Position numbers and translations under genes: made by a program. From Halorubrum halophilum (GTDB taxonomy: Archaea; Halobacteriota; Halobacteria; Halobacteriales; Haloferacaceae): a stretch of 64,000 nt of DNA. Below, piece by piece: positions 1-64,000 of this stretch; the first letter of the stretch is position 1; the number at the start of each line of letters is the position of its first letter. Below the pieces are notes generated by a model. It made no database searches, was not told where the DNA came from, and worked only from the letters and a program-made list of their open reading frames with translations. The stretch spans positions 186,001-250,000 of the forward strand of contig NZ_BBJP01000023.1 in assembly GCF_000739595.1 (NCBI RefSeq), read 5' to 3'.

Positions 1-827
1 TCTTCGGCGGTGGCGGCGGCCGCGGCGGTGGCGGCGGCAACCGACCGCGTCAGGGACAGGACCTCCGGACCGGGCTCACGATCGACTTGGAGGAGGCGTT
101 CGAGGGCGCGACCAAGGAGGTCACGCTCAGGCGACCGACCGAGTGCGACACCTGTGACGGCGCGGGCCACCCGCCCGACGCCGACGTGGAGACCTGTCCG
201 CAGTGTAACGGTCGCGGACAGGTCCAGCAGGTCCAGCAGACGCCGCTCGGCCGCGTCCAGCAGACCTCGACGTGCCCACGGTGTGAGGGCGAGGGCGAGC
301 TGTACAGCGAGGACTGCGCCGACTGCGGCGGCGACGGCGTCGTCCGCGAGGAGGCGACGCTCTCGGTCGAGATCCCGGCCGGGATCCGCTCGGGACAGAG
401 CCTCCGGATGGAGCGAGAGGGCGCGCCCGGCGAGAACGGCGGCCCGAACGGCGACCTCCTGATCGAGGTCGACGTCGATGTCGGCGACCGGTTTAAACGC
501 GACGGCGACGACCTCCGGGTGAACGAAGCGGTCTCATTCCCGCAGGCCGTCTTCGGCGACACGATCGAGGTCGAGACGGTCGACGGCAGCGTCGAGATGG
601 ACGTGCCGGCCGGCACCCAGAGCGGCGAGACGTTCCGTCTCAAGGGGAAGGGAATGCCCCGGCTCCGTCGGCGCGGGCGCGGCGACCTCTACGTGCAGGT
701 CGCCGTCGTGGTCCCCGACTCGCTCAACGAGGAGCAGCGCGAGGCGCTGGAGGCGTTCGCCGAGGCCGGCGGTGAGGACATCGACGTCGGCGGCGGCTTC
801 TTCGAGAAGCTGAAGAGCTCGTTTTAA
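1..827 (+). CDS. dnaJ: Chaperone DnaJ, C-terminal part (5' end outside window)
   Basis: This is the distal 274 residues of DnaJ (Hsp40), the co-chaperone that delivers unfolded proteins to DnaK and stimulates its ATPase. The reading frame is open from base 3, so the J domain lies upstream of the window. It opens with a Gly-rich stretch (poly-Gly then NRPRQGQDL), followed by four zinc-finger motifs CDTCDGAG, CPQCNGRG, CPRCEGEG and CADCGGDG, which make it a type I DnaJ. Two beta-barrel client-binding domains follow (VEIPAGIRSGQ and VDVPAGTQSGE), and it ends in an acidic tail and FEKLKSSF. Family assignment is certain; only the start is missing. Confidence 0.97.
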   Translation, partial: FGGGGGRGGGGGNRPRQGQDLRTGLTIDLEEAFEGATKEVTLRRPTECDTCDGAGHPPDADVETCPQCNGRGQVQQVQQTPLGRVQQTSTCPRCEGEGELYSEDCADCGGDGVVREEATLSVEIPAGIRSGQSLRMEREGAPGENGGPNGDLLIEVDVDVGDRFKRDGDDLRVNEAVSFPQAVFGDTIEVETVDGSVEMDVPAGTQSGETFRLKGKGMPRLRRRGRGDLYVQVAVVVPDSLNEEQREALEAFAEAGGEDIDVGGGFFEKLKSSF

Positions 828-905
828 ATAACCGCCTCCGGCGGTCCGTTGCGGCTCCCCTTCGCCGACCCGTACCTTTTCCGCGGTTCGGTCCGTTTGT
901 CCGGT

Positions 906-1226
906 ATGGGCTACGACACGACCGCCTACGACGATGTCGAACCGCGCGCCCCCGGAATGTACTTCCTCCGCGACGCGCTCGACTGCGAAGAACTCGGAGT
1001 CACGGTCGTCGAGGCCGACGAGGGCTGGGAGGGGATGGAACACGACCACGCCGAGGACGGCCAAGAGGAAGTGTACGTGCTGCTCCACGGGGAGGCGACG
1101 CTCACCGTCGACGGCGACCCCGTCGAGCTCGGCCCCGGCGACGCGGTCCGGGTCGACGCCGACTCGGCCCGCGATCTGGCCTTCTCTGCGGACGGCTCCA
1201 AGATGGTCATCGCCGGCGCGCCCTGA
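906..1226 (+). CDS. Small single-domain cupin protein
   Basis: A 106-residue cupin-fold protein. The first cupin motif is seen as MEHDHAEDGQEEVYVLLHG (two His, one Glu and a late His, the usual metal ligands) and the second as ELGPGDAVRVDADSAR. In the second motif the usual metal-binding His is not obvious, so metal use is uncertain. The ATG at 906 is preferred over upstream in-frame codons because MGYDTTAYDDV is where family-like sequence begins. Substrate unknown; such small cupins range from sugar isomerases to sensors. It stands alone between dnaJ and an AMP-binding fragment. Confidence 0.8.
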   Translation: MGYDTTAYDDVEPRAPGMYFLRDALDCEELGVTVVEADEGWEGMEHDHAEDGQEEVYVLLHGEATLTVDGDPVELGPGDAVRVDADSARDLAFSADGSKMVIAGAP

Positions 1227-1325
1227 ACATCCCCGTCGACTCTCGCTCCCCGGTTCCTGACCACCGTCTCGCGGCTCCGGAAACGCCTCCGCGTTTTTAA
1301 GTCTCGTCCGCCCCGAGCCCCGCGT

Positions 1326-2072
1326 ATGGATGTCGTCGGCGACTTGCTCGATCGCGACCGACGGAGCCGGGAGACCGCGCTCGTCACGGCCGACGGACGC
1401 GAGCGCACGTATCGGGACCTGATCACCAACGCGTACAAGGCCGCCAACGTGTTGCGCTACCTCGGCGCCCGCGAGGGGTCGACCGTCGCCGTCGAGCCGG
1501 CGCCGGGAGTTCACACGACGCTCGCCTTTTTAGGTGCCGCGGGACTGGGCGCTCCGGTCCGGTTCGACCCCGCGGCGGGGATCGAACGGGGCGACCGCGT
1601 GGTGCTCGTCAGCGTGGCGGACGAGGCCGAGACGGAGCCGGCGCCCGGGACCAACCTCGCCGTCTTCGGCGGGCCGCCGGACCGACCCGAGACGACCCAC
1701 TGGGAGCAGGAACTCTGGAGCGAGAATCCGGGAATGCCGCCGAGCGCGGTCGGTCCCGACGATCCGGTCGTCCGCGCCGCCGACGGCGAAATACCCCACA
1801 GAGACCTCCTCGCGGCGGCCGCCTCGGTCGTCGACCGGCACGGTATCGACGCCGAGACTCGGGTCGTCCTCCGGAGCGATCTTGCGGACCCGCGGGCGCT
1901 TGCCGCCGGCGTGATCGCGCCGCTCTCGGTCGGGGGAACGGTCGTGCTCACTCACGGGGAATCCGACCGCGAGAGCGGCGAGTCCCGCGGCGATCTGGCG
2001 GTGGTCGTCGATGACGAGGTCGAGGCACCCGAGGCGGATCGGGCGACGCTCCCGACACTCGAGAGCTGTTGA
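1326..2072 (+). CDS. AMP-binding (acyl-CoA synthetase-like) N-terminal-domain protein
   Basis: A 248-residue protein that resembles only the N-terminal part of the AMP-forming acyl-CoA synthetase superfamily. ALVTADGRERTYRDLITNAYKAANVLRYLG is the typical N-terminal hall of these enzymes (quoted here in part as the ERTYRDL and AANVLRYLG motifs). Full enzymes are 500-650 residues. The P-loop-like TSGTTG motif, the YGxTE motif and the C-terminal lysine domain are all absent. It therefore cannot be expected to adenylate a substrate. The stop is clean and the codon use matches its neighbours, so it looks like a stable stand-alone gene and not a recent truncation. A TTTTTAAG TATA-like element lies about 30 nt upstream of the ATG. 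Confidence 0.7.
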   Translation: MDVVGDLLDRDRRSRETALVTADGRERTYRDLITNAYKAANVLRYLGAREGSTVAVEPAPGVHTTLAFLGAAGLGAPVRFDPAAGIERGDRVVLVSVADEAETEPAPGTNLAVFGGPPDRPETTHWEQELWSENPGMPPSAVGPDDPVVRAADGEIPHRDLLAAAASVVDRHGIDAETRVVLRSDLADPRALAAGVIAPLSVGGTVVLTHGESDRESGESRGDLAVVVDDEVEAPEADRATLPTLESC

Positions 2073-2090
2073 GGTTGGGGCCCGATCGGA

Positions 2091-2167
2091 GGTCGCTGGC
2101 GCCGAAGCGGCCAGTGGTCGGCCGACGCCGAAGCGGTCAGTCGTCGGTCGATGCCGAGGCGATTAGT
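2091..2167. repeat. Degenerate 25-26 nt tandem repeat, three copies
   Basis: Three adjacent copies are at 2091-2115, 2116-2141 and 2142-2167. Each contains a form of GCCGAAGCGGYCAGT preceded by GTCG. The last copy, GCCGAGGCGATTAGT, runs over the stop codon of the convergent binding-protein gene at 2163. The copies have diverged, so the array is old. Confidence 0.7.
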
Positions 2168-4085
2168 TGTCGGCCGGAGAGAACTCGGACCAACGGGGCT
2201 GCCAAGTGAACTGCGGCTCGGCGAGCCCGTGATAGACGCCGTCGATGAGCTCTCGCTTGCCGATCGCCGCCGCCAGCGCTTGGCGGAACGGGACCAACCG
2301 GAAGAGGTTCCCCGGACCGGCGTTCCACCCGTTCGAGCGCTGGTTCACGGAGAGAATCGTGTTGTACGGCGTGGGAACCCGTCGCACCGTGACGTTATCG
2401 CTGTCGCTGTACGACTCGTACCGCTCCGGCGGGATCGCCGCCGAGTCGGTCTCTCCGGTCTCTAAGGCCCGGAGCCGAGATTCTCGTTCCTCGACGACGC
2501 TGATCGAGGCCGCTTCGAAGAGCGGCCCCTCCGAGAACAGGTCCGGACCCTCGTCGATATCGCGGAGGTAGTACTCGTCGTTGCGAACGTACTCGGTGCC
2601 CGAGCCCCGGTTCCACGCTTCGAGCTCGAACGCGCCGAGGTTGCCGGTGAACCCGAGTTCGAGCAGCCCCTCGTCCTGTTCGAGCCCGCTCGCGTCCTCC
2701 TCCTCGACGTACGGCTCGACGAGGTCGCGCGGGATCGGGTACAAGAGCGGGTCGTACGTTCGGGGCCACAGCGGGTTCGGGGACTCCAGCGTCGCTTGGA
2801 ACTCGAACTCGCCCGTCTGTTCGACTTCGACGCCGTCCCAGTCGCTCGACGACGCGGTGTTCGCCCAGTCGGACTGATGAAGCTCTTCGACGAGGTAGAC
2901 GAAGTCCTCGGCGGTGACCTGGCCGTACGGCTCGCTGAACCGGAGGTTCTCCCGCACGTCGAACGTCCACACTTCGCCGTCCTCGGTGGACATGTCGTAC
3001 AGCAGCGGGAAGTACTCCTGACTCTCGTCGAACGTGTATCCCCGATCGAGGGCGCGGCCGATCGCGACTCCGGCGTGGCTTTCGGTGTTATACAGGGGGT
3101 TCAGGGTCCTGAAGCCGGCCGAGGTGACGGTGTCGTACGAACCGCTGACGGTCGGCTCACCCTCGTACCACGCCGGCAGGTCCCAGCCGTTCGAGAAGTT
3201 CTCGATCGGTCCTTCGAGATCGGGGTTGTAGCCGACGAGGTCGTCGCTGAACAGGAGGGTGATGTACGGCTGCTCGCGAGCGAGGTTCCCGAAGATCTCG
3301 GCGAACGACTCTCGGAGATCGTCGCGGCTCGTCGCCTGCCGTGCCTCTTGGAACAGCCCCTGCGCGTCGAACTGCGGGTAGTAGCCGACCGGGTTGTAAA
3401 ACGGGTTGGCCCCGTCGAAGAACAGCTCGTTCATCAGGGGGTTGAGAGGATGCGTGTTCAGTCCGAACACGATCGACATGTCCCACGGCTCGTCGCCCGT
3501 GACCGATCGGGGGCCCGGGTTCTGCGGCGTCGGGTTTGTCCACTCGATCTCCTCGCCGTTCACGGTGTCGGCCCCGCCTTCGGGATCGCCGGTCCAGTAC
3601 TCGTTGTTGAACCGCGCGCCGTCGATGGCCTCGACGACGACGTCGATACCGAGGTTACTGCCGAGTTCCCGAGCGATGAACTCGGCGGTAAGCCGTGAGA
3701 GCTCCCGTTCCGCGCGATAGTAGATGTCGAGCGTGACCTGTTCGCCCTCCGGAGTGACGAGTTCCCCGCCGTCGAAGGCGTAGTCGTACTCGGAGCGCTC
3801 GAACGCCTGCCGCGCGAGGTCGCGGGCGGTCTCCGCTCCGTACAGGTCGTCGACGCCGAACTGCGGAAAGTCGCCGACCTCCGGGGTGTCGGTACCGTCG
3901 CTTCTCCCGTTGCCGGCGCCGCCGCCTCTTCCGTCCCCGCCGTCGCTTCCGTCGCCGCCGTCACCGCCCCGGTCGGAACAGCCGGCGAGCGTCGCGGCAC
4001 CAGCGACGCCGAGCGCGGAGAGCCATCGCCGCCGGCCGATGTACGTTTCTTTGTCACTTCCACTGCGACAATGCTGCTGTCTCAC
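2163..4085 (-). CDS. ABC transporter substrate-binding lipoprotein, family 5 (Tat-exported)
   Basis: A 640-residue extracytoplasmic solute-binding protein of the peptide/oligopeptide (DppA/OppA, SBP family 5) type. With the GTG at 4085 as start, the N terminus has the twin-arginine segment IGRRRWLSALG and lipobox TLAGC, so it should be exported folded and lipid-anchored at Cys36. A Gly/Asp linker follows. The mature protein has SBP_5 features such as RALDRGYTFDES and a C-terminal FRQALAAAIGKRELIDGVYHG-type block. An upstream GTG at 4118 would add LLYFFLLDQN, but those codons coincide with an AT-rich TATA-like block, so 4085 is preferred. No permease or ATPase gene lies nearby, so the partner transporter must be encoded elsewhere. 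Confidence 0.88.
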   Translation of the reverse strand: MRQQHCRSGSDKETYIGRRRWLSALGVAGAATLAGCSDRGGDGGDGSDGGDGRGGGAGNGRSDGTDTPEVGDFPQFGVDDLYGAETARDLARQAFERSEYDYAFDGGELVTPEGEQVTLDIYYRAERELSRLTAEFIARELGSNLGIDVVVEAIDGARFNNEYWTGDPEGGADTVNGEEIEWTNPTPQNPGPRSVTGDEPWDMSIVFGLNTHPLNPLMNELFFDGANPFYNPVGYYPQFDAQGLFQEARQATSRDDLRESFAEIFGNLAREQPYITLLFSDDLVGYNPDLEGPIENFSNGWDLPAWYEGEPTVSGSYDTVTSAGFRTLNPLYNTESHAGVAIGRALDRGYTFDESQEYFPLLYDMSTEDGEVWTFDVRENLRFSEPYGQVTAEDFVYLVEELHQSDWANTASSSDWDGVEVEQTGEFEFQATLESPNPLWPRTYDPLLYPIPRDLVEPYVEEEDASGLEQDEGLLELGFTGNLGAFELEAWNRGSGTEYVRNDEYYLRDIDEGPDLFSEGPLFEAASISVVEERESRLRALETGETDSAAIPPERYESYSDSDNVTVRRVPTPYNTILSVNQRSNGWNAGPGNLFRLVPFRQALAAAIGKRELIDGVYHGLAEPQFTWQPRWSEFSPADN

Positions 4086-4104
4086 GTTCTGATCCAATAA
4101 GAAG

Positions 4105-4114
4105 AAATACAAAA
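4105..4114 (-). promoter_or_regulatory. TATA-like box of the binding-protein gene
   Basis: On the minus strand this reads TTTTGTATTT, centred about 25 nt before the GTG at 4085. That is the spacing expected for a leaderless haloarchaeal transcript. It is the most AT-rich patch in the divergent intergenic region. Confidence 0.45.
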
Positions 4115-4192
4115 GCACCTAGATCGATATCGGTTCACACGACGAAGTAACCGAATCCCAAAACCCCTAACCCACCGGGCCGAACGGGGCGT

Positions 4193-4690
4193 ATGACCGA
4201 AATCCATCCCGATCAGCGCGTCGCGGTGCTCGCCGACTCGCAGAACCTGTATCACTCCGCCCAGAGCGTGTACTCCCAGAACATCGATTACTCGCGACTG
4301 CTCGAGGAGGCGGTGAACGACCGATCGCTCGTGCGGGCCATCGCGTACGTGATCCGCGCCGACTCCCCGGAGGAAGAGAGCTTCTTCGAGGCGCTACGGG
4401 ACATCGGCTTCGAGACGAAGATCAAGGACATCAAGACGTTCGCCGACGGGTCGAAGAAGGCTGACTGGGACCTCGGGATGAGCCTCGACGCCGTCTCGCT
4501 CGCGAGCCACGTCGATACGGTCGTGATCTGCACCGGCGACGGCGACTTCGCCCGGCTCTGCTCGCACCTTCGCCACGAGGGCGTCCGCGTCGAGGCCATG
4601 GGCTTCGGGAACTCGGCCGCCGACGAGCTGATCGAGGCCGCCGACGACTTCATCGATCTCGCCGAAGAGGAGGAGACGTTCCTGCTGTAG
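4193..4690 (+). CDS. NYN-domain (LabA/DUF88-like, PIN-fold) protein
   Basis: A 165-residue NYN-domain protein, a PIN-like nuclease fold. The conserved acidic positions are visible: ADSQNL near residue 15, KADWDLGMSLD near residue 95 and CTGDGDFARL near residue 112. These match the metal-binding carboxylates of the NYN family, whose bacterial members process RNA. The target in archaea is not known. It is divergent from the binding-protein gene and convergent with dapE, and is probably monocistronic. Confidence 0.85.
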   Translation: MTEIHPDQRVAVLADSQNLYHSAQSVYSQNIDYSRLLEEAVNDRSLVRAIAYVIRADSPEEESFFEALRDIGFETKIKDIKTFADGSKKADWDLGMSLDAVSLASHVDTVVICTGDGDFARLCSHLRHEGVRVEAMGFGNSAADELIEAADDFIDLAEEEETFLL

Positions 4691-4733
4691 CGGGTCGACC
4701 GTCGACGAGCCTCGCCGGCGTCTCCCGCCGCCG

Positions 4734-5945
4734 CTACGCGTCCCCGAGCAGTCCCGACACAGCGCGCTCGACCGTCTCAGCCGCCGCCTCTACCTCTCGA
4801 ACCCGGACGTACTCCCGCTCGGCGTGAGCCACCGCCCCGGCGTCGTCCGCGAGGTCGCCGGGGCCGAACACGACCGTCGGCGCCGGCGCGAAGTACGACG
4901 CCTCGGTCGCCGCGCCGAAGGGGCGGACAGCGCCGCCGCGGTCCGCCCGAAGGCCGACCGACTCGCCGGCGCTCCGGGCCGCGCTCGTGACCGCCTCCAC
5001 CAGCCCGTGGTCTGGATCCGTCGAGAATGCCTCGAAGAACGGCGACTCTCGGTCCGTCAGCGCGACCTCGATGCCGACGTCGCCCGGCGTCGACTCCCGG
5101 ACCGCGTCCGTGAGCGACGACCGGAACCCCTCGGCCGTCTCCGGCGGGACGCTCCGCCGGTCGACGGTGATCTCGCAGTCCGCGGGCACCTGATTCGTCG
5201 CGCCGCCGCCCTCGATGACCGTCGGCGTGAGCTTCGGTGGGCCGAGCTGGGGGTGTTCGTCGGCGTCGTCGTCGAAGGTCCGGATCGCCGCGAGCGCGCC
5301 CTCGGCGGCCGCGACCGCGTTCGCCCCCGCGAACTCCGCGGCGTGGGCGGCGGTCCCCGACAGCTCGACGGTTCCCTGAAACCGCCCCTTCGCGGCGGTG
5401 CAGGCGTCGAGGCCGGTCGGCTCGCCGACGAGGAACAGGTCGCCGTCGAGCCGGTCTTCGGTGCCGGGCGACTGGCCGGTCAGCGCCGCCGCGCCGAGCG
5501 ACAGCGACTCCTCGTCCGGCGTGAGAGCCAGCGTGAGCCGGCCGCGCTCCGGTTGCGCGGCGAGGAACCCCGCGAGCAGCGCGGCGAGCGGCCCCTTCGC
5601 GTCGCAGGCGCCGCGGCCGCGGATCACGTCTTCGGAACCGTCGTCGGAGGTTGGGTCCGTGGAGGCGGAGCCGCCCCGCTCGTCCTCACGCGCCTCGCCC
5701 CGCTCGAACGGGACGTGCGGCGTCACCGTGTCGAGGTGCGTGTTCAACACGAGGTGCGGCCCGTCGTCGGGCGCGTCCGAGCGCTTCTCCGCGAGCACGC
5801 AGCCGCCGGCGGCGACCTCGCACTCGACCCCGAACCGGTCGAGCGTCTCGACGACGAACTCGCGCATCTCGTCGACCGACTCGTGGGAGGACGTTTGGAC
5901 AGCCGCCTCGAGGAACGAGACCGGATCGAACGCCGCTTGGTTCAT
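4734..5945 (-). CDS. dapE: Succinyl-diaminopimelate desuccinylase-type M20 peptidase
   Basis: A 403-residue M20-family metallohydrolase, last gene of the lysine operon. The zinc and catalytic residues are visible: LNTHLDTV (His, Asp), RGACDAKGPLAA (bridging Asp), TPDEESLSLG (general-base Glu), VGEPTGLDA and, near the C terminus, a His in the AVAHAEREY block. In this operon it should remove succinate from N-succinyl-LL-diaminopimelate. An acetyl-substrate variant or an ArgE/LysK-like role cannot be excluded from sequence. The ATG at 5945 overlaps the dapF stop by four bases (ATGA), implying translational coupling. Confidence 0.88.
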   Translation of the reverse strand: MNQAAFDPVSFLEAAVQTSSHESVDEMREFVVETLDRFGVECEVAAGGCVLAEKRSDAPDDGPHLVLNTHLDTVTPHVPFERGEAREDERGGSASTDPTSDDGSEDVIRGRGACDAKGPLAALLAGFLAAQPERGRLTLALTPDEESLSLGAAALTGQSPGTEDRLDGDLFLVGEPTGLDACTAAKGRFQGTVELSGTAAHAAEFAGANAVAAAEGALAAIRTFDDDADEHPQLGPPKLTPTVIEGGGATNQVPADCEITVDRRSVPPETAEGFRSSLTDAVRESTPGDVGIEVALTDRESPFFEAFSTDPDHGLVEAVTSAARSAGESVGLRADRGGAVRPFGAATEASYFAPAPTVVFGPGDLADDAGAVAHAEREYVRVREVEAAAETVERAVSGLLGDA

Positions 5946-6871
5946 CGCGGGTCGGCGGGGAGCGTTCCCTCGTACTCGCGTGCGACGGGGCCGGTCAGGG
6001 TCGCGTGGCCGCGGTCCGGCACCGTGATCTCGAGGTCGCCGCCCGGGGGACGGGTGAGCGCCGACCCGCCCTCGATCAGGTCGAGCCGTCGCGCGGCCGC
6101 GACGACCGCGACGGCGCCGGTCCCGCAGGAGCGGGTCTCGCCCTCGACGCCGCGCTCGAAGGTGCGCTGGTCGATGACGGCGGGGCCGTCTCCGGACCCG
6201 TCGTCGACGACGCTCGCGAGGTTCACGTTCGCTCCCTCGGGGAAGACCTCGGCGTGACGGACCGGCGGGGCCACCCCGTCGAGGTCGACCGCGTCGATCC
6301 CGTCGGGGTCGTCGCGGCCGCCGTCGACGAACGCCACCGCGTGCGGGACGCCGGTGTTGACGGCGGTGACCGTCAGCCCCTCGACCGGCTCGTCGATCAG
6401 GGGCGCGTCGCGGGCGAGGGGGACCCACACGGGGTCGAACGTCGGCTCGCCCATTTCGATGGTGGCCGCGGTCGCGTCCGCGTTCACGGAGGCGCGCCGA
6501 GTGCCGGCCTGCGTGTCGATCATGAACTCGCGGTCGCCCGTCTGATCGTGGGCCCACAGCGCGACGACGCGGGCGCCGTTGCCGCACATCGTCGCCGTGG
6601 AGCCGTCGGGCTGGACCAGCGTCATCACAACGCGGGTGGGGTCGAAGCGCTCCTCGATACTTAAAAAGAGGACGCCGTCGGCGCCGCGTCGACCGGTGGA
6701 CCCTCCGTTTCGTTCGGCGTCGAAGTCCGCCCCGTCGACGCCCGTCTCGCGGTCGCAGTGGGCGCGTGCGAAGGCCGCGCGGTCGCCGACCGCCTCGGAG
6801 TCGGCGTCGACGACGAGGAAGTCGTTCCCCGTGCCGTGGTACTTCTCGAACGGGATGGCGTGGGTGCTCAT
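5942..6871 (-). CDS. dapF: Diaminopimelate epimerase
   Basis: A 309-residue DapF that converts LL- to meso-diaminopimelate with two cysteines acting as acid and base. Both sites are intact: ATMCGNGARVVA near residue 96 and TRSCGTGAVAVVAAARR near residue 250. The N terminus IPFEKYHGTGNDFLVVD is the family signature. About 30 extra residues (LFLSIEERFDPTRV and the preceding Gly-rich loop) are ordinary for haloarchaeal versions. It overlaps lysA upstream and dapE downstream by four bases each. Confidence 0.96.
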   Translation of the reverse strand: MSTHAIPFEKYHGTGNDFLVVDADSEAVGDRAAFARAHCDRETGVDGADFDAERNGGSTGRRGADGVLFLSIEERFDPTRVVMTLVQPDGSTATMCGNGARVVALWAHDQTGDREFMIDTQAGTRRASVNADATAATIEMGEPTFDPVWVPLARDAPLIDEPVEGLTVTAVNTGVPHAVAFVDGGRDDPDGIDAVDLDGVAPPVRHAEVFPEGANVNLASVVDDGSGDGPAVIDQRTFERGVEGETRSCGTGAVAVVAAARRLDLIEGGSALTRPPGGDLEITVPDRGHATLTGPVAREYEGTLPADPR

Positions 6872-8262
6872 CGACCCGCCTCCGTTCGGTCGGTTCGACC
6901 GGTTCGATCCGGGTTCGCCTCCCGCTCGACCGTCGTCAGATCGCCGAGCGTCTCCCGGCGTCGGACGACCGCCGCGGTCCTGTCGTCGAGCGCGACCTCC
7001 GCCGGCCGCGGTCGTGAGTTGTATTGGTTCGCCATCTCGTATCCGTACGCGCCCGCGATCCCGACCGCGAGGAGGTCCCCGCGTGCCGGGTCGGCGAGCG
7101 CTCGGTCCCTACAGAGGGTATCGCCGGTCTCACAGATAGGTCCGGCGACCGTGACAGGGGTTGCCGACCGGTCGTCGGGGGCGGGAGCGTCGCTCCCATC
7201 GCGCGCTTGCCCGCCCCCGAGGTTCCGGATCGGGTGGTAGGCGTCGTACATCGCCGGACGCAGCAGGTCCGTCATCCCGGCGTCGACGCCGACGACCGTC
7301 TCGTCCGGCGTCGGCTTCACGGTGTTCACCCGCGTCAGGAGGACGCCGGCGTCGGCGACGACGTACCGGCCGGGCTCGATCGCGAGGTCGACGCCCGCGG
7401 GGAGCGGCGAGATCGCTTCCCGCGTCGCCTCGGCGACCGCGGGCAGGTCGAGCGCCGGCGCGTCCTCCTCGTAGGGGACGCCGAAGCCGCCGCCGACGTC
7501 GACGTATTCGAGGTCGACGGGGGACATCCCGTTATTGCTCGGCTCCGCAAGCTCCCGCGCCAGCTCGCCTATCCGCGCCACGAGCTCGCGGTGGCTGTCG
7601 AGCTGGTCCGAGTCGATCCCGGATCCCGCGTGCGCGTGGATCCCGACCACGTCGAAGCGCTCGGCGGCCTCTTGGGCCGCCCGCGCGGCGCGGTCGTAGG
7701 GGATCCCGAACTTCGCCGCGCCGCCGGTCCGGACCTTCTCGTGGTGGCCCGCGCCGACGCCGGGATTCACCCGGACGCAGACCCGTCCGTCGTAGCCGCG
7801 CTCGGCCAGCCGGTCGAGGGTGTCGACGGCGCCGACGGTAATGGTGAGATCGGGCTCCGCCTCGGCGACGCCGACCACGTAGTCGAGGTCGCGGGCGGGC
7901 GGGTTGACCGCGGTGTAGTGGAGCCGCGAGCCGTCGAAGCCGGCGGCGAGTGCGCGGTCGACCTCTCCAGCCGACGCGCACTCGGCGTCGAGACCCGCCT
8001 CGCGGACCGCCTCCAGCACGGCCCGACCGGTGTGGGCCTTCACCGCGTACCGCACGTCGGCGTCCGGGAAGGCGTCGCGCAGGCGCTCGCAGTTCTCGCG
8101 GACGCGGTCGAGGTCCTGCACGTAGAGAGGGGTGTCGTGCTCGGCCGCGAGTTCGGCGAGCCGGTCGGCGTCCCAGTCGCTCACGCGTCGGACCGGAAGG
8201 TTGTCGGCGGCGTCGCGGTCGGCGGGTTCGTCGGCCGATCCGCCCGCGTCGCGGTCGCTCAT
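6868..8262 (-). CDS. lysA: Diaminopimelate decarboxylase
   Basis: A 464-residue fold-type III PLP enzyme that makes lysine from meso-diaminopimelate. The PLP lysine is in RYAVKAHTG, the phosphate-binding glycines in DVGGGFGVPYEE, and the active-site cysteine in GPICETGDTLCR. The C-terminal YGYEMANQYNSRPRPAEV places the conserved Tyr at the dimer interface. The roughly 25-residue acidic N-terminal extension (SDRDAGGSADEP) is disposable-looking and typical of haloarchaea. It overlaps dapD and dapF by four bases, so its expression is tied to the operon. Confidence 0.96.
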   Translation of the reverse strand: MSDRDAGGSADEPADRDAADNLPVRRVSDWDADRLAELAAEHDTPLYVQDLDRVRENCERLRDAFPDADVRYAVKAHTGRAVLEAVREAGLDAECASAGEVDRALAAGFDGSRLHYTAVNPPARDLDYVVGVAEAEPDLTITVGAVDTLDRLAERGYDGRVCVRVNPGVGAGHHEKVRTGGAAKFGIPYDRAARAAQEAAERFDVVGIHAHAGSGIDSDQLDSHRELVARIGELARELAEPSNNGMSPVDLEYVDVGGGFGVPYEEDAPALDLPAVAEATREAISPLPAGVDLAIEPGRYVVADAGVLLTRVNTVKPTPDETVVGVDAGMTDLLRPAMYDAYHPIRNLGGGQARDGSDAPAPDDRSATPVTVAGPICETGDTLCRDRALADPARGDLLAVGIAGAYGYEMANQYNSRPRPAEVALDDRTAAVVRRRETLGDLTTVEREANPDRTGRTDRTEAGR

Positions 8263-9098
8263 TCGCGGAGCGCGTCCTCCCGCTGCGTCGCTTCGAGGGT
8301 GTCCTCCTCGACGTGGGTCGCGACGACCGCGGGCTTGTACGCGCCGCCCTCGAAGAGATCGTGGTCGCCGACGGACGACTCCACCATCCGAGTGAACGCC
8401 CGGCGCTCGGCCGGGAGGTGGCCGTAGATGACCTCCTCCTCGACGAGGTCGTAGACGGGGATCCGGGGCGTGAGCAGGGTGTTCTCGCCGACGATAGAGT
8501 TCTCCCCGACGCGGAAGCCCGAGGTGACGCGGCAGCCGGCGCCGAGCGAGACGCCGTCCTCGATTATCACCGGCGCGTCCTCCACCGGTTCGAGGACGCC
8601 GCCGATCAGCGTGTTGGCGCCGAGCTTGACGTTTTCGCCGAGCTGGGCACAGGAGCCGACCGTGTCACACGAGTCGACGAGGGTGCCGTCGCCGACGTAC
8701 GCCCCCATGTTGACGAACGAGGGGCTCATCATGATGCAGTCGCTGCCGAGGTACGCGCCGCGGCGGATCGCGGTCCCGTCCGGCGTGTTGCGGGTGCCGC
8801 GCTCGCCGAGGTCGTCGGTGTCGCGCAGCGGGAGCACGTCGTGGTAGGTGACGCCGCCGTACTCGCGCGCCTCGGTCTCGCGCAGGCCGAAGTTGAGCAG
8901 GATGCCCCGCTTGACCCACTCGTTGGCCTCCCACGAGGTCACGTCGTCGCCGGTCTTCTCGGCGGCGCGGACCTCGCCGGCCTCCAGCGCGGCGAGGAAC
9001 TCGTCGACGACGGCGGCGTCCTCGTCGGTCGCGTCGGCGGCGGTCAGCCCGTCCTGATAGCGGTCCCACAGATCGGATACGTCGGCTTCGAGCGTCAT
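8259..9098 (-). CDS. dapD: 2,3,4,5-tetrahydropyridine-2,6-dicarboxylate N-succinyltransferase
   Basis: A 279-residue left-handed beta-helix acyltransferase. Hexapeptide repeats run from about residue 110 to 225, for example RRGAYLGSDCIMMSPSFVN, GAYVGDGTLVDS, GSCAQLGENVKLG and ENSIVGENTLLTP. It transfers succinate from succinyl-CoA to tetrahydrodipicolinate, which assigns this operon to the succinylase branch. A 57-nt gap separates it from dapB, the only real gap in the operon, and this gap holds a good TATA box (9123-9132), so dapD and the genes after it may have their own promoter. The dapC-type aminotransferase needed next is not in the cluster. Confidence 0.93.
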   Translation of the reverse strand: MTLEADVSDLWDRYQDGLTAADATDEDAAVVDEFLAALEAGEVRAAEKTGDDVTSWEANEWVKRGILLNFGLRETEAREYGGVTYHDVLPLRDTDDLGERGTRNTPDGTAIRRGAYLGSDCIMMSPSFVNMGAYVGDGTLVDSCDTVGSCAQLGENVKLGANTLIGGVLEPVEDAPVIIEDGVSLGAGCRVTSGFRVGENSIVGENTLLTPRIPVYDLVEEEVIYGHLPAERRAFTRMVESSVGDHDLFEGGAYKPAVVATHVEEDTLEATQREDALRE

Positions 9099-9122
9099 TG
9101 AGTGGTGTATAGATGAGTATCG

Positions 9123-9132
9123 GTATTTATTC
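9123..9132 (-). promoter_or_regulatory. Internal TATA box upstream of dapD
   Basis: The minus strand reads GAATAAATAC here, centred about 29 nt before the dapD ATG. The surrounding 57-nt gap is clearly more AT-rich than the flanking genes. This suggests a second promoter for dapD-lysA-dapF-dapE inside the lysine operon. Confidence 0.55.
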
Positions 9133-9155
9133 GTCGATGTGTGTATGCTCTGTAG

Positions 9156-9947
9156 TTATTCCGGAGCGTCTCCAGCGTCCAGCACGTCGCCGAACCCGTA
9201 CCAGCCGGGCTCGCGGTCGGCGAGCCAGTCGGCGGCGTCGAGCGCGCCCTCGGCGAACACCCCGCGGTCGCCGGCGCGGTGCGTGAGTTCGATCGATTCC
9301 CGGTTCCCCGCGAACAGCACCTCGTGCTCGCCGGTCACGTCGCCCGCACGCCGGGCGTGGACGCCGATCTCGGTCTCCTCGCGGGGCGCGTCGCCCTCGC
9401 GCCCGTGGACGCGCCGGTCGAGGTCGTCACGAACAGATTCCACGTCATCGAGGATCGACTTTGCGGTGCCCGAGGGGGCGTCGCGCTTGGCGTTGTGGTG
9501 CGTCTCCGTCAGCTCCACGTCGTAGCCGGGGAGCGCGGCCGCGGCCTCGCGGACCGCGCGACGGAGCGCGGCGACGCCCCGCGCGAAGTTCGACGCCTTG
9601 AGCACCGGGATCGACTCGCTCGCAGCCCGGAGATCGCCGAGCTGTGCGTCCGCGAATCCGGTCGTCCCCGTGACTACCGGCACGCCCGCGTCGGCGCAGG
9701 TCTCGGCGTACGTGACCGCCGAGTCGGGCCCAGTGAAGTCGACGAGCGCGTCGGGCTCCGCGGCCGCGAGCAGCTCGTCGAGCCGGTTGGCGTCCTCGAC
9801 CGCGACTCCCGCCACGGGGTCGGTCGGGGTGCGGTTGACCGCGACCGCGACGGCGACGCGCTCGCGGTCGGCGGCGGCCGAGATGACTTCGCGGCCCATT
9901 CGGCCGCCGGCGCCGGTAACGGCGATGGACAACGGCTCGCCGCTCAT
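9156..9947 (-). CDS. dapB: 4-hydroxy-tetrahydrodipicolinate reductase
   Basis: A 263-residue DapB. The N-terminal nucleotide-binding loop is AVTGAGGRMGREVI (the GxGGRMG signature), followed by ALVDFTGPDSAVTYAE and VVTGTTGF. The catalytic helix is recognisable in LTETHHNAKRDAPSGTAKS, with the paired histidines and lysine. It reduces hydroxytetrahydrodipicolinate with NAD(P)H. It overlaps dapA by four bases and is the second gene in the operon. Confidence 0.96.
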   Translation of the reverse strand: MSGEPLSIAVTGAGGRMGREVISAAADRERVAVAVAVNRTPTDPVAGVAVEDANRLDELLAAAEPDALVDFTGPDSAVTYAETCADAGVPVVTGTTGFADAQLGDLRAASESIPVLKASNFARGVAALRRAVREAAAALPGYDVELTETHHNAKRDAPSGTAKSILDDVESVRDDLDRRVHGREGDAPREETEIGVHARRAGDVTGEHEVLFAGNRESIELTHRAGDRGVFAEGALDAADWLADREPGWYGFGDVLDAGDAPE

Positions 9948-10942
9948 TCGCTGCCTCCCGTCGCGGGCTCGACGGCCTCGGGATCGACGGCGCCGGGCGC
10001 GCGCTCGTCGTACTCGGCCAGCAGCTCGCGCAGAATCTCGCGTCGGTCCTCGGAGAGCCGCGAGAGCGGTGAGCGGACGCGGGGACCGCCCCGGCCGCGG
10101 ATGTGCATCGCCTCCTTCACCGGGATCGGATTCGTCTCGGCGAACAGCTCGCGAACGAGCGGCGCCAGCTCGTGGTGGAGCGCCCGTGCCCGGTCGTAGT
10201 CGCCCGAGAGCGCGGCGCCGACCATCGCGCAGGACCGCTCCGGCTCGACGTTGGCGACGACACTGATCGTGCCGGTGCCGCCGATCGAGAGCACGGGCAG
10301 CGTGAGCCCGTCGTCGCCGGAGAGCACCGAGAACGCCTCGTCGCGGGTGCGCTCGATCACCTCGCTGACGAGGTTCAGGTCCCCGGAGGCGGCCTTGTAC
10401 CCCTGGATGTTCGGGTGTTCGGCGAGCTCGACGGTCACGTCGACCGGGATCGACTGACCCGTTCGGCTCGGGACGTTGTAGACGATCTGCGGGAGGTCGA
10501 CCTCGTCGGCGATAGTGCGGTAGTGTTCGAGGAAGCCGGCGGGCTCGGGCTTGTTGTAGTACGGGGAGATGAGGAGGAGCCCGTCCGCGCCCGCGTCGGC
10601 GGCGCGTCGAGAGAGCGACAGCGCCTCGGCGGTGTTGTTGGAGCCAGTGCCGGCGATGACGGGAATATCGTCGACGGCGTCGCGGACCGTCTCGATCACG
10701 TCGACGTGCTCGTCGTGGGTCATCGTCGCCGACTCGCCGGTGGATCCGACGGGGACGACCCCGTCGACGCCGGCGCGTTCGAGGGTGCGGGCGTTGTCAG
10801 CGAGCTGTTCGTGGTCGACCTCGTCGTCGTCCGTGAACGGGGTCGTCATTGCCGGGTAGACGCCCTCAAAGGGTTCGTCGGTTCGGTCTCGCTCGCTCGC
10901 GCTCTGTGCGCCGTAGGGTGTCGTGGTCGTGGTGTCCGTCAT
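9944..10942 (-). CDS. dapA: 4-hydroxy-tetrahydrodipicolinate synthase
   Basis: A 332-residue DapA, first enzyme of the lysine branch, condensing pyruvate with aspartate semialdehyde. The class I aldolase Lys is in GYKAASGD, the catalytic Tyr in QIVYNVPSRTG, and the substrate loop in PVGSTGESATMTHDEH. The start at 10942 adds about 25 Thr/Ser-rich residues (DTTTTTPYGAQSASE) before the conserved GVYPAMTTPF. No nearer in-frame start exists except the internal MTTPF Met, which would cut into the first strand. No TATA box is seen at leaderless distance, so a 5' leader is likely. Confidence 0.94.
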   Translation of the reverse strand: MTDTTTTTPYGAQSASERDRTDEPFEGVYPAMTTPFTDDDEVDHEQLADNARTLERAGVDGVVPVGSTGESATMTHDEHVDVIETVRDAVDDIPVIAGTGSNNTAEALSLSRRAADAGADGLLLISPYYNKPEPAGFLEHYRTIADEVDLPQIVYNVPSRTGQSIPVDVTVELAEHPNIQGYKAASGDLNLVSEVIERTRDEAFSVLSGDDGLTLPVLSIGGTGTISVVANVEPERSCAMVGAALSGDYDRARALHHELAPLVRELFAETNPIPVKEAMHIRGRGGPRVRSPLSRLSEDRREILRELLAEYDERAPGAVDPEAVEPATGGSE

Positions 10943-11147
10943 GGGTGGGCGGTCAGTGTCTGGTCGGTGTCTGCGGTCGGTCAGGGGACGGTGCGCGCGG
11001 GTCGGGGGTCGTCCGGGACGGGGTCGCCACTCCCGCCGGTGGACGGTTCACGCGCGTTTTTTCGAGAAGAGCCGCGTCGCTGTCGGCGTCGGCGAGCCGC
11101 GTTCGGACGCGGGTCGAATCACACCTCGGTATGCGTCTTTGGCTCGC

Positions 11148-11154
11148 TTATAGA
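11148..11154 (-). promoter_or_regulatory. Candidate TATA box for the lysine operon
   Basis: The minus strand reads CTATAAG. It is the only TATA-like element on that strand in the 320-bp region. Transcription starting about 27 nt downstream would leave a leader of roughly 180 nt before dapA, which is unusual for a haloarchaeal gene. Confidence 0.35.
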
Positions 11155-11230
11155 TTGCGCCTCGGGTCGAAACTGCCGCTCCGGCCCGTCGCGCCCCTCG
11201 TCGATCGCGTCCGGTCGCCCACGTACATCC

Positions 11231-11239
11231 TTTTAATAA
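11231..11239 (+). promoter_or_regulatory. TATA box of the HD hydrolase gene
   Basis: TTTTAATAA is centred 28 nt before the ATG at 11263, the textbook arrangement for leaderless transcription in haloarchaea. It supports 11263 as the true start over upstream in-frame codons. Confidence 0.65.
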
Positions 11240-11262
11240 CTCGCCGCGTCCTCATCGATCTC

Positions 11263-12165
11263 ATGACCGACTCCTCAGACGCCGAGTCCGACCCCGCCGG
11301 ATCCGACCCGGTCGACGCCCTCGACGACGCGGACCGCGACATCGATCGCGACGCGGACCGCGACGCGGACCGCCACGAGTACCACCCCGACCGGGAGCAC
11401 GCCTTCCCCGACGACCGGCTCAACGAGATGCTCGGCCGGATCGACTCGAACCCGGAGATCACGGCGTACCTGGAGGCGCAGAACGTCAACCCGGTCGACC
11501 GGAAGGGGTACAACGACCACGGGACGAAACACGTCGAGATCGTCCGGGACCGCGCGCTCCGGCTGTACGACCTGCTGAAGGCCGGCGGCGTCGAGTTCAA
11601 CGGCGCCCGTCAGCAGGGGCTCGACGAGGCCGACGAGCCGGTGATCATCGCCCTCGCGGCGACGCTCCACGACATCGGCCACGTCGTCCACCGCCACGAC
11701 CACCCGTACTACTCGATCCCGCTCGCGGCCGACTTCCTCGACGACTTCCTCCCCTCCTTCTACGACGTTCCGGACCAGGTGCGGATCAAAGCCGAGGTGC
11801 TCCACGCCATCCTCTGTCACCACACCGAAGAGCAGCCGCTGACCCGCGAGGCCGGCATCGTCCGCATCGCCGACGGCCTCGACATGGAGCGCGGGCGCTC
11901 GCGGGTCCCCTACGAGGAGGGCGGCCGCGGCATCAACACCGTCTCCTCGCAGGCGATCGAGCGCGTTTCCCTCCGAGAGGGGGACGAGACTCCGGCGCAG
12001 GTCGTGATCCGGATGAACAACGCGGCCGGCGTCTACCAGGTCGACTCGCTGCTCAAAGCGAAGATCGAGGGGTCGCTGCTCGAAGACCAGATCCGGACGA
12101 TCGCGATCAACACCCACCGGGACGACGACGGCAACGGATCGATCGTCGATCGGATCGAGCTGTAG
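11263..12165 (+). CDS. HD-superfamily metal-dependent phosphohydrolase
   Basis: A 300-residue HD-domain protein. Metal-binding motifs appear as NDHGTKHVEIV near residue 85, ATLHDIGHVVHRHDH near residue 135 (the HD doublet), LHAILCHHTEE near residue 185 and VRIADGLDMERG near residue 205. The substrate is probably a nucleotide or cyclic nucleotide, but it cannot be read from sequence. The first 40 residues are a low-complexity acidic tail with DRDADRDADR repeats, likely a halophilic surface extension. It is transcribed away from the lysine operon. Confidence 0.88.
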   Translation: MTDSSDAESDPAGSDPVDALDDADRDIDRDADRDADRHEYHPDREHAFPDDRLNEMLGRIDSNPEITAYLEAQNVNPVDRKGYNDHGTKHVEIVRDRALRLYDLLKAGGVEFNGARQQGLDEADEPVIIALAATLHDIGHVVHRHDHPYYSIPLAADFLDDFLPSFYDVPDQVRIKAEVLHAILCHHTEEQPLTREAGIVRIADGLDMERGRSRVPYEEGGRGINTVSSQAIERVSLREGDETPAQVVIRMNNAAGVYQVDSLLKAKIEGSLLEDQIRTIAINTHRDDDGNGSIVDRIEL

Positions 12166-12233
12166 TCCGCCTCTGCCACTCCGTCCGCGTCTCGTGTCGC
12201 AACGGCTTTGCGGGTGGCCGCGATAGCCGAGGT

Positions 12234-12755
12234 ATGAGCGACGCAGCGGCCCTCGCGGACCTGCGGACCGGCGCCGACTACCAGTTCGGCGCCGGCGCGG
12301 GCGACGCGCTGTTCCCCCCGGATGAGACGCTGACTCTCCGGCGGTCGAGCGGCGGCCGCCCCCGACAGGTGATCGTCGGCGACGTGGACGGGGACCCCGG
12401 CAGCTCGGAGGGCGACCGGCTCGTCTCGTACGGGACGGACGGGCGGTTCACCCTCGGCGTCGCCGGCGGGGACCGGCTCCGCGAGGCGTTCGCGGCCCCG
12501 CGGCACCGGATGGTCGTGGGCGAGGAGAGCGAGCCGTTCGTCCGCGAGGGGCGCAACACCTTCGCGAAGTTCGTGACCGCGGCCGACGACGGGATCCGCC
12601 CCGGCGACGAGGTGCTCGTCGTCGACGAGGACGACGCGCTGTTCGCGGTCGGGCGGGCCGAACTCTCCGGCGCCGAGGCCGAGGCCTTCGCGAGCGGGGT
12701 CGCGGTGAAGGTGCGGAACGGGGCCGGGAGCGACGGAAACGATATCGACGAGTAG
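12234..12755 (+). CDS. PUA-domain RNA-binding protein
   Basis: A 173-residue protein with a C-terminal PUA domain, seen in FVREGRNTFAKFVTAADD, IRPGDEVLVVDEDDALFAVGRAELSG and a final FASGVAVKVRNG. PUA domains bind structured RNA in tRNA- and rRNA-modifying enzymes. The N-terminal half (ADLRTGADYQFGAGAGDALFP) resembles the region before PUA in archaeosine transglycosylase relatives, but no catalytic domain is present. It may act as an accessory RNA-binding subunit. It follows the HD gene on the same strand with a 68-nt gap. Confidence 0.8.
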   Translation: MSDAAALADLRTGADYQFGAGAGDALFPPDETLTLRRSSGGRPRQVIVGDVDGDPGSSEGDRLVSYGTDGRFTLGVAGGDRLREAFAAPRHRMVVGEESEPFVREGRNTFAKFVTAADDGIRPGDEVLVVDEDDALFAVGRAELSGAEAEAFASGVAVKVRNGAGSDGNDIDE

Positions 12756-12796
12756 TGCGCTCTCAGCGCTTTTGAGGCGGCTTTCAGACTCATGCA

Positions 12797-13047
12797 TGTA
12801 CGGTGGCGCGTGCCGACGAGCAGCCGTCAGGCTGCGAGTCGCACGCGCGAGGGAGTCGGGCGCCCGGAGCAACGCGGAGGGCGACCGACGAGGCTGGGGA
12901 GGTGTGAGGCTGCGGTTGCGGTCGGGTGGGACTCAAAGGGGCAGCCGTGAGGCGGGCGCAGGCGACGCAAGCACCGCAAGGAGCGAGTGAAACGAGCGAC
13001 TGAGGAGCGCAGCGAGCGTGCGCCCGCCTCACGGCTGGGGCTTTGGA
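12797..13047 (+). repeat. 251-nt hairpin-rich element, copy 1 (candidate structured RNA)
   Basis: This is a near full-length homologue of 44241-44491 on the opposite strand. On the plus strand it folds into three hairpins. H1 is 12814-12841: stem CGAC/GTCG, an opposed GA/GA internal loop, stem GCAGCC/GGCTGC and loop GTCA. H2 has arms 12855-12865 and 12879-12889 with 10 of 11 pairs around the conserved loop GGAGCAACGCGGA. H3 has arms 12942-12960 and 13019-13037 (19 perfect pairs) around a 58-nt loop, extended by CAAAG/CTTTG outside a GGG/GGG internal loop. Stems differ from copy 2 by compensating changes. No clear TATA box precedes this copy. It fills most of the 450-bp gap before the ArsA gene; the rest shows nothing further beyond AT-rich sequence near 13070-13110. 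Confidence 0.85.
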
Positions 13048-13205
13048 GGTGATCTTTGTCGATCCGTCAACAGCCATATATAATCGATCGACGATAGCCA
13101 CTCCGTTCACTCGCGCTCTCGAATCACCGAATCTCCCAATCACCCACTACACGCCTCCGTATCGGGACCGACGGGTACACAAGCGGGCCGGACCCACGAC
13201 TCGGT

Positions 13206-14399
13206 ATGGACGATATCGACGTCGAGCCGGTGGATCGCGTCGAGGAGTCGGAGACCGAGGGAGACGAGAGCGTCGACCCCGCGAGCGACGAGACCGACCT
13301 CCCGACCGAAACCGACGCCGCCACGGACCTCCCGGTGGGCGTCGACGCCCCGGACTACGTCCTCTACGGCGGGAAGGGCGGGGTCGGGAAGACGACGATG
13401 GCGGCCGCGACCGGGCTCGCCTCGGCGGCCGGCGGGGTGAACACCTTGGTGGTCTCCACCGACCCGGCCCACTCGCTGTCCGACACCTACGAGACGGAGA
13501 TCCCGGCGGAACCGTCGCGCATCCGCGAGGACATCCCGCTGTACGCCGCCGAGATCGACCCCGACGACGCGATGGATGAGGGGATGTTCGGCGCGGACGG
13601 CGACCCCCTCGGCGGGATGGGCGAGATGGGGGACGCGATGGGCGGGATGATGGGCGGCGCGGACGGCCCCGCCGGCGACGCGGAAGACGGGGAGGCCGGC
13701 CTCGGCTCCCTCCTCGGCGGCACGATGCCCGGCGCCGACGAGGCGGCCGCGATGCGCCAGCTGCTGGAGTACCTCGACGACCCGCGGTTCGACCGGGTCG
13801 TCGTCGACACCGCGCCGACGGGGCACACCCTCCGGCTCCTCCAACTGCCCGAGATCATGGACTCGATGATCGGCCGGGTGATGAAGCTCCGCAACCGCTT
13901 CTCCGGGATGATGGACGGGATCAAGGGGATGTTCGGCGGCGGGGACGACGACGCCGACCCCTCCGCCGACCTCGACGAGCTCCGCGAGCGGATCGAGCGC
14001 CTCCGGAGCGTGCTGCGGGACCCCGCGAAGACCGACTTCCGCGTGGTGACGATCCCCGAGGAGATGAGCGTCGCGGAGTCCGAGCGGCTCGTCGCGCGGC
14101 TCGACGAGTTCGGGATTCCGGTGAACACGCTCGTCGTGAATCGCGTGATGGAGGGTATCGGCGACGTGACCGGGACAGACGCGGACGACGGGAGCGCGCC
14201 GACGATCGACCCCGACTGGATCGTCGAGCCGAACCCGGACACCTGCGAGTTCTGCGCGCGCCGGTGGGAGGTCCAGCAGGCGGCGCTGCGCCGGGCGACG
14301 GACCTGTTCCGCGGGCGCGACGTGAAGCGCGTGCCCCTGCTCGCGAAGGAGGTCCGCGGGGAGGCCGCGCTGCGGGTCGTGGCCGCGTGTCTGCGCTAG
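13206..14399 (+). CDS. ArsA/Get3-family ATPase with Met/Gly-rich insert
   Basis: A 397-residue P-loop ATPase of the ArsA/Get3 family. The deviant Walker A GGKGGVGKTT is at residues 55-64 after an acidic tail, switch I is VSTDPAHSLSDT and switch II is DTAPTGHTLRLLQLP. A CEFC zinc-type motif near residue 345 matches the dimer-clasp cysteines of Get3. Arsenite-binding cysteines of ArsA pumps are not seen, which favours a tail-anchored-protein targeting role. Residues about 121-175 form an unusual Met/Gly-rich insert (GGMGEMGDAMGGMMGG). It ends four bases into the convergent gene at 14396. Confidence 0.88.
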   Translation: MDDIDVEPVDRVEESETEGDESVDPASDETDLPTETDAATDLPVGVDAPDYVLYGGKGGVGKTTMAAATGLASAAGGVNTLVVSTDPAHSLSDTYETEIPAEPSRIREDIPLYAAEIDPDDAMDEGMFGADGDPLGGMGEMGDAMGGMMGGADGPAGDAEDGEAGLGSLLGGTMPGADEAAAMRQLLEYLDDPRFDRVVVDTAPTGHTLRLLQLPEIMDSMIGRVMKLRNRFSGMMDGIKGMFGGGDDDADPSADLDELRERIERLRSVLRDPAKTDFRVVTIPEEMSVAESERLVARLDEFGIPVNTLVVNRVMEGIGDVTGTDADDGSAPTIDPDWIVEPNPDTCEFCARRWEVQQAALRRATDLFRGRDVKRVPLLAKEVRGEAALRVVAACLR

Positions 14400-15049
14400 G
14401 ACCGTTCGTCTAACGCCCCGTACAGCCCCTCCCGGACCCGCTCCGCGACGCCGGTGAGATGTGCCTGACCGAAGAGCGCCACGAGGAGCGCGCCCACGGA
14501 GTTGTACGTCAGGTCCGCCACGGTGTCGTCGAGCCCGAACTGGGCGAGCGGCATCTCGATGCCCGTCTCGTCGGCGAGGATGTCGAGCCCGAACTCGAAC
14601 AGCTCCCAGACGACGCCGAACGCGAGCACCACCACGAGGATGAACACGAACGCGAACCGCGACGGGATGTATATCTCGTCGCTGTGGAGGTCCACCGCGC
14701 GTAGCGTCGTGTACCCCGCGCCGGCGACCAGCGACGCCGACAGCGCGTGCGTGAGGTGGTCCCACCACGGGACGCGGGCGTAGAACCCGGCGGATCCGAC
14801 GGTGTGTAACAGCACTGCCGTCGTGATCCACACGCCGAGCCACGGGTCGAGCGGGATGTCGTAGTTCCGTTCGAGCAGGGCCGGGATGAACGTGACGAAC
14901 AGGCCGAGCCCGCCGTTAGTGATCGCCTTCGGCTGGCCGTAGGCCACGCCGTACCCGACGATGGCGACGAGCAGGATCTGCATCGCCCTGGTGAGCCGCC
15001 GCTGGGTCCGCAGCGACGGGCGGGCGCGGAGGGCGCCGCGGACGCTCAT
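14396..15049 (-). CDS. Multi-spanning membrane protein, DUF2238/YjdF-like
   Basis: A 217-residue integral membrane protein with about five hydrophobic helices. The conserved patches YARVPWWDHLTHALSASL and FGVVWELFEFGLDI resemble the YjdF/DUF2238 family, whose biochemical role is unknown. The start at 15049 (MSVRGALRARPS) is chosen because it overlaps the stop of the upstream gene by four bases; a longer open frame upstream is out of register with that gene and Arg-rich. It forms a two-gene operon with the next entry. Confidence 0.75.
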   Translation of the reverse strand: MSVRGALRARPSLRTQRRLTRAMQILLVAIVGYGVAYGQPKAITNGGLGLFVTFIPALLERNYDIPLDPWLGVWITTAVLLHTVGSAGFYARVPWWDHLTHALSASLVAGAGYTTLRAVDLHSDEIYIPSRFAFVFILVVVLAFGVVWELFEFGLDILADETGIEMPLAQFGLDDTVADLTYNSVGALLVALFGQAHLTGVAERVREGLYGALDERS

Positions 15050-15807
15050 CGGCGCACCACCCACCCTATCGCGCGGCGGAGCCGCGCCGTGCGCCGCCGG
15101 AAGTAGGAGTCGAAGAGGACACCGGCGACGAGTCCGGCCAGCGTCACGTAGATCCACTCGATCATCAGCGCCTCGTTGGTCGTCAGGAACTCGGTGCCGA
15201 GCAGCCGATCTGCGTTCCACCGCAGGATCGTCCACGCGGCCGCCGTCGCCATCGTGGCCATCACGACGAAGACCACGGCGAACCAGTGTGTCACGCGTAG
15301 CGTGGTGAACATCTGGAGTTCCACGGTGATGATCAGCGCGAACGCGGCGATCGCGAGGTACGTCGCGAACGTCCCGAGTTCGCCACCGAGGAGCGCACGC
15401 ACCAGCACCGGCAACAGCGCCAGCCCGAGCACCTCCCACGGGAGCATCACCCGCGGGTCCCGCGCCGCGACCGCCGGCGCCACCACGACGGCGGCCATCG
15501 CGGCGACGAGGGCCATCGGCAGGAGGTCGAAGTCGAGCAGGCTCTCGACGAAGACGGCGACGAGCACCGCCACCATCGCCCACGCGATCAGCGCGTTCGT
15601 CCGCCCGCTACGGAACAGTCGCGCCAGCCGGTCCTCGATGGCGTTCCCCTCCGGGATATCCGGCTCGGGGGCGGCCGGATCGGGACTGGACGGATCGAGG
15701 TCGTCCAGGTCGGAGTCGGCCAGGTCGGAGTCGGCCGGATCGCCCCCGTCGACCTCGGCCTCGGAATCCCCGTCCGGGGCGTCCACCCCGGATCGGTCGG
15801 TAGTCAT
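15046..15807 (-). CDS. Membrane protein with acidic cytoplasmic N terminus
   Basis: A 253-residue protein: about 75 residues of acidic low-complexity sequence rich in Asp, Ser and Pro, then six or so transmembrane helices (for example TNALIAWAMVAVLVAVFVES and ALVAAMAAVVVAPAV). No enzyme motif is recognised. It is co-transcribed and translationally coupled with the DUF2238-like protein, which suggests they act together in the membrane, but the role is unknown. Confidence 0.7.
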   Translation of the reverse strand: MTTDRSGVDAPDGDSEAEVDGGDPADSDLADSDLDDLDPSSPDPAAPEPDIPEGNAIEDRLARLFRSGRTNALIAWAMVAVLVAVFVESLLDFDLLPMALVAAMAAVVVAPAVAARDPRVMLPWEVLGLALLPVLVRALLGGELGTFATYLAIAAFALIITVELQMFTTLRVTHWFAVVFVVMATMATAAAWTILRWNADRLLGTEFLTTNEALMIEWIYVTLAGLVAGVLFDSYFRRRTARLRRAIGWVVRR

Positions 15808-15896
15808 GCCTTCCCTTCAGACCGGCCCCACTATATGGGTTGCCTTGCGACACGGCGAACGAACGCCCTTTTACCCCTCACGTCCCTCCGTTCGCT

Positions 15897-16676
15897 ATGA
15901 ACTGCCGGCGGTGTGGAACCCCGCTCCGCAAGCCCGGGGACTACTGTCTCACCTGCAACACCGCCAACGCCGACGCGGTCGTCGTCGAGTTCGAGGAAGA
16001 CCGGGCCCGGCTCACGATGCTCGACGAGGACGAGGTCGTCGGCGAGACGACCGTGACCACCCGGCCCGAGAGCGACGAGCAGCTGACCGAGATCCAGCTC
16101 CGCAACTTCGCCGGGCGCGTCGCCGACGAGATCCGCCGGAAACGACCCGACACCGTCTACGCCGCCGGCACTCGAGAACCGCTCCGCGAGACGCGCGCGC
16201 AGGTCCACCACGAGTTCTACCGCGTTCCTGACGCGAAGGCGGGAGCAGGCGAGGGAGAGAGCGGGGAGTCCGACGGCGATAGCGAGACGACCCCCGTCGT
16301 CTCGTGGGTGCTCGACCGCCGCGGCGACCGCGCCTTAAAAGTGGTCGAGACGCCGCCGCGCGAGAAGATCGGCGGGTCGCACTCGACGCTCATCGGCGAC
16401 CGCAAGGGGCGGAAGGCGGTGAGCACGGTCGCGCAACACCCGCACGTCAAGAAGATCGTCCCGGGCCCGATTGACGCCGGGGGTACCGGCTCTCGGACGG
16501 GCCTGCGCGCGAAGGCGACGCGCGCCGGGACGAACGGGAACGTCCGGCTCCTCCTCCGCGACGGCTCCAGCGTGCAGGAGAACCGGATCGTCACCACCGC
16601 GATGGACCGCGAGACCGGCGAGCGCGTCCGCGAGGACCTCAACGAGGCGCTGCGGGACGCGGAGCTACAGGACTGA
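15897..16676 (+). CDS. DUF2103 zinc-ribbon protein
   Basis: A 259-residue protein of the DUF2103 type. It starts with a four-cysteine ribbon, MNCRRCGTPLRKPGDYCLTC, immediately at the ATG, which fixes the start at 15897. The conserved block KIGGSHSTLIGDRKGRKAV near residue 150 and the repeated KKIVPGPI region are family hallmarks. A charged, Gly/Ser-rich linker near residue 115 is probably a haloarchaeal insert. Function is unknown; the ribbon and basic C-terminal half suggest nucleic-acid contact, which is inference. Confidence 0.8.
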   Translation: MNCRRCGTPLRKPGDYCLTCNTANADAVVVEFEEDRARLTMLDEDEVVGETTVTTRPESDEQLTEIQLRNFAGRVADEIRRKRPDTVYAAGTREPLRETRAQVHHEFYRVPDAKAGAGEGESGESDGDSETTPVVSWVLDRRGDRALKVVETPPREKIGGSHSTLIGDRKGRKAVSTVAQHPHVKKIVPGPIDAGGTGSRTGLRAKATRAGTNGNVRLLLRDGSSVQENRIVTTAMDRETGERVREDLNEALRDAELQD

Positions 16677-16761
16677 CGGGCCGGGAGCGCGGGGTGGTTC
16701 CCGCGACCGACCGGACCGCCTCCCGGTAGGTATTTCCGCCGTCGCGCGCGATCGCTTATAA

Positions 16762-17421
16762 ATGCTGAGCGACGTGATGGAGGACTACTTGAAGGCTATC
16801 TACGTCCTCCAGTCCGAGCAGGAGCCCCCCGTCTCGACGTCGGCGATCGCGGAGTACCTCGATAAGACCTCGCCGTCGGTTACCGACATGCTCGGCAAGC
16901 TGGAGGACCGCGGACTCGTCGAGCGCGAGCCGTACCGCGGCGCGGAGCTGACGGCGGAGGGCGAGGCGGTCGCGCTGGAGATCGTCCGCCACCACCGGCT
17001 GCTGGAGGCGTTCCTCGCGGAGCGGCTCGACTACGACTGGAGCGAGGTCCACGAGGAGGCCGACGCCCTGGAACACCACATCTCCGAGGCGTTCGAGCGG
17101 CGCGTGGCGGAGGCGCTCGGCGACCCCGCCGTCGACCCCCACGGCGACCCGATCCCGAGCGCGGACCTCGAACCGGTCGACGAGGGAAGCGGCGCGCGGC
17201 TCGCGGACCGCGAGGAGGGCGACCGCGTGGTCGTCGCCCGCGTCTCCGACCGCGACGAGGACGAGCTGGAGTACCTCGCCGACGCCGGGATCACGCCCGG
17301 CACCGAGATCGAAGTCATCGACGTCGCCCCGTTCGGGATGGTGACCGTGGCGACCCCGACTGGCGAGCAGAGCCTCCCCGCCGAGGTCGCCCGCGCGATC
17401 CGGGTCGAGGACGCGGGTTGA
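16762..17421 (+). CDS. DtxR/MntR-family metal-dependent transcriptional regulator
   Basis: A 219-residue regulator with three parts: a winged helix (MEDYLKAIYVLQ, then TSPSVTDMLGKLEDRGLVER as recognition helix, residues 1-65), a dimerisation domain with metal ligands (IVRHHRLLEAFL, WSEVHEEADALEHHISE, residues 70-115) and a C-terminal FeoA/SH3-like domain (from about residue 150, ITPGTEIEVIDVAPFG). It should repress metal uptake genes when Mn or Fe is bound. A TATA-like CTTATAA sits only 7 nt before the ATG, so translation from the internal Met at 16777 is possible. Confidence 0.92.
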   Translation: MLSDVMEDYLKAIYVLQSEQEPPVSTSAIAEYLDKTSPSVTDMLGKLEDRGLVEREPYRGAELTAEGEAVALEIVRHHRLLEAFLAERLDYDWSEVHEEADALEHHISEAFERRVAEALGDPAVDPHGDPIPSADLEPVDEGSGARLADREEGDRVVVARVSDRDEDELEYLADAGITPGTEIEVIDVAPFGMVTVATPTGEQSLPAEVARAIRVEDAG

Positions 17422-17557
17422 TCCCGACTCCCCGTTCCCAGCCGACCGCAACGTCCGACCGTCATCGTCCACACCCGTACATCGATGTCGATTCTTCGCC
17501 CGTGGCGCCCACCATTCGTTCGCGAGGCTTTTCACGAAAACGACCCTCTCGAACGGT

Positions 17558-18256
17558 GTGAGTCTCCTCGTAACGCTCGGCGCCGGCGTCGTCTTCGGGC
17601 TGGCGCTCGCGGCCCCGCCCGGACCGATGAACGCCGTGATCGCCGAGGAGGCCGTGCTGCGCGGTCGCCTCGCCGGCTTCCGCGCCGGCCTCGGCGCCGC
17701 GACCGCCGACGCCGTCTTCTTCGTGCTCGCGTACCTCGGCGTCGTCGCGGTCGTGGAGTCGTTCCCGCTGTTACAGGGCGCCATGGTCGCGGTCGGCGGC
17801 GTCCTGATGCTGTACTTCGCCGTCGACGCGGCCCGCGGCGCGCGCGCGTCGTTCAGACCCACCTCGGGCGACGAGCCGGTCGTCGCGGAGGGGAAGGGGT
17901 TCCGCAAGGCGCTGGTGCTCGCCCTGACGAACCCGTACCAGGTGCTGTTCTGGCTGACGATCGGCGTCGGGCTCCTCCGCCCGGGCGAGCTCGACGTGCT
18001 CGCTCGGCTCCCCGTCATCGGCGAGGAGCTCGCCGGGACGCTCGTGGTCGCCACCGGCTCGCCGGCGCTCATCGGCGGGTTCTTCCTCGGCGTGTTGACG
18101 TGGGTCACGGGATTCCCGACCGGGCTCGTCGCCGCCGAGCGCCGGATCGAGACGTTCGCGCCGCTCGTCGCGGTCGGCTCCGCCGTCGTGCTCGCCGGGT
18201 TCGGCGTCTACTTCCTCTACGACGCGGCGACGACGCTGGCGGCGCTCGGGGTCTGA
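17558..18256 (+). CDS. LysE/RhtB-family amino-acid exporter
   Basis: A 232-residue membrane protein with six predicted helices. The family signature AAPPGPMNAVIAEEAV is at residues 18-33, and LTNPYQVLFWLTIG around residue 130 matches the conserved NP-x3-FW motif. These carriers export amino acids by proton antiport. A role in lysine export is tempting given the lysine operon 7 kb away, but substrate cannot be told from sequence. The start is GTG; the next gene is 91 nt downstream on the same strand. Confidence 0.85.
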   Translation: MSLLVTLGAGVVFGLALAAPPGPMNAVIAEEAVLRGRLAGFRAGLGAATADAVFFVLAYLGVVAVVESFPLLQGAMVAVGGVLMLYFAVDAARGARASFRPTSGDEPVVAEGKGFRKALVLALTNPYQVLFWLTIGVGLLRPGELDVLARLPVIGEELAGTLVVATGSPALIGGFFLGVLTWVTGFPTGLVAAERRIETFAPLVAVGSAVVLAGFGVYFLYDAATTLAALGV

Positions 18257-18347
18257 GCCCCGGCGGCCGGAGCCGCGCGGAGAGCCGGGGCGACGGCGAC
18301 GATTCGCATGGACAACGGCTTTCACCCGCGGGCGCGACCGCCACGGT

Positions 18348-19400
18348 ATGTTCGAGAAGACCACGTGGATCAAGCTCCCGCGGAACGTGCTCGTGGGGCA
18401 CGGCGTCCTCGACGACCTCGGGGAGGCGGTCGGCGAGCTGTACCTCACGGGGCGGCCGCTGATCGTGACGAGCCCGACGCCGAACGACATCGCCGGCGAC
18501 CGGGTGCGCGCGCAGTTCGACGACCCCGCGACTGCCGTCGTCAAGGAGGCCTCCTTCGAGGCCGTCGAGGAGCTCACCGAGACCGCGGAGGCGGTCGACC
18601 CCGGCTACCTGATCGCACTCGGCGGCGGGAAGCCGATCGACATCGCGAAGATGGCGGCCGACCACCTCGGCGTCGGCTTCGTCTCCGTCCCCACGGTCGC
18701 CTCCCACGACGGGATCGTCTCGGGGCGCTCGTCGATCCCCGAGGGCGACACGCGCCACTCGGTCGCGGCCGACCCGCCGCTCGCGGTCGTCGCGGACACG
18801 ACGCTGATCGCGGAGGCCCCCTGGCGGCTCACCACCGCGGGCTGTGCCGACATCATCTCGAACTACACCGCGGTGAAGGACTGGCGGCTCGCGCGCCGGC
18901 TGCGCAACGTCGAGTACAGCGAGTACGCGGGCGCGCTCTCGGAGATGACCGCGGAGCTGCTCGTCGAGAACGCCGACATGATCCGGCCCGGGTTAGAGGA
19001 GTCGGCGTGGGTCGTCGTGAAGGCGCTCGTCTCCTCCGGCGTCGCGATGTCGATCGCGGGCTCCTCGCGGCCCGCCTCCGGCGCGGAACACCTCATCTCC
19101 CACCAGCTCGACCGGAGCGCGCCGGGGCGGGCGCTCCACGGCCACCAGGTCGGCGTCGCCTCGATCATGACCGAGTACCTCCACAGCGGCGAGAACGGGG
19201 AGTGGGCCGCGATCCGCGACGCGCTCGCCGAACTGGACGCCCCGACAACCGCCGCCGAACTCGGTATCGACGACGCGGAGCTGATCGCCGCGCTCACGAG
19301 CGCCCACGAGATCCGCGACCGGTACACGATCCTGCAGGGCGGGATCAACGAGGCGGCCGCGATCGAGGTCGCGACCGCGACGGGCGTCATCGACGGGTGA
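18348..19400 (+). CDS. egsA: NAD(P)-dependent sn-glycerol-1-phosphate dehydrogenase
   Basis: A 350-residue enzyme that reduces dihydroxyacetone phosphate to sn-glycerol 1-phosphate, the backbone of archaeal ether lipids. The nucleotide-binding loop is ALGGGKPIDIAKMAA near residue 90. Zinc ligands are visible as Asp in VASHDGIVSG, His in SGAEHLISHQLD and His in ALHGHQVGVAS. Length matches the archaeal family, and the N terminus WIKLPRNVLVGHG is standard. This gene is one of the strongest archaeal markers in the window. Confidence 0.96.
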   Translation: MFEKTTWIKLPRNVLVGHGVLDDLGEAVGELYLTGRPLIVTSPTPNDIAGDRVRAQFDDPATAVVKEASFEAVEELTETAEAVDPGYLIALGGGKPIDIAKMAADHLGVGFVSVPTVASHDGIVSGRSSIPEGDTRHSVAADPPLAVVADTTLIAEAPWRLTTAGCADIISNYTAVKDWRLARRLRNVEYSEYAGALSEMTAELLVENADMIRPGLEESAWVVVKALVSSGVAMSIAGSSRPASGAEHLISHQLDRSAPGRALHGHQVGVASIMTEYLHSGENGEWAAIRDALAELDAPTTAAELGIDDAELIAALTSAHEIRDRYTILQGGINEAAAIEVATATGVIDG

Positions 19401-19506
19401 ATTGACTCATCACGAGTGATCGACCCATCTGCGATCCGACCCGCCGACAGCCGGCGACCCGTTCCGCGCTCGAAAGGGAATTAACGGTCCCGCGACAACG
19501 ACGCGT

Positions 19507-20169
19507 ATGTCCACCGCCAGCGTTCGCGACCGGGTCAAAGAGCGGGCCGGCGCGGTCACCGTGCTCCTCACCGTCGTCGGCTACGGCGCGGTCGGGGGCG
19601 TGTTCCTCGTCCCGGAGTTTCAGGCGCTGTTCCCCGAACTGACCCGGAGCACCGTCGACCTCCTCGCGCACGCCATCGCCGCCGTCAACACCGTCACGAT
19701 CGCCACGCTCTCGCTCGGGTGGTACTGGATCCGCAACGGCGAGGTGAAGAAGCACGCGGCGGCGATGACGACCTCCTTCGCCCTCATCCTCGTGTTCCTC
19801 GGGCTGTACCTGCCGAAGGTCGCCGGCGGCGGGACGCGGGAGTTCGTCTTGGAGTCGGCGTACGCGTGGGTCCCCCTGTGGGAGTGGATCTACCCCGCGT
19901 ACCTCATCATGCTCGCGATCCACATTATTCTCTCCGTCGTCGCCGTGCCCGTCGTCCTCTACGCCGTCGTCCTCGGGCTCACCCACTCGGAGGCGGAGCT
20001 CCGGAACGAGACCCCGCACCGCCGGGTGGGCCGGATCGCCGCGAGCGCGTGGCTCCTCTCGCTCGTGCTCGGCGTCGTCACCTACCTCATGTTGAACCAC
20101 GCGTACGACTCGACGTTCGCGGCCGCCGAGGCCGCGACGGCGCTCGTTCCGATGGTTCCCGGAGCGTAG
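19507..20169 (+). CDS. DUF420 (CtaM-like) membrane protein
   Basis: A 220-residue membrane protein with six hydrophobic segments resembling DUF420. The characteristic histidines lie in helices: DLLAHAIAAVNT, EVKKHAAAMTTSF, MLAIHIILSV and a late LMLNHAYDS. The bacterial DUF420 protein CtaM (YozB) is needed for assembly of a haem-copper oxidase, so a respiratory assembly or haem-binding role is likely but inferred. An AATTAAC TATA-like element is about 25 nt before the ATG. It is not next to oxidase genes here. Confidence 0.78.
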   Translation: MSTASVRDRVKERAGAVTVLLTVVGYGAVGGVFLVPEFQALFPELTRSTVDLLAHAIAAVNTVTIATLSLGWYWIRNGEVKKHAAAMTTSFALILVFLGLYLPKVAGGGTREFVLESAYAWVPLWEWIYPAYLIMLAIHIILSVVAVPVVLYAVVLGLTHSEAELRNETPHRRVGRIAASAWLLSLVLGVVTYLMLNHAYDSTFAAAEAATALVPMVPGA

Positions 20170-20276
20170 AACGCGCTCCCCTCACCCCCACGCTTCTCTT
20201 CGCCCCAGCGACCCCCGGATCCGGCCCCGCCCACCGCCACCGAAACGCTTGACTCGCGCCCCGGTCACCCACAGGC

Positions 20277-21593
20277 ATGACCGACTGGATCGGCGACGTC
20301 TTCACGAGCGACGTTGGCTGGGACCACCTCGAATCGCTCGTCGACATCGGTGATCGCATGGCCGGCTCCGACGGCGAGCGCGCCGGCCTCGAACTGACCC
20401 GCGACGCGCTGGCCGAGGCCGGCGCGCGCGACGCCCGGATCGAGGAGTTCGAGATCCAGGGCTGGGAGCGCGGCGACAGCGAGATCCGACGCGGCGACGA
20501 GGCCGTCGCGAGCGGGATGAACGCCTGTATCGCGCTCCCGCGGAGCCCGAGCGGCGAGGCGACCGGCGAGTTCGTCGATCTGGGGTACGGCGTCCCCGAG
20601 GACTTCGAGGAGGACCTCACGGGGAAAGTCGTGATGGTCTCCTCTGACACCCCCGACTCCGTCGACCGGTTCGTCCACCGACGCGAGAAGTACTACCACG
20701 CCGTCGAGGCCGGCGCCGCCGCCTTCGTCTTCGCGAACCACGCCGAGGGAACACTTCCCCCGACCGGGAGCGTCGGCACCGCGGACGCGCCCATCGGCGA
20801 GATCCCGGCGGTCGGCGTCTCGAAGGAGACCGGCGCGCGGCTCGCGCGCCGCCGCGAGGGGGAGGAACTCACCGTCGCCGTCGACTGCGAGACGCCCGAC
20901 GCGACGAGCGGGAACGCGATCGCCGATACCGGACCCGACACCGACGAGTACCTCGTCGTCTCCTGCCACGTCGACGCCCACGACCTCGCCGAGGGCGCGA
21001 TGGACAACGGCGCCGGCACCGCGTCGCTCGTCGAGGTCGCCAACGCCCTCGCCGCCCGAGAGGCGGAGCTCGACACGCGGGTTCGGTTCGTCGGCTTCGG
21101 CGCCGAGGAGGTGGGGCTCGTCGGCTCCTCGAAGTTCGCCGCGAGCGTCGACCCCGACCGCGTCAAGGCCGTGGTCAACGTCGACAGCAACGTGTTCGGG
21201 CGCACCCTGCGGCTCGATCACCACGGCTTCGACGCGCTGGCGGCGGCCGGCGAGCGCGTGAGCGACCGGTTCGACCACCCGATCTCGCTCGGCGGGGAGC
21301 TGGTCCCCCACAGCGACCACTGGCCCTTCGTCGAGCGCGGGATCCCCGGGTACATGGTCTCCGGGGAGACGGCGGGGCGCGGTCGCGGCTGGGGGCACAC
21401 CGGCGCGGACACGCTCGACAAATTGGAGTCGCGGAACCTCCGCGAGCAGGCGATCCTCCTGACGGAACTGGTCGTCGACCTCGCCGGCGACGACGCCTCG
21501 ACCGCGCGGCGGCCCACCGACGAGATCGCGAACGCGCTCGAACGGGAGGGGAAGGCGACGGGGATGAAGATAACCGGGGACTGGCCCTTCTAG
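20277..21593 (+). CDS. M28-family zinc aminopeptidase with PA domain
   Basis: A 438-residue metallopeptidase. A protease-associated (PA) insert lies at about residues 115-205 (DLTGKVVMVSS, HAVEAGAAAFVFANHAEGT). The M28 catalytic domain follows with the zinc ligands VVSCHVDAHDL, EGAMDNGAGTAS, GFGAEEVGLVGS, VVNVDSNV and a late GHTGADTLDKL. No signal peptide is visible, so it is probably cytoplasmic and degrades small peptides. All five ligand positions are intact. Confidence 0.92.
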   Translation: MTDWIGDVFTSDVGWDHLESLVDIGDRMAGSDGERAGLELTRDALAEAGARDARIEEFEIQGWERGDSEIRRGDEAVASGMNACIALPRSPSGEATGEFVDLGYGVPEDFEEDLTGKVVMVSSDTPDSVDRFVHRREKYYHAVEAGAAAFVFANHAEGTLPPTGSVGTADAPIGEIPAVGVSKETGARLARRREGEELTVAVDCETPDATSGNAIADTGPDTDEYLVVSCHVDAHDLAEGAMDNGAGTASLVEVANALAAREAELDTRVRFVGFGAEEVGLVGSSKFAASVDPDRVKAVVNVDSNVFGRTLRLDHHGFDALAAAGERVSDRFDHPISLGGELVPHSDHWPFVERGIPGYMVSGETAGRGRGWGHTGADTLDKLESRNLREQAILLTELVVDLAGDDASTARRPTDEIANALEREGKATGMKITGDWPF

Positions 21594-21647
21594 CCCTGCC
21601 CGCCGTGAACCGGGAGGTTTTCACTCCCGCCGGTCGCATCCCCGGAC

Positions 21648-22469
21648 ATGGAAGCGTCGGAACGCCGTGTCGCCGTCGCCGGCGACGACGGGCGAGCGTC
21701 CGAACTCCGAGACGCGGTCCGAGACGCCGGCGGTCGTGTCGTGGAACTCGCGAGTGCGAGCGCCGAGGCACACGGGAGCGCCGAGGCGAGCGCGATCGCC
21801 GACCGGCTCTCCGACGCACCCGATGCGACCCTCCTCGTGGCGGTCGGCGACGAGGCGATCCGCGACGCGGTCGTCGCGGCGCCGGACTGCACCGTGGTCC
21901 CCGTCGCGGAGCGTCGGCTCGCGTTTGACCGCGACGGCGCAGTCGAGGCGCTCCGGCGGCTGCTCGACGACTCGGGGACCGGCGACTCCGTCGCCCGTGT
22001 CACACGTCCGGTCCTCGCGGTCGGCGACGGAACGGAGCCGCCCGTGCGGGCCGCGTTCGACGTGGCCCTCGTCACGGACGAGCCGGCGCGGATCTCGGAG
22101 TTCGCGGTCGGGTTCTCTCGCGGCCGGGACGAGTCGATCCGCGCCGACGGCGTCGTCGTCGCGACCCCCTTGGGAAGCGACGGGTACGCGAACGCTATCG
22201 GCGCCCCGCTCGTGGAGCCCGGCGGCGGGCTCGCGGTCGCTCCGATCGCTCCGTTCAGTACGCGGACAGACGCGTGGATCGCGAGCGATCGGGTGCGGCT
22301 CACGGTCGAACGAGAGAGCGAGCCGATCGGGCTCGTGGTCGACGGGGAGCGACGCGGCGCCGTCGAGCCGCACCGGCCGATCGAGATCGAGACGGTCGAT
22401 GGGGTCGCGTTCGCGGTGCCGAGGGGCCGTCGCGAGCGCGCCGATCGGAAACACTCTAATAACTCGTGA
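21648..22469 (+). CDS. Divergent NAD kinase-like protein
   Basis: A 273-residue protein related to ATP-NAD kinase. The C-terminal substrate loop is recognisable as VVVATPLGSDGYANAIGAPLV, the counterpart of the TPxGSTAY motif, and the beta-sandwich GLVVDGERRGAV follows. The N-terminal GGDGT motif, essential for phosphoryl transfer in true NAD kinases, is replaced by [14 protein letters not shown]. It is therefore either a kinase with altered chemistry or a non-catalytic NAD(P)-binding paralogue. It overlaps the coding frame region just before the next gene and may be co-transcribed with it. Confidence 0.72.
   Translation: MEASERRVAVAGDDGRASELRDAVRDAGGRVVELASASAEAHGSAEASAIADRLSDAPDATLLVAVGDEAIRDAVVAAPDCTVVPVAERRLAFDRDGAVEALRRLLDDSGTGDSVARVTRPVLAVGDGTEPPVRAAFDVALVTDEPARISEFAVGFSRGRDESIRADGVVVATPLGSDGYANAIGAPLVEPGGGLAVAPIAPFSTRTDAWIASDRVRLTVERESEPIGLVVDGERRGAVEPHRPIEIETVDGVAFAVPRGRRERADRKHSNNS
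22456..22462 (+). promoter_or_regulatory. TATA box for the 147-residue membrane protein gene
   Basis: CTAATAA lies inside the last codons of the NAD-kinase-like gene, centred 25 nt before the ATG at 22484. It supports that ATG over the GTG at 22466 and the ATG at 22475 as the start. Confidence 0.5.
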
Positions 22470-22483
22470 CCGGAATGATCGGT

Positions 22484-22927
22484 ATGGACCCACTGCAGTT
22501 CCTCGTTCCGCTCGGCTGGTTGTCCGAAGTCGGACCGATGCTGCCGTACGCGATACTCGTGATGGCGGTCGCAAACCTCGCGACCCGACACATCGCGCAC
22601 CGGCACCACGTCGAACAGGGGGACGACGGTGACAGCGTCGATCCGTACACGCCCCACGCGTTCACGAACATCGGGCTGCTGCTCTTGACGCTCCTGTTCG
22701 TCCTCGCCGCACCCGTTAGCGGGACGATCCTCGCGGTGATCGTGATCACGATGCTGATCGCCGACCTGTTCGAGCTGGAAGCCCGCAACGTCGAGGCGCG
22801 CAACGACATGCCGATCGAGGCCCCGAAGAGTTCGATCGCCGCCTCGTTGGTCTTGATGGTGTTCGTCGCCTACTACTCGCTGTTCTTCCTCGTCTCGGGG
22901 ATCTGGAACCAGTTCGTCGTCGCGTAA
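22484..22927 (+). CDS. Haloarchaeal four-helix membrane protein
   Basis: A 147-residue protein with about four transmembrane helices (MLPYAILVMAVANLATR, IGLLLLTLLFVLAAPVSG, TILAVIVITMLIADLFE, SSIAASLVLMVFVAYYSLFF). A short loop with RHIAHRHHVEQGDDGDS carries four histidines. No known domain is recognised; it looks like a lineage-conserved haloarchaeal membrane protein. Its function is unknown. It converges on the respiratory cluster across a repeat-bearing gap. Confidence 0.7.
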   Translation: MDPLQFLVPLGWLSEVGPMLPYAILVMAVANLATRHIAHRHHVEQGDDGDSVDPYTPHAFTNIGLLLLTLLFVLAAPVSGTILAVIVITMLIADLFELEARNVEARNDMPIEAPKSSIAASLVLMVFVAYYSLFFLVSGIWNQFVVA

Positions 22928-22971
22928 GCCGAGCGCGTCCCGACGAACCAGATTTCGTCTTTGACCGCCAC

Positions 22972-23101
22972 GATCGATAGCGGGAGTGGGTGTTGCAGAT
23001 CGTCGGTGGCAGGAGCATATTTAAAAAGACCTGAGCGACAGCGACGATCGCTTATAAATAACCGTTCCACCAATTCGCTATACCCACTCCCGTTATCAAT
23101 C
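22972..23101 (+). repeat. 130-nt inverted-repeat element (short version of the 44131-44582 unit)
   Basis: It is bounded by 25-nt imperfect inverted repeats at 22972-22996 and 23077-23101 that agree at 21 of 25 positions around a shared CGGGAGTGGGT core. The left block to about 23059 is roughly 85 percent identical to the minus strand of 44492-44582, including the ATTTAAAAAGAC and GCGACGATCG patches. Its last part, TATAAATAACCGTTCCACC, matches the other end of that unit, so this copy is the same element without the 251-nt core. It lies between two convergent genes. Confidence 0.75.
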
Positions 23102-23113
23102 AAAGGCCCACTG

Positions 23114-23191
23114 TATCGGACGAGAGGATGTCCGATAGAGTGCAACGGAGCAACACGGGCTAACTACGTCGTTCCGGACGCACTCTCTATC
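23114..23191. other. Hairpin sequences in the convergent gap
   Basis: Two inverted repeats follow the element. TATCGGAC/GTCCGATA at 23114-23137 has an 8-bp stem and 8-nt loop. GATAGAGTGC at 23134-23143 pairs with GCACTCTCTATC at 23180-23191 with a two-base bulge. They may terminate one or both convergent transcripts. The rest of the 397-bp gap (22928-23324) shows no gene. Confidence 0.45.
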
Positions 23192-23324
23192 GGGGGGCGA
23201 GCGTCTTCGAGTTAGAACCGGAGACACGGCGACAGCAACGGCGAGCCGGCGCGACCGAAACGCGAAGCAGACACTACGACGAAAAACGGGGCAGAGGGTG
23301 AAAACGGAGGCAGAAGGGTCGGAG

Positions 23325-23603
23325 TCAGTTCGCGGTCTCGGCTTCGTCGCCGAGTATGTCCCGGAGCTGGCGACTCATCGGGATGAATACCCAGAAGGTG
23401 AGCGCACCGAGGATCATCAGCCAGAAGGAGGCGTCGCCGGCGATCAGACCGATCTCGCCGTAGGCCGTGCTGACCCCTTCGGCCGGGTTGACGAGCTGGA
23501 CAATGTCGTAGTACGAGGGCGTCCGGTACCAGCCGCCGAAGGTGAGCCATCCGAGACCGCCGAGCGTGAAGAGGGTGAACCCCTTGATGAACTCGTCTGC
23601 CAT
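23325..23603 (-). CDS. Small membrane protein of the cytochrome b cluster
   Basis: A 92-residue protein with two transmembrane helices (IKGFTLFTLGGLGWLTFGGW and ASFWLMILGALTFWVFIP). It ends the minus-strand run that starts with halocyanin, only 4 nt after the 149-residue gene. No known domain is recognised. Its constant-looking spacing and size suggest a small accessory subunit of the cytochrome b complex, which is inference from position. Confidence 0.68.
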   Translation of the reverse strand: MADEFIKGFTLFTLGGLGWLTFGGWYRTPSYYDIVQLVNPAEGVSTAYGEIGLIAGDASFWLMILGALTFWVFIPMSRQLRDILGDEAETAN

Positions 23604-23607
23604 TATA

Positions 23608-24057
23608 TCAGGTTTCGCTGGAATCGCCTTGAGGCTTTCCCATCCCTTGCCCGCGGAACCGCGTACCGAGAACGTACACCGCCGTTCCCGCGACGAGGAA
23701 CCCGATGCCGGTGATCGCGAGGACCGCGACGAGCAGGTCGTCGGACGGGTAGAGCCCCGCGCTGTTGAGCAGGTAGACGATCGTCGTCCGGACGAAGCTG
23801 ATCTGCAGCGTCGCCGCGTCGATTAGCGTGAACCCGATCAGGTACGCGACCACGGCGGCGAGCGTCGAGAAAACGGTGACGGCCTTATACAGCCGAAACG
23901 GAACGACGATCTCCCGACCGTCGGGACCGACGCGCGGCCCGGTCGGCTCGTCTCGTGGATCCCGCTCGGCGTCCTCGGCGTCCTCGGCGTCCTTCGCGAC
24001 GGGATCGCCCGTCTCGTCGAACGCCTGCGTGTCGTCGTGGTCGGGTGGTGGTGACAT
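23608..24057 (-). CDS. Two- to three-helix membrane protein of the cytochrome b cluster
   Basis: A 149-residue protein with an acidic N-terminal tail (AEDAEDAERD), then two or three helices (LYKAVTVFSTLAAVVAYLIG, LLVAVLAITGIGFLVAGTAV) and a basic C terminus. The ATG at 24057 is chosen over an upstream alternative because it gives a compact MSPPPDHDDT start 38 nt after the cytochrome b gene. No cofactor motif is seen. It is probably an accessory subunit of the neighbouring complex. Confidence 0.68.
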   Translation of the reverse strand: MSPPPDHDDTQAFDETGDPVAKDAEDAEDAERDPRDEPTGPRVGPDGREIVVPFRLYKAVTVFSTLAAVVAYLIGFTLIDAATLQISFVRTTIVYLLNSAGLYPSDDLLVAVLAITGIGFLVAGTAVYVLGTRFRGQGMGKPQGDSSET

Positions 24058-24095
24058 CGGTGACGGAGACCGCAAAATCGGGGTGTTTCGGCCCG

Positions 24096-24884
24096 TTACT
24101 TCGGGGGCCGCAGCATGTAGTACCGACGGTTCAGGTCGTACATGTACCCTTCACGCATCGTTTTCAACACCGCGTAGGTGATGATTCCGCCCAGCACGGG
24201 CAGCATGAACGTGAGCGTGAGCAGCAGGTCGAGCGAGATCGGGAAGAAGTTCTGGATCGCGAGCGCCGCGAGCGTGAACGCCAGGATGACGCCCGTCACG
24301 CCGACGGCGGCCCAGAACGGCTGCTCGACGGGACGGCGCGCGCTCCCCTTGTTGAGGAACGGCACGAGCCCGATAACGCCGAAGATGATCCCGTGGGCGA
24401 CGATACCGAGCAGCTCGTTCCCCATCACGATGTTGCCGTCGAGCACGGCCAGGCTCGGGTTGAGGGGGTTGAGCTTCAGCAGGCCGAACGACCAGTAGAG
24501 GTACCAGTCGGGGAGGATGATCGCCGGCGTCGATCCGGGGTTGGCTGGCTCGCCGAAGTGCGCCGGCATCAGCGCCGCGACGAGGATCATGATCCCGACG
24601 AAGAAGCTCGTGATCGCGAGGTTCCGGAGCGTCTCGTGGGGCCACGTCGGGAAGCCGAGCACGTCGCGCTCGACGTACGTCGACTCCGCGCGGAGGTCCT
24701 CGTCCTCGCGGCGCGAGCGCTCGAAGTACTGGTACGTGAGCTGTGCGAGGCCCTGCTTGCGCTCCTTGCGCTCGGTCCAGGTGGGCGTCTCGTCGTCCGG
24801 CGGTACGGTGGCCGGCGGACCGCCGTCCGTGCGCGCTTCCTCGTCGGTGCCTCCGTCCGTCATGGGGGTGGTGTCGTCGGTCAT
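24096..24884 (-). CDS. Cytochrome b C-terminal (subunit IV/PetD-like) subunit
   Basis: A 262-residue membrane protein corresponding to the C-terminal half of cytochrome b. The quinol-oxidation site motif, PEWY in most complexes, appears as LPDWYLYWSFGLLK near residue 125. An acidic 60-residue N-terminal tail precedes three or four helices. Together with the upstream gene it rebuilds a split b6f-type cytochrome b. It begins 4 nt after that gene, so the two are tightly coupled. Confidence 0.9.
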   Translation of the reverse strand: MTDDTTPMTDGGTDEEARTDGGPPATVPPDDETPTWTERKERKQGLAQLTYQYFERSRREDEDLRAESTYVERDVLGFPTWPHETLRNLAITSFFVGIMILVAALMPAHFGEPANPGSTPAIILPDWYLYWSFGLLKLNPLNPSLAVLDGNIVMGNELLGIVAHGIIFGVIGLVPFLNKGSARRPVEQPFWAAVGVTGVILAFTLAALAIQNFFPISLDLLLTLTFMLPVLGGIITYAVLKTMREGYMYDLNRRYYMLRPPK

Positions 24885-24888
24885 TGGA

Positions 24889-25698
24889 TTAGTGCGGCTC
24901 CGCGATGCCCTGCACCCAGACGATGCCGACGTGGAGGGCGATGAGCCCCGTCACCACGAACGGCAGCACGAACACGTGCAGGATGTACATTCTCACGAGC
25001 GTCGCCTGTCCGAGGGTGAAGCCGCCGAACAGGAGCTGCGCCGCCCACTCGCCCACGATGGGCGTCGCGAGCGCCATCTCGACGCCGATCTGTGCGGCCC
25101 AGTACGAGAGCTGCTTCCACGGGAGCACGTACCCGGAGAAGCCGAACAGCAGGGTAAGGCCGATGAGGACGATACCGAGGATCCAGTTGACCTCGCGGGG
25201 CTCCTTGTAGGACCCGGTGAAGTACACGCGAAGCATGTGGAGGAACACCGCCGCCACCATGAACTGGGCGGCCCAGCGGTGGATGGAGCGGAGCATGTAC
25301 CCGAACTGCACGTCCGTCATGATCATCACGAGCGAGTCGTACGCGGCCGTCGGGTCGCCCTGCGCGGCGGCGCCGGCGGTCGACGGGGCGTAGTAGAAGC
25401 CCAGCAGCGCGCCGGAGACCGCGGCGACGAGGTACGCGACGATCGACAGGGACCCGAGCGAGTACAGGGGGTACCAGTACCAGAACTTGTTGTCGAGGTC
25501 GTACTGTTCGGTGTGGCTCTTCGGCATCTGGAGGTTCGCGCGGTAGTACATCGTCTCCAGCAGCTCGAGGTAATCGACGATGCGGAGCCGCTTGTCGAGC
25601 CAGATGAGCGTGGTGAGGAACGCGGTCTCGATAACCGTCAGATCCTGCTTTTTGAGCCACGCGTTGTGGTCCATTTCGTCTTGTTTTTTGAGGCTCAT
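24889..25698 (-). CDS. Cytochrome b N-terminal (b6-type) subunit
   Basis: A 269-residue membrane cytochrome carrying two b haems. The paired haem-ligand histidines are in SIHRWAAQFMVAAVFLHMLR and in the later VRMYILHVFVLPF and GLIALHVGIVW segments. GYVLPWKQLSYWA matches the conserved GYxLPW loop. It oxidises quinol within a bc1/b6f-type complex. The N-terminal 60 residues are charged and cytoplasmic. The gene lies between the 129-residue membrane protein and the C-terminal subunit. Confidence 0.93.
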   Translation of the reverse strand: MSLKKQDEMDHNAWLKKQDLTVIETAFLTTLIWLDKRLRIVDYLELLETMYYRANLQMPKSHTEQYDLDNKFWYWYPLYSLGSLSIVAYLVAAVSGALLGFYYAPSTAGAAAQGDPTAAYDSLVMIMTDVQFGYMLRSIHRWAAQFMVAAVFLHMLRVYFTGSYKEPREVNWILGIVLIGLTLLFGFSGYVLPWKQLSYWAAQIGVEMALATPIVGEWAAQLLFGGFTLGQATLVRMYILHVFVLPFVVTGLIALHVGIVWVQGIAEPH

Positions 25699-25705
25699 TG
25701 TCAGG

Positions 25706-26095
25706 TTACTTCTTGTAGTACGGGTAGACGGCCCGCTTGAGCGTCTCGGTCAGGTTCCCGGTGTCGACGCCGACGCCGTCTTTGTCCTCCTCGCGGACGT
25801 AGAGGTCCTCCCACTTGCGGCGGCGCTTCTTCACGATCATCACGTCAGGCAGGAACTCCTTGCGGTACAACAGGAGGATGAAGGCGAGGTCGATGAAGAT
25901 CATCGCCAGCAAGGCGCCGGTGAACATGTTTCCAAACTCCGTCGAGGCCCAAGCGGACATGAGTCCGAACACGAACAGGGAGACGAACACGACCTCGATG
26001 ACGGTGAGGAGCACGATCGCGATCGCGGCGGCGGTGCTCTCGCGGGCAGGCTCGTACCGGTGAATATCGCCGTACGAGGAGCCGCCGGAGCTCAT
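25706..26095 (-). CDS. Two-helix membrane protein of the cytochrome b cluster
   Basis: A 129-residue protein with two long helices (TAAAIAIVLLTVIEVVFVSL and MFTGALLAMIFIDLAFILLL) followed by a strongly basic RKEFLPDVMIVKKRRRKWED segment and ending YPYYKK. It has neither the CTHLGC-type Rieske boxes nor a haem motif. Its ATG overlaps the halocyanin stop by four bases and it ends 7 nt before cytochrome b, so it is likely a structural subunit or docking factor. Confidence 0.72.
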   Translation of the reverse strand: MSSGGSSYGDIHRYEPARESTAAAIAIVLLTVIEVVFVSLFVFGLMSAWASTEFGNMFTGALLAMIFIDLAFILLLYRKEFLPDVMIVKKRRRKWEDLYVREEDKDGVGVDTGNLTETLKRAVYPYYKK

Positions 26096-26730
26096 TGGGC
26101 ACCCCCGTGGCCGGTGTGTGCCGACTCGCCGTACTTCAGCAGGTAGAAGGTGAACACGAAGGTCAGCGCGATCCCGAGTATCGCTGCGATGCCGACCCAG
26201 TGGGCGTGCAGCGGGACGCCGACGTGGGCGATGTTCTCCGGCCACCCGGTGTTCCCGCCGGTCTCGACGGTGGGAACGTCCTCACCGACGGCGATGCCGC
26301 CGTGCATCCCGACCGCGTCGTGGGGCGAGCAGTGGTAGTGGGTGATCCCCGCGTCCTCCTCGGTCACCTCGTACTCGTAGGTGTAACCCTCCTCGCCGAC
26401 CGGGTCACCGCTGTCAAGGGACGCCTCGCCCTCGACCGTCACGACGTTGTGGTCGCCGCCGTTCCCGGTCCACTCGAACGTGATCGTCGTGCCGGTGTCG
26501 ACCCACAGCTGGGTCGGGGCGAACGCGAGCCCGTCGCTGCCGGCGCCGACCTCGACGGTGACCTCGCTCTCGCCGCGGGCGTCCTGGTACTCCCCGAGGT
26601 TCCCGCCGGTGACACCGCTCGGCCAGTCCGGTTCCGCCTCCTGTGCGGCGGCCGTTCCGGTCGCCCCGGCCGAGGCCGCAACCGCGGCGCTGGCACCGCC
26701 GGCCGTCCGCACAAATTCCCGCCTTTTCAT
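26092..26730 (-). CDS. Halocyanin-type blue copper protein, membrane-anchored
   Basis: A 212-residue copper protein. A Tat signal MKRREFVRTAGGASAAVAA begins it. The type 1 copper ligands are visible: His in GGDHNVVTV, then Cys, His and Met in HYHCSPHDAVGMHGG. A C-terminal helix, WVGIAAILGIALTFVFTFYL, anchors it in the membrane instead of the usual N-terminal lipid. It probably accepts electrons from the cytochrome b complex encoded directly after it. First gene of the six-gene minus-strand operon. Confidence 0.93.
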   Translation of the reverse strand: MKRREFVRTAGGASAAVAASAGATGTAAAQEAEPDWPSGVTGGNLGEYQDARGESEVTVEVGAGSDGLAFAPTQLWVDTGTTITFEWTGNGGDHNVVTVEGEASLDSGDPVGEEGYTYEYEVTEEDAGITHYHCSPHDAVGMHGGIAVGEDVPTVETGGNTGWPENIAHVGVPLHAHWVGIAAILGIALTFVFTFYLLKYGESAHTGHGGAQ

Positions 26731-26755
26731 ACAGGTTCACTCGGGACGGCGTGCG

Positions 26756-26762
26756 CTTAAAC
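26756..26762 (-). promoter_or_regulatory. TATA box of the halocyanin-cytochrome b operon
   Basis: The minus strand reads GTTTAAG, centred 29 nt before the halocyanin ATG. This supports a leaderless transcript and marks the head of the operon. Confidence 0.6.
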
Positions 26763-26825
26763 CCACCGACTGAATCCGTCGACTCGGAGGGGTTTACAAG
26801 CCCTGTGCCCCGCGATATCGGCGGT

Positions 26826-27695
26826 TCACTCGTCTCGCTCGTCCTCGTTCACGACCCCGCCTTCGACCGGGACGAAGTCGGGTCGCTCCTTGGCCTGTCG
26901 GAGGGCCCGTAGCCGCTCGCGGTACTCCTCCGAACGGAACCGATCTGAGAGCCGCGCGTTCGCGACCATGACGAAGAGCAGCAGCCCGACGAGCAGGAAC
27001 ACGATCCCCATCGCCGGCGCGACGATCGTGTTCAGGTCGGCGACGAAGGAGGCGACGAGCAGCGCCGCCCCGGCGAGCACCTGTACGACCGCGATCACCT
27101 GAATCATCAGGTTGCCGAACTCGCCCGACCCCTCCGGAACGGTGTCCGGGTGCGGAAGCGACCAGTCCTCCGGCGGCTCGGGCACGTCGTACGACTCCAT
27201 CGCCGCCAGCGCGACGATCGGCTCGATATCTCGGAGCACGGTTCCCTGACCGCTCACCTCGCCCGTGGGTCGGACGATCGCGTACCCCTCGTCCGAGTAC
27301 ACGAGGAGCCGATCTTCGCCGTCCTCGCGGACGCGTTCCAACACGCCGAACACGTCCCGGCGCGCGATCCGGGTCTTCAACTCTGCCTCGGCGCGGGCGA
27401 GCAGTCGGTCGCCGGTGATCCACGAGTCCGGATCGAACGCGGCGTCCCACTCCTCGGCGCTCATCCGCGCCATGTCCGAGGGCCCGAAGTCGTCGAAGTC
27501 GTACTCCTCGTCGACCCGCTCGCGGAGCGCGGCGAGGTCGTCCGCGTCGTCGAGGGCGTCGGCGGGAGTATCGGACGCGTCGCCGTCACCCCTGTGAGGC
27601 GCGTCATCACCGGGAGACCCGTCGTCGCCGTCGGACTCGTCCGGCGCCCGGTCCGGCCGCGACCCCGGATCCGGTTCCGTCGAGGTGTCCTCCAT
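26826..27695 (-). CDS. Haloarchaeal two-helix membrane protein next to the respiratory operon
   Basis: A 289-residue protein. About 65 acidic, low-complexity residues are followed by a soluble domain (DFDDFGPSDMARMSAEEWDA, then RDVFGVLERVREDGEDRLLVYSDEGYAIVRPTGEVSG) and two helices near residues 195-250 (LMIQVIAVVQVLAGAALLVA, PAMGIVFLLVGLLLFVMV). No known domain is recognised. It precedes the halocyanin operon on the same strand, with a promoter between them, so a respiratory link is suggested only by position. Confidence 0.7.
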   Translation of the reverse strand: MEDTSTEPDPGSRPDRAPDESDGDDGSPGDDAPHRGDGDASDTPADALDDADDLAALRERVDEEYDFDDFGPSDMARMSAEEWDAAFDPDSWITGDRLLARAEAELKTRIARRDVFGVLERVREDGEDRLLVYSDEGYAIVRPTGEVSGQGTVLRDIEPIVALAAMESYDVPEPPEDWSLPHPDTVPEGSGEFGNLMIQVIAVVQVLAGAALLVASFVADLNTIVAPAMGIVFLLVGLLLFVMVANARLSDRFRSEEYRERLRALRQAKERPDFVPVEGGVVNEDERDE

Positions 27696-27836
27696 TGCCC
27701 GGGGATACGTGCTCCGGACGCTAACTGTTTTCGTCTACGGACGGGGCGATCCGAACCGGGGCGATCCGGTGGAGAGACCGCGACCACGGAGCCGCGGATC
27801 GCGGGGCTTTACGCGCCGGAGACCCAACCGCTGGTA

Positions 27837-28319
27837 ATGGTCGACGACTCGGTTATCGCGGCGGCGGCCGGGCTGTCGGTGACGGCGAGCCTCCCGTTCC
27901 TGCTGTACGGGGCGTGGATCATGATCGACGCCGAGACCGTGACGTGGAACGTCCTCACGCACCACCTGCGATACATCGGTGCCGGGCTGTTGCTCACGAC
28001 CGTTCCGATCGTCGTGTGGATGGTCCCGCGGCTCTTCCGGCGGCTGTCCGGGCTCGCCGTGATCCACGCGTTCCTCGGGCTGCAGGCGTACGCGCTGTTG
28101 GCGTTCGCGCTCACCGGAATCTTCCGGATCTTACAGGCGAAGCGCAACGCCGACGCCTACGAGGACCCCGACGTCGACATCGACGAGATCCACGAGGACA
28201 TGGGACACTGGCGCGCGCGGCTCCGAGTCGGCGTGGCGGGATTCATGCTCCTCTGGCTCTGCGCGTGGGTGACGGGCCTGTATCGGTTCTACTCGATTCA
28301 CGTCGCCCCGATGCTCTGA
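27837..28319 (+). CDS. Four-helix membrane protein with helix-embedded histidines
   Basis: A 160-residue protein with four helices. Histidines sit at helix ends in LTHHLRYIGAG, VIHAFLGLQAYALL and EDMGHWRARLRVG, a pattern like the haem-binding helices of cytochrome b561 or DUF420 proteins. No c-type haem motif is present. The start at 27837 (MVDDSVIAAAAG) is chosen because upstream in-frame sequence is antisense to the neighbouring gene. It is divergent from the cluster's 289-residue protein. A haem-protein or assembly role is possible but unproven. Confidence 0.68.
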   Translation: MVDDSVIAAAAGLSVTASLPFLLYGAWIMIDAETVTWNVLTHHLRYIGAGLLLTTVPIVVWMVPRLFRRLSGLAVIHAFLGLQAYALLAFALTGIFRILQAKRNADAYEDPDVDIDEIHEDMGHWRARLRVGVAGFMLLWLCAWVTGLYRFYSIHVAPML

Positions 28320-28402
28320 CAGGTGCTTCGAGGACCTCGGAACCCCGCATCGACCGCGCCGATCGACAGGTTCAATCCCGTTTTCGCCGTAGTTCCGATA
28401 CT

Positions 28403-29023
28403 GTGGCAGTCACCTTCGACCTGTTCGGGACCCTCGTCGACGTCGAGTACCCGTCGGATCCCGCGGAGATCGTCGCGCGCGAGCTGGAGTCGCGCGGCGT
28501 CGAGGTACCGGACGACTGGCACGTCGCGTACGGCGAGCGACACGTGGACGCCCCGGCGGGCGCCGAGGTCCCCCTCCCCGCTCACGCGGCGCACGCGCTC
28601 GACTCCCGCGGCGTCGAAGCCTCGGACAACGTCGTCCGGCACGCGGTCGTCGCGGCCTTCGACCCGGACGTAACCCGGCGCGACGGCGCGCTGGAGGCCG
28701 TCCGCGACGTGAGCGACCGCGGGCCGGTCGGCCTCCTCTCGAACTGCGCGGTGCCCGAGCTCGTCCCCAAGACGCTGATCCGCGCCGGCCTCCGCGGGGA
28801 GTTCGACGCGGTCACGACGAGCATCGGCTGCGGCTGGCGGAAACCCCACCCGAAGGCGTTCGAGGCGGCGGCCGAGGCCCTCGGCGTCGCGCCCGCGTCG
28901 CTGGTCCACGTCGGCGACGACCCGCAGACCGACGGCGGCGTCGAAGATGTCGGCGGCCGGTTCGTCGACGTGACGGAGACGCCGCTCGACGAGCTTGCGG
29001 CCCACCTCGAAGCCGAACTCTGA
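28403..29023 (+). CDS. HAD-superfamily hydrolase
   Basis: A 206-residue HAD hydrolase. Motif I is AVTFDLFGTLVD, where the second Asp of the usual DxD is Phe, as in 2-haloacid-dehalogenase-type members. Motif II is GLLSNCAVPE, motif III GWRKPHPKAF and motif IV LVHVGDDPQTD. The alpha-helical cap lies between motifs I and II. The substrate is unknown; phosphoglycolate-type enzymes keep the second Asp, so a classic phosphatase role is less likely. The start is GTG. Confidence 0.82.
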   Translation: MAVTFDLFGTLVDVEYPSDPAEIVARELESRGVEVPDDWHVAYGERHVDAPAGAEVPLPAHAAHALDSRGVEASDNVVRHAVVAAFDPDVTRRDGALEAVRDVSDRGPVGLLSNCAVPELVPKTLIRAGLRGEFDAVTTSIGCGWRKPHPKAFEAAAEALGVAPASLVHVGDDPQTDGGVEDVGGRFVDVTETPLDELAAHLEAEL

Positions 29024-29036
29024 GGCCGGAAAACGC

Positions 29037-29918
29037 CTATTTGACGGGTGGATCTCTCTCGATCCGACCCGCCCACTCCCGGCCGATTCGCCCCTCAGCG
29101 AGCAGCTTTTCCAGATGCGCAACGACCGTCGCTCGCGCGAGGTCCGTGACGCCGGTCAGGTCCTTCTCGTAGGCTCCGTCGACTGCGCCCTCCACGTCGC
29201 TCGCGCCGGTCTCAACCGCGTCGAGGACGGCCCGTTCGCGGTCCAGCCGGTGGTCGATCAGGCGCTGACAGACGACATTCGGGTCGTCGATCGCGGGTCC
29301 GTGTCCCGGATACAGTCGGTCATACCCCGTCTCGCGGACCCGTTCGAGACTGTCCAAGTAGTCTCGGAGGTCGCCGTCGGGGGCGCCGACGACGACGCTC
29401 CCCTCGGCGACCGCGAGGTCGCCACAGAAGAGTTCGCGAGGCGTACCGTCTACGGCACCGCCGTCGGCGTCCTCGCTGTCTCCACCGATCGACCCGACCG
29501 CGAACGCGACGTGGTCCGGCGCGTGTCCGGGCGTCTCGACCGCCCGGACGGGGGTGTCGCCGACGCGGTCGCCGTCGCGGAACGTCTCGTCGGGGTCGAC
29601 GCCGGTGGCCGCCGTGAACCGGTCGACGTGGTCCGCGTGCGCGATCACGGGCGCGCCGGTCAGGTCGGCGTACTCCGCGACCGCGCCGACGTGATCCGGG
29701 TGCGTGTGAGTGACGGCGATCGCCTCGACTGCGGTCTTTCCGGTTTCGTCGCCGCCCGCGCCGGCGACTCCGATAGCCGCGTCGAGCGCGTCCGTCCGAG
29801 CCGCGGGGTCGACGAGGAGCCCGCCCGCGAGGTAGGCGTTCGTCGTCCCGACAGGCGCCCGGGTGTCGACCGGCAGTTCGATTCGGGTGACCGACGGCTT
29901 CGGGTCCGGCGCCGCCAT
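29037..29918 (-). CDS. Metallo-beta-lactamase-fold hydrolase with C-terminal helical domain
   Basis: A 293-residue MBL-fold protein. The HxHxDH motif is intact in VTHTHPDHVGAVAEY; further ligands appear in VETPGHAPDHVAF, LFCGDLAV and LYPGHGPAI. A C-terminal winged-helix-like part (DRERAVLDAVETGASDVE to the end) is like LACTB2 proteins, some of which are RNases. Whether this one cleaves RNA or a small thioester cannot be told. It lies 4 nt after the radical SAM gene and is likely co-transcribed with it. Confidence 0.88.
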   Translation of the reverse strand: MAAPDPKPSVTRIELPVDTRAPVGTTNAYLAGGLLVDPAARTDALDAAIGVAGAGGDETGKTAVEAIAVTHTHPDHVGAVAEYADLTGAPVIAHADHVDRFTAATGVDPDETFRDGDRVGDTPVRAVETPGHAPDHVAFAVGSIGGDSEDADGGAVDGTPRELFCGDLAVAEGSVVVGAPDGDLRDYLDSLERVRETGYDRLYPGHGPAIDDPNVVCQRLIDHRLDRERAVLDAVETGASDVEGAVDGAYEKDLTGVTDLARATVVAHLEKLLAEGRIGREWAGRIERDPPVK

Positions 29919-29922
29919 CGCC

Positions 29923-31800
29923 TCAGTCTCCGCGGCCGACCGAGGAGCCCTCGCGCCGGTCGAGCAAGGAGCGCGCGTCCGGACCGGGGCCAGATCCGGC
30001 GCGCTCGCGTCCGGGGATCGCCACGTCGGTGTCGCCGGCGACGGCGAACCGCGAGAGGTCGGCGACGCCGGAATCGACCTCGTCGATCGAGCCGTACGGG
30101 CGGCCGACGACGATGTCGCCCGCCTTGCTCCGGTTGATGCCGGGGATCGCGGTCAGCTCGTCCATCGACGCCGCGTTCACGTCGAGGGGGTACGGGACGC
30201 CAGTGACGGAGCGGTAGCCGTGGTCCGTGATCGCCACGTCGATGGCGGTGCCGAGCTCGCGTTCGCCCGGCACGGCGACGAGGAGCGCGTAGGTCCCGAG
30301 CTGGCGGCCGAACGTCTTCCCGTCTTGGTGGTACTCTAAGTGGAGGTCGGGTAGAACCGTCCCCGACGGGACGACCCGGTCGAGCATCGGGTTGTCGACG
30401 GTCTCGCGCACCTCCTTCTTGTACGCCTGGAACTGGTCTTTGTGCTCCTGTGCGATGTCCGCGCCCGTCTCGGCCATCTCCGTGCCAGCGAACGCCATCA
30501 CCTGCCGGATGTTGATCCGGCGGAGCATGAGCCCCTCGTCGTAGACGGTCTGCAGGAACGCCTTGTTGTGCTCGTACGTCTCCGGGCGCTCGCCCGCGAG
30601 CCCGTGGACGAGGTTGATCCCGGGCAGGAGCTTCGGCAGCCGCGGCGAGGCGTCCGGCCCGGTCGAGGGGCCGGTCACCCGGTCGTCGGGGCCCGGGGTC
30701 GACTTCGGGGTATCGCCCGGGCGCCAGCCCCCCTCCTCGTTGACGACGCGGACGGCTTCCAAACACTCCTCGGCGGTGACGAGCAGGTTATTCTGCTCTT
30801 GGACGACCGGGTCCGCGGACTCGAGCCCGAACGCCGCGGTGTCACCGGGCGTGTTGTGCGCGGCGATGACGCGAATCGCCTCGCGGGAGGCCTCGGGGTA
30901 GTCGGTGATCGTCACCGGGTTCATGTTGTCGAGGTGGAGCGTCCGCAGGTCGGGCGCGACCTCGCGGATGCCGCCGTACAGCTCTCGTAAGGCGTCGGGG
31001 TTCGGCGCTTCGCCGTCGCCGCCGAACGCGAGGATGTCGGCCTGCCGGCCGAGCCGGAAGTGTCTGACCCCGCGGTCCGAGAGCGCGTCGACCTCGTCGA
31101 CGACGGAGGCGGGCGCGCGGAACGCCGGGTCGCCGTACAGCGGTTCGGTACAGAACGAACAGCGGTAGGCGCAGCCGCGAGAGGTCTCCATCTCACAGAT
31201 GAGGTAGTCCGGGTGGTTGGGGTGCTGCTCGACGACGAACGCCCCCTTCCGCGCCCAGCGGTCGACCTCCTCGTTCGTCCGCATCCGGTTGCCGTACCCC
31301 TCAAGCCCCTCGCGAACGAGGTCGTACGCGGCCGCTTCCACGTCGCCCATGGCGACGAAGTCGTAGTCCAGGTCGTCGCGCTCGGTCTCCTGCGCGCCCG
31401 CGTTCTCCTCGCCGACCCCGAACCGCACGGGACCGCCGAGCAGGGTGACGCCGTCCGCGGTCCACCCCAGTTCGCGGACCTCGTCCGGCTCCGCGGGTGT
31501 CCCGCCGACGTACTTCCCGGGGACCGTCATCCCGCCGACGTACACCATGAGGTCCGCGTTCGCGACGTCGGCGTGCTTACCGCGGTCGTCGCGTAGTTCG
31601 TCGATGGTGTGGTAGGTGATCTGCGACTCGGGGACGCCCGCGTCGACGAGCGCGCCGGCCGTGTACCGCGGGTACGTCGAGACGTAGGGCGGCACGCCGA
31701 AGTGCGCCGGCTCGTCGACGTAGCCGTCGACGATGGTGACGGAGAGGTCGTTCGGGTCGGCCGGGAGCGAGCCCCGGGCCGACGCGGGCGAATCGGTCAT
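29923..31800 (-). CDS. Radical SAM protein with C-terminal helix-hairpin-helix
   Basis: A 625-residue protein. An N-terminal Rossmann-like domain of about 180 residues (TIVDGYVDEPAHFGVPPYVS) resembles B12-binding modules but lacks a DxHxxG motif. The radical SAM cluster is CAYRCSFCTEPLYGDP near residue 210 (CxxxCxxC). A C-terminal HhH motif, NAASMDELTAIPGINRSKAG, near residue 540 suggests nucleic-acid contact. The reaction is unknown; archaeal members of this kind are conserved but uncharacterised. It is followed at once by an MBL-fold hydrolase. Confidence 0.87.
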   Translation of the reverse strand: MTDSPASARGSLPADPNDLSVTIVDGYVDEPAHFGVPPYVSTYPRYTAGALVDAGVPESQITYHTIDELRDDRGKHADVANADLMVYVGGMTVPGKYVGGTPAEPDEVRELGWTADGVTLLGGPVRFGVGEENAGAQETERDDLDYDFVAMGDVEAAAYDLVREGLEGYGNRMRTNEEVDRWARKGAFVVEQHPNHPDYLICEMETSRGCAYRCSFCTEPLYGDPAFRAPASVVDEVDALSDRGVRHFRLGRQADILAFGGDGEAPNPDALRELYGGIREVAPDLRTLHLDNMNPVTITDYPEASREAIRVIAAHNTPGDTAAFGLESADPVVQEQNNLLVTAEECLEAVRVVNEEGGWRPGDTPKSTPGPDDRVTGPSTGPDASPRLPKLLPGINLVHGLAGERPETYEHNKAFLQTVYDEGLMLRRINIRQVMAFAGTEMAETGADIAQEHKDQFQAYKKEVRETVDNPMLDRVVPSGTVLPDLHLEYHQDGKTFGRQLGTYALLVAVPGERELGTAIDVAITDHGYRSVTGVPYPLDVNAASMDELTAIPGINRSKAGDIVVGRPYGSIDEVDSGVADLSRFAVAGDTDVAIPGRERAGSGPGPDARSLLDRREGSSVGRGD

Positions 31801-31894
31801 GTTACCCCACCGTAGTCGGCCGAGACGGGAAAAGCGTGCGGAACGGCGGGGGCCGAGCCGATCGTTTATCGTTGTTCGCTCGGTAGCGGAATCT

Positions 31895-32278
31895 ATGCCC
31901 TCCGAGACGGTTTCGCCCCGACTGCGCGTCGTGCTCGCCGGCGTCTGCCTCTTCGCCGCGGGACAGTTCTACGCCGCCGAGCCGCGCCCGTGGGGAGTCG
32001 CGGCCGCGTGGGCGGCCGGGACCGCCCTCGTCTACGGACCGATCGCGTGGCTGGCGCGCGATCGAGTCTCGGAGGAGCGCCGCGAGACGCTGACGTACGT
32101 CGCCGCCGGTGCGGGGATCCTCCTCGCGTCGGTCTGGCTCGGTGTCGCGCTCGCGTTCGCCCCGGCACTTTTCCCGTACGGTCCGGGCGTCTGGGTGGGG
32201 GTCGCGATCGGGATCCTCGTCGCGTTGCTCGCCGAGCGCACGGTCGTTCCCGAACGGCTTCGCGGAGCCGAGATCTGA
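31895..32278 (+). CDS. Small four-helix membrane protein
   Basis: A 127-residue protein made of four hydrophobic helices (RVVLAGVCLFAAGQFYA, GVAAAWAAGTALVYGPIAWL, YVAAGAGILLASVWLGVALA, WVGVAIGILVALLAERTVV). There is no recognisable domain. A CGTTTATC TATA-like element is about 28 nt before the ATG at 31895. It is divergent from the radical SAM gene. Function unknown. Confidence 0.65.
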   Translation: MPSETVSPRLRVVLAGVCLFAAGQFYAAEPRPWGVAAAWAAGTALVYGPIAWLARDRVSEERRETLTYVAAGAGILLASVWLGVALAFAPALFPYGPGVWVGVAIGILVALLAERTVVPERLRGAEI

Positions 32279-32378
32279 TCGTCACGGCGGTCACACCGCC
32301 ACGGCGACCGCGCGCTCCGCGCGCCTCGACCGCCGCCGCCACGCCGTTTAAGCCCTCGCCGACACAACACGTCGATAT

Positions 32379-32534
32379 ATGCCATCGACGATGGAGGTCA
32401 AATGCGAGAGCGACGACTGCGAACTCGACATGTTCGAGAACCACTACACCTACGACGTGCCCGACGACCACGCGGTCGAGGACCTGTCGTGCCCGTACTG
32501 CGGCGGGAGCGACCTCGTCGAGATCGAGGTGTAG
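32379..32534 (+). CDS. 51-residue zinc-ribbon micro-protein
   Basis: A very small protein with paired cysteines: VKCESDDCELDMF near the N terminus and LSCPYCGGSDLVEIEV at the C terminus. They form a four-cysteine zinc ribbon in an acidic chain. GTTTAA is centred about 30 nt before the ATG, fitting a leaderless start. It ends 3 nt before the small heat-shock protein gene, so the two are probably one transcript. Haloarchaeal zinc micro-proteins of this kind often act in regulation; the role here is unknown. Confidence 0.72.
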   Translation: MPSTMEVKCESDDCELDMFENHYTYDVPDDHAVEDLSCPYCGGSDLVEIEV

Positions 32535-32537
32535 CCC

Positions 32538-33002
32538 GTGAGCGGACTCGTCGAGACGGGTCGGTCTGTCGTCCGGCGCGCCCTCGAGCGCCTCGGCCGC
32601 GGGTGGAGCAAGATGCAGGAGCGGCGCCCGCTCTCGTACGACCTCCTGGAGAGCGACGACGCCTACCTCGTCGTCTTCGACGCCCCGGGCGTCCGCGGCG
32701 AGGACCTGAACGTGACGTTCCTCGATCACACCGTCGAGGTCGAGCTCGACCGGTTCCGCGACTTCTACGACGGCTACGAGATGCTGTTCCCCGGCCGCGG
32801 CGTCTCGCTGTCCGGAAGCGCAGAGCTGCCTCCCGACGCGAACGTGACGCCGCAGGGCGCGAACGCGACGCTGGCGCGGAACGGCACTCTCCAGGTCGAG
32901 ATCCCGAAGAAGGACGACGGCCGCGACGTGGCCGTGGTTGAGGAGGGAGACGAAGACGACTCGGGACGCGACGCGAAATCGGAGCCGGCCGACGACGCCT
33001 GA
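32538..33002 (+). CDS. Hsp20-type small heat-shock protein
   Basis: A 154-residue alpha-crystallin-domain chaperone. The domain spans about residues 35-125, with YDLLESDDAYLVVFDAPGV at its start and ATLARNGTLQVEIPKKDD at its end, where NGTLQVEIPK stands for the conserved G-x-L motif. It is truncated compared with bacterial Hsp20 in the beta5-beta6 loop and has an acidic 20-residue tail. It binds unfolded proteins without ATP. The start is GTG, 3 nt after the zinc-ribbon gene. Confidence 0.86.
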   Translation: MSGLVETGRSVVRRALERLGRGWSKMQERRPLSYDLLESDDAYLVVFDAPGVRGEDLNVTFLDHTVEVELDRFRDFYDGYEMLFPGRGVSLSGSAELPPDANVTPQGANATLARNGTLQVEIPKKDDGRDVAVVEEGDEDDSGRDAKSEPADDA

Positions 33003-33036
33003 CCGCGGTCTTCTCTCACTCTCACACCCTCACTTT

Positions 33037-33068
33037 TTCGCCCCCTCACTCCTTCGCCCCCTCACTCC
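33037..33068. repeat. Exact 16-bp tandem duplication at a gene end
   Basis: TTCGCCCCCTCACTCC occurs twice in a row at 33037-33052 and 33053-33068. The second copy runs through the stop codon (33062-33064) of the minus-strand oxidoreductase. A T5 run just before may be the end of the heat-shock transcript. Confidence 0.7.
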
Positions 33069-34351
33069 CTCGACCGGCTCTCCACCGACATCCCCTCCGC
33101 GATCTCGAACTCCTCATCGCCGTCGAATCGGTCCGGATCGAAGGCGTCGATCCACGGCGACTCCGGGGCTTTCGCTTCGGTGCCGTCGAGCGACGCCAAC
33201 ACCCCTTCGGCGACGAGTTCGCCGATCGCCGGCGCGCGCATGAACCCGTGTCCCTGCCAGCCGGCGGCGACGAACAGGCGGTCTTCGGGGTCGCCGATCG
33301 GTCCGACCAGCGGGTCGCCGTCGGGCGTGGCCGTGCAGAGCCCGGCCCACGCGCGCTCCACGTCGAGGGCGTCCGTCCCGTCCGCGCCGCTTACCCCGCC
33401 CTCGCCCACCGCTCCGAGTCGCTCGCGGAGCGTCGCCGAGACGGACTCGACGAACCAGTCGTCGCCAGTCGGGTCGTAGTCGTCCGGATCGGCCGGGACC
33501 GGCTCCGTGCCGTCGCCCGCAAGCAGCCCGGTCGGGTGCGGTCGGACGTACGCGCCCGCGGTCGCGTCGTACACCATCGGGGCGTCGTAGCTCGCCGACC
33601 CGCTGCCGCCGATTTCGGCCGTCAGCGCCTGCACGCGGTAGGGGACCACGGGAACCTCGCGACCCGCGCCGCCGAGGAGGTCGGCGGTGTGCGCGCCGAC
33701 GGCGACGACGACCGCGTCGAACTCCCGGCGGTTCCCGGATCGCCCCCCGCCGCCGACACGCAGTTCGGGGCGGTCGCCCGCGAGCGAGACGGCGATGTCG
33801 GTTTCGACGGCGACTCCCTCGCGGCGCGCGCGCTCGCCCATCGCGGCGACGTAGCTCGCGGGGTCACACCAGCCGGCGCCCTCGGCCACCGCGGCGACCG
33901 CGAGGTCGTCGACGCGGAGCGGGAATCGCTCGCCGAGCGTCTTGGGATCGACGAGCGAGACGTCGCGGTCGTGTGCGCGCATCCGGTCGACCATCGCCGG
34001 CACGGCCTCCGCGTCCGGGTCGCCCTCGCGCACGGCGATGACGTAGGGACACGGAGTGAACGAGAATCCGGGGAGCGAGCGGTCGAAGGCCCGGAACCGG
34101 TCCATCGCGCGGGCGGCGAGCGCGGCGTCGATATCCTCGGCGTACGCGTCGTACAGCACGCCCGCCGCGCGCCCGGAACTCTCGGCGCCGAGATTTCCCC
34201 TGTCGTACAGCGTCACGTCGGCGCCGCGGGCCGCGAGGTCGGCGGCCGCGGTGACGCCGACGGCGCCGCCGCCGACGACCGCGACTTCGGGGGACGAAGA
34301 CCCTCGATCTGCGGGAACGTCTCGGTCCGTCGATCCGTCGGAGCGGCTCAT
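33062..34351 (-). CDS. FAD-dependent oxidoreductase of the DAO family
   Basis: A 429-residue flavoenzyme. The dinucleotide-binding motif is VAVVGGGAVGVTAAADLAA near residue 25, followed by VTLYDRG. The C-terminal FAD contact is LFVAAGWQGHGFMRAPAIGE. The fold is that of D-amino-acid oxidase, sarcosine oxidase or glycine oxidase; the substrate is not determined by sequence. It overlaps the presenilin-type gene upstream by four bases (ATGA), an odd pairing whose meaning is not clear. Confidence 0.88.
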   Translation of the reverse strand: MSRSDGSTDRDVPADRGSSSPEVAVVGGGAVGVTAAADLAARGADVTLYDRGNLGAESSGRAAGVLYDAYAEDIDAALAARAMDRFRAFDRSLPGFSFTPCPYVIAVREGDPDAEAVPAMVDRMRAHDRDVSLVDPKTLGERFPLRVDDLAVAAVAEGAGWCDPASYVAAMGERARREGVAVETDIAVSLAGDRPELRVGGGGRSGNRREFDAVVVAVGAHTADLLGGAGREVPVVPYRVQALTAEIGGSGSASYDAPMVYDATAGAYVRPHPTGLLAGDGTEPVPADPDDYDPTGDDWFVESVSATLRERLGAVGEGGVSGADGTDALDVERAWAGLCTATPDGDPLVGPIGDPEDRLFVAAGWQGHGFMRAPAIGELVAEGVLASLDGTEAKAPESPWIDAFDPDRFDGDEEFEIAEGMSVESRSRE

Positions 34352-35382
34352 ACGAACCCGGCGAGCCCGACCGCCTCGATCAGCGGGACGCCCGCGACGA
34401 CGGAGCCGATCAGGTAGCCGCCGATCGCGCCGCCATTTAAGAGGGGGAGCCCGGCGTGCGGCCGTCCCTTGATGACCCAACTCATCAGCACCAGCAGCCC
34501 CGCGAGGCTGCCGACCATCGCGAGCAGCGCGGGGACGTTGATCCCGATCAGCGGCACGTCGAGGGTCGCGGCGGGCGAGAACGTCGCCGCGCTCGCCACG
34601 AGCACCGCCGGGATCACGGCGTCGCCGAGCCCGATGAAAAAGGCGTCGCGGTCCTCGATGTCGGTCGGTTCCGAGACGTCTGAGCCCCGGTCGTCCGGGT
34701 CGTCGGAGTCGTCCGGGTCGTCGGAGTCGTTCGGGTCCCCGTCGAGAGCGCTATCGGGGTTGTCGCTGTCGTCGCCGTCGGCATTGCCGCCCCCCGACGC
34801 CGCTTCCTCCCCCAGAAGCGAGTACGAGAGCGTCAGCGGGATCACGAGCACAACGGGGATGTTCAGGTCCATCACGCCCTCCGCGAGCGACAGCATGTGC
34901 TCGGTTCCGTACACCGAGATCGCGTCGTACACGGCCAGAAACGCCAACAGCAACAACGCGGGCAACAGTCCGAACGAGATCCCAAACAGCCCCGCCGCGC
35001 CCGCGCCCATCAACACCCCGGCGGTGTCGATCACGTACCACTCGGGGTACGCGAGGAGGGCGATTCCGACCGCGACCGCGGGCACCGCGGCCGCAAGCGG
35101 CGACACCAGCGCGGAGAAGACGTACCACGAGAGCCACGCGGAGACGCCGACGATCAGCAGTCGGATCCCCTGATCGAGGTCGTAGCGGAACGCCGCGAGC
35201 ATCAGCCCCGTCATGCCGATGATCGCGGCGATGTACACGAGGCTGTTCGTCGGGTCGTCCGGGTTTTCGACCGCCTGATAGCCGCTCTCGGCGAACTCCG
35301 GTACCAGCGCTAACGCGCCCAGTTGAACGACGAGGAACAGGCCCACGACGAAGGCGACGCCGCGGTACTCGCGGGGGAACAT
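34348..35382 (-). CDS. Presenilin-type intramembrane aspartyl protease
   Basis: A 344-residue membrane protein of the archaeal presenilin/signal-peptide-peptidase family. The catalytic Asp pair is visible: LAVYDAISVYGTEHM near residue 150 (YD motif) and FFIGLGDAVIPAVL near residue 250 (GLGD motif). The PAL motif appears as GLPLLNGG near the end. Nine or so helices are present. A 50-residue, Asp/Ser-rich insert lies in the loop between the two catalytic helices. It should cleave transmembrane segments; substrates are unknown. Confidence 0.9.
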   Translation of the reverse strand: MFPREYRGVAFVVGLFLVVQLGALALVPEFAESGYQAVENPDDPTNSLVYIAAIIGMTGLMLAAFRYDLDQGIRLLIVGVSAWLSWYVFSALVSPLAAAVPAVAVGIALLAYPEWYVIDTAGVLMGAGAAGLFGISFGLLPALLLLAFLAVYDAISVYGTEHMLSLAEGVMDLNIPVVLVIPLTLSYSLLGEEAASGGGNADGDDSDNPDSALDGDPNDSDDPDDSDDPDDRGSDVSEPTDIEDRDAFFIGLGDAVIPAVLVASAATFSPAATLDVPLIGINVPALLAMVGSLAGLLVLMSWVIKGRPHAGLPLLNGGAIGGYLIGSVVAGVPLIEAVGLAGFV

Positions 35383-35974
35383 TCGACCGTCGATTCGGGA
35401 TCCGAGGGTTTCGTCCTTGCGCTTCGGCTCGGTCGGGGAACGGATCCGCCGCTGCCGGCGGTCGATGCGGTACCGAGAAACGGGACCGGGTACGGTGTGG
35501 GAGCGGTTGACCCGAGCCCGAAAGCCAACGGACGACGGACGGTGGAAGCGAGTCTCCGACCGGCCCGCCCGAAAACGGGGTTGGGCCGGCCGGTTTCGTC
35601 CGCGGCGTTTACGTGCTCCCCCGAGCGGCGTAAGTAGCTATCGTCTGAATTATCGCGACTGATTCCGAGCGGGGCCGAACGCCCCTCCTCCTCGGGCGGC
35701 GTCGGAGCGCGAATACGAACCCACAGAACGCGAGCTCACGGCTACGAGCGTTCGGAAAGGGAGAGGACAAGGCGGCGAAAGGCGAAACGGAAGGTTGAAC
35801 GACGGGAGGCGGGCGGGCGGCGGCCGAACAGCGGACCCCCGAGCTGTCCTCGGCGACGCCGCCCGAGTGGTCGGGACGGGCGCGTGGTTTTGTCGCCGAA
35901 CCCCAACGAGAAAAGCGTCGGACTTCGGCAATAGATCGTTGTCGCTTCTCCCGTATAAATGAGACGGTCCGCGA
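35383..35974. other. 592-bp region with no recognised gene
   Basis: No protein family or known RNA was recognised. It holds a TATA-like ATTTATAC on the minus strand (35953-35960), and a nested hairpin at 35814-35865 with 9-bp outer arms CGGGCGGCG/CGCCGCCCG and inner helices CCGA/TCGG and ACAGC/GCTGT. Together these could mark an unannotated RNA read on the minus strand, downstream of the nitrilase gene. RNase P and SRP RNA were considered but no signature was found. Confidence 0.5.
35953..35960 (-). promoter_or_regulatory. TATA-like box without an assigned gene
   Basis: The minus strand reads ATTTATAC, a good match to haloarchaeal TATA boxes. It is directed into the gene-free stretch, with a predicted start near 35930. 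Confidence 0.4.
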
Positions 35975-36781
35975 CTACCGACGGTCGCGCAGCGCGGGGA
36001 ACTCCTCGCGAACCGCGGCCACGCGGTCCGGGTCGACCTCGGCGGTCACGGTCGCCGGCTCCTCGCCCGCCGACGCCAGCGTCGTCCCCCACGGGTCGTA
36101 GACGGTCGTCCGGCCGCAGAGCGCGTCGCGGTCGAACGATCCGCTCCCGTTGACCGCCGCGACGTACGCCAGGTTCTCGATCGCCCGCGCTCGGCCGAGC
36201 GTCCGCCAGTGCTCGACGCGCGGGTACGGCCACGCGCTCGGCACCAGCACGCACTCGACGCCCGACTCGACCATCCGCCGGAACTGCTCGGGGAACCGGA
36301 GGTCGTAGCAGGTCGTCACGCCGACGCGCACGCCCTCGATCTCCGTCACCGGCTCCCGCTCGCCGGGGACCATCTGGGTCGTCTCCTCGGAGCCGTAGCC
36401 GAAGAGGTGCCGCTTCCGGTAGACGAGTCGGCGCTCGCCGCTCCGGTCGAACAGCACCGCCGTGTTCGCGAGCCCGTCGTCGGCCGGCACGTCGATCCCG
36501 TCGGCCGCGGACGCGGCGAGGTCCTCGACGACGGTCCCCGCCAGCACGTTCACGTCGGCCTCGGCGGCGACCGCAGCGAACCGGCCCAGTCGGTCGCCGT
36601 CCAGGCTCTCGGCCGCGCGGGCGTACGAGTCGAACGCGAAGTACCCCACGTCGAACAGCTCCGGGAGGACGACGAGGTCGGCGCCGTCGGCCGCCGCCTC
36701 GCGGACCGACTCGATCGCGCTCGTGACGTTCTGCTCGACGGCCCCGCCCTCGACGCCGAGCTGGACGCAGGCGAGCCTCAT
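35975..36781 (-). CDS. Carbon-nitrogen hydrolase (nitrilase superfamily)
   Basis: A 268-residue nitrilase-superfamily amidohydrolase. The catalytic triad is intact: Glu in VVLPELFDVGYF near residue 42, Lys in VYRKRHLFGYGSEE near residue 120 and Cys in GVTTCYDLRFPEQF near residue 155. The second Glu is in VEHWRTLGRARAIEN. It resembles the omega-amidase/deaminated glutathione amidase (Nit) branch. The ATG at 36781 overlaps the SRPBCC gene stop by four bases. Confidence 0.9.
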   Translation of the reverse strand: MRLACVQLGVEGGAVEQNVTSAIESVREAAADGADLVVLPELFDVGYFAFDSYARAAESLDGDRLGRFAAVAAEADVNVLAGTVVEDLAASAADGIDVPADDGLANTAVLFDRSGERRLVYRKRHLFGYGSEETTQMVPGEREPVTEIEGVRVGVTTCYDLRFPEQFRRMVESGVECVLVPSAWPYPRVEHWRTLGRARAIENLAYVAAVNGSGSFDRDALCGRTTVYDPWGTTLASAGEEPATVTAEVDPDRVAAVREEFPALRDRR

Positions 36782-37206
36782 GCCGTCGTTCCGAACGACG
36801 CCCGGAGGGCGTTCTCTAGGTTGTCCAGTTCCTCGTCGAAGTTGCGCTCGAAGAAGGACTCGACGCCCGGCAGCCGCCCGTCGACCACGAACTCGTTTGC
36901 CAGCCGGCAGCCGCCGTCGGTCTCGGTGATCGTGTGCTCGCCGGTGACGCGGAAGGCGCGCGACTTGCCGACGAACTTCACCCGGGTCGGGGGCTCGCGC
37001 TCGACCTCCTCCGTCTCGACGGAGATGGTCGACCGGATCATCGGGATCGGGAGCGCGACGTGCCACGTCGCCCGCCCGTCGCCGTGTACTTCGAAGGTGT
37101 CGACGACGCTTATCGCTCCTGCGCGCTGCTCGGCGTCCGAGATGAACGCCCACACGTCCTCGGGCGGGGCGTCGAACTCGAACGTCCGGGAGACTCGGAC
37201 GGTCAT
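36778..37206 (-). CDS. SRPBCC (CoxG-like) lipid-binding-fold protein
   Basis: A 142-residue START-like domain protein of the SRPBCC superfamily. MTVRVSRTFEFDAPPEDVWA is the typical first strand and helix, and the C-terminal helix is FFERNFDEELDNLENALRA. Similar proteins (CoxG, polyketide-cyclase-like) bind hydrophobic ligands. No catalytic residue can be named. It is translationally coupled to the nitrilase and sits 86 nt after a winged-helix gene. Confidence 0.8.
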   Translation of the reverse strand: MTVRVSRTFEFDAPPEDVWAFISDAEQRAGAISVVDTFEVHGDGRATWHVALPIPMIRSTISVETEEVEREPPTRVKFVGKSRAFRVTGEHTITETDGGCRLANEFVVDGRLPGVESFFERNFDEELDNLENALRASFGTTA

Positions 37207-37292
37207 ACGTCTCGGTTTGGGGCTACGGGGGTTAAAAACACGTGAGTCGAGTGAGCGGGGATCGAAGTCGAGAGAAGCGAAAGGAAATCGTC

Positions 37293-37520
37293 TCAGCCTT
37301 GCGGAGTGACGCGCCAGGTCGTCGACCGCGCGCGACCCCACTTCTCGATGTCCACGTCGTCGGACTTCTCGGCGAGCCGGGGGAGCCGCGAGCCGACCTG
37401 CTTGGCGGTGAGGCCGATGGCGTCGGCGATCGTCTTCGAGCGGACGTACCGCTCGCCACGGGTGACGCTGTCCGTGAGGTACGCGAGGATGCGCTGCTCC
37501 TCCTCGGTGTACTCGCTCAT
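37293..37520 (-). CDS. 75-residue winged-helix DNA-binding protein
   Basis: A compact winged-helix protein: YTEEEQRILAYLTDSVTRG, a helix-turn-helix KTIADAIGLTAKQVGSRLP and a wing ending WGRARSTTWRVTPQG. It has no sensor domain. Short single-domain regulators like this are common and conserved in haloarchaea. Its targets are unknown. Confidence 0.78.
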   Translation of the reverse strand: MSEYTEEEQRILAYLTDSVTRGERYVRSKTIADAIGLTAKQVGSRLPRLAEKSDDVDIEKWGRARSTTWRVTPQG

Positions 37521-37581
37521 GTCCGAAGGTAGGCGTCAAACGTCCTTAACGGTTTCTCGTCCGGACGGCGCTCGGCGTCAA

Positions 37582-37764
37582 TCAATCGAAGATCTGGACG
37601 GCGACGACCGAACAGAGGGCGAAGACGAACGCCGCTCCGAACCCCCAGGCCTTCCCGAGCTGCGACGGGTGGCCGAACATCACGACGGCGCCGACGAGCG
37701 CGATCGCGCCCAGCGCGAGCGCCACGCCGACTTCCTTGTCAGACTCGATGGATGCCTCGCTCAT
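37582..37764 (-). CDS. 60-residue two-helix membrane protein
   Basis: MSEASIESDKEVGVALALGA is followed by two hydrophobic segments (VALALGAIALVGAVVMFGH and AWGFGAAFVFALCSVVAVQIF). It is among the shortest supported genes here. Good haloarchaeal codon use and a charged N terminus support it. Function unknown. Confidence 0.65.
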   Translation of the reverse strand: MSEASIESDKEVGVALALGAIALVGAVVMFGHPSQLGKAWGFGAAFVFALCSVVAVQIFD

Positions 37765-37859
37765 ACCTGTCGCTTTGCGGGCGGGTACTTAGTTCATGCG
37801 AACGCGCGGAACTCGGCGTCGGAACTCGGATCCGAGGCCGGGCCGAGCGCCGGCCCGGA

Positions 37860-38891
37860 TCAGATGATCTCGACGTGCTCCGACTCCTCGTTGAGCGCGA
37901 GGTTCGCAGCGATCTCGGCGTTCCGCATCGCGTACTCCGCGGTGTGCTGGAGGCTGACGAGCACTTCGCGGGTCATCAACAGCGTGTCGTTGTCGAGGTC
38001 GCTCGGCAGCTCCCCGAGGATCTCCTGTTCGCGGTCCTCGAGCCGGGCGAACAGCTCCCGGCACTCGACCGTGAGGTCGTAGTCGCGCTCGACGACCGCC
38101 CGCACGGCGAGCGCGGTCAGGTCGTCCACCTGATCGGTGAACTCCCGGATCTGTCGCATCGTCGCGCTGTCGACGTCGAGCGTGTGGCCGTCCGCCTCCA
38201 TCACGATGTCGGCGATGTCCTCCGCGTTGTCGGCGGTGAGCTCGAGGTTCTTCGCGACCGACCGGTAGCCGATCAGCGGGAACCCCTCCTCTAACCCGAC
38301 CGCCCGGGCGAGGTTCGGGTTCTGGTACGCCGTGAAGATGAGCCGGAGCAGGAGCACGAAGATCTTGTTCGCCTGCCGCTCGCGGTTGAGCGCCCGCTGG
38401 GCCAGATCGGGGTTGCCGTGCGCGAGCGCCTTCACGGCCTCGCCGCGCATCGTCGATCCCGTGTTCTCCAGCCGTTCGAGCAGGTTGTCGAGGGTGAAGT
38501 CCTCGGGGTCGACGGAACACCGGATCGAGATGTCCGAGGGCGTCTCCTCGATGACGCCGAGCCCCATCAGCTGCGTCTCGGCCTTGTAGACGGCGTTGAT
38601 GTGCTCGCTGTCGAGCGTCCCCTCGCTGCGGACGTGGATCACGCGTCGCCCGAGGACGTACTGCGCGACGATGGCGCGTTCGAGCGAGCGCGCGTCGAGC
38701 GCGTCCGCGTTGATCACGGCTTCCGACTCCTCGGTGCTCACCGACTCCGGCAGCACCGTGAGCGTTCCCTTGCCACCCATCCGCAGCGAGACCTCGTCCC
38801 CCTTGTTGACGCCGTGCTCCTTCGCCCACTCAGCGGGGAGGGTCATCGCCAGCGTCGACGGCCCCAACCGCTGGACTTTCCGCGTTTCCAT
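37860..38891 (-). CDS. AbrB-like plus PhoU-domain phosphate-signalling regulator
   Basis: A 343-residue protein. The N terminus is a SpoVT/AbrB DNA-binding fold, METRKVQRLGPSTLAMTLPA and WAKEHGVNKGDEVSLRM. Two PhoU-type helical repeats follow (from about residues 120 and 225, for example RGEAVKALAHGNPDLAQRAL and LVSLQHTAEYAMRNAEIA). Such fusions are the archaeal counterpart of PhoU, repressing phosphate uptake. The start at 38891 is supported by a GTTAAGG element about 27 nt upstream. It is divergent from the CheY gene. Confidence 0.87.
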   Translation of the reverse strand: METRKVQRLGPSTLAMTLPAEWAKEHGVNKGDEVSLRMGGKGTLTVLPESVSTEESEAVINADALDARSLERAIVAQYVLGRRVIHVRSEGTLDSEHINAVYKAETQLMGLGVIEETPSDISIRCSVDPEDFTLDNLLERLENTGSTMRGEAVKALAHGNPDLAQRALNRERQANKIFVLLLRLIFTAYQNPNLARAVGLEEGFPLIGYRSVAKNLELTADNAEDIADIVMEADGHTLDVDSATMRQIREFTDQVDDLTALAVRAVVERDYDLTVECRELFARLEDREQEILGELPSDLDNDTLLMTREVLVSLQHTAEYAMRNAEIAANLALNEESEHVEII

Positions 38892-39085
38892 AGGGGTCGA
38901 TACCGCCGGATACACCTTAACCTTGTTCCTATGTTCATTATACGCTCCGTCGAATATACAAGGTGTTCTTCGCGTCGTCGACGAGAGGAAGGCGATGAGC
39001 GGCGACGGAGGCGGGAGAGTACCTGCCCCCCACCGGCTGCGGTTCGATCCGCGCGCTTATGCCGTTCTGCCGCCGACGGGCAGGC

Positions 39086-39445
39086 ATGACCGAGCGGGTA
39101 CTCGTCGTCGACGACTCCTCGTTCCAGCGGACGGTCGTTCGGGACGCGCTGGAAGGGCCTTTCGAGGTGGTCGGCGAGGCGGAGAACGGCGCGGAGGCGG
39201 TGGAGCTGTTCGAGGCGTACGAACCGGACGCGGTGTCGATGGACGTCGTCATGCCCGAGATGACCGGGATCGAGGCCACCGCCGCGATCAAGGACCGCTG
39301 GCCCGACGCCGTGATCGTGATGTGCACGAGCGTCGACCAGCAGGAGAAGATGATGGAGGCGGTGAAGGCCGGCGCTGACGGCTACATCACGAAGCCGGTC
39401 GACGCCGACGAGCTTGTTCCCGAGATGCGGAGCCACTTCGGGTGA
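39086..39445 (+). CDS. CheY-type response regulator
   Basis: A 119-residue single receiver domain. The acidic pocket is VLVVDDSSFQ, the phospho-acceptor Asp lies in VSMDVVMPEMTG, the switch Thr/Ser in VIVMCTSVDQ and the Lys in GADGYITKPVDADE. With no output domain it should act by protein contact. The ATG at 39086 is chosen over the upstream ATG at 39059, which lies in the CTTATG promoter-like patch. No chemotaxis cluster is adjacent, so its partner kinase is unclear. Confidence 0.9.
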   Translation: MTERVLVVDDSSFQRTVVRDALEGPFEVVGEAENGAEAVELFEAYEPDAVSMDVVMPEMTGIEATAAIKDRWPDAVIVMCTSVDQQEKMMEAVKAGADGYITKPVDADELVPEMRSHFG

Positions 39446-39481
39446 GCGGGATGCGGTCGTGGCGGAGGCGGGCCGCCTCCC

Positions 39482-39861
39482 TCACCCCGGATCGAACGAC
39501 CGAAGGATCGACGCGAGCGCGCTCGCGAGTTCCTCAAAGCGGTCGATGTCCATCGAGTCGGTCGTCACCCATACGCCGTGACCGTTGTTGATAACCCGCG
39601 TGAGTAGCCGTTCTCGAACACGCGGACCGTGAACCGGTAGTCGCCGAGTTGGGTGTCGGCGTACAGCGACTGCGCGTGGAACCCGTGTCGCTCGCTCTCT
39701 GCGAAGCCGACGAGGTCGGCCGTCCGACTCAGGTCGCTGCGGAGGTAGAGCTGCTCGACGTCCTCCTCGGTGAAGTACGTGAGGCTCCGCAGCTCGTCTC
39801 CGGTGGCGGTCCGCGCCGCGCTGAGCAACTCCTCGACGCCGTCGTCGGGTGGGTGTCCCAT
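39482..39861 (-). pseudogene. Frameshifted haloarchaeal conserved protein
   Basis: The gene reads cleanly from MGHPPDDGVEELLSAARTAT to RVFENGYSRG, then stops early at 39565. A second frame directly continues the family-like C terminus, VINNGHGVWVTTDSMDIDRF, then EELASALASILRSFDPG ending at 39482. One missing G in the run at about 39595-39597 explains the break. Restored, it would be a protein of about 126 residues of a haloarchaeal conserved type. Either the gene is disrupted or this is a homopolymer sequencing error. An upstream Met at 39888 is possible as start. Confidence 0.72.
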
Positions 39862-39962
39862 GCTACCACGATCGATCGTCTGGTACATGAGCGTATGGGT
39901 GCCAGACGCGATCCCGACCCGGAAGGACAGAGTTTAGCGACTCCCCCGATATCGACCCCGTA

Positions 39963-40895
39963 ATGAGCGAGTACGACGACGTCTGCGTCCTGTTGCCGAC
40001 GTTGGACGAGGTCGAGACAGTCGCGCGCGTCGTCGAGGCGTTCCGCGACGCCGGGCTCGACGAAGTCCTCGTCATCGACGGCGGATCGACGGACGAGACG
40101 CAGGAAACAGCCCGAGAGGCGGGCGCGCGCGTCGTCGAGCAGTCGGGGCGGGGGAAGGGGCAGGCCGTCAGGGAGGCGGTCCGCGACCACATCGACGCCC
40201 CCTACGTCGTGATGGCCGACGCGGACGCGACGTACGACGCGGGCGACGTCGACGCGATGCTCGACCCCCTGCTGTCCGGCGAAGCAGACCACGTCATCGG
40301 GAATCGGTTCGCGGACATGCGTCCGGGCGCGATGACGCGGCTGAACCGGATCGGCAACCGGATCATCAACCTCGCGTTCCGCCTCATCCACGGCGAGAAC
40401 TACGGGGACATCCTCTCCGGCTACCGCGCGTTCACCCGCGAGTCGTTCCGGCGGCTCCACCTCGCCGCCGACGGGTTCGGGATCGAGACCGAGATGGCGG
40501 TCGAGTGCGTGAAGAACCGGCAGTCGGTCGCGGTCGTCCCGATCACCTACCGCGAGCGACCCGGCGGCTCCGCCACCAACCTCCACCCCATCCGCGACGG
40601 CGGCGTGATCTTCCTCGAGCTGTACCGGAAGGCGAAGACGAACAACCCCCTGTTCTACTTCGGCAGCCTCGGCGCGGTCTCGACGAGCGCCGGAGCGCTC
40701 ATGACCGGCTACGTGCTCTACGACTGGTTCGTCAACGGGATCACCCACGAGATAATCTCGATCGGCGCCGTCGGGGCCGCGATCTTAGGGATTCAGCTGT
40801 TGATCTTCGGATTCCTCGCCGATATGATCCTCTCGCTCCACCGCGAGCAGGTGGCGCGCTACGAGCGCGCGGTCGACGACGATCCCGACCGATAG
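39963..40895 (+). CDS. aglJ: Family 2 glycosyltransferase, AglJ-like
   Basis: A 310-residue GT2 glycosyltransferase with a C-terminal membrane part. The GT-A nucleotide-binding region is VCVLLPTLDEVETV and VLVIDGGSTDET, and the metal-binding motif is VVMADADATYDAG. Two helices are near residues 225-290 (FGSLGAVSTSAGALMTGYVL, ISIGAVGAAILGIQLLIFGF). It closely resembles haloarchaeal AglJ, which adds the first sugar to dolichol phosphate in S-layer N-glycosylation. No other agl genes are next to it, so the exact sugar step is inferred. Confidence 0.84.
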   Translation: MSEYDDVCVLLPTLDEVETVARVVEAFRDAGLDEVLVIDGGSTDETQETAREAGARVVEQSGRGKGQAVREAVRDHIDAPYVVMADADATYDAGDVDAMLDPLLSGEADHVIGNRFADMRPGAMTRLNRIGNRIINLAFRLIHGENYGDILSGYRAFTRESFRRLHLAADGFGIETEMAVECVKNRQSVAVVPITYRERPGGSATNLHPIRDGGVIFLELYRKAKTNNPLFYFGSLGAVSTSAGALMTGYVLYDWFVNGITHEIISIGAVGAAILGIQLLIFGFLADMILSLHREQVARYERAVDDDPDR

Positions 40896-40933
40896 GCGTC
40901 GTCCGCTCTGCTCTGAGCCGGCCGAGCCCCATG

Positions 40934-40940
40934 GTTTATG
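40934..40940 (+). promoter_or_regulatory. TATA box of the AI-2E-type transporter gene
   Basis: GTTTATG is centred 27 nt before the ATG at 40964, supporting that start and leaderless transcription. Confidence 0.55.
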
Positions 40941-40963
40941 TCCGACCACCGAGAGGAACGGCT

Positions 40964-42070
40964 ATGGACGAAAAGCGGTTCGTCATCGCCCTCTTCGGAC
41001 TCATCGTCGCGCTGCTCGTCGGGTTCATCGCCTACCGGTTCGTCGCTCCGCTCACGGTCGCCGTCTTCCTCTACTACTCGACCCGTCGCCTCTACCACCG
41101 CCTCGAACGCTTCCGGCTCCCTGCCCGAGTCAGAGCGGTGGCATCGCTCTCGCTGATCGGCATCCCGCTCATCGGACTCCTGAGCTACACCGTGCTCCTC
41201 CTGCTGATAGAGGCGCGACGGTTCATCGAGCAGTATCCGGTCGCCGAGACGGTCGGCGCCGAGAACTCGTGGGTCGGCGATCTCGCCGCCCTCTCGGACC
41301 CGACGTTTGAGGGGGTCATGCAGGCCTACCAGTCCGGGCAACTGGATCCGCTCATCGACTTCATCTCCGAGGAGGCGGGGCTGCTAGCGGGCGTGGTCTC
41401 GGGGCTCGCGTTGAACCTCCTCATCACGATCGTCGTCACCTACTACCTGCTGCTCGACGGCTCGAAGTTCCACGAGTGGCTGCTCTCGTTCGACGACGAC
41501 GCTATCGTCCGCGAGTACTTGGAGGCGGCCGACGCCGAGCTGGAGTCGGTGCTGTACGGGAACCTGCTCAACGTCATCGCCATCTCGATCATCGCCGTCG
41601 TCACGTACACCGGCTACAACGTGGTCGCGCCCGAGATCGCTGAAGTTCCGTACCCGGCGCTCGCAGGCGCGCTCACAGGGATCGCAAGCCTGATCCCGGT
41701 GATCGGGATGAAAATCGTGTACATCCCGATCGCGGCGGTGGCCGCGGTCCCGTCGATCCTCGGCGACGAGGTCGCCGCGCTCGTGTACATCGCGGGGTTC
41801 CTCGTCGTCGCCGCGATCGTCGTCGACACGATCCCCGACATCGTGCTCCGCCCCTACTTCAGCGGGAAGACCACCCACGTCGGACTGCTCATGCTCGCGT
41901 ACATCTTCGGTCCGGTCGTGTTCGGGTTCCACGGGCTGTTCCTCGCGCCGATCGTGCTCGTGTTGGCGCTCACCTTCGCCGACACCGCCCTCATCCGGTT
42001 GCTCGGTGGCGACTCCGAGCAGACGGGTCCGGAGGTCCCGCGCGGACAGCGCCAACTCGACGAGTTCTGA
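40964..42070 (+). CDS. AI-2E/PerM-family membrane transporter
   Basis: A 368-residue membrane protein with about seven helices (FVIALFGLIVALLVGFIAY, ASLSLIGIPLIGLLSYTVLL, LALNLLITIVVTYYLLLDG). The conserved C-terminal region GALTGIASLIPVIGMKIVY and VLRPYFSGKTTHVGLLMLAY matches the family. Some relatives export autoinducer-2 or act as Na+/H+ antiporters; the substrate here is unknown. A proton/sodium antiport role would suit a halophile but is inference. Confidence 0.85.
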   Translation: MDEKRFVIALFGLIVALLVGFIAYRFVAPLTVAVFLYYSTRRLYHRLERFRLPARVRAVASLSLIGIPLIGLLSYTVLLLLIEARRFIEQYPVAETVGAENSWVGDLAALSDPTFEGVMQAYQSGQLDPLIDFISEEAGLLAGVVSGLALNLLITIVVTYYLLLDGSKFHEWLLSFDDDAIVREYLEAADAELESVLYGNLLNVIAISIIAVVTYTGYNVVAPEIAEVPYPALAGALTGIASLIPVIGMKIVYIPIAAVAAVPSILGDEVAALVYIAGFLVVAAIVVDTIPDIVLRPYFSGKTTHVGLLMLAYIFGPVVFGFHGLFLAPIVLVLALTFADTALIRLLGGDSEQTGPEVPRGQRQLDEF

Positions 42071-42134
42071 GCGGGGTCCGGCGTCCAGCGCTCGGGCCGA
42101 AAAGATAAACCCCGCTCGACGACCGGAGTGACGT

Positions 42135-43286
42135 ATGCGAGTACACGTCATCGGTCTCGGGGGCGGCGGCGGCCGGATCGCCGACCGGCTCGCGGCCGAC
42201 AGCGACGGAGACCCGTTCCTGCAGGGCGTCAACGCGTTCGACACCGACTCGGCCGCGCTCGACGCCCTCCGGTCGATCGGCGAGTCCCGCCGGTACCGCT
42301 TCGGTGACGCGGCCGGTGGGGGCGGGCTGGACGGCGACCTCCACGCGGCTCGGCGGCTCGGCGACGCTCACGCCAGCGAACTCACCCGGGCGATGGACGA
42401 CCAACAGCCGTCGCTCGCGGAGGCGTTCGTCCTCGTCGTCGGGATCGGGGGCGGTGCGGGCGCGGGCGTCGCGCCGGCGCTGGCCGAGGAGCTGACACGG
42501 CTCTACGACGTTCCCGTCTACGCCGTCGGGGTGCTCCCGACGCCCGCTGAGTCAGCGCCCCGCGAGCCCGACCCGGCCCACGCGAGCGCGACCGGGGACG
42601 GCTCCGAGGACCAACCTCCGGAGCGCCCCCTCGCGGAGAAGAACGCCGCGCGGACTCTCAACGCGCTCTCGGACCGGTGTGCGGCGGTCTTCCCCTTCGA
42701 CAACACCGAGTGGCTTCGTCCGGGGGAGACGCTTGTCGACGCCCGCGACCGGCTGAACGGAGTCGTCGCGGAACGGATGGCGGCGCTGTTCGGCGCCGGG
42801 GAGGCCGACGACGCGGAGTCGACGCCCCAACAGGTCCTCGACGCGAGCGACGTGGCTCGGGCCGTCGGTGACGACGGGGAGATTGCCGCCGTCGGCCGCG
42901 CGACGCAGGCGGTCGAGCCGCCCGAGTCGGGATCGCGGTTCGGGCTCGGACTGTTCGGTTCCTCGGAGCCGGCGGCGGTCGACACGAGCGCGGCGGTGTC
43001 GGCGATCGAGACGACGATCCGGAAGGCAGCCCGCGGGAAGAACACCGTCGAGGTGCCCGACGGGCGTGCCGACCGCACCCTGCTCGTCGTCGGCGGGCCG
43101 CCGGCGTGGCTCAACCGCGAGGCGATCGCGGACGGGCGGCGGTGGCTCGCCGACGAGACCGGCTCCGGCGCAATCTTGAGCGGCGACGCCCCGGTCCCGG
43201 GCGGCGACGAGGTGTTCGCGCTGGTCGTGCGCTCGGGGATCGACGAACCGGCGCGGGTCCGGGAGATCCGGGAGTCGATCGCGTGA
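42135..43286 (+). CDS. Divergent tubulin/FtsZ-superfamily protein
   Basis: A 383-residue tubulin-fold protein, not a standard FtsZ or CetZ. The N-terminal glycine loop is VIGLGGGGGRIADRLA. The GTP-binding signature, GGGTGTG in FtsZ, is GIGGGAGAGVAP at residues 103-114. The T7 catalytic loop NxDxxD is changed to VLDASD at about residues 234-239, where the DxxD spacing is kept but Asn is lost. A 25-residue acidic insert follows VYAVGVLPTP. The C terminus lacks the usual FtsA/SepF-binding tail. Polymerisation and GTPase activity are uncertain. Confidence 0.82.
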   Translation: MRVHVIGLGGGGGRIADRLAADSDGDPFLQGVNAFDTDSAALDALRSIGESRRYRFGDAAGGGGLDGDLHAARRLGDAHASELTRAMDDQQPSLAEAFVLVVGIGGGAGAGVAPALAEELTRLYDVPVYAVGVLPTPAESAPREPDPAHASATGDGSEDQPPERPLAEKNAARTLNALSDRCAAVFPFDNTEWLRPGETLVDARDRLNGVVAERMAALFGAGEADDAESTPQQVLDASDVARAVGDDGEIAAVGRATQAVEPPESGSRFGLGLFGSSEPAAVDTSAAVSAIETTIRKAARGKNTVEVPDGRADRTLLVVGGPPAWLNREAIADGRRWLADETGSGAILSGDAPVPGGDEVFALVVRSGIDEPARVREIRESIA

Positions 43287-43376
43287 TCGCTGGCGATCGA
43301 CCGTCATCGCGCATGTCGGTCGTCGTTGCGCTCTGGAACCCGAACTCGTTAACCGGGTGAGGCGCCCAGTACGCCC

Positions 43377-44111
43377 GTGACCACCCACGCCGACCTCGGG
43401 CTCGACCTCGACGTGCGCGACACGGACGCGGTCGCCGACCGGCGCGACGAGCTCGTCGCCGCCGTGCGGGACCACGCCGGAACGATCGCCTACCAGCTCG
43501 CCAAGCTCCAAGGCGGCGACTACGGCCGACAGGAGCTGTCGACGCCGGGCGGCGAGTGGACCGTCAAACACGAGGCCGGCGAGCTGGAGTTCCTGCTTTT
43601 CTCGCCGACGTCGGGCTCGGACGTGTACGTGATCTCGACGAAACAGCCGCCGGAGCCCGCCGACCTCGCGACCGCGCTCGACGACTACGCGAACTTCGTC
43701 GCGGCGTGGAACGAGTGGGTCGAATCGCTGTCGGGCGTCCTCGACGGCGTGAGCGCCGAGTTCCCGGAGCCGGCCTCGACCGACGGGATCGTCGCCGAGC
43801 GCGACCGCGTGCTGGACCGCGTGCGCGAGACCTGCTCGGTCATGGCCGGCGAGATCCACCGGTACGAGGGCGACGACTACGGCACCTTCACCGCCCGCGT
43901 CGACGGCGACCGCTGGGAGCTGAAGTGGGACGAGGGGGCGGTCTCGTACCTCCGCGTCGGGGGATCGGGCGGGCTCTACCTCCTCTCGCAGTACGAGGCG
44001 CCCTCGGCGGCCGACGTACGCGAGTACGCCGACTCGTTCCGGGGGTTCGTCGAGGCGTACAACGAGTTCGTCGCGGAGTTGGAGAGCGATCTTGAGGCAG
44101 TTGAGTTGTAG
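43377..44111 (+). CDS. Haloarchaeal protein with two homologous halves
   Basis: A 244-residue acidic soluble protein of unknown function. It contains an internal duplication: AVRDHAGTIAYQLAKLQGGDYG and VRETCSVMAGEIHRYEGDDYG (each quoted in part) begin the halves, GEWTVKHEAGELEFLLF aligns with DRWELKWDEGAVSYLRV, and YANFVAAWNEWVESLSGVLDG aligns with FRGFVEAYNEFVAELESDLE. Each half is about 105 residues. The start is GTG. It follows the FtsZ-like gene by 90 nt and could be co-expressed. Confidence 0.72.
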   Translation: MTTHADLGLDLDVRDTDAVADRRDELVAAVRDHAGTIAYQLAKLQGGDYGRQELSTPGGEWTVKHEAGELEFLLFSPTSGSDVYVISTKQPPEPADLATALDDYANFVAAWNEWVESLSGVLDGVSAEFPEPASTDGIVAERDRVLDRVRETCSVMAGEIHRYEGDDYGTFTARVDGDRWELKWDEGAVSYLRVGGSGGLYLLSQYEAPSAADVREYADSFRGFVEAYNEFVAELESDLEAVEL

Positions 44112-44240
44112 GCGCTGGGAAACGGGTGTGAGCGATAGCGGGAGTGGGTATATTGATACGGTGGAGTGGTTGTTTATACGTGATCGAGTGGTGTTGCTGT
44201 CGGCTGTTTATAAGTGGGTAGTGACACTGCGGTGAAAGCT

Positions 44241-44491
44241 TCCAAAGCCCCAGCCGGTGAGGCGGGCGCACGCTCGCTGCGGTCCTCGGTCGTTCGCTTC
44301 GCTCACTCCCTGTGGTCCTTGCGTCGCCTGCGCCCGCCTCACCGGCTGCCCCTTTGAGTCCCACCCGACCGCACAGCCTCACACCTCCCCAGCCTCGTCG
44401 GGCGTCCTCCGCGTTGCTCCGGACGCCCGACTCCCTCGCACCGGCGGTTCGCGCCGCGTTGCGGCGCTCACCGGGGCGCGCCACCGCACAT
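44241..44491 (-). repeat. 251-nt hairpin-rich element, copy 2 (candidate structured RNA)
   Basis: On the minus strand it folds as copy 1 does. H1 at 44473-44445: CGGT/ACCG, opposed GA/GA, GCGCCGC/GCGGCGC and loop AAC. H2: 11 perfect pairs, GTCGGGCGTCC/GGACGCCCGAC, around GGAGCAACGCGGA (44431-44397). H3: arms 44348-44329 and 44270-44251, 20 perfect pairs around 58 nt. A TTTATAAA box at 44495-44502 would start a transcript near 44472, at the foot of H1. Confidence 0.85.
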
Positions 44492-44494
44492 CTC

Positions 44495-44502
44495 TTTATA
44501 AA
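44495..44502 (-). promoter_or_regulatory. TATA box in front of element copy 2
   Basis: TTTATAAA, a strong palindromic TATA box, is centred about 26 nt before the first base of hairpin H1 on the minus strand. Copy 1 has no such box. Confidence 0.55.
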
Positions 44503-44659
44503 CGATCGTCGCTATCGCTCGTGTCTTTTTAAATGGGCTCTTTCCACCAACCGATCTGCAACACTCACTCCCGCTATCGATCAAGGGCTCGTCTTCAGCA
44601 ACCGACTGTGTCGGTGTGGTATGTCTAAACAAAACTATCTCAACGAAGTCGCGTAGTCT

Positions 44660-44677
44660 ATACACAAACATGTGTAT
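44660..44677. promoter_or_regulatory. Palindromic operator-like site upstream of purK
   Basis: ATACACA-AACA-TGTGTAT has 7-bp perfect arms with a 4-nt spacer. It ends about 18 nt before the purK TATA box, a usual place for an archaeal activator or repressor. No regulator is assigned. Confidence 0.5.
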
Positions 44678-44695
44678 TACGCCGTGCAATGTGAG

Positions 44696-44705
44696 AATAT
44701 TTATG
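44696..44705 (+). promoter_or_regulatory. TATA box of purK
   Basis: AATATTTATG is centred 29 nt before the purK ATG, fitting leaderless transcription. Confidence 0.6.
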
Positions 44706-44729
44706 CAGTAACGTCCGGTACCGCCGCGT

Positions 44730-45887
44730 ATGACGATCACGCTACCGGGACCGACGCTCGGCGTCGTCGGCGGCGGTCAACTGGGTCGGATGATGGGGGA
44801 GGCGGTCGCGCCGCTCGGCGTCGAGGTCGTCGTGTTGGACCCGACAACCGACTGCCCGGCCAGCCCCGTCGTCAGCGACCAGATCGTCGGCGGGTTCGAC
44901 GACGCCGACGCGATCCACGAGCTGGCGAGCCGGGTCGACGCCTTGACCTTCGAGATCGAACTGGCCGACCCGGACCTGATGGCCGAGGCGGCCGCCGAAC
45001 ACGACGTGCCGGTCCACCCCGACCCGGACACCCTCCGCACCATCCAAGACAAGCTCGTGCAGAAGGAGGCGCTGGTCGACGCCGGGATCCCTGTCCCCGA
45101 GTTCGCCGCCGTCGCCACCGCAGAGGGGCTCGAACGCGTCGTCGAGGAGTTCGGCGGCATCATGCTGAAGGCCCGCGAGGGCGGGTACGACGGCCGCGGG
45201 AACGTTCCCGTCGACGACCCCGCGGACGCGGCCGACGCGCTCGACGAGGTCGGCGGGAACGCGATGGCCGAGGAGTTCCTCGACTTCGAGCGCGAGATCG
45301 CCGTGATGGGCCTGAAGGGCGCCGACGGCGAGACCCGGACGTATCCCGTCACGGAGACGATCCACCGCGAGGAGATCCTCCGCGAGAGCGTCGCGCCGGC
45401 CCGGACCGACGACGTAGTCGTCGCCGAGGCCGAGTCGGTCGCGCGCGACGTGCTCGACGTGCTCGACGGCCGAGGCGTCTACGGGATCGAGCTGTTCGAG
45501 ACGAAGGAGGGCGACGTGCTCGTCAACGAGATCGCGCCGCGACCGCACAACTCCGGCCACTGGACCATCGAGGGCGCGCGCACCTCGCAGTTCGAGAACC
45601 ACGTCCGGGCCGTCCTCGGGTGGCCGCTCGGCCCGACCGACCTCGTCGCGCCCGCGGTCACGGGGAACGTGCTCGGCGATATCGATGAGACCCAACCCGC
45701 GACGCTGTCTGGCGTCGAGGAAGTGTTCGCGGCCCCAGACGCCGACCTCCACTGGTACGGGAAAGACGACGTGCGCCCGCTCCGGAAGATGGGGCATCTG
45801 ACGGCGACGGACTGCAACGCCGACCGCGACGCCCTGCTCTCGCGGGCGCGAGACCTCCGCGACGGGCTGACGTTCCGGGACGCGTAG
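44730..45887 (+). CDS. purK: 5-(carboxyamino)imidazole ribonucleotide synthase
   Basis: A 385-residue ATP-grasp enzyme that carboxylates AIR with ATP and bicarbonate in purine synthesis. N-terminal LGVVGGGQLGRMMGEA is the family signature. ATP-grasp loops are visible as KLVQKEALVDAGIPVPEF, IMLKAREGGYDGRGN and VLVNEIAPRPHNSGHW. Its product is the substrate of PurE, whose gene lies 2.5 kb downstream; usually the two are adjacent. Confidence 0.96.
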   Translation: MTITLPGPTLGVVGGGQLGRMMGEAVAPLGVEVVVLDPTTDCPASPVVSDQIVGGFDDADAIHELASRVDALTFEIELADPDLMAEAAAEHDVPVHPDPDTLRTIQDKLVQKEALVDAGIPVPEFAAVATAEGLERVVEEFGGIMLKAREGGYDGRGNVPVDDPADAADALDEVGGNAMAEEFLDFEREIAVMGLKGADGETRTYPVTETIHREEILRESVAPARTDDVVVAEAESVARDVLDVLDGRGVYGIELFETKEGDVLVNEIAPRPHNSGHWTIEGARTSQFENHVRAVLGWPLGPTDLVAPAVTGNVLGDIDETQPATLSGVEEVFAAPDADLHWYGKDDVRPLRKMGHLTATDCNADRDALLSRARDLRDGLTFRDA

Positions 45888-45905
45888 TCGCGAACCGGTC
45901 GCCCT

Positions 45906-46157
45906 TCACGAGTTCCGGTCGATCCACGCGCAGAAGGCGTCGAAGTCTTGTGCCCCTGCGCTCTCGGCGATGTCTCTGAGCGTTCCTTTCCGAACTTCGT
46001 CGTGCAACGGGACGGTGACGTGTCTCTCGTCCTCCTCGTTCGTCGGATGCCGGTAGTAGAGTTGTGCGTGGTCGCCGGTAGTTCGTCGCCACTCGAAGCC
46101 GCCGCGGTTGACGAGAACTTTCACGACTGCCCGTCCGGAGAACGTGCGCCTCGTCAC
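45906..46157 (-). CDS. hicA: HicA-type toxin (mRNA interferase)
   Basis: An 83-residue HicA-family protein with a double-stranded-RNA-binding-like fold. FSGRAVVKVLVNRGGFEWRR is the first helix and strand, and the active-site His is in TTGDHAQLYYRHP (GSHxxY-type motif). RHVTVPLHDEVRKGTLRDI is the family C-terminal block. HicA toxins cleave mRNA. The GTG start lies one base after the hicB stop, typical of a coupled toxin-antitoxin pair. It converges on purK with an 18-nt gap. Confidence 0.88.
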   Translation of the reverse strand: MTRRTFSGRAVVKVLVNRGGFEWRRTTGDHAQLYYRHPTNEEDERHVTVPLHDEVRKGTLRDIAESAGAQDFDAFCAWIDRNS

Positions 46158-46158
46158 G

Positions 46159-46428
46159 CTATTCGAGAACGTCGGGCGGCTCCGTGTCTCCGGTCGCGTT
46201 CTCCTCAGGATCGATCCCGAGGTCCTGAAGCTCTTCGTCGGTTGGTTCGCGGCCGATCTCTCCGCGATGGAGCGCGACGGCCTCGTCGAGGTTCTCCAAC
46301 GCGTCGGCTCGTGACTCCCCCTGTGTCGTGACTCCCGTCCCCACGTCTCGGGCGATCCACCAGTCGTCCTCTCGCCACAGCCGGATCTCACCTTCGTGAT
46401 CCGGCCCGTTTTCCGTCGAGCTTGCCAT
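46159..46428 (-). CDS. hicB: HicB-type antitoxin
   Basis: An 89-residue HicB-like antitoxin. The partial RNase-H-like fold is seen in GEIRLWREDDWWIARDVGTG and VTTQGESRADALENLDEAVAL. The C-terminal part is acidic and lacks an evident helix-turn-helix or ribbon-helix-helix, so autoregulation by DNA binding is uncertain. It lies upstream of hicA, the reverse of the common hicA-hicB order. Its TATA (CTTAAC, minus strand of 46455-46460) overlaps that of the divergent Nudix gene. Confidence 0.84.
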   Translation of the reverse strand: MASSTENGPDHEGEIRLWREDDWWIARDVGTGVTTQGESRADALENLDEAVALHRGEIGREPTDEELQDLGIDPEENATGDTEPPDVLE

Positions 46429-46454
46429 TACGGCAGAGTTCGTGCTATTTCGTT

Positions 46455-46465
46455 GTTAAGAGTTA
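46455..46465. promoter_or_regulatory. Shared AT-rich block for two divergent starts
   Basis: GTTAAGAGTTA lies 28 nt before the Nudix ATG at 46488. Its minus-strand reading CTTAAC lies about 29 nt before the hicB ATG at 46428. One TATA-like block thus sits at the right distance for both leaderless transcripts. Confidence 0.5.
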
Positions 46466-46487
46466 GGCAGACGAACGACTGATACGG

Positions 46488-47018
46488 ATGCGTCGACCAA
46501 CGCTCGAATCGATGCCCGACGTCCCCGTGCCTGACGCCCCTCGCGAACGCCAGTCGATCCGGCTCCCGCCGGACCGGATCGAGGCGCTCCGCGAGTGGGC
46601 CGAAAAGGGAACCGCTCTGACTGCGGCGGCCTGCGTCTGCGACCCCGATGACCGGCTCGCGTTCGTGAAGGCGGCGTGGTCGGGGGGCTGGGTCCTCCCC
46701 GGCGGCGCGGTCGGGCCCGGCGAGCCGCCCGCGGTCGCAGCGAGGAAGGAGGTCAGCGAGGAGACGGGACTCGACGCGGCGATCGGCGACCCGGTCGTCG
46801 TCTTCGAGCAGTCGTACGTCGACGCCGAGCGCGAGGCGGTCGCGTTCGAGGCCGAGTACGTCGTCTACGCGGCGCGCGCCGCGGGTCGCATTCCCGACGC
46901 AGCCGAGCTCGGGATCGCTTCCAACGAGATCCGCGCCCCGTGGTGGTTCGAGGCGGTTCCAGAGAACCTGCACGACGGCGATCTTCTCCGCATGTCTCTC
47001 TCAGGAAAGAACCACTAA
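46488..47018 (+). CDS. Nudix hydrolase
   Basis: A 176-residue Nudix protein. The Nudix box reads GAVGPGEPPAVAARKEVSEE then TGL, where the usual Arg of the REUxEE part is Lys; the catalytic Glu residues remain. It probably hydrolyses a nucleotide diphosphate linked to another group. The ATG at 46488 fits the TATA spacing; an internal Met at 46512 is possible. Its last 18 bases overlap the end of the convergent beta-propeller gene. Confidence 0.84.
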   Translation: MRRPTLESMPDVPVPDAPRERQSIRLPPDRIEALREWAEKGTALTAAACVCDPDDRLAFVKAAWSGGWVLPGGAVGPGEPPAVAARKEVSEETGLDAAIGDPVVVFEQSYVDAEREAVAFEAEYVVYAARAAGRIPDAAELGIASNEIRAPWWFEAVPENLHDGDLLRMSLSGKNH

Positions 47019-48224
47019 CCGCCCGCTACCTGTCCCCATCGCCACCGTCGCGAACAGTCTCCCGTCGGCGGCGGTGACGTAGCTCGCGCCGCCGTCGACC
47101 TCGTGTTCGAACTGGGTCTCGCCGACGCGGACGGACAGGACGCCGACGCCCCCACCGACGCCGAGCCCGCGGAGCCGTTCTCCGCCGACGTATATCGTGT
47201 CGCCGACGAGCGCCGGCGGCGTCGGCCGAACGGCGCTTCCGATTTCGGTTCGCCACGCGTGATTCCCGTTCTCGGCGTTCAGCGCGTATAGCCGCCCGGC
47301 CGAGACCGCGAACACTCCGCCGCGACCGACCGCCATGCCCCCTTCGACGAATCCGCGGAGGTCGGCTCGCCACTGCGGCTTCCCGGTTGGGTCGAAACAG
47401 CGAACCGACCCGTCTCCCGCGCCGACTACCACGTCCCCCGACCCCCGTATCGACTCGCCGTCCGGCCCGCGTGACCCGACGACGGTCGGCGGGGTACGGA
47501 TCCCGGCGTCGACGGTCCGGTTCCAGTGTACCCGGCCGTCGTCGTCGACCGCGTACAGCTCCCCACCGGCCGTCGCGGCGTAGACGACGCCGTACACCGA
47601 CGCCAGTGAGTGGGCGGCGGCACGCCGGACGATCCCATCGAGCCGGCGCTCCCACTGCAGTTCGCCCGTCGCGCCGTCGAACGCCCGGAGGTACTCGCCG
47701 GCGCCGATCACCACTCGGTGGTCGTCCCCGCGGTCGACTACGAGAGGCGTCGTCTCCCCGAAGACGTACTCGAACTCCCGACCCCACAGCCGCTCACCGG
47801 TGTCGAGGTCGCGCGCGACCAGCGTGTCGCTCTCCAGGACGTACGCCACGCCGTCCGCGACGGCCGGCGCCCCCGTGTAGCGGAACGCGCTGTTGTCGTC
47901 GGGGGCGACGGCCCAGCGCTGGCTCAGGTCCCCGCGATCGAGCGCGACCACGTCCACGCCGGTGTTCAGGAGAACCGTTCCGGCGGTCACTACCGGGTCG
48001 CCGGCAGGGGTCCCGTCGAACTCGTGTGTACGGTCAGCAGTCGGGTCGTCGCGCGGCGCGACCCCGTTCGGAACCGCTCGCGAGTTCCAGTCGTTGCCGC
48101 CGCCGCTCGGCCAGTCGTACGTCTCGTCGGCGCCGGGATCAGCGTCGAATCCGGTGAGACAGCCGGCGGTAGCCGTCAGTCCGGCCGCTCCGAGCCCGGA
48201 GAGAAACGCGCGTCTGGAGGGCAT
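47001..48224 (-). CDS. PQQ-like beta-propeller lipoprotein
   Basis: A 407-residue exported protein. A Tat signal PSRRAFLSGLGAAGLTATAG runs into a lipobox ending in Cys22. Repeated blades with the AxDxxTGxxxW pattern follow, for example ARDLDTGERLWGREFEY, AFDGATGELQWERR and ALNAENGNHAWRTEIG. These proteins act as scaffolds on the cell surface; some bind PQQ, but the conserved PQQ residues of dehydrogenases are not evident. It is convergent with the Nudix gene. Confidence 0.86.
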   Translation of the reverse strand: MPSRRAFLSGLGAAGLTATAGCLTGFDADPGADETYDWPSGGGNDWNSRAVPNGVAPRDDPTADRTHEFDGTPAGDPVVTAGTVLLNTGVDVVALDRGDLSQRWAVAPDDNSAFRYTGAPAVADGVAYVLESDTLVARDLDTGERLWGREFEYVFGETTPLVVDRGDDHRVVIGAGEYLRAFDGATGELQWERRLDGIVRRAAAHSLASVYGVVYAATAGGELYAVDDDGRVHWNRTVDAGIRTPPTVVGSRGPDGESIRGSGDVVVGAGDGSVRCFDPTGKPQWRADLRGFVEGGMAVGRGGVFAVSAGRLYALNAENGNHAWRTEIGSAVRPTPPALVGDTIYVGGERLRGLGVGGGVGVLSVRVGETQFEHEVDGGASYVTAADGRLFATVAMGTGSGRLVVLS

Positions 48225-48315
48225 ATTCGTCCGGCGGTTCCGCGGCTGAGACCTTCCAACTTGTGGTCGCCGGGCTGTCTATCGACGGCGTACTGGTCGA
48301 CCGCCGGACCGGCAC

Positions 48316-48324
48316 GATTTACAA
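48316..48324 (+). promoter_or_regulatory. TATA box of purE
   Basis: GATTTACAA is centred 28 nt before the purE ATG at 48348 and supports that start. purE therefore has its own promoter separate from purK. Confidence 0.5.
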
Positions 48325-48347
48325 CCCGCCTCGCGTCACTCACACCC

Positions 48348-48965
48348 ATGACCACGGTCCAAGACCTGATCGACCGGCTCGAAGCCGAGGCGGCGGCCGA
48401 CGCCGACCCCGAGACCACGCCCGACGTGGGTATCATCATGGGGTCGGACTCGGACCTCCCCGTCATGGAGGGCGCCTACGACGCGCTCGACGAGCTCGGG
48501 TTCGCGGAGCAGACCGACTTCGACGACGCGCCCGACGCGCGGTTCACCTACGAGAGCTACGTCGTCTCCGCGCACCGGACCCCGGAACTCATGTACGCGT
48601 ACGGGGAGACCGCCGCGGCTCGCGGACTCGATATCGTGATCGCGGGCGCGGGCGGGAAATCCGCCGACCTCCCGAACATGACCGCGTCGCTCGCGTACCC
48701 GATCCCGGTGATCGGCGTCCCGGTTCAGGAGAAGTCGGTCGACTCCGTCATCGGGATGCCCACGGGTGCTCCGATCGTCGCGGTCGACGCCGGTAAGTCG
48801 TTCAACGCGGGACTGTCGGCCGCGCAGGTGCTCGCGCGTGAGCACGACACGATCAAAGAGCGGCTGATCGAATACCACGAGGGACTGAAAGGCGGGGTCG
48901 CAGCGGTGTCGGCCGACTTGCACGATCTCGGTATCGACGGGTTCCGCGAACGCGACGAGTCGTAG
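48348..48965 (+). CDS. purE: N5-carboxyaminoimidazole ribonucleotide mutase
   Basis: A 205-residue class I PurE that moves the carboxyl group of the PurK product to give CAIR. Signature motifs are GIIMGSDSDLPVMEGA, SYVVSAHRTPELMYAY (catalytic His) and VIAGAGGKSADLPNM. It carries a 25-residue acidic N-terminal extension and a longer C terminus than bacterial enzymes of about 165 residues. The partner gene purK is 2.5 kb upstream on the same strand. Confidence 0.95.
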   Translation: MTTVQDLIDRLEAEAAADADPETTPDVGIIMGSDSDLPVMEGAYDALDELGFAEQTDFDDAPDARFTYESYVVSAHRTPELMYAYGETAAARGLDIVIAGAGGKSADLPNMTASLAYPIPVIGVPVQEKSVDSVIGMPTGAPIVAVDAGKSFNAGLSAAQVLAREHDTIKERLIEYHEGLKGGVAAVSADLHDLGIDGFRERDES

Positions 48966-49110
48966 CACTGGTGGGCGATCGAGCGGGTTCCGGATCCGGA
49001 TTGCTCCTCCGGACCGCTCGCCGGCGTTTTCGGCGACGTGGGGGCGTTGCGATGAAGACTCAACGCTTATGAGGGGGCGGTCCAAATCCTCGCACGTTAC
49101 GGAGACCTAT

Positions 49111-49527
49111 ATGAGCGATTGGATAGCGATCGGCGCCTTGGCGGTCGTCGGCTTGGTCATCCCGCTAGCGATGATGTCCGTGTCGGCGTTGCTCCGTCCA
49201 AGCGTGCCTGAGACCGGTAAAAGTACCACCTACGAGTCCGGCGAGACCCCGACGGGCGGGACGCGGATCCGGTTCAACATTCAGTACTACATGGTCGCGC
49301 TGTTGTTCGTCGTGTTCGACATCGAGACCGTGTTGCTGTTCCCGTGGGCCGTCATCTACCGTCCGGCGATCAGCGCTGGCGTGCCGATGATCGCCCTGCT
49401 GTGGCCGATGCTGGCGTTCGTCGGAGTCCTCGCGATCGGGCTCGTCTGGGCGTGGCGCTCCGGCGCGATCAGCTGGGCCCGGAGTCCCCGCGCGACAAGT
49501 CGAAAGACGGAGCGTGACCTCAACTAA
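49111..49527 (+). CDS. nuoA: NADH-type quinone oxidoreductase subunit A
   Basis: A 138-residue membrane subunit with three helices, first gene of the nuo operon. RIRFNIQYYMVALLFVVFDI followed by ETVLLFPWAV is the family signature around the acidic residue near the quinone channel. The ATG at 49111 is chosen because MSDWIAIGALAVVGL begins the first helix. A CGCTTATG TATA-like element at 49064-49071 would give a leader of about 17 nt. It overlaps nuoB by one base. Confidence 0.93.
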   Translation: MSDWIAIGALAVVGLVIPLAMMSVSALLRPSVPETGKSTTYESGETPTGGTRIRFNIQYYMVALLFVVFDIETVLLFPWAVIYRPAISAGVPMIALLWPMLAFVGVLAIGLVWAWRSGAISWARSPRATSRKTERDLN

Positions 49528-50225
49528 TGAGCAGCGATCAACCATTCATCACCGACGAATCGCAAGTCGTAACCGAGACCCGCGACGCCCGGATGACCGG
49601 GCAGGGGGACCGGTTTAACTCCCGCCTCCGAGAGGCGTTCGGCTCCTCGCCGTTCATCCTCACCAAGTTCGACAAGTTCCTGAACTGGTGTCGCGGCTCC
49701 TCGATGTTCATGCTGCAGTTCGGCATCGCCTGCTGCAGCATCGAGATGATGCACACCTACGCGGTGAAACACGACCTCGACCGCTTCGGGTCGGGCGTCC
49801 CCCGCGCGTCGCCGCGGCAGGCCGACGTGATGATCGTCCCCGGGACGATCGTCTCGAAGTTCGCGCCGCGGATGAAGCGCGTCTACGACCAGATGCCGGA
49901 GCCGAAGTTCGTGGTCGGCATGGGCTCGTGTACCATCTCCGGCGGTCCGTTCCAGGAGGGGTACAACGTGATCAAGGGCGCCGAGGAGGTCATCCCGATC
50001 GACATCCACGTCCCCGGCTGCCCGCCTCGCCCCGAAGCGCTCGTCTACGGCGTCGTGAAGCTGCAGGAGCGCGTCGCCAACGGCGAGGCCTCGCCCGTCA
50101 CCGTCAAGCCGTACGAACTAGAGGAGTTCTCCGACCTCGAACGCGACGAGCTCGTCGACAAGCTCGCCGACGAGATCGAGGAGGACGAGCTCGTCATGCG
50201 GTACAACTTCGCTGATTCGCCATGA
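49527..50225 (+). CDS. nuoB: NADH-type quinone oxidoreductase subunit B
   Basis: A 232-residue subunit carrying the N2 4Fe-4S cluster next to the quinone site. Cluster ligands are in [30 protein letters not shown] and [15 protein letters not shown]. It has an acidic N-terminal tail of about 30 residues. It overlaps both neighbours, consistent with coupled translation of the core module. Confidence 0.95.
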
Positions 50226-51886
50226 GCCTCGAACGACCAGACTCCGTCGACGACGCGGCGGTCGAGCGCACTCCCGACGAGCTGGAGGCGCTCCTCGGCG
50301 ACCTCGTCGTCGACCGCGACGACCACCTGAACGCGCCCGGGTTCGTCATCCGCCCGGACACCGTCCAGGAGACGCTCTCGATCCTGAAAGAGCAGGCGGG
50401 GTACGACCACCTCTCGGTCGTGTCTGCACAGGAGTACGAGAACCGCTACGAGTCGATCTACCACCTGAAGAAGTTCGACGACCCCACTCAGGAGGTCAGC
50501 ATCGTCGTTCCCGCCGATAAGGACAATCCCGTCTCTGAGTCGGCCGAACCCGTCTTCCGGACCGCCGACTGGCACGAGCGGGAGGCGTACGACCTGATCG
50601 GCGTCGAGTACGACGACCACCCCGACCTGCGCCGGATCCTGCTGCCCGAGACGTGGCAGGGCCATCCCCTGTCGATGGACTACGACAAGGACCGCCCGCA
50701 GATCGCCACCCTGCCGGAGCACGCGAACCCGCTGCAGGAACACCACAAGGACGCCGAGTCCGACACGATGTTCCTCAACATCGGGCCGCACCACCCGGCG
50801 ACCCACGGCGTCTTACACCTGAAGACGGTCCTCGACGGCGAGCAGGTCGTCGACGTCGAGCCCGACATCGGCTACCTCCACCGCAGCGAGGAGCAGATGG
50901 CCCAGTCCGGGACGTACCGCCACCAGATCATGCCGTACCCGGACCGCTGGGACTACATCTCGGCGGGCCTGCTCAACGAGTGGGCGTACGCCCGCGCGGC
51001 GGAGGACCTCGCCGACATCGAGGTGCCCGAGTACGCGCAAGTCATCCGCACGATGGGCGCGGAGATGTGCCGGATCGCCGCGCACATGCTCGCGCTCGCC
51101 ACGTTCGCGCTCGACATCAACGGCGACTTCACGGCGACGTTCATGTACGCCATCAACGACCGCGAGCGCGTTCAGAACCTCTTGGAGGACCTGACGGGTC
51201 AGCGGCTGATGTTCAACTACTTCCGGCTCGGCGGGGTCGTCTGGGACCTCCCGGAGCCGCGCGACGAGTTCTTCTCGAAGACCCGGGACTTCCTCGACCA
51301 CCTCCCGGAGTCCGTCGAGGAGTACCACAACCTCATCACCTCCAACGAGATCTTCCAGATGCGGACGATCGACACCGGCATCCTCCCGCCGGAGGTCGCG
51401 AAGAACTACGGCGCGACCGGTCCCGTCGCCCGCGGTTCGGGCGTCGACTACGACCTGCGCCGCGACGACCCGTACGGGTACTACGACGAGCTCGACTGGG
51501 ACGTGATCACCGAGGACGGCTGCGACAACTTCAGCCGCCTGCTCGTTCGGATGCGCGAGGTCGAGGAGTCCGCGAAGATCATCGAGCAGTGCGTCGACCT
51601 GCTCGAGGACTGGCCCGAAGACGAGCGGAACATCCAGGCGAACGTGCCGCGCACGCTCCGCCCGGACGACGACACCGAGATCTACCGGGCCGTCGAGGCC
51701 GCGAAGGGCGAGCTCGGCATCTACATCCGCGCGGACGGCACGGACAAGCCGGCTCGGTTCAAGATCCGGTCTCCCTGCTTCTCGAACCTCCAGACGCTTC
51801 CGGAGATGGCGAACGGGGAGTACATCCCCGACGTGGTCGCCGCGCTCGGTAGCCTGGACATCGTTCTCGGGGAGGTGGACCGCTGA
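50222..51886 (+). CDS. nuoCD: Fused NuoC-NuoD subunit
   Basis: A 554-residue fusion of the 30-kDa and 49-kDa subunits. The NuoC part is about residues 1-170 (ADWHEREAYDLIGVEYDDHP, LRRILLPETWQGHPL). The NuoD part follows with MFLNIGPHHPATHGVLHLK, EPDIGYLHRSEEQMAQ and, at the end, ARFKIRSPCFSNLQTLPEM. The His/Asp pocket for quinone is kept. The same fusion occurs in some bacteria. Confidence 0.95.
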   Translation: MSLERPDSVDDAAVERTPDELEALLGDLVVDRDDHLNAPGFVIRPDTVQETLSILKEQAGYDHLSVVSAQEYENRYESIYHLKKFDDPTQEVSIVVPADKDNPVSESAEPVFRTADWHEREAYDLIGVEYDDHPDLRRILLPETWQGHPLSMDYDKDRPQIATLPEHANPLQEHHKDAESDTMFLNIGPHHPATHGVLHLKTVLDGEQVVDVEPDIGYLHRSEEQMAQSGTYRHQIMPYPDRWDYISAGLLNEWAYARAAEDLADIEVPEYAQVIRTMGAEMCRIAAHMLALATFALDINGDFTATFMYAINDRERVQNLLEDLTGQRLMFNYFRLGGVVWDLPEPRDEFFSKTRDFLDHLPESVEEYHNLITSNEIFQMRTIDTGILPPEVAKNYGATGPVARGSGVDYDLRRDDPYGYYDELDWDVITEDGCDNFSRLLVRMREVEESAKIIEQCVDLLEDWPEDERNIQANVPRTLRPDDDTEIYRAVEAAKGELGIYIRADGTDKPARFKIRSPCFSNLQTLPEMANGEYIPDVVAALGSLDIVLGEVDR

Positions 51887-52959
51887 TGGGAACGGCGCCC
51901 GCACAGCTGTTCCCCGAGTACCTCGTCGACACGTTCGGGATCGACAGCGTCCTCGGTGACGTCGTCGCCTCGCTGATCGGGGCGGCGCTCGTCGCCAACA
52001 TCATCCTCGCGTTCTCCGGCGTCGCCGGACCGTGGGCGAAACGGAAGATCACGGCGGCGTTCACCGACCGGATCGCGGTCGATCGGATCGGGCCCTACGG
52101 GCTGCTCATCATCCCGGCGGCGGCGGTCCAACTGCTCGCGAAGGAGCTCATCGTCCCCGAGGGAGTCGACCGCCCGACGTGGGACATCGCTCCGATCCTC
52201 CTGCCGGCGTCGGCGATGCTCGGGTTCTCCGTGATCCCGATGGGACACATCGGGCCGCTGAACCTCCACCTCGCCGACCCGGAAGTCGGGTTAGCGCTGG
52301 TGTTCGCGTTCGCCTCTATCGCCTCGGTGTCGCTGGTGATGGCCGGCTACGCGTCGAGCAACAAGTACTCGCTGCTCGGCGGGCTCCGCGCGGTCGCGCA
52401 GAACCTCGCGTACGAGATCCCGCTCATCGTCACCGCGATGTCGGTCGTGATCTTCGCCGGGACGCTCCAGATCAGCGGCGTCGTCGGGGCGCAGACCGAG
52501 ACGCTCGTGACGATCGCCGGGATATCGATCCCGGCGTGGTTCGCGTTTGTGAACCCGTTCGCGTTCGTGCTGTTCCTCACGGCGAACATGGCGGAGATCG
52601 GCCGGAACCCGTTCGACATCCCCGAGGCGCCGACGGAGATTGTCGGCGGGTATCAGACGGAGTACTCCTCGGCGTACTTCGTCCTGTTCTACCTCGGCGA
52701 GTTCGTCCACATCTTCCTGGGCGGCGCGATCCTCTCCGTCGTGTTCCTCGGCGGGGCGTCCGGTCCGGGCCCGGAGAGCATCAGCTTCATCTGGTTCGTG
52801 GTGAAGGTCTGGGGCTTCTTCCTGTTCACACAGTGGGCCCGCGCGGCGATTCCCCGTGTTCGGATCGATCAGCTGATCGAGATCGGCTGGAAGGGAATGC
52901 TGGTGCTGTCGTTCGCGAACCTGGTGCTCACGGCCGTAATCGTGGGGGTGATCGCGTAA
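51886..52959 (+). CDS. nuoH: NADH-type quinone oxidoreductase subunit H
   Basis: A 357-residue membrane subunit with eight or so helices. It forms the entry of the quinone channel and the first proton-path link. Conserved loops are RIGPYGLLIIPAAAVQLLAK and NMAEIGRNPFDIPEAPTEI followed by VGGYQTEYSSAYF. It overlaps the nuoCD stop by one base. Confidence 0.95.
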   Translation: MGTAPAQLFPEYLVDTFGIDSVLGDVVASLIGAALVANIILAFSGVAGPWAKRKITAAFTDRIAVDRIGPYGLLIIPAAAVQLLAKELIVPEGVDRPTWDIAPILLPASAMLGFSVIPMGHIGPLNLHLADPEVGLALVFAFASIASVSLVMAGYASSNKYSLLGGLRAVAQNLAYEIPLIVTAMSVVIFAGTLQISGVVGAQTETLVTIAGISIPAWFAFVNPFAFVLFLTANMAEIGRNPFDIPEAPTEIVGGYQTEYSSAYFVLFYLGEFVHIFLGGAILSVVFLGGASGPGPESISFIWFVVKVWGFFLFTQWARAAIPRVRIDQLIEIGWKGMLVLSFANLVLTAVIVGVIA

Positions 52960-52960
52960 T

Positions 52961-53422
52961 ATGATCGGACTCATGAAATCCATGGCGACGACGATGAAGC
53001 ACGCGCTCGACGGGACGACGTTCACGGTGGAATACCCGGAGGACGCGCCCGAGGTGAGCCCGCGCTTCCGCGGCGTTCACAAGTTCAGTCAGGAGCGGTG
53101 TATCTGGTGTCGGCAGTGCGAGAACGTCTGCCCGAACGATACGATCCAGATCGTTCAGGACGACCAGCGCAACGGCGAGCAGTACAACCTTCACATCGGT
53201 CAGTGTATCTACTGCCGACTGTGCGAGGAGGTCTGCCCCGTCGACGCCATCCTGCTGACGCAGAACTTCGAGTTCACCGCGGACACGAAGGACGACTTCG
53301 TGTTCAACAAAGAACAGCTCAAGAACGTCCCGTGGTACAAGGGAATCGACCCGCTGGAGTCCCGGAACCCCGATCGCGGCGCGTGGATCGGGGAGGGAGA
53401 CGGCGAGGTCGACTACCAGTAG
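52961..53422 (+). CDS. nuoI: NADH-type quinone oxidoreductase subunit I
   Basis: A 153-residue ferredoxin-like subunit with two 4Fe-4S clusters, CIWCRQCENVCPND and CIYCRLCEEVCPVD. It passes electrons to the N2 cluster in NuoB. With NuoEFG missing, this subunit is the likely entry point for electrons from an unknown donor, possibly a reduced ferredoxin-like protein. Confidence 0.96.
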   Translation: MIGLMKSMATTMKHALDGTTFTVEYPEDAPEVSPRFRGVHKFSQERCIWCRQCENVCPNDTIQIVQDDQRNGEQYNLHIGQCIYCRLCEEVCPVDAILLTQNFEFTADTKDDFVFNKEQLKNVPWYKGIDPLESRNPDRGAWIGEGDGEVDYQ

Positions 53423-53471
53423 CGGGCGCGTCTCGAAATCTTCAAAGGGACTCTCATAGGAGACACACACA

Positions 53472-53738
53472 ATGGTTTATGCTACCATCGCGTTCGGGCT
53501 GTTCGCCGCGGTCACGCTGGCGTTCGGCCTCGGGGTCGTCCTGGCGCGCGACGTGTTCCACGCCGCGTTGCTTCTGGGCGGTGCCCTGACGAGCGTTGCG
53601 GTGCACTACGTGATGCTGCAGGCGGAGTTCATCGCCGCCATGCAGATCCTCGTCTACGTGGGCGGGGTCTTGATTCTCGTCACGTTCGCCGTGATGCTCA
53701 CGCGATCGGACACGGAAACGGAGGTGAATAGCGCGTGA
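53472..53738 (+). CDS. nuoJ1: NADH-type quinone oxidoreductase subunit J, N-terminal half
   Basis: An 88-residue protein matching the first three helices of NuoJ, with the conserved MQILVYVGGVLILVTFAVML segment. In bacteria NuoJ is one chain of about 170 residues. It overlaps the next gene by four bases and both are needed to rebuild the subunit. Confidence 0.88.
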   Translation: MVYATIAFGLFAAVTLAFGLGVVLARDVFHAALLLGGALTSVAVHYVMLQAEFIAAMQILVYVGGVLILVTFAVMLTRSDTETEVNSA

Positions 53739-54094
53739 GTAACGACGACTCCCGGAGCCGCGGGCGTCTCGTGCCCGCAGTCGCGGTCGGACTCCTGTTC
53801 GCGGTACTGGCGCTGACGGCGCTGTCGGCCGACTTCGGCGAGGTCGCGGCGTTCCCGGCCGACGCGTCGATCGTCCACAACATCGGGTACGCCCTCTTCA
53901 ACCTCGGCGAGTACGAGCTCGGATCCGTTCCGGCCGAGGGGTTCCTCGCGGCATTCCTGATCGCGGCGGTCGCGCTCGACGTGGCCGTCGACGGCGCAGT
54001 CTACCTGGCGAAGCGCGAGGAGGACGGCTCCATCGTCTCTGCGGTGGGCGAGGCGCTCACCGACGGCGGGCGCGAGGGGGGTGAGCGGCGATGA
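53735..54094 (+). CDS. nuoJ2: NADH-type quinone oxidoreductase subunit J, C-terminal half
   Basis: A 119-residue protein with two helices (VPAVAVGLLFAVLALTALSA, AEGFLAAFLIAAVALDVAVD) that occupies the position of the C-terminal part of NuoJ. Its sequence is weakly conserved, so the call rests mainly on order. It has a GTG start overlapping nuoJ1 and overlaps nuoK by four bases. Confidence 0.8.
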   Translation: MSNDDSRSRGRLVPAVAVGLLFAVLALTALSADFGEVAAFPADASIVHNIGYALFNLGEYELGSVPAEGFLAAFLIAAVALDVAVDGAVYLAKREEDGSIVSAVGEALTDGGREGGERR

Positions 54095-54411
54095 CCGCTG
54101 TCGCCTCTTCCATCCCGCCCGAGTGGTACCTGCTGCTCGCCGCCGCCGTGTTCTGTATCGGCCTGTTCGGCGTGCTTACCCGAAACGACGCGCTGTACTT
54201 CCTGATGAGCGTCGAGCTCATGATGAACGCCGCGAATATCAACTTCGTCGCGTTCGCGCTGTACTACGGCGACCTCACGGGACAGGTGTTCGCGCTGTTC
54301 GTCATCGCGCTCGCGGCCGCGGAGGTCGCGATCGGGATCGGCATCATCCTCGTGTTGTACCGCAACTTCGGCGTCACCGACGTGACCGTTCCAACGGAGA
54401 TGAGGTGGTAA
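54091..54411 (+). CDS. nuoK: NADH-type quinone oxidoreductase subunit K
   Basis: A 106-residue three-helix antiporter-like subunit. The two key membrane glutamates are visible in LMSVELMMNAANINFVAF and ALAAAEVAIGIGIILVLY. It is part of the proton-pumping arm. It ends 1 nt before nuoL. Confidence 0.95.
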   Translation: MTAVASSIPPEWYLLLAAAVFCIGLFGVLTRNDALYFLMSVELMMNAANINFVAFALYYGDLTGQVFALFVIALAAAEVAIGIGIILVLYRNFGVTDVTVPTEMRW

Positions 54412-54412
54412 C

Positions 54413-56440
54413 ATGATAGACGTGTTCTCATACGTTCCGGCGATCGTTCTCCTCCCGTTCTTCTCGTTCCTGATCGCCCTCGGCGTCGGGAAGTACCTCC
54501 CGAAGGGCGGCGCCTTCGGCGGCATCGCGGCGACGGCGGGCTCGTTCCTGCTCTCGCTGTGGGTGCTCGCGACGGTCGCGGGCGGGGAGGCGGCGAACCG
54601 CACGCTCTACACGTGGGCGAGCGCGGGCGGCATCGGCCCGACGGACGTCGAACTCTCGTTCGGGATCCTGATCGACCCGCTGTCGGCGCTCATGCTCGTC
54701 ATCGTGACGCTCGTGGCGCTGCTCGTCCACGTGTTCTCGCTCGGCTACATGAACGACGAGGGCGAGACGGGGCTCCCCCGGTACTACGCCGGGCTCGGCC
54801 TGTTCACGGCCTCGATGCTCGGCTTCGTCGTCGCCGACAACCTGCTGATGGCGTTCATGTTCTTCGAGCTGGTCGGGCTCTGCTCGTACCTGCTCATCGG
54901 CTTCCACTTCCGGGAGCCCGGCCCGCCGTCGGCGGCGAAGAAGGCGTTCCTCGTCACGCGGTTCGGGGACTACTTCTTCCTGATCGGCGTCGTCGCTGTG
55001 CTCGCGACGTTCGGCACCGCGCAGTTCGCCGGACCCGAGTCGTTCCCGGCGCTCGCGGAGGCCGGTGAGGTCGCGTGGACGCCCGGGGGGCTCGCGCTCG
55101 ACACGTGGTTCACGGTCGTCGGCCTGCTCGTGCTGGGCGGCGTCGTCGGGAAGTCCGCGCAGTTCCCGCTGCACACGTGGCTCCCCGACGCGATGGAGGG
55201 CCCGACGCCTGTCTCCGCGCTCATTCACGCCGCGACGATGGTGGCGGCCGGCGTCTACCTCGTCGCGCGCATGTACGGGTTCTACGCCCTGACGCCGACG
55301 ACGCTCGCGGTGATCGCCTTCATCGGCGGCTTCACCGCGCTGTTCGCGGCGACGATGGGACTCGTGAAAGACGAGCTGAAGCAGGTGCTCGCGTACTCCA
55401 CCATCTCGCAGTACGGCTACATGATGCTCGCGCTCGGCTCGGGCGGGTACGTGGCCGCGGTCTTCCACCTGACCACCCACGCCTTCTTCAAGGCCCTGCT
55501 GTTCCTCGGCGCCGGTGCGGTGATCATCGCGATGCACCACAACGAGGACATGTGGGACATGGGCGGGCTGAAATCGAAGATGCCCGTCACGTACTACACC
55601 TTCCTCGCCGGGTCGCTGGCGCTCGCGGGCATCTTCCCGTTCGCCGGCTTCTGGTCGAAAGACGAGATCCTCTACGAGGCGCTCGTCCACGGACTCAACG
55701 ACCCGCTGCTGCTCGGCGGCTACCTGATGGGGCTGCTCGCGGTGCCCGTCACCGCCTTCTACACCTTCCGGATGGTGTTCCTGACGTTCCACGGCGAACC
55801 GCGCAGCGAGACCGCACGCGACCCCGAACCCGTTCGCTGGAACGTGAAGGGACCGCTGACGGTGCTGGGCGTGCTCGCGGTCGTCACCGGCTTCATTAAC
55901 ATGGTGCCGGTCCAGAAGGTCCTCGGACTGGAGGGCATCGACCTACTTCACCTCTGGCTCGATAACCATTGGGGCGGCATCGAGGGGCTCTCCTCGCACC
56001 ACTACGGCGACATCGGGCCGTACAGTAGCGGGTCCCTCGTCGGCGGCGAGGTCGGTACCGTCCTCGTCGGCGCGGCCGTCTCGCTCGGCCTGGCGCTGAC
56101 TGGGCTCCTCGTTGCCTGGCGGCTCTACAACGTTCCGTCGCCGACGGAGCACACGGCGAAGCTCGGCGGGATCAAAGACGTGCTGTACAACAACTACTAC
56201 TTGGACGAACTGCAGGTATGGCTCGCGTATCGCACCGAAGACGTCGCTGGCGGCGCTAACACCTTCGATCAGGGGATCATCGACGGCGTCGTCAACGGCG
56301 TCTCGTCGGTGAGCCTCTTCGGTGGGAGCCGGATCCGTCGGCTCCAGAGCGGCGTGGTCTCGCAGTACGCCATGCTGCTCACGCTGGGGCTCGTCGCGTT
56401 GCTTCTCGCGCTCGGCGTGACTGGGGGGTGGTTCCTGTGA
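54413..56440 (+). CDS. nuoL: NADH-type quinone oxidoreductase subunit L
   Basis: A 675-residue distal antiporter-like subunit with about 16 helices and the long lateral helix near the C terminus. Key residues sit in FMFFELVGLCSYLLIGF (Glu), FPLHTWLPDAMEGPTPVSAL and LVKDELKQVLAYSTISQYGY (Lys). It moves protons at the tip of the membrane arm. It overlaps nuoM by one base. Confidence 0.96.
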   Translation: MIDVFSYVPAIVLLPFFSFLIALGVGKYLPKGGAFGGIAATAGSFLLSLWVLATVAGGEAANRTLYTWASAGGIGPTDVELSFGILIDPLSALMLVIVTLVALLVHVFSLGYMNDEGETGLPRYYAGLGLFTASMLGFVVADNLLMAFMFFELVGLCSYLLIGFHFREPGPPSAAKKAFLVTRFGDYFFLIGVVAVLATFGTAQFAGPESFPALAEAGEVAWTPGGLALDTWFTVVGLLVLGGVVGKSAQFPLHTWLPDAMEGPTPVSALIHAATMVAAGVYLVARMYGFYALTPTTLAVIAFIGGFTALFAATMGLVKDELKQVLAYSTISQYGYMMLALGSGGYVAAVFHLTTHAFFKALLFLGAGAVIIAMHHNEDMWDMGGLKSKMPVTYYTFLAGSLALAGIFPFAGFWSKDEILYEALVHGLNDPLLLGGYLMGLLAVPVTAFYTFRMVFLTFHGEPRSETARDPEPVRWNVKGPLTVLGVLAVVTGFINMVPVQKVLGLEGIDLLHLWLDNHWGGIEGLSSHHYGDIGPYSSGSLVGGEVGTVLVGAAVSLGLALTGLLVAWRLYNVPSPTEHTAKLGGIKDVLYNNYYLDELQVWLAYRTEDVAGGANTFDQGIIDGVVNGVSSVSLFGGSRIRRLQSGVVSQYAMLLTLGLVALLLALGVTGGWFL

Positions 56441-57969
56441 TGATCGAAGCCCTCATCGGGTTCACGTTCGCGGCCGCGATCCTCGTGCTGCTCGCCCCGA
56501 ACGAGTGGGCCGGTCGGCTGGCGTTCGCGTTCAGCCTGCTCCCGTTCGCCGGCTCGCTGTACCTCTGGTCCGGCTTCGAGAGCGCCGGCAACGCCCTCAC
56601 GGGCGGTGACATCGCGTACGCGACCCAGATCGAGTGGCTGGAGGTCGGCGGCCGGACCGTGTCGTGGTTCGTCGGCGTCGACGGGATCAGCCTCCCGCTC
56701 GTCGTGCTCACGACGTTCCTCGTCCCGCTCGCGATCGTGAGCGCGTGGACGCCGATCGACGCCCGTCAGAGTCAGTTCTACGGGCTCATGCTGTTCATGG
56801 AGGCGAACCTGCTCGGCGTGTTCACTGCGCTTGACTTCTTCCTCTGGTTCGTCTTCTGGGAGGCCGTCCTCGTGCCGATGTACTTCCTCATCGGCATCTG
56901 GGGCGGTCCCCGCCGGAAGTACGCCGCGATCAAGTTCTTCGTCTACACGAACGCGGCGTCGCTGCTGATGTTCATCGGCTTCATGTCGCTGACGTTCGCG
57001 CTCGGCGACTCCGTGAGCTCGTTCGCGCTGCCGGAGATCACGGGGGCGATCGCCGACGGCGGTCTCGGTTCATTCGCCGGACTCGCTCCGGAGACGCTCG
57101 CCACGGCCGCGTTCCTCGCGATGTTCCTCGGGTTCGCGGTGAAGGTCCCGATCGTTCCGTTCCACACGTGGCTCCCCGACGCCCACGTGGAAGCGCCGAC
57201 GCCCGTGTCGGTGCTGCTGGCCGGCGTGCTCCTGAAGATGGGGACGTACGCGCTGCTCCGGTTCAACTTCACGATGCTCCCGGAGCAGGCGTCCGCGCTC
57301 GCGATTCCGATCGCCGCCATCGCCGTCATCAGCGTCATCTACGGCGCAATGTTAGCGCTGGCACAGAAGGACCTCAAGCGGATCGTCGCGTACTCCTCCG
57401 TCTCGTCGATGGGGTACGTCATCCTCGGGCTCATCGTCTTCACCGAGTACGGGGTCGGCGGCGCGACGTTCCAGATGGTCGCGCACGGCCTCATCTCGGG
57501 GCTGATGTTCATGGCCGTCGGGGTCATCTACAACGCGACGCACACGCGGATGGTCGGCGACATGTCCGGCATGGCCGACCGGATGCCCGTCGCGGTTGGC
57601 ATCCTCGTCGCCGGCGCGTTCGGGTACATGGGGCTCCCGCTGATGGCCGGCTTCGCCGGTGAGTTCTTCATCTTCGTGGGCTCCTTCGCCGCCCCGGCGC
57701 TGCCGTACGCGCCGCTGTTCACGGCGCTCGCGATGTTCGGTATCGTGGTCGTCGCCGGCTACCTGCTGTCGGCGATGCAGAGCACGCTGTTCGGGCCCTT
57801 CGAGCTCGAAACCGACTACGAGGTCGGTCCCGCACCGTTCCACGACGTCGCCCCGCTCGCGGTGCTGCTGGTGGCGATCATCGTGCTCGGCGTGGCGCCC
57901 GACATCTTCTTCGAGATGATCCGTGATGCTGCCGTTCCCGTGGTCGAGGGGGTGACCGTCGATGGTTAA
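56440..57969 (+). CDS. nuoM: NADH-type quinone oxidoreductase subunit M
   Basis: A 509-residue antiporter-like subunit with about 14 helices. Conserved parts are FFLWFVFWEAVLVPMYFLIG (Glu), FHTWLPDAHVEAPTPVSVLL and AQKDLKRIVAYSSVSSMGYV (Lys). The start at 56440 (MIEALIGF) overlaps the nuoL stop and is preferred over an upstream in-frame codon inside nuoL. It overlaps nuoN by eight bases. Confidence 0.96.
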   Translation: MIEALIGFTFAAAILVLLAPNEWAGRLAFAFSLLPFAGSLYLWSGFESAGNALTGGDIAYATQIEWLEVGGRTVSWFVGVDGISLPLVVLTTFLVPLAIVSAWTPIDARQSQFYGLMLFMEANLLGVFTALDFFLWFVFWEAVLVPMYFLIGIWGGPRRKYAAIKFFVYTNAASLLMFIGFMSLTFALGDSVSSFALPEITGAIADGGLGSFAGLAPETLATAAFLAMFLGFAVKVPIVPFHTWLPDAHVEAPTPVSVLLAGVLLKMGTYALLRFNFTMLPEQASALAIPIAAIAVISVIYGAMLALAQKDLKRIVAYSSVSSMGYVILGLIVFTEYGVGGATFQMVAHGLISGLMFMAVGVIYNATHTRMVGDMSGMADRMPVAVGILVAGAFGYMGLPLMAGFAGEFFIFVGSFAAPALPYAPLFTALAMFGIVVVAGYLLSAMQSTLFGPFELETDYEVGPAPFHDVAPLAVLLVAIIVLGVAPDIFFEMIRDAAVPVVEGVTVDG

Positions 57970-59473
57970 CACGCTTCCGCCCGTGGCGGCGCTGCTGCCC
58001 GTCTTCCTGCTCGCGTTCACCGGGCTCGCGCTGCTTTTAGTCGACACGATCAGCCCCGACGCGCGCTCGAACACCTCGATGGCCGTCGGCGGCGCGCTCG
58101 GCTCGCTCGCCGCGCTCGCGGCGAGCGTCTGGCTGGTCGTCTCTGGCACTGGAAGCGGCGACACCGGCGGCGCGATCACCCTGTTCGCCGAGGCGATCAA
58201 GGTGGATACGATGGCGCTGTTCTTCACCGCCATCTTCGCGTCCGTGACGGCGCTGGTCGTTGTCGCGGCCCACGACTACTTCCACGACCACGAGAGCCCG
58301 GCGGCGTTCTACTCGCTCGTCGTGTTCGCGGCGACCGGGATGGCGCTGCTCGCGGCCGCGAACTCGCTCGCGGTCGTCTTCGTCGCCCTCGAAATGGTGT
58401 CGCTGCCGTCGTACGTGCTCGTCGCGTACCTCAAGCGGGACCGCGGGAGCGTCGAGGCGGGGCTGAAGTACTTCCTCGTCGGCGCGCTCTCCTCCGCGAT
58501 CTTCCTGTTCGGAATCTCGCTGGTGTACGCGTCGACCGGCTCGCTGCTGTTCAGCGGGGTCGCCGAGGGGATCGGCTCGCTCGACGGCCTCGCCGGCGTC
58601 GCCGGCATCGGAATCGTGATGATCGTCGGCGGCGTCGCGTTCAAGACCGCGTCCGTCCCGTTCCACTTCTGGGCGCCGGAGGCGTACGAGGGCGCGCCCG
58701 CGCCGGTGAGCGCGTTCCTCTCGTCCGCCTCGAAGGCGGCCGGCTTCGTGGTCGCGTTCCGTCTGTTCACCGAGGCGTTCCCGGTGGGCGCGTCGCTCGC
58801 CGCCGGCATCGACTGGGTGCTGGCGTTCGGTATCCTCGCGGCCGTGACGATGACGCTCGGTAACTTCGCGGCGGCCGTGCAGGAGGAGGTCAAGCGGATG
58901 CTCGCGTACTCCTCCATCGGGCACGCGGGCTACGTGCTCATCGGCGTCGCCGCGCTCTCGGCCGGCGGATCGGCCAACGGCGCGGTGATGGGCGCGGCGA
59001 TGGCGCACCTGCTCGTCTACGGGTTCATGAACACCGGTGCGTTCCTCTTCGTCGCGATGGCGGAGCGGTGGGGCGTCGGCCGGACCTTCGAGGACTACGC
59101 CGGGCTTGCGCGGCGCGCGCCCGTCGCCTCGACGGCGATGGCTGTGTTCATGTTCTCGCTCGCCGGGCTCCCGCCGTTCGCCGGGTTCTTCTCGAAGTAC
59201 TTCCTGTTCATGGGCGCCATCGACAACGGGTTCCTGTGGCTCGCGGCGGTCGGTGCCGTCAACAGCGTCGTCTCGCTGTACTACTACAGTCGGGTCGTGA
59301 AGGCGCTGTGGCTCGACGACCCCGCGTCGTCGAGCGCGCTGGACGCGATCGACGTGCGGCCGACCGGACTGTACGCCGCGGTCGTGTTCGCGGCGGTCGC
59401 GACGGTGCTGCTCCTGCCCGGCTTCGAGCCGGTCATCGAGACCGCCGAGGCCGCGGCGTCGGCGCTGTTCTAG
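57962..59473 (+). CDS. nuoN: NADH-type quinone oxidoreductase subunit N
   Basis: A 503-residue antiporter-like subunit, last gene of the operon. Signatures are VVFVALEMVSLPSYVLVAYL (Glu), VPFHFWAPEAYEGAPAPVSA and QEEVKRMLAYSSIGHAGYVL (Lys). It sits next to NuoK in the membrane arm. It closes an operon that contains no nuoE, nuoF or nuoG. Confidence 0.96.
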   Translation: MVNTLPPVAALLPVFLLAFTGLALLLVDTISPDARSNTSMAVGGALGSLAALAASVWLVVSGTGSGDTGGAITLFAEAIKVDTMALFFTAIFASVTALVVVAAHDYFHDHESPAAFYSLVVFAATGMALLAAANSLAVVFVALEMVSLPSYVLVAYLKRDRGSVEAGLKYFLVGALSSAIFLFGISLVYASTGSLLFSGVAEGIGSLDGLAGVAGIGIVMIVGGVAFKTASVPFHFWAPEAYEGAPAPVSAFLSSASKAAGFVVAFRLFTEAFPVGASLAAGIDWVLAFGILAAVTMTLGNFAAAVQEEVKRMLAYSSIGHAGYVLIGVAALSAGGSANGAVMGAAMAHLLVYGFMNTGAFLFVAMAERWGVGRTFEDYAGLARRAPVASTAMAVFMFSLAGLPPFAGFFSKYFLFMGAIDNGFLWLAAVGAVNSVVSLYYYSRVVKALWLDDPASSSALDAIDVRPTGLYAAVVFAAVATVLLLPGFEPVIETAEAAASALF

Positions 59474-59563
59474 CGGTCCGACGCGCCCTCGCGGCGCTTT
59501 GGATCTCCGTTCTCCGAACCGGTACCCGCAGGTATTAGCGCGTTCGGTCCCCTACGTTCTGTC

Positions 59564-59905
59564 ATGAGTAGAACTCGAACGTACCGCTGTCTGAACTGCC
59601 TCGAACACACGATCGACCGCGAGTTCGACACCTCTCACCTGTCAGTGACCTGCCCGAACTGCGAGGCGTTCGAGCGGTTCGTCAACGAGGCGGTGTACCG
59701 GCAGTTCCGGGCGTTCGAGGAGTCGCCGCCACCGGAACTCGACTGGGAGCGGCTCGATCGAACCGAGAAGCTCGTGGTCGCAGAGCGGATCGCTCGCTCG
59801 ACGAAGACGATCGAAGACTTCGCCGTCGTGAGTGGTGACGAGGACGGAGAGGGGGACGAAGCCGAAAGCGCCGACGACATCGCCGAGTCGCCGACTCCCA
59901 AGTAG
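59564..59905 (+). CDS. Zinc-ribbon protein of unknown function
   Basis: A 113-residue haloarchaeal protein. An N-terminal four-cysteine ribbon (TYRCLNCLEHT and VTCPNCEAFERF) is followed by a helical middle part (EKLVVAERIARSTKTIED) and an acidic tail. It could be a small transcription or RNA-processing factor, but no family was recognised. It is 90 nt after nuoN and convergent with gar1. Confidence 0.72.
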   Translation: MSRTRTYRCLNCLEHTIDREFDTSHLSVTCPNCEAFERFVNEAVYRQFRAFEESPPPELDWERLDRTEKLVVAERIARSTKTIEDFAVVSGDEDGEGDEAESADDIAESPTPK

Positions 59906-59913
59906 GTGAGCGG

Positions 59914-60141
59914 TCAACGCGCGTACAACTTCCCGCCGACGAGCGCCGCGAGGTCGTCGTTGCTCGGCGTCACCGCCACGTAGGGGCGATCGACGGGACC
60001 GAACACGTCGACGACGCGGCCGACCGTCGCGAGCGACTCGTCGACCACGGACGAGCCGATCCGCGGCGGCTCCGCGCCCGCCTCTGTGCGCGCGATGGCG
60101 AGCCCCCCGGCGGTGCGGACGACGGTGCCGACGCGGTGCAT
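59914..60141 (-). CDS. gar1: H/ACA ribonucleoprotein subunit Gar1
   Basis: A 75-residue Gar1-like beta-barrel: MHRVGTVVRTAGGLAIAR then TVGRVVDVFGPVDRPYVAVT, a pattern typical of the core of H/ACA Gar1. It helps pseudouridylation by guide RNPs with Cbf5. It is 2 nt after srp19, a frequent archaeal pair. The Gly/Arg-rich tails of eukaryotic Gar1 are absent. Confidence 0.88.
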   Translation of the reverse strand: MHRVGTVVRTAGGLAIARTEAGAEPPRIGSSVVDESLATVGRVVDVFGPVDRPYVAVTPSNDDLAALVGGKLYAR

Positions 60142-60143
60142 CG

Positions 60144-60422
60144 TCACTCCCGGATGACCCCGAGGTAGGCGGCGATCGCCTGTACGAGGTCGTTTTTCGC
60201 GGTGTCTTCGGTGCCTCTGACGACCACCGCGCCTCGCGGATCGAACTCGCGGGAGTAGGTCTTCTCGCGTTCGATCACCGCGTCGTATCCGACCTGTTGG
60301 ACCGCCTTCGCGATCTCGTCGACGGTGGGCTCCTCGATCGCGAGGTCCATCGGGACGCGGCGCCCCTCCGACCGCGATCGATCGGCGTCGAAGTACGCGG
60401 GATAGACGACGTTCTCGACCAT
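60144..60422 (-). CDS. srp19: Signal recognition particle 19-kDa protein
   Basis: A 92-residue SRP19. [20 protein letters not shown] is the conserved RNA-binding start, and [20 protein letters not shown] continues the fold. It binds the 7S RNA and helps SRP54 assemble, so it belongs to protein secretion. It precedes gar1 in a two-gene operon. Confidence 0.94.
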
Positions 60423-60445
60423 ATATCGGAGAGGCGAGCGCGCGG

Positions 60446-60452
60446 CGTAAGG
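60446..60452 (-). promoter_or_regulatory. TATA-like box of srp19-gar1
   Basis: CCTTACG on the minus strand is centred 27 nt before the srp19 ATG. Confidence 0.4.
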
Positions 60453-60473
60453 TCGTTTCGGACCCCGACGCGC

Positions 60474-61967
60474 TCAGGCGGTCTTGAACTCGAACCGAGC
60501 GCCGCCTGACTCGCCGGCGAGCGCGCGCACCTCCCAGCCGTGCGCGTCGGCGATCCGCTTCGTGATCGCGAGCCCGAGGCCGGTCCCGTTCTCCTCGGTC
60601 GTGAACCCGCTCTCGAACACGCGGTCGCGCTCGGCCTCGGGAAGCCCGCGTCCGTCGTCCTCGACAAAGAAGCCGCTTCCCGCCTCCCCGTCGCCGCCGC
60701 GAAACGACGCCTCGCCGACGCGAACGGTGAGGTGGTTGGCGCCGTCGGCATCGCCGTCTCTCGAACGCCCGTGCTTGACGCTGTCGTCGGGCGGAGCCCG
60801 ACTGCTCGTGGAACCATGTTCCACGCTGTCGCCGGACTCCGTCGGGCTGCCAGTGGAACCGTGTTCCACGCTGTTCCGGAACACGTTCTCCAGCAGCTCC
60901 CGCGTGCGGGTCGCGTTGGCGTCGATCGTCACGTCGCCGTCGACGACGAGTTCGGCGTCGCTGGTGTCGACGCTCTCCCACGCGTCCCTCGCGAGCGCCT
61001 CGATCGAGACGGGGCTCGTCTCGCCGACCGATTCGCCCTGTCGGGCCAGCGAGAGCAGGTCGCCGACGAGCTCGTCCATGCGGTCCAGCGCCTCACTCGC
61101 TTTCCCGAGGTACCCCGTCTCACCGGTTTCGGCCGCGAGATCGACGTACCCCTCCGCGACCGAAAGCGGGTTCCGGAGGTCGTGCGAGACGATCGAGGCG
61201 AACTCGTCGAGCCGCTCGTTCTGGCGTTCCAGCGCCGCCTCACGCTCTCGCCGCTCCGTCACGTCGGTGTAGATGGCGTACCCGGAGACGTTCTCGGTGT
61301 CGAGTCGGATCGGCACAACATGGAGGATGAAGTGTCTGGGGCCGTCTGCGGTCTCGCGGGTCACCTCGCGCCTGACGTTCTCCCCGCGCTGGAGGCGGTC
61401 GTTGAGCTCCGTCGCCTCGGACTCGGCCTCGTCGCTGGCGGGGACGATGAAGTCGTCAACGGACTCCCCGACGACGGTTTCGGCGTCGTAGCCGAACGTT
61501 TCCTCGAACGCGTCGTTGACCCGGTGAACGATCGGCTCGCTGTCGACGTAGTCATAGGCGATCGCCGGATCGGGGACGTTTGAGAACAGCGCGAGCAACT
61601 GGTCGCGTTCGGCCCGAAGCGCCTCGTCTGCGGGGTCTGTGCCTGACTCGTCTCTGGCCGCGAGCCAGCGGAGCGTCGCGTCGAGATCGGTCGGGGTGGT
61701 CGCGACCGCGTCGACGAGGGGGTCGATCGCCGTCGTCGAAACGGGGTCGTCGACGAACGCAACGACGCGGCACGACCCGTCGCGGCTGCGGACCGCGTCG
61801 AGTCCCTCGGCGTCGAGGACGACTGCCACGTCCGCCGCGGCGATGTCGTCGCCGACGGAGGCGGGAGCCGCGTCGGCGCTCTCCAACGCGTCGGCCACGC
61901 TGGCCGCCTCGTCCGGGTCTCCGGCGAGGGCGAGAACCGACGACCGTCCCCTCGGCTCGGAGTTCAC
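60474..61967 (-). CDS. PAS-domain sensor histidine kinase
   Basis: A 497-residue soluble kinase. An N-terminal receiver-like domain without a clear phospho-acceptor (residues about 10-110), a PAS domain (about 125-240, DPAIAYDYVDSEPIVHRVND), a HisKA helix with the phosphorylated His in SIVSHDLRNPLSVAEGY, and an HATPase domain (VEDDGRGLPEAE, GTGLGLAI) are visible. The N-box ELLENVFRNSVEHGS is followed by two 15-residue near copies of itself. The GTG at 61967 fits a TTTATCC box; a GTG at 61982 is an alternative. No response regulator is adjacent. Confidence 0.9.
   Translation of the reverse strand: MNSEPRGRSSVLALAGDPDEAASVADALESADAAPASVGDDIAAADVAVVLDAEGLDAVRSRDGSCRVVAFVDDPVSTTAIDPLVDAVATTPTDLDATLRWLAARDESGTDPADEALRAERDQLLALFSNVPDPAIAYDYVDSEPIVHRVNDAFEETFGYDAETVVGESVDDFIVPASDEAESEATELNDRLQRGENVRREVTRETADGPRHFILHVVPIRLDTENVSGYAIYTDVTERREREAALERQNERLDEFASIVSHDLRNPLSVAEGYVDLAAETGETGYLGKASEALDRMDELVGDLLSLARQGESVGETSPVSIEALARDAWESVDTSDAELVVDGDVTIDANATRTRELLENVFRNSVEHGSTGSPTESGDSVEHGSTSSRAPPDDSVKHGRSRDGDADGANHLTVRVGEASFRGGDGEAGSGFFVEDDGRGLPEAERDRVFESGFTTEENGTGLGLAITKRIADAHGWEVRALAGESGGARFEFKTA
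60770..60880. repeat. 45-bp in-frame tandem repeat within the kinase N-box
   Basis: The palindrome GTGGAAC-N3-GTTCCAC occurs at 60808-60824 and 60853-60869, exactly 45 bp apart. It encodes the VEHGST segments. A third, decayed unit near 60775 encodes DSVKHGRS. The peptide unit is 15 residues. Confidence 0.75.
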
Positions 61968-62134
61968 GATGGGAGTAGACACAACTGGTGTGCGGATAAA
62001 TTTTCCTCCGTCGTCGGTTTCGGAGGGGGAGCCGACCGCCGGGAAGCCGGTGACGCGTGCCTCTCCGAACGCCCGCAGGAGGGACGCGGGGCACCCCGGA
62101 ACCCTTTTGGAGGAACACGGGCCACGTTCCAGTA

Positions 62135-64000
62135 ATGAGCGATCTCGAAGCGGAGTACCGCCTCGACTACTTCGAGGAGGAGGGGTTCGAGCGGAAGGAG
62201 TGTCCCTCCTGCGGCGCGCACTTCTGGACCCGCGACGCCGACCGCGAACTGTGCGGCGAGCCGCCCTGTGAGGACTACAGCTTCATCGACGACCCGGGCT
62301 TTCCGGAGGCTCACTCCCTGTCTGAGATGCGGGAGGCGTTCCTCTCCTTCTTCGAGGAACACGACCACGAGCGGATCGATCCGTATCCGGTCGCCGCGAA
62401 CCGCTGGCGCGACGACGTCCTGCTGACGCAGGCGTCCATCTACGACTTCCAGCCGCTCGTCACGTCGGGCCAGACCCCGCCGCCGGCGAACCCCCTCACG
62501 ATCTCACAGCCCTGCATCCGGATGCAGGACATCGACAACGTCGGCAAGACGGGCCGACACACGATGGCCTTCGAGATGATGGCCCACCACGCGTTCAACA
62601 CGCGCGAGGAGGTTGACGAGGACGAGTACGCCTACCACGGCGAGGTGTACTGGAAAGACGAAACCGTCGAGTACTGCGACGAGCTGTTCGAGAGCCTCGG
62701 CGCGGATCTGGAGGAGATCACCTACATCGAGGACCCGTGGGTCGGCGGCGGCAACGCCGGCCCCGCCATCGAGGTCATTTATAAAGGCGCCGAGCTGGCG
62801 ACGCTCGTCTTCATGTGCATGGAGCGGGACCCCGACGGCGACTACGAGATGAAGGACGGGCACACGTACTCGTTCATGGACACGTACATCGTCGACACCG
62901 GGTACGGGCTCGAACGGTGGACGTGGATGAGCCAGGGGACAGCGACGGTGTACGAGGCGATCTACCCCGACGCGATCGACTTCCTGAAGGAGAACGCGGG
63001 GATCGAACGCACGGAGGAGGAACGGAAGCTCGTCCACCGCGCCGCGAAGCTCTCCGGTCGGCTCGACATCGACGACGTCGACGACGTGGAGGGCGCGCGC
63101 GGCGAGATTGCGGACCGGCTCGACGTCGATGTCGGCCGGCTCCGCGAGCTGGTCGAGCCGCTCGAATCGATCTACGCGATCGCCGACCACTCGCGGACGC
63201 TCGCGTACATGTTCGGCGACGGGATCGTCCCCTCGAACGTCGGCACGGGCTACCTCGCACGAATGGTCCTGCGGCGCACGAAGCGGCTCGTCGACGAGGT
63301 CGGCGTCGACGCCCCGCTCGACGAGCTGGTCGATATGCAGGCAGAGCGACTCGGCTACGAGAACCGCGACACGATCCGCGAGATCGTCCGCACCGAGGAG
63401 CGGAAGTACCGCCAGACGCTCGAACGCGGCTCCCGGAAGGTGGAGTCGCTCGCGGACGAGTACGCCGGCACGGGCGAACCGATCCCGACGGAGGTGTTGC
63501 TGGAGCTGTACGACTCCCACGGGATCCAGCCGGACATGGTCGCCGACATCGCCGCCGAGCGCGGTGCGACCGTCGACGTGCCCGACGACTTCTACGCGCT
63601 CGTCGCCGACCGCCACGAGGAGGCGGACGGCGAAGATGGGGACGCCGAGCGCGACGACCGGTTCGACGACCTCCCCGAGACGGAGAAGCTGTTCTACGAC
63701 GACCAGGGGCGCACCGAGTTCGAGGCGGTCGTTCTCGACGTGTTCGAGCGCGAGGAGGGGTACGACGTGGTCTTAGACCAGACGATGTTCTACCCGGAAG
63801 GCGGCGGGCAGCCGGCCGACAGGGGCCACCTCACGGCCGGCGAGACGACCGTCGACGTGGTCGACGTCCAGGAGCGCGACGGCGTCGTGCTCCACCGCAC
63901 CGACGCCGACCCAGGGAAGGGAGAGTTCGTCAAGGGGCAGGTCGACGGCGGCCGCCGCGACCGGCTCCGTGCCCACCACACGGCGACCCACCTGATCGGT
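62135..64000 (+). CDS. alaS: Alanyl-tRNA synthetase, N-terminal part (3' end outside window)
   Basis: The first 622 residues of an archaeal AlaRS. A zinc ribbon absent from bacterial enzymes opens it ([25 protein letters not shown]). The class II catalytic core follows with [33 protein letters not shown] (motif 2 region) and [13 protein letters not shown] (motif 3). The editing domain is reached at the window edge with [13 protein letters not shown] and [11 protein letters not shown], which carries the zinc-binding HxxxH. The frame is open to the last base. It charges tRNA-Ala and clears mischarged Ser and Gly. Confidence 0.97.

Follow-up and report, generated by a model that had tools for sequence, protein, structure and literature searches.

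A covarying three-hairpin element interspersed in the chromosomes of Halobacteria

The element at two loci of the window

The window, that is, the whole stretch of 64,000 nucleotides of Halorubrum halophilum DNA analysed here, contains two copies of a 251-nt conserved core, one on each strand. Copy 1 is intergenic, flanked by genes for a TGT_C2/PUA-domain protein and an ArsA-family ATPase, while the neighbours of copy 2 are an unnamed ORF and a PurK-like gene. The features of both loci, and of one related locus between them, are as follows.

12797..13047, plus strand: copy 1, the 251-nt conserved core
12806..12848, plus strand: hairpin H1 of copy 1, comprising a lower stem, a bulged C, CGAC/GTCG, an opposed GA/GA and GCAGCC/GGCTGC (from sequence and pair counts)
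12855..12889, plus strand: hairpin H2 of copy 1, exchangeable, with one G.A mismatch (from sequence and H2 swapping)
12890..12909, plus strand: conserved G-rich linker GAGGCTGGGGAGGTGTGAGG of copy 1, the most conserved unpaired segment of the element, common to several genera
12934..13045, plus strand: long hairpin H3 of copy 1, closed by CAAAG/CTTTG and containing an invariant GGG x GGG internal loop
22972..23101, strand not given: core-less short version (130 bp) of the inverted-repeat unit of copy 2
44130..44582, minus strand: larger unit around copy 2, with imperfect inverted repeats of GATCGATAGCGGGAGTGGGT at 44130-44149 and 44563-44582
44241..44491, minus strand: copy 2, the 251-nt conserved core
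44495..44502, minus strand: TATA-like box TTTATAAA of copy 2 (from sequence)

The original prediction had placed two 251-nt copies at these positions and on these strands, and our comparison agrees, similarity stopping abruptly outside both. Reading the two sequences together also bears out the paired changes that it had described between the copies in H1, H2 and H3, with the addition that copy 1 has a G.A mismatch in H2, omitted at the time, which is perfectly paired in copy 2. Its statement that the element is present twice was mistaken: blastn recovers at least 39 copies in the same genome, and 289 kb of the window's contig contain 16.

Abundance, distribution and genomic placement

Eleven congeners yielded at least 40-55 blastn matches each. 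The linker motif GAGGYTGGGGAGG occurs 143 and 100 times in two other Halorubrum genomes, the second of them G007, against 1 and 2 occurrences of the reversed control; since motif counts are a proxy for element copies, these figures should be read as about 143 and about 100, and all copy numbers given here are either lower bounds or motif counts. A contiguous 400-kb stretch of G007 contains approximately 18-20 copies. A covariance model of the 5' domain matched every one of the 35 Halorubrum genomes drawn and, more widely, 79 of 292 Halobacteria genomes representing 21 of 77 genera, with several genera other than Halorubrum having 10-76 matches. Exact matches to the core were found in Halorubrum species, Haloparvum, Halobellus, Halorussus and Halosimplex.

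All 100 motif matches in G007 lie on its 3.2-Mb contig, the chromosome, and none on the second contig. The element is nearly absent from the plasmid collection, where a single Halorubrum plasmid matched; the phage collection gave no match and IMG/VR held no sequence with the exact 20-mer, and a plasmid or virus origin was rejected on these grounds. No Rfam 15 family matches the window at gathering score, the weak best match (E=0.87) being to a miRNA model on the minus strand, and no description of the element was found in the excerpts of open-access literature searched. This candidate folded RNA, previously uncatalogued, is absent from Rfam. None of 64 copies overlaps any of the genes predicted from codon usage in the present analysis. 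The element is a chromosome-borne, interspersed, intergenic non-coding family of Halobacteria.

Convergent gene pairs are favoured as locations and divergent pairs are avoided, as expected if promoters are spared, and orientation relative to neighbouring genes is loose. Starting from the 16 copies in the window's contig, we found the element at most of the syntenic positions in other Halorubrum, as a rule with unchanged orientation, and missing from several; the majority of sites are old and common to several species. That a given site may lack the element means that none of the copies is individually essential. About 22 of the 30 species fetched have the element at the copy-1 site, the upstream gene varying between clades; at the copy-2 site it is present in a minority of species and inverted in one case. 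At a few syntenic sites the element is inverted; in genome G004, at the copy-2 site (L081), it is flipped between its inverted repeats within an otherwise syntenic locus. Copies at the same site in different species are no more alike than paralogs elsewhere, from which we infer sequence exchange between copies by gene conversion, the alternative being re-insertion at favoured sites. Some shortened copies are explained by deletions between GGCTGGGG repeats.

Strand was not consistently biased along either of the two chromosomes examined (G007 and G053). A replication strand bias, noticed post hoc, was suggested by the blastn matches listed, and was discarded when it proved weak or absent in fuller lists. 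Copies do appear biased to one strand at approximately 0.35-1.34 Mb of the G007 chromosome, not elsewhere nor in G053, and this is probably chance.

Fold, covariation and candidate promoter

Stem cells are paired in 96.6%, 94.9% and 97.6% of cases in the three alignments, and shifting the partner columns by 1-3 lowers this to 17-50%. Covariation was assessed against a phylogeny-preserving null, in which substitutions are shuffled along a FastTree tree (an R-scape-style re-implementation, not R-scape itself). The alignment of 89 sequences contained 14 significant covarying pairs, every one within the proposed stems, and under the same null the two other alignments placed 4 of 4 and 1 of 1 significant pairs within the structure. 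Because the 89-sequence alignment had been fitted to the model, we also tested 121 sequences that MAFFT had aligned blind to structure; all five significant pairs of this alignment belong to the structure, and all are in H1. Covariation therefore exceeds phylogenetic expectation in the fitted and the structure-blind alignments alike, one part of the refutation test that the original prediction had set itself, and the three hairpins are held together by it. Copy 1 has RNA folding z-scores of -6.0 (plus strand) and -5.4 (minus strand). The lower H1 stem shows little covariation, both in pair counts and under the tree-shuffle null, as expected if this stem lies outside the transcript.

The stem sequences are interchangeable, while the G-rich unpaired linkers, the GA/GA loop (in Halorubrum) and the GGG x GGG loop are kept. 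In H2, clustering by sequence divides the 223 distinct segments into 56 groups, with end-to-end pairing retained in 89% of the segments, and some copies carry additionally inserted double hairpins. The GGG x GGG internal loop of H3 is retained in 46 of 46 cases and the GA/GA loop of H1, a Halorubrum feature, in 38 of 42, a few copies being perfectly paired instead. H1, H2 and H3 vary in length without preserving a reading frame, and a coding interpretation was rejected; so was a switch pairing GGCUG of the linker with CAGCC of H3, a pairing that is not kept in other genera.

On the plus strand, stem cells with G-U outnumber those with A-C in all three alignments (39:3, 41:20 and 102:11). Cells are not independent, hence per-pair sign tests are the safer measure, and these gave p=0.23, 0.14 and 0.027 respectively, the first two not being significant alone. 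The excess of G-U over A-C, together with the kept non-pairing loops, speaks for folding of the plus strand, in accordance with the RNA strand predicted from the opposed GA/GA pairs. Selection on a plus-strand fold is well supported.

A TATA-like box accompanies 75 of 123 copies (61%), compared with 10 of 123 in a control stretch. The upper H1 helix begins a median 26 nt after the centre of the box, with 63 of the 75 distances in the range 23-29 nt. Archaeal TATA boxes are centred some 26-27 nt before the start site; the spacing matches an archaeal promoter and a start is therefore predicted at the base of the upper H1 helix, which for copy 2 would be near 44473. A promoter for the complete core was rejected, since this spacing puts the start inside H1 and not at the first base of the core. 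Copy 1 itself has no TATA box, the box being missing in approximately 39% of copies, and many cores have TATA-like boxes on both sides as an inverted pair, which is part of inverted flanking repeats. No TATA box at that spacing was apparent in the copies read from other genera, nor was an A-rich BRE apparent upstream of the TATA-like boxes.

Mobile DNA, folded RNA and related systems

Copy 2 lies within a 453-bp unit that ends in imperfect inverted repeats and is MITE-like in appearance. This inverted repeat has 77 matches in its own genome, against none for the reversed control, and it also flanks other copies; copy 1 and many others are without it, and the core is therefore not tied to the inverted-repeat unit. 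Filled and empty sites were compared for a target-site duplication, for which the flanks are too diverged to define one, and the inverted repeats were not seen to enclose any longer, autonomous partner that encodes a transposase. At the core-less unit (22972-23101) the 5' flank meets the 3' flank at a common TTATAAAT, as would be expected after loss of the core or if none had ever been inserted.

Prokaryotic intergenic repeats are usually explained as mobile DNA, while structured RNA families are usually low-copy genes. The present family bears strong marks of both, with approximately 100 or more copies per chromosome and a strand-biased covariation with exchangeable stems. When it was first described as a candidate structured RNA family, structure and covariation were correctly recognized, and these stand; as a whole account the label is incomplete because of the features of a mobile element, namely inverted-repeat ends, empty sites and nested inserts. 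The reading we prefer, with chances that seem evenly balanced, is of a formerly mobile DNA repeat, now fixed, in which selection acts on the plus strand as a folded RNA with a putative function. The element would have spread as a non-autonomous DNA element before becoming fixed. Many copies would possess their own archaeal promoter, the transcript beginning at the base of the upper H1 helix, and the product would act as RNA, with a scaffold of hairpins and with G-rich segments that may bind protein or form a quadruplex. Gene conversion among copies would maintain the uniformity of the family.

The main rival, somewhat unlikely in our judgement, holds that the element is a non-autonomous mobile DNA whose single-stranded plus strand folds for a host or transposon enzyme, in the manner of REPs or PATEs, any RNA being a by-product. 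High copy number, inverted-repeat ends and composite units, the existence of both filled and empty sites, a solely intergenic placement and nested double-hairpin inserts with GACG ends would all follow from it; however, the flanks of 26 TnpB-type and 3 Y1 transposase genes of the same genome are dissimilar, one chance neighbour excepted, and the lack of a visible autonomous partner, the near-absence from plasmids and absence from phages and the age of most sites sit badly with it, as do hairpin sequences too variable for recognition by sequence. As no sequence is shared with the flanks of these 29 transposase loci, IS605 TnpB/TnpA ancestry and a guide-RNA origin were rejected.

Paired changes might also arise without structural selection, if template switching or gene conversion between hairpin arms perfects palindromes. 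The wholesale replacement of hairpins is consistent with such neutral upkeep, as are the few copies in which perfect pairing replaces the GA/GA loop, but correction between arms would erase the internal loops that are in fact retained, and the process is strand-symmetric while G-U exceeds A-C; we regard it as improbable. The same low probability attaches to a role as double-stranded DNA, whether it forms a cruciform, is a hot spot of recombination or organises the nucleoid: G-T and A-C mismatches should be equivalent in a cruciform, in conflict with the 102:11 observed, and the two chromosomes examined show no consistent strand bias, although the chromosome-only distribution in G007 fits, and the varying neighbours of the copy-1 site and the exchange between copies fit recombination at the element. 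Eukaryotic SINEs, which need reverse transcription, are likewise short elements in many copies with, as in this family, an apparent promoter and a folded RNA (here predicted). SINEs depend on that enzyme, whereas an RVT_1 protein was found in 0 of 52 Halorubrum genomes searched (controls were positive in 3 of 14); folding is therefore not explained by retro-copying, RNA-mediated copying is unlikely in the genus, and SINE-like retrotransposition was rejected.

Among known repeats, the bacterial REP/BIME sequences are likewise high-copy, intergenic, hairpin-forming and often mosaic, with roles proposed at both DNA and RNA level, and CGTC-tagged REPs were reported from five bacterial phyla (PMC3733652). 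REPs are 20-40 bp long with a conserved GTAG or CGTC tag, whereas the Halobacteria core measures approximately 250 nt, with long stretches of conserved unpaired sequence and three hairpins whose stems are exchangeable; we do not place a core of this size and form among palindromes of 20-40 bp. Only the nested inserts, through their GACG ends, resemble the CGTC tag. The PATEs, MITEs and small mobile repeats of Haloquadratum are also transposase-free haloarchaeal repeats with palindromes or inverted repeats, often nested, and PATEs are related to IS605-type ends (PMC3119063). A PATE shares palindromic ends with IS605-type transposons; the cores show no such similarity when set against the 29 transposase loci of their own genome, which are unrelated with the exception of one adjacent copy, and a PATE or IS605-derived assignment was not adopted. 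Copy 2 is composite and MITE-like, but copy 1 and many others are without its inverted repeats, and the excerpted account of Haloquadratum repeats describes no covarying three-hairpin core (PMC3119063). Uncharacterised, conserved and expressed intergenic sRNAs, one of them from Halobellus, have been reported from Halobacteria (PMC7002113); they are similar in size to the element.

A broader conjecture, which we consider unlikely, is of a class-wide SINE-like family contributing at least 100 ncRNA genes per chromosome, many with their own promoter, in which the stems, as freely swapped hairpin cassettes, would surround an invariant G-rich core; this core would fold as a quadruplex in the potassium-rich cytoplasm of haloarchaea and recruit a common protein. 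Whether selection on RNA structure maintains an archaeal repeat becomes testable with this family, whose hundreds of stem variants in a single genus amount to a natural experiment.

Two further arrangements were observed in and beside the cores. Nested double-hairpin inserts of approximately 50 nt, ending in GACG, lie within stems at L024:15849-16149, L083, L065 and G000:C81:163393-163881. On the 3' side of many cores (for example L030, L054 and L013) there are tandem units of approximately 57-62 bp, of the form GGCTGGGGCTTTGGAGGTGTTCACCG...TTTATAAGCGAGC.
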